Shown one piece after another: positions 1-20,288 of a stretch of DNA of 20,288 nucleotides (positions within the stretch are counted from its first letter, which is position 1; each line of letters begins with the position of its first letter). Location: positions 1,682 to 21,969 of IMG/VR virus record IMGVR_UViG_3300030118_001428; one strand, given 5' to 3'. The DNA comes from a virus. The notes below the pieces were generated by a model. That model searched no databases. It was given only the letters and a program-made list of their open reading frames with translations, and was not told the origin of the DNA. The translations under genes and the position numbers were made by a program.

Positions 1-245
1 TTGCCATTGGATGCAAAGCCTTGATCGAATTTTGTAAGTATAGCTTTATCTACATTGTTTGTCTCTAATAACCAAGCTACACCTCCACCTTCGTCATTCT
101 CAAAGTCAAAGAAAGTACCTGCTTGTATATTAAATACAAAGCTTCCTTTTGTTCCCCACCGCCATTCTTTATCTGTTTTAGTTTTAGGTTCTCCTAAGAC
201 CTCTAAAGCAATTTGTGGTGCTACATTAACCCACTTATCTTGCAT
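1..245 (-). CDS. DNA primase/helicase, N-terminal part (runs off window)
   Basis: Eighty-one codons are readable from the ATG at 245 to the window edge, so only the N-terminus is present. The protein has a W-R-W-G-T-K-G-S-F segment (about residues 28-36), then GTFFDFENDEGGGVAWLLE (about residues 43-61). This is the pattern at the start of phage primase or primase-helicase proteins of the toprim type, where a degenerate CHC2-like domain with an (F/H)EN-x-x-GGG motif precedes the toprim and helicase domains. By family it would make RNA primers at the phage fork; the catalytic part is outside the window. The start is the only ATG near the preceding stop, which lies 3 nt upstream (TAG at 251-249). 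No Shine-Dalgarno sequence precedes it, so translation probably depends on reinitiation after the SSB-like gene. The family call is good; primase alone versus primase-helicase cannot be decided. Confidence 0.8.
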   Translation of the reverse strand, partial: MQDKWVNVAPQIALEVLGEPKTKTDKEWRWGTKGSFVFNIQAGTFFDFENDEGGGVAWLLETNNVDKAILTKFDQGFASNG

Positions 246-248
246 GAT

Positions 249-839
249 CTAAAAAGGCAAATCATCTTCTGTTAAATCACCACTCTTAGCAACTTGTTCA
301 TCAACCTTATCACTTAGACCTGCATTTGGACTAATCCAATCATCATCATTAGGTACATCAAACGTAGGAATAACAAACGTATCTTTTCTTGGTTTCCAAT
401 CTACAAACTCGAAAGACGCTCTATTGAATTCACCGAACTTACCCTGCATTACTTTTGGTTCTAATAATCTAAAAGTTGGTAAATTAGGTTTTTGCTCCGT
501 CCATTGTTTACAGGCTCTTAGCATTTCTTTAATAGTTTCAAATTCATTAGCTGTTGGTCTTTGCCAAAGTAGAGGTCTATCCTCTACACCATCAACCATA
601 ACCCAGATTGAAAAAGCAGGTTTCCAACCATCACCATCTGGCTTTTTACCTAATGATCCTACTGTGTCGCAAAAGCTCCACTCGTAGCCATCGTTATAAC
701 GCCCCCAACCTGTTTGTAAAGTTTCAAGATCAAGTTGCATATATTTAAACTTACATTCCTGATCTGCAAGCTTAAATTGTTTATCCCTACTGATAAACTT
801 AAGATAAATTGAATTATCTGATTCTTGTAGTATTTCCAT
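249..839 (-). CDS. Putative single-stranded DNA-binding protein with acidic DDLPF tail
   Basis: A 196-residue protein with a good ribosome site (AGGAG, 8 nt before the ATG). The body (about residues 30-150) shows the pattern LDLETLQTGWGRYNDGYEW, followed by W-K-P-A-F-S-I-W-V and a long conserved-looking tail. It resembles a family common beside primases in marine phages, usually annotated as hypothetical or ssDNA-binding. The last residues are acidic and end in DLTEDDLPF, closely matching the DDDIPF tip by which bacterial SSB recruits replication and repair proteins. I could not recognise a canonical OB-fold sequence. The tail, the position directly before the primase gene (3-nt gap) and the nearby exonuclease support a role in coating ssDNA at the fork or during recombination. 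Seen: tail and context. Inferred: ssDNA binding. It could instead be a replication accessory protein with an SSB-like docking tail. Confidence 0.6.
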   Translation of the reverse strand: MEILQESDNSIYLKFISRDKQFKLADQECKFKYMQLDLETLQTGWGRYNDGYEWSFCDTVGSLGKKPDGDGWKPAFSIWVMVDGVEDRPLLWQRPTANEFETIKEMLRACKQWTEQKPNLPTFRLLEPKVMQGKFGEFNRASFEFVDWKPRKDTFVIPTFDVPNDDDWISPNAGLSDKVDEQVAKSGDLTEDDLPF

Positions 840-853
840 ACTTAACTCTCCTT

Positions 854-1039
854 TTAATGAACTACTTTATTAGCAGTTATTATTTCATATTCAGCTATCA
901 GGTAAGCGGTATTGCTTTCCTTCCAACTCCCAAAATCTTCTATGACTATTCCTAAAAAATCTGCTCCTCGCTTTAACTTACAATATTCTTCCCAACAGTA
1001 TTTATCAAAAGCAGCATCATAATTAATTATTTCTTCCAT
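854..1039 (-). CDS. Hypothetical protein, 61 aa
   Basis: A small acidic protein (starts MEEIINYDAAFDKYCWEEYC) with no recognised domain, membrane segment or signal. Its start lies inside the end of the upstream nuclease gene (13-nt overlap) and has only a weak purine stretch before it, so it is probably translated by coupling. It sits between a Holliday-resolvase-like nuclease and the SSB-like gene, suggesting a small partner in DNA metabolism, but nothing in the sequence shows a function. Confidence 0.6.
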   Translation of the reverse strand: MEEIINYDAAFDKYCWEEYCKLKRGADFLGIVIEDFGSWKESNTAYLIAEYEIITANKVVH

Positions 1040-1446
1040 GATTGCACTTCGTATTTAAGAATATCTAGAAACTCCTCAAAAGATGTGAAGGCAACAGGAT
1101 GATGATACTCACTATCGCTTATATTTGAGTTAATCATACTTAAAGGGAACGCTACTCTAATAGGTAAGTGGTTAAACTTAAAAATTAGAACAGGCGTATT
1201 ATCATCTCCCGCTGCTTCACAAACTTGTCGCCACCATTTCTCTTTGTACCAATTATTACTGCTTCTCGCATAATTTTTACATTCAAAATATATATAGCGT
1301 AATTTAAGATCTGGTTGATTCTTCTCTTGATACTGATTGAGGTTCCTACTAACTCTATCGTCTAGATGTGTTGTCTCAAGCATGGCGTTTATCTTCTTTG
1401 CACATTCTCTCTCAAAAGCTGCTCCTTTAGCTCTAGCGTTTACCAT
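1027..1446 (-). CDS. PD-(D/E)XK nuclease, Holliday-junction-resolvase-like
   Basis: A 139-residue protein with the layout of small phage and archaeal-Hjc-like resolvases. An N-terminal K-G-A-A-F-E-R-E segment carries E12; P45-D46 supplies the acidic residue after a polar loop; F54-E55-C56-K57 is the E-x-K motif. A W-W-R-Q-V sequence follows and the rest is a short alpha/beta domain. By family these enzymes cut branched DNA (Holliday junctions, replication forks) using the D and E-x-K residues to hold metal ions. The ATG at 1446 has an AAGGA site 7 nt upstream and lies in a 14-nt overlap with the preceding small gene; its own 3' end overlaps the next gene. Context (exonuclease, SSB-like protein, primase) favours resolution of recombination or replication intermediates. 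A role as a restriction partner of the methyltransferase is possible but less likely. Confidence 0.75.
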   Translation of the reverse strand: MVNARAKGAAFERECAKKINAMLETTHLDDRVSRNLNQYQEKNQPDLKLRYIYFECKNYARSSNNWYKEKWWRQVCEAAGDDNTPVLIFKFNHLPIRVAFPLSMINSNISDSEYHHPVAFTSFEEFLDILKYEVQSWKK

Positions 1447-1621
1447 CTAAAATCCTTGTTGATCTGACAACTCTAGTACCGTTGGCAAAGTTAGTAAATT
1501 CATGCACCAATGTTTTATCCTGTAAATCTCTTGACCAACCCATCGCTATAATCTCTTTTGCCTTTTTCTCTTCTTCTAATCTAAGTCTAGCTTTTGCTAC
1601 TTGTTCGTTGAACTGTGTCAT
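1433..1621 (-). CDS. Hypothetical protein, 62 aa, charged helix
   Basis: A small protein with a strongly charged N-terminal helix (residues 5-26, many E, K and R, coiled-coil-like), followed by GWSRDLQDKTLVHEFTNF and a short beta-like end. No family recognised. The ATG overlaps the stop of the ribbon-helix-helix gene by 4 nt (ATGA), and GGAG stands 5 nt before it. The 3' end overlaps the resolvase-like gene by 14 nt, so the three genes are translated as a chain. The function is unknown. Confidence 0.6.
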   Translation of the reverse strand: MTQFNEQVAKARLRLEEEKKAKEIIAMGWSRDLQDKTLVHEFTNFANGTRVVRSTRILDGKR

Positions 1622-1836
1622 AAGTTCTCCACATCAAAATCTACATTAACCAAATCATGCTTCACAGAATTAATACCAACTTTTAAAAAGTATTCTGCAA
1701 GCTGACCCATAGGTTTGCCTGTTTGTGCTGATAGTACCTTGAGTTCTTTGTGTACATCTTTGTAAACCCAAACTGCTTCCTTGCCTATTTTCTCCATAGC
1801 TTCCTCTGTAATAAAATCTGTAAAGTTAGTTTTCAT
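1618..1836 (-). CDS. Ribbon-helix-helix (CopG/Arc-like) DNA-binding protein
   Basis: A 72-residue protein whose middle matches the ribbon-helix-helix pattern: a short strand A-V-W-V-Y (residues 21-25), a first helix K-D-V-H-K-E-L-K-V-L-S (26-36), a T-G-K turn, and a second helix M-G-Q-L-A-E-Y-F-L-K-V-G-I (43-55). Such proteins dimerise through the strand and insert it in the DNA major groove at short inverted repeats. A 19-bp inverted repeat lies just upstream (1843-1861), so autoregulation is plausible. The gene follows the methyltransferase and overlaps the next gene by ATGA. The sequence before the ATG gives only a weak ribosome site (CAGGTT). The fold call rests on pattern alone; a partner protein of the nuclease is an alternative. 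Confidence 0.6.
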   Translation of the reverse strand: MKTNFTDFITEEAMEKIGKEAVWVYKDVHKELKVLSAQTGKPMGQLAEYFLKVGINSVKHDLVNVDFDVENL

Positions 1837-1842
1837 AACCTG

Positions 1843-1861
1843 TTAATGCATCATACATTAA
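1843..1861. promoter_or_regulatory. Inverted repeat, possible operator of the RHH gene
   Basis: The arms TTAATG and CATTAA are separated by 7 bases (CATCATA). The repeat fills much of the 35-nt gap between the methyltransferase stop and the RHH start, 6 nt upstream of the RHH ATG. Ribbon-helix-helix repressors often bind such short AT-rich repeats at their own genes. In an AT-rich genome a 6-bp arm repeat can arise by chance, so the call is weak. Confidence 0.3.
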
Positions 1862-1871
1862 TATATTCATA

Positions 1872-2927
1872 TTATTCAATCTCTGTGTTTGCAAATATAC
1901 CTGCTTCATATTTTATTCTCCTCTCTGCAATATCTATATATTCTTTATTAAGTTCTAATAAAACAGCATTACGACTATTATTTGCAGCAACTATTCCTGT
2001 TGTGCCACTTCCAGAAAACGGATCAAGCACTATGCCTGCTTTTGTTTCATTGCTTTCGCAATCGCATTGTTTATGCACGCCTAAATCTATTGGTGGATTT
2101 TCTCTATTATATTTATCTAACACTCCACCAACCTTTCTATCGTCCAAACCACTTCTTTTGTTTCTCTCTACTTGTAATTGTTTTGGTCTTTGCATTACAC
2201 GGACATAGGGCTTATCACAAGCAACACATATCTTTTCTGGGCAACCTGCTAAAACACATGGCTCTATTAAATCCGTAGGGAAGGTTGCGAAATGAGCGCC
2301 TTTAAATGGCTTGGTAGTAACAGTCCAAACTGAACGTTTATTTCTTTTAAAACTACCATCTTTAGAATATCTTTTTGTTCTTTTTATGTTAGCATTTGTT
2401 TCACCCTGTTTGATGGAAACTGCTTTTTCGTAGCTATCTGCCCATTTACGCTCATCTTTGCCAACACAATCCTCTTTAATAGCCTCATTATCAAAGTAAT
2501 ACTTCTTACTTTTACTTAATAAAAATATATATTCATGCGCCTTTGTGCATCTATCTTTAACACTTTCAGGCATAGGATTAGGTTTATGCCAAATAATATC
2601 TTGACGTAAATACCAACCGTCTTGTTGTAAAGCTGATGCAACTCTCCAAGGTATGCCGCCAAGTTGTTTGTTATGCAAATAAGTATCACCTAGGTTGAGC
2701 CAAACAGTTCCATCATCTCTCAACACTCGTTTTACTTCTCTAAATACCTCAACCAAGTTATCAACAAATTCCTGTATTGTATCTTCCATACCAAGCTGTT
2801 TTTCTTCATCGTTATAATTACGCAAACCCAAATAGGGTGGCGAGGTTATACAACTGTTTACAGATTGATCATTTAATCTTTTTAATGTTTCGATACAGTT
2901 GCCGTGAATGATCCTAATGTTATTCAT
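1872..2927 (-). CDS. DNA methyltransferase, N4-cytosine/N6-adenine type
   Basis: A 351-residue site-specific DNA methyltransferase. Motif IV, T-S-P-P-Y, is near the N-terminus (residues 28-32) and the AdoMet-binding motif I, D-P-F-S-G-S-G-T-T, is near the C-terminus (from residue 301). This is the beta-class order, used for N6-adenine or N4-cytosine. Between them, at about residues 223-289, lies an insertion with C-x-x-C (233, 236) and C-x-C (287, 289), a zinc-ribbon-like element seen in many phage methylases. No restriction gene is recognised next to it, so it probably protects phage DNA from host restriction or marks DNA for regulation. I chose the ATG at 2927, with AGAAG 5 nt upstream; a GTG at 2933 is possible. 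The start overlaps the end of the small membrane protein gene by 8 nt. The target sequence cannot be read from the protein. Confidence 0.9.
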   Translation of the reverse strand: MNNIRIIHGNCIETLKRLNDQSVNSCITSPPYLGLRNYNDEEKQLGMEDTIQEFVDNLVEVFREVKRVLRDDGTVWLNLGDTYLHNKQLGGIPWRVASALQQDGWYLRQDIIWHKPNPMPESVKDRCTKAHEYIFLLSKSKKYYFDNEAIKEDCVGKDERKWADSYEKAVSIKQGETNANIKRTKRYSKDGSFKRNKRSVWTVTTKPFKGAHFATFPTDLIEPCVLAGCPEKICVACDKPYVRVMQRPKQLQVERNKRSGLDDRKVGGVLDKYNRENPPIDLGVHKQCDCESNETKAGIVLDPFSGSGTTGIVAANNSRNAVLLELNKEYIDIAERRIKYEAGIFANTEIE

Positions 2928-3024
2928 CTTCACTTCTGTTTAGCATATAAATTATACAATACATAATTGCAACTCCTAACGTGCTAAAGATAGCTAATAA
3001 AATGATTGTCAATATCTCTTTCAT
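2920..3024 (-). CDS. Small single-TM protein, 34 aa
   Basis: A short gene that is easily missed. It reads MKEILTIILLAIFSTLGVAI, then MYCIIYMLNRSEDE. Residues 4-28 form one hydrophobic membrane helix with a charged N-terminal K-E and a charged C-terminal tail N-R-S-E-D-E. The ATG has AGGA 8 nt upstream, better than many longer genes here. The 3' end overlaps the methyltransferase start by 8 nt, so it is in the same translated chain. Function unknown. Small phage membrane proteins of this shape can act on the host membrane or in superinfection exclusion, but nothing specific is visible. Confidence 0.6.
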   Translation of the reverse strand: MKEILTIILLAIFSTLGVAIMYCIIYMLNRSEDE

Positions 3025-3074
3025 CTTGCTTTTCCTATATAATCAAGGCTGGGTATAAGAAAACTCTCCAACAT
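3021..3074 (-). CDS. Possible 17-aa mini-ORF
   Basis: The ATG at 3074 has a strong site GGAGG 5 nt upstream and reads MLESFLIPSLDYIGKAR, ending in a TGA that overlaps the ATG of the 34-aa membrane protein (ATGA). An in-frame ATG at 3086 would add four residues. It may be a leader peptide that delivers ribosomes to the next gene, or only a chance open frame in a 73-nt gap. Low confidence. Confidence 0.3.
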   Translation of the reverse strand: MLESFLIPSLDYIGKAR

Positions 3075-3097
3075 CAACTCCTCCATTTGATTTATTC

Positions 3098-4045
3098 TTA
3101 TACCCTCCTAATATTTAAAGTTTTCCTTCTTACACTATAAGCTTCTTTAGCAGGTATAACCTTTTCCTCTTTTGCCTTGTAATGTGTCATACCCCAATTA
3201 ATAGTAAACTCACCAACCCTTGCTTTACTATGATTTCCCATAGCCTCCATCAACTTCGCCATTGCGTTCTGTTTGCTCGCCTTTGCGTTCTTGATAGTTT
3301 CATCACATAACATGATTTGCCTTGCGTGATCTTCATACAGCTTGTCAAGATCAACCACTTCATCTTCTGTAGCTTCAGGATGCACTAGCACGCCATCATT
3401 CCTCTTTTCATCAAGTAGCTCAAAAGGAAAGTAGTTTTCATCCTTTACCCTTTTATTCCAATCTTCTACTACTGTTCTAAGTTTAGCTGCAAAAGCAGGA
3501 TCACGCTTATAGACAAACAAACGGAAATCCGTTGATTGATATAGCACCACCAATAGTCCCCAATCTACGCCTGCACATTCCATCTGTGCTTGCATTTGTA
3601 ATACGCCACGCCATAATGCAGGTGTATCTTCTGCATAGTCTCTAGTACATTTGCACTCAACCACGCCTTGTCCGTCTAGCTTCACCTCTGTTGCATCTGG
3701 TAAATATATACCTCTGCTAACATCCTCTTTTATGATTAGGTTATCTGCATGAGCCAATCCATCTAATGATGCTTCAAATAGCAGATAAGGATGTTTTGCC
3801 ACAACATTAATATTAGTCTGTATATCAGTCATACCTAATCTTTCGCAGCCTTCAGTAATGAGAACAGGCTCTAGCACATCACCTGTTCTCTGGACGTTAG
3901 TTTGTTCATACCTAGTTTGCTTACCATGCTTTGCATCTATACACCTTTTAAGTGCTTCGTTCCTTGAGCCATACTTATACTCATTAAATAAGTAAGGTGC
4001 TATTGATGCAGTAGCAATATCGTCTCTAGTTAGTTTACCTACCAT
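3098..4045 (-). CDS. YqaJ-type viral recombinase / lambda-exonuclease-like 5'-3' exonuclease
   Basis: A 315-residue PD-(D/E)XK exonuclease of the YqaJ/lambda-exonuclease group. In order: Q-R-T-G-D-V-L-E with E59, F-E-A-S-L-D-G with D95, V-E-C-K with E130 and K132, then L-Q-M-Q-A-Q-M with Q150-Q154, matching the downstream Gln motif of this family. The C-terminal part (about 200-280) is helical and charged. By family it resects one strand of a dsDNA end for strand annealing; the SSB-like protein downstream may handle the single strand. No RecT, Beta or Erf partner is recognised in this window. I chose the ATG at 4045, preceded by GGTGG at 5 nt; an ATG at 4057 and a GTG at 4060 lie upstream with poorer sites. 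The start overlaps the previous gene by 11 nt. Confidence 0.85.
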   Translation of the reverse strand: MVGKLTRDDIATASIAPYLFNEYKYGSRNEALKRCIDAKHGKQTRYEQTNVQRTGDVLEPVLITEGCERLGMTDIQTNINVVAKHPYLLFEASLDGLAHADNLIIKEDVSRGIYLPDATEVKLDGQGVVECKCTRDYAEDTPALWRGVLQMQAQMECAGVDWGLLVVLYQSTDFRLFVYKRDPAFAAKLRTVVEDWNKRVKDENYFPFELLDEKRNDGVLVHPEATEDEVVDLDKLYEDHARQIMLCDETIKNAKASKQNAMAKLMEAMGNHSKARVGEFTINWGMTHYKAKEEKVIPAKEAYSVRRKTLNIRRV

Positions 4046-4226
4046 AATAGCCACCATCACAAATCTTTACAGACTTGATGTAGCTACGCTTACCTTTAGC
4101 AAGTTCACGCAACATTCTAATCTTAGCTTCATCATAATCTCTATATCTAGCGATCATTTTAAAGTCTTGCCTATGAGCATTTTTCTTAGGCTCTTGCATA
4201 ATCCAATAGTTAAATGTAGTTTCCAT
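4035..4226 (-). CDS. Hypothetical protein, 63 aa, cassette gene
   Basis: A basic small protein; its first codons (METTF) are identical to those of the next gene upstream because both starts lie in a 21-bp direct repeat. The middle R-D-Y-D-E-A-K-I-R-M-L-R-E-L-A-K-G looks like one amphipathic helix. The start directly abuts the upstream stop (TAA-ATG) with AGGAGG 8 nt before it. The end overlaps the exonuclease start. No family recognised. Confidence 0.65.
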   Translation of the reverse strand: METTFNYWIMQEPKKNAHRQDFKMIARYRDYDEAKIRMLRELAKGKRSYIKSVKICDGGYYGR

Positions 4227-4230
4227 TTAC
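4210..4230 (-). repeat. 21-bp direct repeat, copy 1 (gene-start cassette)
   Basis: An exact copy of 4480-4500. It contains the last G and the TAA stop of the upstream gene, followed by the ATG and first five codons of the next. The two copies are 270 bp apart, exactly the length of the gene between them (4227-4496), so recombination between copies would remove or exchange that gene cleanly. Confidence 0.85.
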
Positions 4231-4496
4231 TTACCCTCCTTTTTATTTTTCCAAATTATAAATTGTCCGAGCAGGGAACAACCTGTACCTTCAACAGTAA
4301 AATCTTTTGTACCTTTAAGATAATCTATTGGTACATTCCATTCTTTCCAAACATTTATGTAATTCTTTGATGTATCTAAAGCACTAACATTACAAGTTTT
4401 TCTATTGACCTTTTGTATAACAACAGGCACTTTTTTATGGTTATACCTCCAATCAAAGAAATATGCTGTATCACCTTTTTTAAATGTAGTTTCCAT
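4227..4496 (-). CDS. Hypothetical protein, 89 aa, possible SH3/KOW-like barrel
   Basis: An 89-residue basic protein with no firm family. The N-terminal half, F-K-K-G-D-T-A-Y-F-F-D followed by V-P-V-V-I-Q-K-V-N-R-K-T, has the alternating pattern of a small SH3- or KOW-like beta barrel, a form common in unassigned phage early proteins; this is an inference. The ATG stands on AGGAGG (8 nt) and abuts the upstream TAA. The gene is flanked exactly by the 21-bp repeats at both starts. Confidence 0.65.
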   Translation of the reverse strand: METTFKKGDTAYFFDWRYNHKKVPVVIQKVNRKTCNVSALDTSKNYINVWKEWNVPIDYLKGTKDFTVEGTGCSLLGQFIIWKNKKEGK

Positions 4497-4500
4497 TTAC
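4480..4500 (-). repeat. 21-bp direct repeat, copy 2 (gene-start cassette)
   Basis: Identical to 4210-4230, placed at the same point of the next gene junction: stop TAA, ATG and the first codons METTF. A repeat spanning two start sites, including the third positions of all codons, suggests recent copying or recombination rather than chance. Confidence 0.85.
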
Positions 4501-4799
4501 CACACCTCCTGAGTTACTTCAGATTCAATTTGTTCAAAGGTTTTATACTTCCAACCAAATTTATTTCTAGATTTTGTTGTTAGTAAAATATTATTGTTTA
4601 AAGCTTTGTTTGTAATATTAATTTTATTTTGTATTTGATCTAATGTTGAAATACAACACTTATCCCATTCTGACCTTTTAATTCTTTTGAATCTTGAATA
4701 TTTTGTAGTTCTGTAAAAAACCCACTTATACCCAATAGACCTAGTTTCAACAACTCTATAGCCATTGATATAAACCCAATACATTTTCTTCATTTCCAT
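4497..4799 (-). CDS. Hypothetical protein, 100 aa, basic
   Basis: A basic, aromatic-rich small protein (MEMKKMYWVYINGYRVVETR...), with many K, R, Y and W, compatible with binding nucleic acid, but no recognised domain. The ATG directly follows the upstream TAA and has AGGAGG 8 nt before it. Its own last codons (Q-E-V-W-stop) carry the ribosome site of the next gene. Part of the five-gene small cassette cluster behind the 5457-5485 promoter. Confidence 0.65.
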   Translation of the reverse strand: MEMKKMYWVYINGYRVVETRSIGYKWVFYRTTKYSRFKRIKRSEWDKCCISTLDQIQNKINITNKALNNNILLTTKSRNKFGWKYKTFEQIESEVTQEVW

Positions 4800-5126
4800 T
4801 TACGCCACCTCCTGCGGGAAGTATTTCATAATGTTAGATAAATACTTTCTAAGAGTTCTATCTTCTTTGCTAGTTGTTAAGATTGCTTGAATCCTCACAT
4901 CTCTAGGAATGTTTTTATTAACTAAATAAACATACTGACTATAAATAGCAGCAACATCTGCTGAATAATTGCCATATATATTTCTAGTGTAATATTCAAT
5001 TTCTAGATCATAATTAGCAAGCTCTAACAAGTTGCCTTGCCAACCATATACTGTTTCATCTGCATAGCAATATTGTTCTAGCTCACTAGCTAAGTCTGTT
5101 ATTTGTTTTTTTACTAAGTTATCCAT
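4800..5126 (-). CDS. Hypothetical protein, 108 aa, acidic
   Basis: A 108-residue protein, mostly helical by composition, rich in Y, N and L in the middle (L-L-E-L-A-N-Y-D-L-E-I-E-Y-Y-T-R), with a more basic end. No family recognised. The ATG abuts the upstream TAA with GAGG before it. The last codons F-P-Q-E-V-A encode the AGGAGG for the next gene. Its place near the start of the left operon suggests early expression, which is an inference. Confidence 0.65.
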   Translation of the reverse strand: MDNLVKKQITDLASELEQYCYADETVYGWQGNLLELANYDLEIEYYTRNIYGNYSADVAAIYSQYVYLVNKNIPRDVRIQAILTTSKEDRTLRKYLSNIMKYFPQEVA

Positions 5127-5423
5127 TTACTCCACCTCTTTAAACTCTACAAGTTTATCTGTATCAATTAATTGATCTGTGCAATCTCCAAACTGACTGC
5201 ACCAAACTCTAAAATCTTGACCAAACTTTTTTTTCATATAAGCAATATCACCTTTAGAGAAGTGTTCAAATAATTGAACTTCTCCCCAACTGTTATCACC
5301 TGTTCCTTTAAAGTCGTTGTAAATTAATTGATCGTTCTCGATTTTGTAGTCGCAACAATCGTTGCTAACAATTATTTCAGTATCTTTAGCTTTTGCTAGT
5401 TTTTCTGTAAGTTCTATTTTCAT
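5127..5423 (-). CDS. Hypothetical protein, 98 aa, first gene of left operon
   Basis: An acidic protein of 98 residues from the ATG at 5423, which has AGGAG 8 nt upstream. A longer reading from 5450 would remove this site and run into the promoter region, so I prefer the shorter one. It contains S-N-D-C-C-D-Y and W-C-S-Q-F-G-D-C segments; four cysteines might bind a metal, but the spacing is not a known motif. No family recognised. It is the first gene after the candidate promoter, and its end (K-E-V-E-stop) carries the next ribosome site. Confidence 0.7.
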   Translation of the reverse strand: MKIELTEKLAKAKDTEIIVSNDCCDYKIENDQLIYNDFKGTGDNSWGEVQLFEHFSKGDIAYMKKKFGQDFRVWCSQFGDCTDQLIDTDKLVEFKEVE

Positions 5424-5456
5424 GTTTACTACTCCTTTTTTGTTAAACACAAAGAC

Positions 5457-5485
5457 AATATATATAAAAATATATAGATATGCAA
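5457..5485 (-). promoter_or_regulatory. Candidate sigma70-type promoter of the left (DNA-metabolism) operon
   Basis: On the minus strand TTGCAT (5485-5480) is followed, after exactly 17 nt, by TATATT (5462-5457), close to the -35 TTGACA and -10 TATAAT boxes. Transcription would start near 5450 and give a short leader before the ATG at 5423. It lies in the 66-nt gap between the lysis-end nuclease gene and the small-gene cluster, the only clear break between modules. The region is very AT-rich, which raises the chance of false matches; a weak all-A/T hairpin (5459-5476) overlaps the spacer. Confidence 0.5.
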
Positions 5486-5489
5486 ATAT

Positions 5490-5930
5490 TTATAACTTAT
5501 TAATTTTTGGAACTGAACTTAATGCTTCTAAGGTTTCTTGTAGGGAATCTATCTCTAAAGTGTCTGTTATCTGTTTATTTGTAAAAGTAAAGTAATTCTG
5601 CGTAGTGTTATTTGGTTGGAACTTGATACGCTTCCCTCTAACACCAACAAATACAAAAGCGTAAATATCGCAATGGTAATGCCTATATACTTCAGACTTT
5701 GCTCTTGATGGTTCATGTGCAAAAACATATTTGCCTTCTTTTGTCTCCTTTCGTGTTTTAACTTGTACTGTATATTTAGCTGATCCTAACTCAACGAGCA
5801 GATCCGCAGGGTGTTTGTCTTGAGTTGTATAACACCAATCGCAATACTCCAGCAAAAATGTTTGTACTAGAGATTCGCCTAATGCACCTAATCTGGAATT
5901 GCTTTGGTGTTGTTCGCTTGATTTTGACAT
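5490..5930 (-). CDS. PD-(D/E)XK endonuclease, I-Ssp6803I-like (PDDEXK_5 type)
   Basis: A 146-residue protein with the pattern of the small PD-(D/E)XK group that includes the intron endonuclease I-Ssp6803I: L-G-A-L-G-E with E19, H-P-A-D-L with D43, and V-Q-V-K-T with Q56 and K58, where Q-x-K replaces the usual E-x-K, as in that group. D-I-Y-A-F-V-F-V (88-95) and R-I-K-F (101-104) match the core strands after the active site. It probably cuts DNA; whether it is a free-standing homing enzyme, a resolvase or serves in host DNA breakdown cannot be told. The ATG at 5930 has AGGAG about 9 nt upstream and lies 43 nt inside the lysozyme gene, a long overlap. It is the last gene of the right-hand operon, just before the candidate promoter. 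Confidence 0.7.
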   Translation of the reverse strand: MSKSSEQHQSNSRLGALGESLVQTFLLEYCDWCYTTQDKHPADLLVELGSAKYTVQVKTRKETKEGKYVFAHEPSRAKSEVYRHYHCDIYAFVFVGVRGKRIKFQPNNTTQNYFTFTNKQITDTLEIDSLQETLEALSSVPKINKL

Positions 5931-6334
5931 TTGGCAAGCTCCTCACTATTAAATAATGCTCTCCTTCCCACCTGACTTGCGTATTTTGAATTTAGCAATT
6001 CTTTACTTGCTTCTTCCCATTGTCCTAGCTCCATATATGCTCTTGTTTTTCTGAATGACAACCATGCATTTATACCCATATTAAATACAAGATCAATGCA
6101 AACATATTGTGCTGCTATTGGAAAGCTACGCCAAACCTTCCAATGCTTATCTAATTTTAGTATAACCGCTTCGATATCATTGTTTAAAAGATATAGTGCT
6201 TCTTCCTCGCTAATACCATTAGCATCTAAATTTCTTCCTACACCCAAACTTAGGAATCCACTCGCACATTTATAAGGTTGAAGCACCATAGCTTCAAAAT
6301 CTATTAAGCGATCTTTAACGATTTGTTTATCCAT
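5888..6334 (-). CDS. Endolysin, T4-type lysozyme (GH24) with E-C-S triad
   Basis: A 148-residue muramidase that by family cuts the NAM-NAG bond of peptidoglycan at lysis. E14 in D-F-E-A-M is the catalytic acid. The next segment, Y-K-C-A-S-G-F-L-S-L-G-V-G-R, aligns with T4 lysozyme Y-K-D-T-E-G-Y-Y-T-I-G-I-G. This gives E14 - 8 aa - C23 - 5 aa - S29, where T4 has E, D and T. Cys at the second position is a known active variant; Ser at the third is a conservative change. The C-terminal part V-F-N-M-G-I-N-A-W-L-S-F and Q-V-G-R-R-A-L-F-N matches the conserved GH24 end. No signal or SAR sequence is visible, so export should need the holin, whose gene overlaps it by 8 nt upstream. Confidence 0.85.
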   Translation of the reverse strand: MDKQIVKDRLIDFEAMVLQPYKCASGFLSLGVGRNLDANGISEEEALYLLNNDIEAVILKLDKHWKVWRSFPIAAQYVCIDLVFNMGINAWLSFRKTRAYMELGQWEEASKELLNSKYASQVGRRALFNSEELAKCQNQANNTKAIPD

Positions 6335-6725
6335 CTTTTAAACTATTTCTAGCTACGCCTTTAAACTTCTCAAAACTTCTGTAGCCACCCAATCCAAGTA
6401 AAGCCAAAGTAAGTGATAGTAGTCCTTCAGTTTCTATTGCTGGTAATGTTGCTGTTGATCCGCTTGCAACAATTAGCCAAGATAAAAAAGGTGCTAAAAA
6501 GAATGACCAAAATAATCCCAAACAACACACCCACATAATTGCAGGTCTTGCACCTGACACAAACAAAGATGAATGTTTAGCCTGTTCTTTATTGACTTCT
6601 ATTTGAGCCATATTAGCTTTATGCAGTTCTTGATCTAGTTCATGTTGTAGCTTTGCTTTTAGATCTTTATCAGCAACAAACTTATCAAGAATATTACTTA
6701 TCGGATCAATTAATTTTTCAATCAT
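6327..6725 (-). CDS. Holin, GTA-type 3-TM family
   Basis: A 132-residue protein with a charged N-terminal half (L-I-D-P-I-S-N-I-L-D-K-F, then a helix rich in Q, E, K), followed by A-R-P-A-I-M-W-V-C at 59-67. Long hydrophobic stretches run at about 61-86 (room for two crossings) and 101-116, ending in L-G-G-Y-R-S-F-E-K. This is the pattern of the 3-TM holins found in gene transfer agents and alphaproteobacterial phages. By family it opens the inner membrane and lets the endolysin out. It lies directly before the lysozyme gene (8-nt overlap), as expected. Confidence 0.85.
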   Translation of the reverse strand: MIEKLIDPISNILDKFVADKDLKAKLQHELDQELHKANMAQIEVNKEQAKHSSLFVSGARPAIMWVCCLGLFWSFFLAPFLSWLIVASGSTATLPAIETEGLLSLTLALLGLGGYRSFEKFKGVARNSLKDG

Positions 6726-6726
6726 A

Positions 6727-6924
6727 TTACATAGATGTTTTTACTATTAAAGTAACTAATGAAGCTACTATAGTTGTAAGACCACCAATGAGCCAAATTC
6801 TTACATAATCAACTGAGCTTTGCAGGGCATCTGTTTTTTTGTAGATTGTTTTCCATCTTTCCTCACACATCTTTTCATGCACTCGTAAATCTGAAGCAAC
6901 ATCATTAGCGGTCTTTCTAGCCAT
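6727..6924 (-). CDS. XhlA-like small membrane protein (lysis-associated)
   Basis: A 65-residue protein: a basic N-terminus, a heptad-like coiled coil (about 12-40, with E-E-R-W-K-T-I-Y), and a single C-terminal membrane helix (about 42-62, V-R-I-W-L-I-G-G-L-T-T-I-V). This resembles the haemolysin XhlA type of phage lysis proteins, which help the holin. The start overlaps the upstream stop by 1 nt (TAATG) and the holin gene starts 1 nt after its stop. It may instead be an antiholin or a spanin-like part; the sequence does not decide. Confidence 0.6.
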   Translation of the reverse strand: MARKTANDVASDLRVHEKMCEERWKTIYKKTDALQSSVDYVRIWLIGGLTTIVASLVTLIVKTSM

Positions 6925-7172
6925 TATTCTTCTTCCTGCTCTTCTTCTTCACCTGCTAAGGTAGCACTAAAGGCTTCTATTAATCGCTTCTTATGATCGT
7001 TAGTTGTAACCCACTTATCATAATAAGCTTGCAGACCTGCAATCTCTCGACCAACTACATTTAACAAACCTGCTAGTTCTAGTTGTTCTGGTGATAAATC
7101 TTCTGCTTTGTATTCCCTGTTATTAAAATTAATAATTACAGGATTTTCATTTGTAGTGTTTTCTTCACTCAT
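6924..7172 (-). CDS. Small phage protein, 82 aa (DUF6447-like)
   Basis: An acidic protein with a disordered start, a short V-I-I-N-F-N-N-R-E-Y-K strand pair, a D-L-S-P-E-Q-L helix and a second long helix (45-75), ending in a run of Glu (GEEEEQEEE). It resembles a short phage family, near DUF6447 by memory, found between fibre and lysis genes in marine phages. No function is established. AGGAG precedes the ATG. Confidence 0.55.
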   Translation of the reverse strand: MSEENTTNENPVIINFNNREYKAEDLSPEQLELAGLLNVVGREIAGLQAYYDKWVTTNDHKKRLIEAFSATLAGEEEEQEEE

Positions 7173-7174
7173 AC

Positions 7175-7489
7175 TTACTCTCCTAAAGTAATAGTTTCAG
7201 TTGTTGGATTTTCTAATTGTTCAATTTGAGAATCCAAGTAGCTTTCTAAATTGACAACTTCTTCTTGACCCATAGCAGCTTCAACCCAACCTTGCACTAT
7301 AGCTTCTGTAACATCAGCTAATGGTGTAAAGTTTTCAAGCTCTTCTGTGTTTAAAGATTGTGTGCCATAAGAAGATGCAGAAAAATCTCCTACATCTTTA
7401 GAAACTCGCCAATGCACATTATAGATTACTCCTTCATGTCCATTATGTTCGTGTGTATACACATCTATTGTTTTGCAATTCCATTCCAT
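7175..7489 (-). CDS. Small conserved marine-phage protein, 104 aa
   Basis: A 104-residue acidic protein with H-W-R-V-S-K-D-V-G-D-F-S-A-S-S-Y-G-T in the middle, then F-T-P-L-A-D-V-T-E-A-I-V-Q-G-W-V. This combination is familiar from short proteins encoded near structural genes in cyanophages and other marine phages, where the function is unknown. It follows the fibre gene with a 1-nt gap and an AAGGAG site. It may be a minor virion or fibre-assembly protein; that is only a guess from position. Confidence 0.6.
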   Translation of the reverse strand: MEWNCKTIDVYTHEHNGHEGVIYNVHWRVSKDVGDFSASSYGTQSLNTEELENFTPLADVTEAIVQGWVEAAMGQEEVVNLESYLDSQIEQLENPTTETITLGE

Positions 7490-7490
7490 T

Positions 7491-10400
7491 TTATTCTCCT
7501 TTTAAATTTTTAATTTCACTTTTTAGTTTTTCTATTTGTTGTTGTTGCTCTTGCATACCTTTCACAAGATGCGTGACAAGTTTACTATAATCCATTTGAT
7601 AATAACCATCTTCATTTTGATTTACAGCATTTGGCACAAGATCTTCTACTTCTTGAGCAATAAAACCTTCGTCTGCTTTACCATTGGCTTTCCAATCATA
7701 AGACACAGGATTGAGATTATTGATTACATCTAAACCTCTTGATGATCCTGTGATATCTTTAAGTCTTGCATCGGATGAAGTTCCATAATTTGTAGCTGAT
7801 CCACTTGTTGTTATTTGACCAACTATTCCATTAGTATTACTAAATTGCATTTGTGCGTGAGCATCTGTGCCACCACTGTCTTTTAAAGTTATAAGTGTAG
7901 AGCCTGTTTGTCCTGAATTATCTATTGTCAACAATCCATCTGCTGTTGTTGTATTGAGTAATAAGTTTCCTGAACTATTAATACGCATCCTTTCTGTTGG
8001 TGATGCAGCACCATCAGCTGTAGTAAAGAAAGTTAATCTACCGGGCATATCATTACTGCCAGGTGTTCCATCAACTTCACCAAATATTTTTGCTCCTATC
8101 GAAACATTATCAGTTCCATCATTACCACCAAACAATATTGAACCTAGATTGTCACCATTTTGAACTATGGTATTACCGCCAACTGTGCCATTTCTTGATT
8201 TAATAAAATTTAATACGGGTGCATTTGCATTATTACTAAATCTTCCTATTGAGATTGTAGAACCAGAATTATCTGTGCCATTAATTTGTAATTTAGCTGT
8301 AGTGTTGCCTGCAACTGCTGTTGAACTAGCAACTAAAAAACGTCCTGAAGCATCAATACGAACTCTTTCAGCATTATTTGTTTGGAACCTCATATAGTTT
8401 GAATCGTGATCATAAAGTATTTGACCTATATTATTATCTTGAGGATCACCAAAATTTAAATATCCAAAAGAAGTATTATCTGTAGTTTGTAATTCAATAC
8501 CTGCTGAAGTAGCAGCAATATCTAAAGGTGCTGAAGGCGAAGTCTCTCCGATTCCAACCAACCCAGAAGAATCAATACGCATTCTTTCTGTTACACCTCC
8601 ACTATTAGGATTAGTTTTAAAAGCTATTGTTGAGCCACTTGCAAAAAAGTTTTCTATAGATAAATTACTACCTTCAGGTTTAAAGTCTACTTGTTGTGAA
8701 GATGCTGAATTTAAAATTCTAATACCAGTATCATCTATAACTTGTAATTTTGCAGCAGGACTTGAAGTTCCTATACCAACATTTCCACCATTAAAATATG
8801 AATCTCCTGCTGTTGCAATCTGAACTGTTTGTGTAGCTGAAGAATTTTTAAGGATAAGTGATAATCCTGTTGAACCTGACTGAAAAAAACCACCGCCATC
8901 AGTATTATCATTGTAATCTAAATTTAATAAATAACTTCCAGAACTTCCACTAACAATATTAAGTTTTCCTGTAGGACTTGTAGTTCCTATACCAACCTTA
9001 TTATTGAAGTAAGCACTACCTGCATCTGACATATCAAGAGTAAGTGCTGTAATTCCTGAACCGCCATCATTACCATTAAATTTTATATCTGCATCTGACT
9101 GTGCCGATTTGAAAATGAATGTATTACTGCCATCATCCATGACAATAGTTCCAACCTCTGTGCCACCATCTCTAAATCTAATATCACCACCATCAGCATT
9201 AAGAATAATATCTCCACCTACATCAATATCTAAATCACCTGCATCAGAAATAGTAGAACCATTAATAGTTATATCATCTACTGTAAGAGTTGATAGCGTT
9301 CCAAGACTTGTTATATTTGGTTGTGCTGCTGTTGATAAAGTTGTTGCTAAAGTACCGCCAATCGTTACATCCCCTGAACTGTCAATAGATAATCTTGTTG
9401 CACTATTATCTACATCAAAAATAGAAAAAGCAGAATTGTTTGCACCTGCTAGACCACCAACAATTTCATAAGATTTACCACCTGAACCTCCATTTGTAAA
9501 TCTTAATCTGACATTTGCTTGATCGCTTCCTGTGATTCTTTGATAAGAACCTGAACTTGTATCTAAATCAAGTTTAAAGGTTGGACTTGCAGTTCCAATT
9601 CCAACCCTATTGTTTGATGAATCAACTTTAAGTGTTGATGTATCAAATATAGCATCTCCTGAAACTGTAAGACCTGTTAATGTTCCCAAGCTTGTTATAT
9701 TTGGTTGTGCTGCACCTGTAACTGTTGCTGCTGTGCCTGTTACATTACCTGTTACATTACCTGTAACATCGCCCTCTAAGTTAGAAACTAAAGTGCCGAC
9801 TGCATATCCTGTTCCAGAAGTATTAACTGTTGTTGTTGGTTCAGCTTGTAAATCTTTGAATAGTTTGAACTTACCACTATCAGAAGCATCCCTAAATAAC
9901 CCTGCATATAAATCTTGCGATCCAGAAGTGTCATACAAACCATAGAAGCCTATATCAACACTATCAGCACCACTATTAGCTTTGGCAAGCTTGATAAGCG
10001 GATCTTCGACCTCTAGTGTTTGAGTATTTACGCTTGTGGTTGTACCGTTTACAGTTAAATTACCTGCAATAGTTACATTATCAGGCAAACCTATCGTTAC
10101 GCTTGCTGTTTCACTTCCTGATCCTGAAACTTCAATCTCATTAGTTGTACCTGATACAGTTGCAACATAGTTTCCTGTTGATTGAGTTCCTAAAGCTACA
10201 GCGTTGTTAGCTAGTTGATCTGTTCCTATAGCATCATCTGCTATGTCTAATGTTACAGCAGCAGTTTCACTTCCTGAGTTTGCAACAGTTATTCTTGAGT
10301 TACCTGCATCTGCAATTGTAGCAACATAGTTTCCTGTAGTATCTGTGCCAAGTGCTACGCTGTTTGCAGCTATAGTTGTGGATAATGTAATATCACCTGT

Positions 10401-11525
10401 GCCATCAAAATTTACACCTGAAGCAGTTACATCGCCTGACAATGCAATCGATCTTGCTGTAGCTAAAGCAGTTGTAGTATCTGCCACAACACCTGATAAA
10501 TTATTTATAAATGTATTAGTCACTCTTGCATCTATTGCAGCATTTGATCTTGTATCTGTGTAATACAGATTAGATGATCCTTCCGATAGATCGTCTGTAT
10601 CGCCTGACAATCCACTTATAACAGGCGGTGTATAAGTAAATACACCTGTTGAACTATTATAAGCAATAGCACCATTACCACTTGCTGAATCTTCTGACCC
10701 AACACTTAAAGTTGCTCTAGATCTTGCATTAGTAAAATATAGATTGCTAGAACCCTCACCAATATCATCGCTATCAAAAGTGTGTGATCCACCTAGAGAT
10801 ATTGCTTGAGAATTTATTGTAAGGCTAGAGTTTGCAAGCTTACTGTTTGCTATTGATCCTGCTAATTTATCATTTGCGATTGATCCTGCAAGCATAGCGT
10901 TTGTTATACCGCTTGCTTTTACTCTCAAAGTATCTGAATTTATTTCTATTGAAGAATCATCAACACTTACTGCTAAAGTTACATCGCCTGAAGTTCCGCC
11001 ACCTGTAAGACCATCACCTGCAACAACGCTTGTTATATCACCAAGATTTGTATTTGCAATTGTTAATGTGCCTGCTGAATCATCATAAGTAAGACTTATA
11101 CCACTTCCTGCTGTTAATAAAGAATTTACCTGATCGTCAACTCTTTCGTTAGTGAAATATAAATTGCTTGAGCCTTCACTTACAGAATCACTATTAAATG
11201 AAATGTTAGCAGTTCCATCAAAACTTACACCATTTATTGTTCTTGCTGTTGCAAGTGCTGTTGCAGTAGCACTATTGCCTGTAATATCACCTGTAAAGCT
11301 GTTTGAAGCTGTTATGCTTATACCTGTTGTTATCCAATCACTATTTGCAGAATTTCTTAACTTTAAAACATTGTTAGCTGTATCAACCCAAAGCTGATAA
11401 GCATAAGTTGTGCTTGGAGCAGTAGCATTGCTGTTGTTTGAAACAATAGCTAAAAGTGCATTATTTAAATCTGCTCTAAAATCTGCTCCTGTTTGGTTAG
11501 CTATGTTGTAATCATGTGTTGCCAT
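7491..11525 (-). CDS. Long tail fibre with C-terminal S74 chaperone
   Basis: A 1344-residue repetitive fibre. The start (H-D-Y-N-I-A-N-Q-T-G-A-D-F-R-A-D-L-N) matches an attachment region common in marine phage fibres. The middle is full of repeats: E-G-S-S-N-L-Y-(F/Y)-T-(N/D) three times, a G-N-Y-V-A-T/S-E-T-A-x-V-T block twice, A-Q-P-N-I-T-S-L-G-T-L twice, V-G-I-G-x-x-S-P four times and R-(M/V)-R-I-(D/N)-x-S-G three times. The C-terminus is an intramolecular chaperone of the S74 type: S1251-D-A-R-L-K1256 gives the Ser/Lys pair (spacing 5, as in endosialidases), followed by G-F-I-A-Q-E-V and a coiled coil rich in Q, E and K. By family it trimerises and then cuts itself off before S1251. The ATG has GAGG upstream. 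It should bind the host receptor; the target is unknown. Confidence 0.85.
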   Translation of the reverse strand: MATHDYNIANQTGADFRADLNNALLAIVSNNSNATAPSTTYAYQLWVDTANNVLKLRNSANSDWITTGISITASNSFTGDITGNSATATALATARTINGVSFDGTANISFNSDSVSEGSSNLYFTNERVDDQVNSLLTAGSGISLTYDDSAGTLTIANTNLGDITSVVAGDGLTGGGTSGDVTLAVSVDDSSIEINSDTLRVKASGITNAMLAGSIANDKLAGSIANSKLANSSLTINSQAISLGGSHTFDSDDIGEGSSNLYFTNARSRATLSVGSEDSASGNGAIAYNSSTGVFTYTPPVISGLSGDTDDLSEGSSNLYYTDTRSNAAIDARVTNTFINNLSGVVADTTTALATARSIALSGDVTASGVNFDGTGDITLSTTIAANSVALGTDTTGNYVATIADAGNSRITVANSGSETAAVTLDIADDAIGTDQLANNAVALGTQSTGNYVATVSGTTNEIEVSGSGSETASVTIGLPDNVTIAGNLTVNGTTTSVNTQTLEVEDPLIKLAKANSGADSVDIGFYGLYDTSGSQDLYAGLFRDASDSGKFKLFKDLQAEPTTTVNTSGTGYAVGTLVSNLEGDVTGNVTGNVTGTAATVTGAAQPNITSLGTLTGLTVSGDAIFDTSTLKVDSSNNRVGIGTASPTFKLDLDTSSGSYQRITGSDQANVRLRFTNGGSGGKSYEIVGGLAGANNSAFSIFDVDNSATRLSIDSSGDVTIGGTLATTLSTAAQPNITSLGTLSTLTVDDITINGSTISDAGDLDIDVGGDIILNADGGDIRFRDGGTEVGTIVMDDGSNTFIFKSAQSDADIKFNGNDGGSGITALTLDMSDAGSAYFNNKVGIGTTSPTGKLNIVSGSSGSYLLNLDYNDNTDGGGFFQSGSTGLSLILKNSSATQTVQIATAGDSYFNGGNVGIGTSSPAAKLQVIDDTGIRILNSASSQQVDFKPEGSNLSIENFFASGSTIAFKTNPNSGGVTERMRIDSSGLVGIGETSPSAPLDIAATSAGIELQTTDNTSFGYLNFGDPQDNNIGQILYDHDSNYMRFQTNNAERVRIDASGRFLVASSTAVAGNTTAKLQINGTDNSGSTISIGRFSNNANAPVLNFIKSRNGTVGGNTIVQNGDNLGSILFGGNDGTDNVSIGAKIFGEVDGTPGSNDMPGRLTFFTTADGAASPTERMRINSSGNLLLNTTTADGLLTIDNSGQTGSTLITLKDSGGTDAHAQMQFSNTNGIVGQITTSGSATNYGTSSDARLKDITGSSRGLDVINNLNPVSYDWKANGKADEGFIAQEVEDLVPNAVNQNEDGYYQMDYSKLVTHLVKGMQEQQQQIEKLKSEIKNLKGE
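10554..11177 (-). repeat. Three copies of the EGSSNLY fibre repeat
   Basis: Thirty-base units at 10554-10583, 10728-10757 and 11148-11177 encode E-G-S-S-N-L-Y-(F/Y)-T-(N/D). The protein sequence is kept more than the DNA (several synonymous changes), so they are old in-frame repeats under selection, not recent copies. Confidence 0.75.
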
Positions 11526-11584
11526 ATTTTGTCCTCGTTTCTATTGTAGTCTAGTAGCTGATATTTTGTAATATAAATACTTCA

Positions 11585-14515
11585 TTATTGCGTATTATCT
11601 ATAAAAACATATAAAGATTGATAAGTTGAATTTAATTTTGTTATCCACCTTACACGCCATTTAACTCTTCTGGTATTTGATCCTGAAGTTGGCAATCCTG
11701 TAATAGAGCCATTATAAACAAAGATATATGTTCTAAAAGTTCCTGCATCAAACTCTACATTTTGAATACCACCTGCTGCTTGCACATAAGAAGTTCCATT
11801 GTTTACGCTATACTCTAAAACTCCATTTGTGCAGTCACCATAAACTCCTGACCAAATAGCTTGATACTTTGCGTTGTTTCTAACATTCTCAATATCCATT
11901 TCTAAGTAAGAACCTAGTGTTGTTGTGTTGGTTGTAAAATCAGTTGATCCTCTTTGAAATTCACTTCCAAAAACTGATAAAGGAACAGTGACGCCATCGT
12001 GTGCAACAATATCTGCTGATACATTAGCAAAATGTTTTACAGCTAACGTATCAACATTTACTCTCGCAGAATCTAAAGTATCAGAAGTAATACTGTTTGC
12101 ACTTAGATTTGATACTTTTGCATCTGTAATTGCATCATCTTGAACGTCTGCTGTTTTGATAGGCTCATTGCTTACTGTAAAAGTTAGTGTAGTAGCTGCT
12201 GATTCTGCTCCTATAGAATTTATAGATGTTACAGAAGCAACATAGTTTGTTCCTGTTTTAATAAAATTCAGATCAATTTTTGTATCGTTTACAATCCTGT
12301 TATGAACCTCGTTACCACTTGAATCAACTATGGAAACTCTGAACTCTTTAGATGGATAGGTTGTGGGATTGCTCCAAGATAAAAATGGTCTACCTGTTGA
12401 GCTTGCATTTGTGTCGGTAAAAGCCAAAGAGGTAACTTTACTTGTTTCTGTTCCTGTAGGAATTATTGATTCTTCGCCAACATTTTCAGCAGGTGGTGTT
12501 GCTGACCAAGTATATATATCAACGTATTCTAAAGCTTGTATGCCAACCAAACCATTATCTAAAAGATTTACTGTTTCAACCCTGTAGTTAGCACTTGATA
12601 AGTTGTAAGGACTATATGTTATATCAACAACATCTCCTGCTGTAAGATTGAGCAATCTGGGTGTAGCTACGAAAGATATAGTTTTTTGTTTTCGACTTCT
12701 TTCTAAGATTGCTTTACCCATGTTAAATGCATTATATGGATTTGTAATATATTGAAATTCAACTGTTGTTTCTAATTCTTCTCCACCATCATCATTTTTA
12801 TAAGTTGTTGTGCTGTCGTTATGAAAAACAGTTTTAGTATCTGATTCATATTTTTTTTGTGCATTGAAAAATTGGACAACAACTTTATTAAGTTTTTCAG
12901 CTTTATCTTCATATCTAATTTTTATACCTGAATCGATTATATGATCATCGGTAATACTGAAAGAAGATGAAGCAGTGTCCTCTACTAAAACACTATACTT
13001 ACCATCAATATAATTTAAAAATCCTCGCATATTAGATAATAAATCTCTTGCGTTATCTAAAACAGTTTTATTTGTGTCTAGCACACCATCACATTGCAAT
13101 CTTCTTGTTTGAGTTAAAACACTTCCTGATTCGCTATCATACATAAATTTACCAACTGCACTTCCACCACCATTACCTGTATCAGATGAATTAGCTAACA
13201 CAGTTGTTAAATTTAAATCAGTTGCTTCAATGGTAAAAGTATTAGCATCTACAATTGTTGCAATCGTATAACCTTTGTTAAGAACAGTTGTAGTAATATT
13301 ACCACCAAGACTTGTAGCACCTGCAAAAAGCACCCTATCGTTTGCAGAAGCATTGTGTGAAGTGCAAGTAACAGTAAGTGTTGCATCTCCATTTGTTGCT
13401 GAAAAGGTTACACTTTTACTTACTTTTGCAGGCGGAACGCCATCTGTATAAATTCTATAATTAGTGCTTTGTGTATGTGGTGTAAACCTTTGTATATCAA
13501 TAACATTATTTTGATTGATAATAACTGAACCACCACTATCTTTTACACTAAGCAATTCACCACCTTTTATTTTTTTCCAAGTAGCTTCATCAACAGTAAT
13601 AAAACCATCTTCTACATCTGCTGAAAAAGTTGCAGAAGAATATGATCCACCATAATCAGGAACATCGACTACTGTATCTGCCGTGTTAGCTGCTGTTTGA
13701 AATGACTGCAAATCTATTAGTGATGAAGCTAATCCTTTACCATAATCTTGATGTATATAATCTAAAAGTGTCAACGCTGCATTGTTAGACCACTCATAAG
13801 TAGTTGGATCAGCTATTCTATGCGAACCACTGCCACCTGTTATTGAGCCATCTAGTCTTGGATCATATAATTTTTTACCTTTTACAACTACTGTTAATTC
13901 TGGCACAGAAGTAAACATACCTTTTTCGTCATACTGAAAAGATGCTGCTATGTAAGCAATACCTCTTAGTCTGTGGTTACTTGTAAATTTGGCAGACTGT
14001 GAAGCGTTTAGCATAGGATCAACTGTTTGATCATCTGCTCCATGATGTGCGTTAAAAACCATTCTGTATATTTTTGCAGGATCATCACCCGATCTTCCAT
14101 CACCTCTAAAACTTCCAGAAGATGTTCCGATTTGGCTTACAGTATTTAATGATCCTGCACCACTAGATATTTTGTCTGATCCTGTATAGTAACCATCTCT
14201 GAAAACTGTTGTATCAGATAAAGGAACTCCATTTATTTCTATAGTATCTAGTTCAATTGAATCTACTTCACCAAGACATAAACCATATATAACAAATAAT
14301 TCTTTTGAGTTGCCTGAATCTGTGTCCATATATAGAAGTGTAGAACCAACCCTTCTTCTCCCATATATGATTGGAATTTTGCCACCTTGAGCAGTTTTAG
14401 TAGCTAGTATATCTTGTCCTTGATCTTGTAGTTCTTTAGCTGTTCTAAAATTTTTAATACCTACAATTGCAGTTATTATTGTTAAAGCAGTCTGCAAAAA
14501 TGAAAAAATACCCAC
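11585..14515 (-). CDS. Tail tip / host-specificity protein, gpJ-like
   Basis: A 976-residue tail-tip protein. After a hydrophobic N-terminus (6-20), K-I-P-I-I-Y-G-R-R-R-V-G-S-T (46-59) is the hallmark of the J-like tip family, with a long beta-rich region after it. A fibronectin type III-like domain (about 685-785) ends in Y-V-A-S-V-T-S-I-N-S-I-G-A-E-S-A. A helical linker D-A-I-T-D-A-K-V-S-N-L-S-A follows, and a C-terminal beta domain. By family it closes the tail tip and contacts the host. It starts with GTG at 14515, overlapping the TAG of the previous gene by 1 nt, with AGGTGG before it. After the stop comes a 59-nt gap to the fibre. Confidence 0.85.
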   Translation of the reverse strand: MGIFSFLQTALTIITAIVGIKNFRTAKELQDQGQDILATKTAQGGKIPIIYGRRRVGSTLLYMDTDSGNSKELFVIYGLCLGEVDSIELDTIEINGVPLSDTTVFRDGYYTGSDKISSGAGSLNTVSQIGTSSGSFRGDGRSGDDPAKIYRMVFNAHHGADDQTVDPMLNASQSAKFTSNHRLRGIAYIAASFQYDEKGMFTSVPELTVVVKGKKLYDPRLDGSITGGSGSHRIADPTTYEWSNNAALTLLDYIHQDYGKGLASSLIDLQSFQTAANTADTVVDVPDYGGSYSSATFSADVEDGFITVDEATWKKIKGGELLSVKDSGGSVIINQNNVIDIQRFTPHTQSTNYRIYTDGVPPAKVSKSVTFSATNGDATLTVTCTSHNASANDRVLFAGATSLGGNITTTVLNKGYTIATIVDANTFTIEATDLNLTTVLANSSDTGNGGGSAVGKFMYDSESGSVLTQTRRLQCDGVLDTNKTVLDNARDLLSNMRGFLNYIDGKYSVLVEDTASSSFSITDDHIIDSGIKIRYEDKAEKLNKVVVQFFNAQKKYESDTKTVFHNDSTTTYKNDDGGEELETTVEFQYITNPYNAFNMGKAILERSRKQKTISFVATPRLLNLTAGDVVDITYSPYNLSSANYRVETVNLLDNGLVGIQALEYVDIYTWSATPPAENVGEESIIPTGTETSKVTSLAFTDTNASSTGRPFLSWSNPTTYPSKEFRVSIVDSSGNEVHNRIVNDTKIDLNFIKTGTNYVASVTSINSIGAESAATTLTFTVSNEPIKTADVQDDAITDAKVSNLSANSITSDTLDSARVNVDTLAVKHFANVSADIVAHDGVTVPLSVFGSEFQRGSTDFTTNTTTLGSYLEMDIENVRNNAKYQAIWSGVYGDCTNGVLEYSVNNGTSYVQAAGGIQNVEFDAGTFRTYIFVYNGSITGLPTSGSNTRRVKWRVRWITKLNSTYQSLYVFIDNTQ

Positions 14516-15063
14516 TAACTACCCCACCTAATATTTGATTTTGTAATATGTGCATACTCTAATCCGACATCGCTTGCAAAAGCTAATTGTTGTGATTCAT
14601 CAGTAAAGTGCCTGCCTTTTTTTAAGTTCCAATTTGACCAATGATTCGAACAAGTTACAGTTATTTTTGAATCTGTTTTGCTTTCTTCAACTTCAACATT
14701 TTTTATATTTCCTGAGAAATAAGTTAGTGCATCTATAAATGAATCATTTGAATCAAAAAAACCAAGATAAATATTTACTGAATTATCAATATAGTTTTGA
14801 TCATCAAATACTGATATCAGTGTTGAATTTATGTTTGATAACTCAATGGATGTTTCTTCTACTTTAAGCTCTCCTGTTTCTGGTGTCGTGCTTACTGCTA
14901 TTATTTCACCAGAAGATGTATAGGTATTTGAATCGTAAGTTACGTCAAACTGATTATCAGTTAATCTAAAAACTGTTGATGTATTTATTTCTAACAGGAA
15001 GCAAAATGTATTAGTGGGATTTGCTAGTTGCGTAAGTAAAGATGAACTTAAACTTCTTGACAT
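14515..15063 (-). CDS. Minor tail protein, DUF2163-like
   Basis: A 182-residue beta-rich protein. The start (S-S-S-L-L-T-Q-L-A-N-P-T-N-T-F-C-F-L-L-E) and F-R-L-T-D-N-Q-F-D-V-T-Y-D-S-N-T-Y resemble the N-terminal part of DUF2163/hub-type tail proteins; V-T-C-S-N-H-W-S-N-W near the end fits the domain as well. It lies between another tail-tip gene and J, where lambda has L, K and I. By position it is part of the tail tip. No NlpC/P60 protein (lambda K type) follows, unlike in many related phages. Confidence 0.65.
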   Translation of the reverse strand: MSRSLSSSLLTQLANPTNTFCFLLEINTSTVFRLTDNQFDVTYDSNTYTSSGEIIAVSTTPETGELKVEETSIELSNINSTLISVFDDQNYIDNSVNIYLGFFDSNDSFIDALTYFSGNIKNVEVEESKTDSKITVTCSNHWSNWNLKKGRHFTDESQQLAFASDVGLEYAHITKSNIRWGS

Positions 15064-15665
15064 TATTCAATGCACTCTCGCAATGAAAAGCTAACAGAAA
15101 ACAATCCAGAAGCATCTGTTGTATATAGAACATCACTATCTAGATATACTTTAAAGTTTGGTTGATCAACTGTAACTGCTTCGCTGTTTGCAAGCGTAGA
15201 TATTATGCTAGGTGATATTGTTGCTGTGCCATTGCCACTACTATCTGAATCTAAATCTGATTCAAGAATATAGACCTTATCGTGATTAGCAAACTTAATT
15301 ACATCTCCTGCTTTCAAAACATCTGTTGTTGAATTATCAAAACCTGACAATGCTATTGTTGAATCTCCTACGCTATGAGATCCATTAACAACTATATCTG
15401 TTTGAGTTCTATTAGCACCTCTATTTGTAATTGGATATGTGTAATCAAATTTATCAAAAGAGTTTTGCTGTTTTTTAAGGAAAGCAAAAACATCCATCGC
15501 ATCATCTTTTGATAAAGGTGGTAATGTAATATCCAGAGTAAAATATTGTGATCCGTATTTCCTAGTAACTCTTTTACCAGATACAGATTGATTAATTAAG
15601 TTAGGTCTATTGTCTTGCAATGATAAGCTGCTAGGTTTTATGGTTGTTGGAAAAGTACCTGACAT
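15063..15665 (-). CDS. Minor tail / distal tail protein
   Basis: A 200-residue protein starting M-S-G-T-F-P-T-T-I-K-P-S-S-L with Q-S-V-S-G-K-R-V-T-R-K-Y-G-S-Q-Y-F (27-43) and L-P-P-L-S-K-D-D-A-M. This pattern belongs to a small family regularly found between tape measure and hub genes in marine siphophages, taken to form the ring below the tail tube. The end (L-F-S-V-S-F-S-L-R-E-C-I-E) is a beta strand with a conserved C-terminal E. Both ends overlap neighbours by 1 nt (TAATG). Confidence 0.65.
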   Translation of the reverse strand: MSGTFPTTIKPSSLSLQDNRPNLINQSVSGKRVTRKYGSQYFTLDITLPPLSKDDAMDVFAFLKKQQNSFDKFDYTYPITNRGANRTQTDIVVNGSHSVGDSTIALSGFDNSTTDVLKAGDVIKFANHDKVYILESDLDSDSSGNGTATISPSIISTLANSEAVTVDQPNFKVYLDSDVLYTTDASGLFSVSFSLRECIE

Positions 15666-17395
15666 TATGCTATCCCCATTTTACCTCTTGAGTTATAAGC
15701 TTGATTTACCATGCTTATTATCATGTTTTTTCTAGTAGCAAGCAATTCATCAAAACCTGCTGCATCTACTGTAGATATATTAAAGTTTACAGTTGCACCC
15801 ATACCTTGTCCTTTTGTGTGATCTATAACTGTTTCGTTAGGATGTAATATTGCAGGGAAGCCACCACGTCCATCTACACCACCTGCTCTAACACCCATAC
15901 CTGTATAACCACCACCTTCAGCATCAAATAGAGTGCCACCATCTGTCAATCTATTAAATTCCATAAGATCACCCAACTTACCACCTGCAAGCATATTTCT
16001 AAATGGATCAATTAATCTAGCAACTAGTAATTGTTGAATTGCAACCCTAATAAGTTGTTCTACAACAAAATCTGCAAAACTCTTAAATGATAACTTTCCA
16101 TTTCTTAAGCCTTCCACAATACTATCTTCAAATTTTTTCATTGAATTAACTGCAATAGTATCAAGTGTTTTTGAAACGTCTGCTAGTGAATCTTTAAATG
16201 CATTTATTGGATTTACCCTATCAAGCTCATTGTTAGCTTTTACTAATGAACTTAAAAAGCCATCTTGACCATCTCTTAAATCTTCTAAGGTGATTTTGTA
16301 TTTATTTAATTTATTTGCAGTTTCTTCTGCTGCTTCACCATGATTAGTTGTTTGTCTTTTCAAAAATCTAATGTCTCCTTCTAAACCCTGTATAGGAAAT
16401 CTAAGACCATCTATCTCATTAGTTAAATCTTTAAAAGGTATTGATTCTAAAATTGCAATACCTAATTCTCTAAAAACTATTTCTAATTCTAAAGCTTTAA
16501 TTTGCACCTCTCTAAGCGTTGTTGCAAATTGATCTCTAAAATTACCAACAGCAATAATTGCATTTTTAGCAAACTCAACAATTGAGTTTTGTATAAATAC
16601 AGCTATAGCATCCATACCACCAAAGTCATCTATTATCTTTTGTATCTTATCTGCAATTGTTACTTGTATTTTTTCAAAAATAGGTAAAAAACTAGCTGAA
16701 ACATTATTAACAAAAGAGCCAATTTGCATTTTAATAACACCAACAGCATCGTTAAAAGCTTCAACTCTTCTTATAGTTTTTGTAGATAAAATTAAACCTA
16801 ATCGTTCTGCTCTATCAATAAAACCATCCATACCTCTATTTGCTAAATCTTCAAGAGCATTTGTAAGTAAAATACCTTGTCGACCAAACAAGTTAGCTAG
16901 TGCTGTTGCTTTTTGTGTTTGACTTCCAAGACCACTTATACCAATCGCTACTTCTTCTAATAAAGTATCTGTAGATTTAAAATGACCATCCGTAGTTTCA
17001 AGCTCTACACCAAGAGCTTTAAAAATATCAGTCATAGTTTTAAGACCACGCTGAGAATCACCAACCGATCTTGCAAATTTCTCAAGTGCTTTATTAGCAC
17101 CTTCAATATTTGTACCTGATTCTCTAGCAGCTAAATGAAAAGCTTGAATAGCAGAAGTAGTAATACCTGTTCTCGTTGCAGTTTTGCCAATGGCATCAAT
17201 AAAGTCAAAAGATTTATTTACAACTAAAGCTAAAGCACCTGCTGCTGCTGTAGCAGCTAAACCAACACCTGCTACACCTTTTGCAGCACTAGCTGAAGCT
17301 GAACCAACTCCTTTCAATCCTTTAGTTACAGAATTAAAAGCAGCTTTAGTTCTATCTACTGCTGAAAGTTCAAATTTTACTTGTCTCTTTGCCAT
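15665..17395 (-). CDS. Tail tape measure protein
   Basis: A 576-residue protein, short for the family; at about 1.5 Angstrom per residue it implies a tail near 85 nm. The N-terminus is helical with an alanine-rich hydrophobic stretch (about 40-62), then F-H-L-A-A-R-E-S-G-T and A-L-A-N-L-F-G-R-Q-G, typical of lambda-type tape measures. The middle is coiled coil with hydrophobic parts. The C-terminus G-G-Y-T-G-M-G, G-G-V-D-G-R-G-G-F-P-A-I-L-H-P-N-E-T-V-I-D-H is the conserved end of the group. It sets tail length and is ejected with DNA. The ATG overlaps the stop of the frameshifted GT product by 1 nt (TAATG), which helps confirm that frame. Confidence 0.9.
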   Translation of the reverse strand: MAKRQVKFELSAVDRTKAAFNSVTKGLKGVGSASASAAKGVAGVGLAATAAAGALALVVNKSFDFIDAIGKTATRTGITTSAIQAFHLAARESGTNIEGANKALEKFARSVGDSQRGLKTMTDIFKALGVELETTDGHFKSTDTLLEEVAIGISGLGSQTQKATALANLFGRQGILLTNALEDLANRGMDGFIDRAERLGLILSTKTIRRVEAFNDAVGVIKMQIGSFVNNVSASFLPIFEKIQVTIADKIQKIIDDFGGMDAIAVFIQNSIVEFAKNAIIAVGNFRDQFATTLREVQIKALELEIVFRELGIAILESIPFKDLTNEIDGLRFPIQGLEGDIRFLKRQTTNHGEAAEETANKLNKYKITLEDLRDGQDGFLSSLVKANNELDRVNPINAFKDSLADVSKTLDTIAVNSMKKFEDSIVEGLRNGKLSFKSFADFVVEQLIRVAIQQLLVARLIDPFRNMLAGGKLGDLMEFNRLTDGGTLFDAEGGGYTGMGVRAGGVDGRGGFPAILHPNETVIDHTKGQGMGATVNFNISTVDAAGFDELLATRKNMIISMVNQAYNSRGKMGIA

Positions 17396-17873
17396 TACTT
17401 CTTGCTCTCTTCTTTTTTCAATTCAAAGTATGCAATCCAACCTTGATACTCTTCGATACTAATACTTTGCAATTCTTGTAATGTCTTGCCTAGTTTTTCT
17501 GCTAGTGCATATTGGAAAAACAAATTAGTATCTTTTTTTACTTTTTTTTGACATCCTCAATAGGCTCTTGTCCCATTATTTGTTGTGCTACACGCATCAA
17601 TACTTCTCTATCTACGTTGTTAAGCAGATCATTCTTATTACCAATGTCAAAAAGTTTATTGCCATCGGCATCAAGAGCTTTATAAATTAGCACATAAGCC
17701 ATCATCGTAAGATCATCCTCTTTACTAAGTCTGTACAACTTAGAGGTTTCTCCTAGTGATAATGGCTTACTGTAAATATATAAAGGCTCATTTTCATCTC
17801 CCCATTCAGGAACTTCAATCTTAGTGATCTCTTGACCGCTAAAATGTTGTTTGGCTTTATCTATAACTGACAT
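17395..17873 (-). CDS. Tail assembly chaperone, frameshifted long form (GT-type)
   Basis: A 159-residue product predicted by a -1 shift at 17541-17547: 111 residues from the short protein, then 48 from the -1 frame. The added part reads V-K-K-D-T-N-L-F-F-Q-Y-A-L-A-E-K-L-G-K-T, then L-Q-E-L-Q-S-I-S-I-E-E-Y and Q-G-W-I-A-Y-F-E-L-K-K-E-E-S-K-K. A-E-K-L-G-K-T-L-Q-E-L and a Y-Q-G-W-I-A-Y-F-E end are typical of the T part of gpGT. That frame has no ATG of its own and its TAA overlaps the tape measure ATG, so it fills a gap that would otherwise be empty. By analogy with lambda, GT holds the tape measure for assembly of the tube. Coordinates include a 1-nt re-reading. Confidence 0.8.
17538..17873 (-). 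CDS. Tail assembly chaperone, short form (G-type)
   Basis: The zero-frame product, 111 residues, ending at TAA 17540-17538 right after the slippery run. It has a compact beta start (I-T-K-I-E-V-P-E-W-G), then E-P-L-Y-I-Y-S-K-P-L-S-L-G-E and a helical half, L-T-M-M-A-Y-V-L-I-Y-K-A-L-D-A-D-G and V-L-M-R-V-A-Q-Q-I-M-G. This matches the small tail chaperones between tail tube and tape measure genes. It would be the major form, with the long form made by a minority of ribosomes. The start overlaps the tail tube stop by 1 nt (TAATG). Confidence 0.8.
   Translation of the reverse strand: MSVIDKAKQHFSGQEITKIEVPEWGDENEPLYIYSKPLSLGETSKLYRLSKEDDLTMMAYVLIYKALDADGNKLFDIGNKNDLLNNVDREVLMRVAQQIMGQEPIEDVKKK
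17541..17558 (-). promoter_or_regulatory. Programmed -1 frameshift site (A AAA AAG)
   Basis: The heptamer A-AAA-AAG, aligned with the zero frame (17547-17541), is the slippery sequence used in E. coli dnaX. It is part of a run of eight A followed by G, and the zero-frame stop TAA comes next. GAGG (17558-17555), 7 nt upstream, could act as an internal Shine-Dalgarno stimulator, as in dnaX. No clear downstream hairpin is seen. Confidence 0.8.
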
Positions 17874-18262
17874 TAATAAGTGCCTGTTGTTAAGCCACCT
17901 GTTCCTTGAACAGTAATAGTAGATTCTACTAAACCATCAAATGAAGATGATACAGATTTACCTGTAACAATTGCTGTGCCTGTAAGTTTTACATCGCCAC
18001 TTGCTGTTCCTTCTGGAGCAAAATTGAGTGTTACTGATGAACCTACAGATAAAGCTGTCTGTCCATTAGTATCAGTTTCATCATATAAAACGTCAACTGA
18101 TCCACTAAAGTCTTTAATAGAAGCTAAGTAAGTTTTGCTTGAATCACCCATACTTGTATCTTCTACAACGTCTATAGATTCATCAATACTAAAACTTCTG
18201 ATCTCAGCAATAGCGTTAGAACCAACTTGAACAGTGCCTTCCTTTCCTAAGTGAGTTGCCAT
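17873..18262 (-). CDS. Major tail (tube) protein, gpV / TP901-like
   Basis: A 129-residue beta-rich protein. V-Q-V-G-S-N-A-I-A-E-I-R-S-F-S-I-D (11-27), E-D-T-S-M-G-D, and K-D-F-S-G-S-V-D-V-L-Y-D-E (50-62) are typical of the phage tail tube group (TP901-1/phi13-like), followed by a strand-rich end G-L-V-E-S-T-I-T-V-Q-G-T-G. It should polymerise as stacked hexameric rings around the tape measure. It lies at the lambda V position, between the gpU-like and G/GT genes. Confidence 0.85.
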   Translation of the reverse strand: MATHLGKEGTVQVGSNAIAEIRSFSIDESIDVVEDTSMGDSSKTYLASIKDFSGSVDVLYDETDTNGQTALSVGSSVTLNFAPEGTASGDVKLTGTAIVTGKSVSSSFDGLVESTITVQGTGGLTTGTY

Positions 18263-18264
18263 AG

Positions 18265-18411
18265 TTATTCCTCGTTTTTAGTTTTAGAAGAAGATTTAAC
18301 TTTATCTTTCGATGGGATTGCTTCTTCCTTCCAACCCTTACTCAACAAATACTCAACACTATCAGGGTGAGCATCTATAGAACTTTTACCATTTGGACTA
18401 ATTAATTTCAT
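18265..18411 (-). CDS. Small protein, 48 aa, between tail terminator and tail tube
   Basis: A short gene in what looks like an empty 161-nt gap. It starts MKLISPNGKSSIDAHPDSVE, goes on Y-L-L-S-K-G-W-K-E-E, and ends in a Lys/Ser/Glu-rich tail. GAGGG stands 6 nt before the ATG. The stop is 2 nt before the tail tube ATG. The V-x-x-L-L-x-x-G-W pattern with a charged flexible tail is common in small phage head or tail genes, and the product resembles the 69-aa protein after the capsid gene in layout. Function unknown; possibly a minor virion or assembly protein. Confidence 0.65.
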   Translation of the reverse strand: MKLISPNGKSSIDAHPDSVEYLLSKGWKEEAIPSKDKVKSSSKTKNEE

Positions 18412-18423
18412 AATTTTCCCTCT

Positions 18424-18864
18424 TTAAACTGCTACATCAGGATTGGTTTCCTGAACGTAGTATTTTGTTAAAAATGTAAGCGAAACAAAACCCATTGGTT
18501 GTTCGCCTTCCGCATTAAACTCTATTTCTGTTGATTCTAAAAAAGTGTCTTTTGCAAGACCACCCAATGTTGTATCAGCAGCAATAGCTTCTTCAACTTC
18601 TTTGCATATTGTATCAATAGTATCATCAAAGTTCGAAGTTCCTTTTGCATAGCCTTCTACAATCACGCTTAGATCTCTTTGCATAACTCTATCATTATGC
18701 ATAACTAGTGGTTCAGATGTTTCTGATTTTGTGTAAATTACTAATGCAGGCAAAGTATCTAAAGGATAAACTCTTGATTCATGCACCCTTGTTCCTGTAG
18801 TTGTTAAATTATTAAGATTTGTTCCAAAGTATTCTCTAATCTGTTGTCTTACATGATTTGCCAT
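18424..18864 (-). CDS. Tail terminator, gpU-like
   Basis: A 146-residue protein starting M-A-N-H-V-R-Q-Q-I-R-E-Y-F-G, with R-V-Y-P-L-D-T-L-P-A-L-V-I-Y-T-K-S-E, R-D-L-S-V-I-V-E-G-Y-A-K, D-T-I-D-T-I-C-K-E-V-E-E-A-I, and F-L-E-S-T-E-I-E-F at about 107-115. These are the marks of the gpU-type terminator group, which by family caps the finished tail tube and joins it to the head. It occupies the lambda U position. The start overlaps the upstream stop by 1 nt. Confidence 0.75.
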   Translation of the reverse strand: MANHVRQQIREYFGTNLNNLTTTGTRVHESRVYPLDTLPALVIYTKSETSEPLVMHNDRVMQRDLSVIVEGYAKGTSNFDDTIDTICKEVEEAIAADTTLGGLAKDTFLESTEIEFNAEGEQPMGFVSLTFLTKYYVQETNPDVAV

Positions 18865-19214
18865 TACACTTCCTCAAGAATTAGAGATGAAAAACCTGTG
18901 CGATCTTTCTGCACATTAACAATAGTGTAGTTTTGAGCAGCTTTTAAAGTATTGCCATCAACATCTTTTATAGCTTCAACATTTAATAAATCGCCAAAAG
19001 ATGCATTTGGAACATCAACACTTCTAGCATAAGCTATCGGTTTCAAAGCTTCCAAACCAATACCTTCATCTTGCAATATAAATTCATTGTTTAAAATTAC
19101 ACTAATAGACGAAGCAGTTCCGCTTCTAGTGTAAGTTGCACCCACACCATGTCCATAATCTTTATCTAAATAATTAAGCATATCTGCTTCTGTTTCTAAT
19201 CTAAATTGGCTCAT
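18864..19214 (-). CDS. Head-tail joining protein, FII-like (copy B)
   Basis: A 116-residue protein homologous to the gene directly upstream: L-E-T-E-A-D-M-L-N-Y matches L-E-S-A-A-D-F-S-S-Y, both have G-H-G-V, and D-V-P, G-N-T-L-x-A-A and T-G-x-x-S-L-x-L recur near the end. The group resembles lambda FII/phage head-tail joining proteins. Its position right before the gpU-like gene corresponds to lambda FII/Z. The start overlaps the upstream stop by 4 nt (ATGA). Confidence 0.65.
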   Translation of the reverse strand: MSQFRLETEADMLNYLDKDYGHGVGATYTRSGTASSISVILNNEFILQDEGIGLEALKPIAYARSVDVPNASFGDLLNVEAIKDVDGNTLKAAQNYTIVNVQKDRTGFSSLILEEV

Positions 19215-19612
19215 TGTTTCTGTAATACTAATGAGACTAAGCCTGTGTTATCAGGCTCAACTGTTTTAACTAAAAATGTAGTTGCTGCAACAAGTGTATT
19301 ACCCTGATCTGTTGTTATAGCATCTACTCTTAATTCATCGTTTTGTGATATGAATGGAACGTCTGTAGCTTTTACAACTGCTCTTGGCTCAAAACCATCT
19401 ACATCAACAGTGCCACCACCAATTCCAAAATATTCCTGATCTATTATCAAATTAATGACACTTGTATTACCATCATCAATAAAACTCATAGTATCAATCA
19501 ATGGAAAATCATCAAAGAAGTTCTGCTGTTTTTCAATAAAAGTTCCCGTAACACCATGACCTGTTGTGGTTTCTACATAGCTTGAAAAATCAGCAGCACT
19601 CTCTAATGGCAT
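19211..19612 (-). CDS. Head-tail joining protein, FII-like (copy A)
   Basis: A 133-residue protein, paralog of the next gene, longer by an inserted stretch in the middle (E-K-Q-Q-N-F-F-D-D-F and D-G-N-T-S). The beta-rich C-terminal half, with D-E-L-R-V-D-A-I-T and L-V-A-A-T-T-F-L-V-K-T-V, fits small head-tail connectors. One of the pair may be the FII equivalent and the other may fill the gpZ or stopper place; the sequence does not say which. It starts with a 1-nt TAATG overlap. Confidence 0.65.
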   Translation of the reverse strand: MPLESAADFSSYVETTTGHGVTGTFIEKQQNFFDDFPLIDTMSFIDDGNTSVINLIIDQEYFGIGGGTVDVDGFEPRAVVKATDVPFISQNDELRVDAITTDQGNTLVAATTFLVKTVEPDNTGLVSLVLQKQ

Positions 19613-19821
19613 TATTTTTTACTTCTTTTCTTAGGTTTAGGAGTTTCAGATTTTTCTAATCCTACGCTTCTATTAGTTTCTTTTTTTGGCTTGCCTTTGT
19701 ATTCTTCAGCTTTACCATAACCAACCAATGATCTTCCTTCATCAATAGGAAGCTCAACAACATCACCTGCTTTTACTTTTTCTTTGTTAGCAACTGTGTC
19801 GCTTAGTATTAAATATTTCAT
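19612..19821 (-). CDS. Small head-region protein, 69 aa (FI position)
   Basis: Read from the ATG at 19821 (AGGTGG 5 nt upstream): MKYLILSDTVANKEKVKAGD, then V-V-E-L-P-I-D-E-G-R-S-L-V-G-Y-G-K-A-E-E, a small barrel-like part, and a highly basic tail (K-P-K-K-R-S-K-K). A longer reading from 19884 would translate through the hairpin and is not preferred. Such small proteins between capsid and connector genes are common; in lambda this is the FI place. The basic tail could bind DNA or the capsid. Function unknown. Confidence 0.7.
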   Translation of the reverse strand: MKYLILSDTVANKEKVKAGDVVELPIDEGRSLVGYGKAEEYKGKPKKETNRSVGLEKSETPKPKKRSKK

Positions 19822-19840
19822 ATACCCACCTTTTCTAAGT

Positions 19841-19862
19841 TGGGTGGCAATTAAGCCACCCA
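19841..19862. other. Stable hairpin after the capsid gene
   Basis: An 8-bp perfect stem TGGGTGGC / GCCACCCA with a 6-base loop, six of eight pairs G-C, in an otherwise AT-rich region. It lies 27 nt after the capsid stop. In the direction of transcription it is followed by AACTTAG with no U run, so it is not a standard terminator. It may protect the 3' end of capsid mRNA or weaken read-through; the plus strand has a short T run after it. Confidence 0.6.
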
Positions 19863-19888
19863 TTTTGTTAGTTGTTAAAACCACTCAA

Positions 19889-20288
19889 TTATGAAGCAGC
19901 ACAGAAAGACACAGCGTGTCTAACAGCTACATCAACTGATTGTAAAGCAACTATTCTTACTGTTCCTGAACTTGAAGATGTATAAGGATCAACAACAATG
20001 TCTAATCCACCAAACATTCCAATAAGTAAGTCATTAAAGTTACCAAACACATAATTGTTTGCAGTTAACTGTGGAGATACAACTGCTCTGTAGCCATTGA
20101 TCTCGTCATTAACAGCAACAAATTGTGCTGTGTTGGTTGCTTTTTCAGTAGTTTTCAATGTGCCATAGTTAGTTGGATGCACAATATAAGCTAGATCACC
20201 AAGTAAAGCATTATCTACTCTAATTGCTGTTTCCATACTTACAAGCTCTGCGAAGGTTGGGGCAGCAGCACTTGAAAGTGATACTGTG
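19889..20288 (-). CDS. Major capsid protein, C-terminal part (start outside window)
   Basis: The frame is open to the window edge, giving 132 residues of the C-terminus; the ATG at 20236 is internal. A-P-T-F-A-E-L-V-S-M-E-T-A-I-R, L-A-Y-I-V-H-P-T-N-Y-G-T-L-K (near 20190), G-Y-R-A-V-V-S-P-Q-L, V-F-G-N-F-N-D-L-L-I-G-M-F-G-G-L-D-I-V-V-D-P-Y-T and A-V-R-H-A-V-S-F form the end of an HK97-fold major capsid protein of the group with a C-terminal D-(P/T)-Y-(T/S) motif. It builds the icosahedral shell. The protease, portal and terminase genes should lie beyond 20288. Confidence 0.85.
   Translation of the reverse strand, partial: TVSLSSAAAPTFAELVSMETAIRVDNALLGDLAYIVHPTNYGTLKTTEKATNTAQFVAVNDEINGYRAVVSPQLTANNYVFGNFNDLLIGMFGGLDIVVDPYTSSSSGTVRIVALQSVDVAVRHAVSFCAAS

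What the first reader, a model, noticed from the sequence alone, without database searches (positions are those of the whole stretch)
17395..17873. Programmed -1 frameshift producing a GT-type tail chaperone
The chaperone gene ends in AAA AAA AAG TAA, with a dnaX-like A-AAA-AAG heptamer directly before its stop. In the -1 frame a 48-codon extension without its own start codon runs exactly to the tape measure gene and ends in the TAATG overlap used between the other tail genes. The product carries T-like features (A-E-K-L-G-K-T, W-I-A-Y-F-E). A GAGG lies 7 nt upstream and could stimulate slipping. A plain annotation would leave 142 bases empty and miss this protein.
Basis: partly seen in the sequence, partly recalled or inferred. 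Interest (0 to 1): 0.7.

Follow-up and report, generated by a model that had tools for sequence, protein, structure and literature searches.

The report
Phage tail chaperone made by frameshift
An uncultivated marine phage carries the well-known phage trick in which a small fraction of ribosomes slip back one base near the end of a tail-assembly chaperone gene to add a short extra domain; the signal is real and conserved in hundreds of relatives, but the kind of system has been known for decades.

Summary
On the minus strand, a 111-aa chaperone gene (17873-17538) ends AAA AAA AAG TAA with an in-phase A AAA AAG. The -1 frame adds 48 codons and stops in TAATG at the tape-measure start (17395). 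Relatives decide the case. Of 249 loci scored automatically, 248 (mostly IMG/VR, three groups, down to about 25% identity) carry an in-phase A AAA AAG/AAC/AAA at the gene's end. In 159 distinct sequences the -1 frame is always open, and it is under purifying selection. Cultured relatives (Pelagibacter, Roseobacter, Sinorhizobium and Moraxella phages, a cyanophage) do the same. RcCronus (G GGA AAC) already carries the joined annotation. The extension and lambda T both match phrog_337. The modelled G part matches the HK97 tail assembly chaperone (2ob9, Z 9.5). So this is a GT-type tail chaperone: a new member of a known kind. The T part is unannotated in several cultured relatives. The GAGG is favoured in two groups and absent in a third, with a 7-nt spacer shorter than the usual 9-14, so its role is uncertain. 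No conserved 3' stem-loop was found. Frameshifting itself was not measured.

The parts
17538..17873 (-). G-type tail assembly chaperone gene, zero frame, 111 aa
   Evidence: ORF; phrog_344 tail assembly chaperone E 4e-9; AlphaFold model pLDDT 80.7 matches HK97 tail assembly chaperone 2ob9, VIA Z 9.5
17541..17547 (-). slippery heptamer A AAA AAG, in phase, directly before the zero-frame stop (inside an A8 run 17549..17542 followed by G)
   Evidence: conserved in relatives
17538..17540 (-). zero-frame stop TAA, immediately 3' of the heptamer
   Evidence: same position in 66 of 80 close relatives, one codon later in 14
17555..17558 (-). GAGG, possible internal Shine-Dalgarno stimulator, 7 nt 5' of the heptamer
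   Evidence: GAG favoured at this codon in two groups (52:5 and 64:1) but not in the HTVC group (7:52)
17395..17541 (-). T-type extension in the -1 frame, 48 codons plus stop; reached by slipping
   Evidence: phrog_337 E 5e-5, also matched by lambda T; purifying selection in the -1 frame; open in all relatives of the three groups
15665..17395 (-). tail tape measure protein; its ATG overlaps the T stop (TAATG)
   Evidence: Tape_meas_lam_C PF09718 E 3.5e-12; several tape-measure PHROGs
17873..18262 (-). major tail protein, directly upstream of G
   Evidence: phrog_1407 E 6.5e-14

Best explanation
This is a GT-type tail assembly chaperone made by programmed -1 ribosomal frameshifting. Most ribosomes end at TAA and make the 111-aa G protein. 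A minority, with tRNAs on AAA AAG, slip back one base on A AAA AAG and read on for 48 codons to make a 159-aa GT fusion. By analogy with lambda, many G and few GT coat the tape measure protein and the T part brings in the major tail protein to build the tail tube; both leave before the virion is finished. Shown here: the sequence signal, its phase, conservation of heptamer and -1 frame, selection on the T frame, homology of T to lambda T, fold of G, and gene order. Inferred: that slipping occurs, its rate, and the roles of the two products.
For: [quoted passage not shown] -1 frame open in 159 of 159 distinct sequences, other frames closed in all but one case. Differences in the extension fall at -1-frame codon positions 31/14/55%; dN about 0.15-0.2 versus dS above 0.8 for relatives outside the near-identical cluster. 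Conserved ALAEKLGKT..EYxGWxAY motif across 17 extensions. T extension and lambda T both match phrog_337; hhalign of the T alignment to lambda T E 8.5e-4 over 37 columns; one T extension gives Pfam Phage_tail_T E 2.9e-6. G model matches the HK97 tail assembly chaperone. Gene order major tail protein - G - T - tape measure. RcCronus already carries the joined annotation. Model of action: PMC5009743, PMC4493119; measured slipping of 6-7% in HK97-like chaperone genes: PMC3711429.
Against: No expression data. No conserved 3' stimulatory structure in the close relatives (14 predicted pairs, none with compensatory change). GAGG spacing is shorter than usual and the motif is missing in one group. T is only 48 aa against 144 aa in lambda, so it covers only the start of lambda T.
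Confidence: 0.95

Rival explanations
1. Transcriptional slippage: RNA polymerase adds or drops an A in the A8 run, so that a fraction of mRNAs encode the fusion by ordinary translation.
For: The window and most close relatives have A8, close to the run of 9 As cited for bacterial slippage (PMC5009743).
Against: 14 close relatives have only A6 (A AAA AAG GAC TAA) and keep the same -1 extension. R4C and RcCronus use G GGA AAC with no long run. The heptamer phase is kept throughout, which RNA polymerase slippage does not need.
Confidence: 0.03
2. The T segment is a separate gene started inside by reinitiation at a TTG or other weak codon after the G stop.
For: Three TTG codons lie in the frame; the phi3LM21 record annotates the T part as a separate ORF from an internal start.
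Against: The first TTG is TTA in most relatives; 14 of 60 window-group and 54 of 55 HTVC-group sequences have no ATG/GTG/TTG in the first 20 codons. It would not explain the conserved in-phase heptamer.
Confidence: 0.01
3. Leftover coding sequence or a sequencing frameshift: T was once fused in frame and is now decaying, or the A run was miscounted.
For: Homopolymers are error-prone; the record is a metagenome contig.
Against: The same arrangement is in dozens of separately assembled contigs and in cultured isolates with different heptamers; the T frame is under purifying selection.
Confidence: 0.01

Closest known systems
Phage lambda G / GT tail assembly chaperones
   Same: G between the major tail protein and the tape measure; in-phase X XXY YYZ near the end of G; T in the -1 frame; T start region homologous (phrog_337, hhalign E 8.5e-4)
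   Different: Heptamer A AAA AAG rather than G GGA AAG; zero-frame stop directly after the heptamer; T of 48 aa rather than 144; no convincing sequence similarity to lambda G (hhalign probability 1.3)
HK97 tail assembly chaperone (2ob9)
   Same: Same fold as the modelled G part, VIA Z 9.5, 87 residues, rmsd 3.2
   Different: 17% identity; no detectable sequence match to solved chains
RcCronus RCCRONUS_11 / _12
   Same: Same gene order, T motif, in-phase heptamer and -1 extension; annotated as joined CDS
   Different: G GGA AAC heptamer; about 26% identity in G
Pelagibacter phages HTVC202P/026P/111P/112P and Roseobacter CRP-406/811/831
   Same: Homologous G and T, in-phase A AAA AAC or A AAA AAG followed directly by the stop
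   Different: Only about 33-40% identity; T extension not annotated in any of these records
E. coli dnaX frameshift site
   Same: Heptamer A AAA AAG (PMC5009743)
   Different: Different gene and outcome (here slipping makes the longer product); no conserved 3' stem-loop found, and the Shine-Dalgarno-like GAGG is closer to the site

Membership tests
GT-type tail assembly chaperone with programmed -1 frameshift | Gene lies between major tail protein and tape measure protein | tested here: met
GT-type tail assembly chaperone with programmed -1 frameshift | G part belongs to tail assembly chaperones | tested here: met
   phrog_344 E 4e-9; HK97 chaperone fold Z 9.5
GT-type tail assembly chaperone with programmed -1 frameshift | In-phase slippery heptamer near the 3' end of G, conserved | tested here: met
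GT-type tail assembly chaperone with programmed -1 frameshift | Open -1 frame reaching the tape measure gene, under selection, no conserved start of its own | tested here: met
GT-type tail assembly chaperone with programmed -1 frameshift | T part homologous to a known T | tested here: met
   phrog_337 shared with lambda T; hhalign E 8.5e-4, covering only the first ~40 residues of lambda T
GT-type tail assembly chaperone with programmed -1 frameshift | Fusion protein made at a few per cent of G | not testable with these tools
   needs reporter, mass spectrometry or ribosome profiling
GT-type tail assembly chaperone with programmed -1 frameshift | G binds tape measure, T binds major tail protein | not testable with these tools
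   known for lambda (PMC5009743)
dnaX-type stimulated shift cassette | A AAA AAG heptamer | tested here: met
dnaX-type stimulated shift cassette | 5' Shine-Dalgarno-like stimulator 9-14 nt upstream | tested here: inconclusive
   GAGG at 7 nt; favoured in two groups, absent in one; range from PMC5009743
dnaX-type stimulated shift cassette | 3' stem-loop stimulator | tested here: inconclusive
   no compensatory change in 16 relatives; window z about -0.8 to -2.6 depending on length; hairpins just 3' in some distant relatives such as HTVC111P and R4C

The most novel reading that the evidence does not exclude
This marine phage group has a reduced GT system: a T part of only about 50 residues that keeps just the start of lambda T, with the zero-frame stop placed directly after the heptamer so that slow termination, helped by a GAGG 7 nt upstream, sets the slip rate instead of a 3' structure.
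Probability: 0.25. Interest if true: 0.35.

Novelty: new member of a known kind. Interest (0 to 1): 0.2.

Why it matters
It fills an annotation gap: the T domain of the chaperone is missing from records of cultured Pelagibacter and Roseobacter phages and would be missed in hundreds of ocean contigs. The large aligned set gives a natural experiment on which heptamers and contexts work for marine hosts and on how small T can be. It does not change the general picture of phage tail assembly.

Tried and rejected
A profile search with the diverse G alignment could not be run because no conserved stretch was long enough. A scan of bacterial genomes with the phi3LM21 G protein found no relative. Sequence searches of solved structures gave only chance hits for G and mainly designed repeat proteins for T. 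A single-sequence model of G was poor and was replaced by one with an alignment. A conserved 3' stem-loop was looked for and not found. NCBIfam has no match for the fusion. Pfam's Abi_2 hit to G is below cut-off and was ignored. Transcriptional slippage, internal start and decay or sequencing error were considered and rejected for the reasons given under rivals.

Full report
What is there. The window is nearly all of a 21,969-base uncultivated virus record. On the minus strand the tail genes run: major tail protein (18262-17873), a 111-aa chaperone (17873-17538), a 142-base stretch, then the tape measure protein (17395-15665). The chaperone ends GAG GAT GTC AAA AAA AAG TAA. The heptamer A AAA AAG is in the phase needed for a -1 slip and the stop follows it at once. 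After a slip, reading continues GTA AAA AAA GAT ACT... for 48 codons and stops in TAATG at the tape-measure start.

Is it more than chance? Within the window, in-phase A AAA AAN occurs 8 times in about 6,500 codons, and no other gene combines a heptamer in its last ten codons with an open -1 extension of comparable length. The real test is in relatives. A search of IMG/VR with the chaperone found 263 relatives, of which 80 were fetched. All 80 have an in-phase heptamer at the end of the gene: A AAA AAC 45, A AAA AAG 30 (in 14 of them one codon before the stop), A AAA AAA 5. The -1 extension runs on in every one, 47-52 aa where complete by that count, with the motif YALAEKLGKTL...EYQGWIAYFEL. 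Two further searches, from the Pelagibacter phage HTVC026P and the Roseobacter phage CRP-831, bring the total to 249 loci scored, 248 with an in-phase heptamer. In 159 distinct sequences the -1 frame is never closed, while the other two frames are closed in all but one case. Near the beginning of the extension no start codon is shared by all: 54 of 55 HTVC-group and 14 of 60 window-group sequences have none in the first 20 codons. Substitutions in the extension fall by -1-frame codon position as 31, 14 and 55 per cent, and dN is several-fold below dS. The extension is therefore a selected coding sequence that is best reached from the chaperone frame.

Cultured relatives. A protein search of phage records found Pelagibacter phages HTVC202P, HTVC026P, HTVC111P and HTVC112P, Roseobacter phages of the CRP-822 type, Sinorhizobium phage phi3LM21 and, more weakly, Rhodobacter phage RcCronus, Dinoroseobacter phage R4C, cyanophage KBS-S-2A, Moraxella phage Mcat9, phage DSL-LC06 and others. 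Fourteen were read in detail. All have the -1 extension and a slippery sequence in phase: A AAA AAC or A AAA AAG in most, G GGA AAC in R4C and RcCronus, and G GGG AAG a few codons before the stop in the distant Kolga. RcCronus is annotated as a joined CDS, so the arrangement was already recognised in a relative. The HTVC and CRP records leave the T part unannotated; in HTVC111P and HTVC112P a minus-strand ORF is annotated over it. The paper on the CRP phages names the chaperone but the word frameshift does not occur in its main text.

What the parts are. G matches phrog_344, tail assembly chaperone. A model of G from 28 relatives has mean pLDDT 80.7, and its best match among solved structures is the HK97 tail assembly chaperone 2ob9: Foldseek probability 1.00 with E 2.4e-3, VIA Z 9.5 over 87 residues. 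The T extension matches phrog_337, 13 of 17 T extensions match it, and lambda T matches it too. The T alignment aligns with the first 40 residues of lambda T at E 8.5e-4 (a low hhalign probability, so it supports rather than proves), and one of the 17 extensions reaches Pfam Phage_tail_T at 2.9e-6. The T here is thus a short version that keeps only the start of lambda T.

How it works. The established model (PMC5009743; PMC4493119) is that many G and few GT coat the tape measure protein through G, and T recruits the major tail protein; the ratio matters. HK97-like chaperone genes slipped at 6-7% in experiments (PMC3711429). The anatomy here fits this model in every testable respect. That slipping happens in this phage, and at what rate, is inferred.

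Stimulators. The GAGG 7 nt upstream rests on a GAG codon that is favoured over GAA in the window group (52:5) and in the CRP group (64:1), against a mixed background for other glutamate codons, but in the HTVC group the codon is GAA in 52 of 59. These counts do not correct for relatedness. The published spacing for -1 stimulation is 9-14 nt, so 7 nt is short. A role is possible but not established. No downstream structure with compensatory change was found in close relatives, though some distant relatives have hairpins just downstream.

Verdict. Confirmed, correctly interpreted, and of a kind known since the lambda work and generalised by Xu, Hendrix and Duda in 2004 (cited in PMC4493119). New member of a known kind, low interest.

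Noticed in passing
L094 (Marine virus AG-345-A17, MH327491.1) about 860-1040: G-like and T-like frames are related by +1 (or -2), not -1, and there is no in-phase heptamer: a possible different shift or an assembly error in a single-cell amplified record.
   Followed up: partly
MN698245.1 18179-18331 and MN698246.1 19123-19269 (L085, L087): Minus-strand hypothetical proteins annotated over the T extension in HTVC111P and HTVC112P are probably spurious.
   Followed up: no
L084 996-1106 (phi3LM21_p41): Annotated hypothetical protein is the T extension given an internal start.
   Followed up: partly
17530-17541, minus strand: After the first slip the -1 frame reads GTA AAA AAA GAT, which holds a second in-phase A AAA AAA in the window phage; it is not kept in most relatives.
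   Followed up: no
2473-2623: Part of the DNA methylase gene is about 84% identical at DNA level over 151 bases to that of cyanophage P-RSM4, the only close DNA match of the window among phage records.
   Followed up: no
18864-19612: Two adjacent genes both match the head closure family phrog_82, suggesting a duplicated gene.
   Followed up: no
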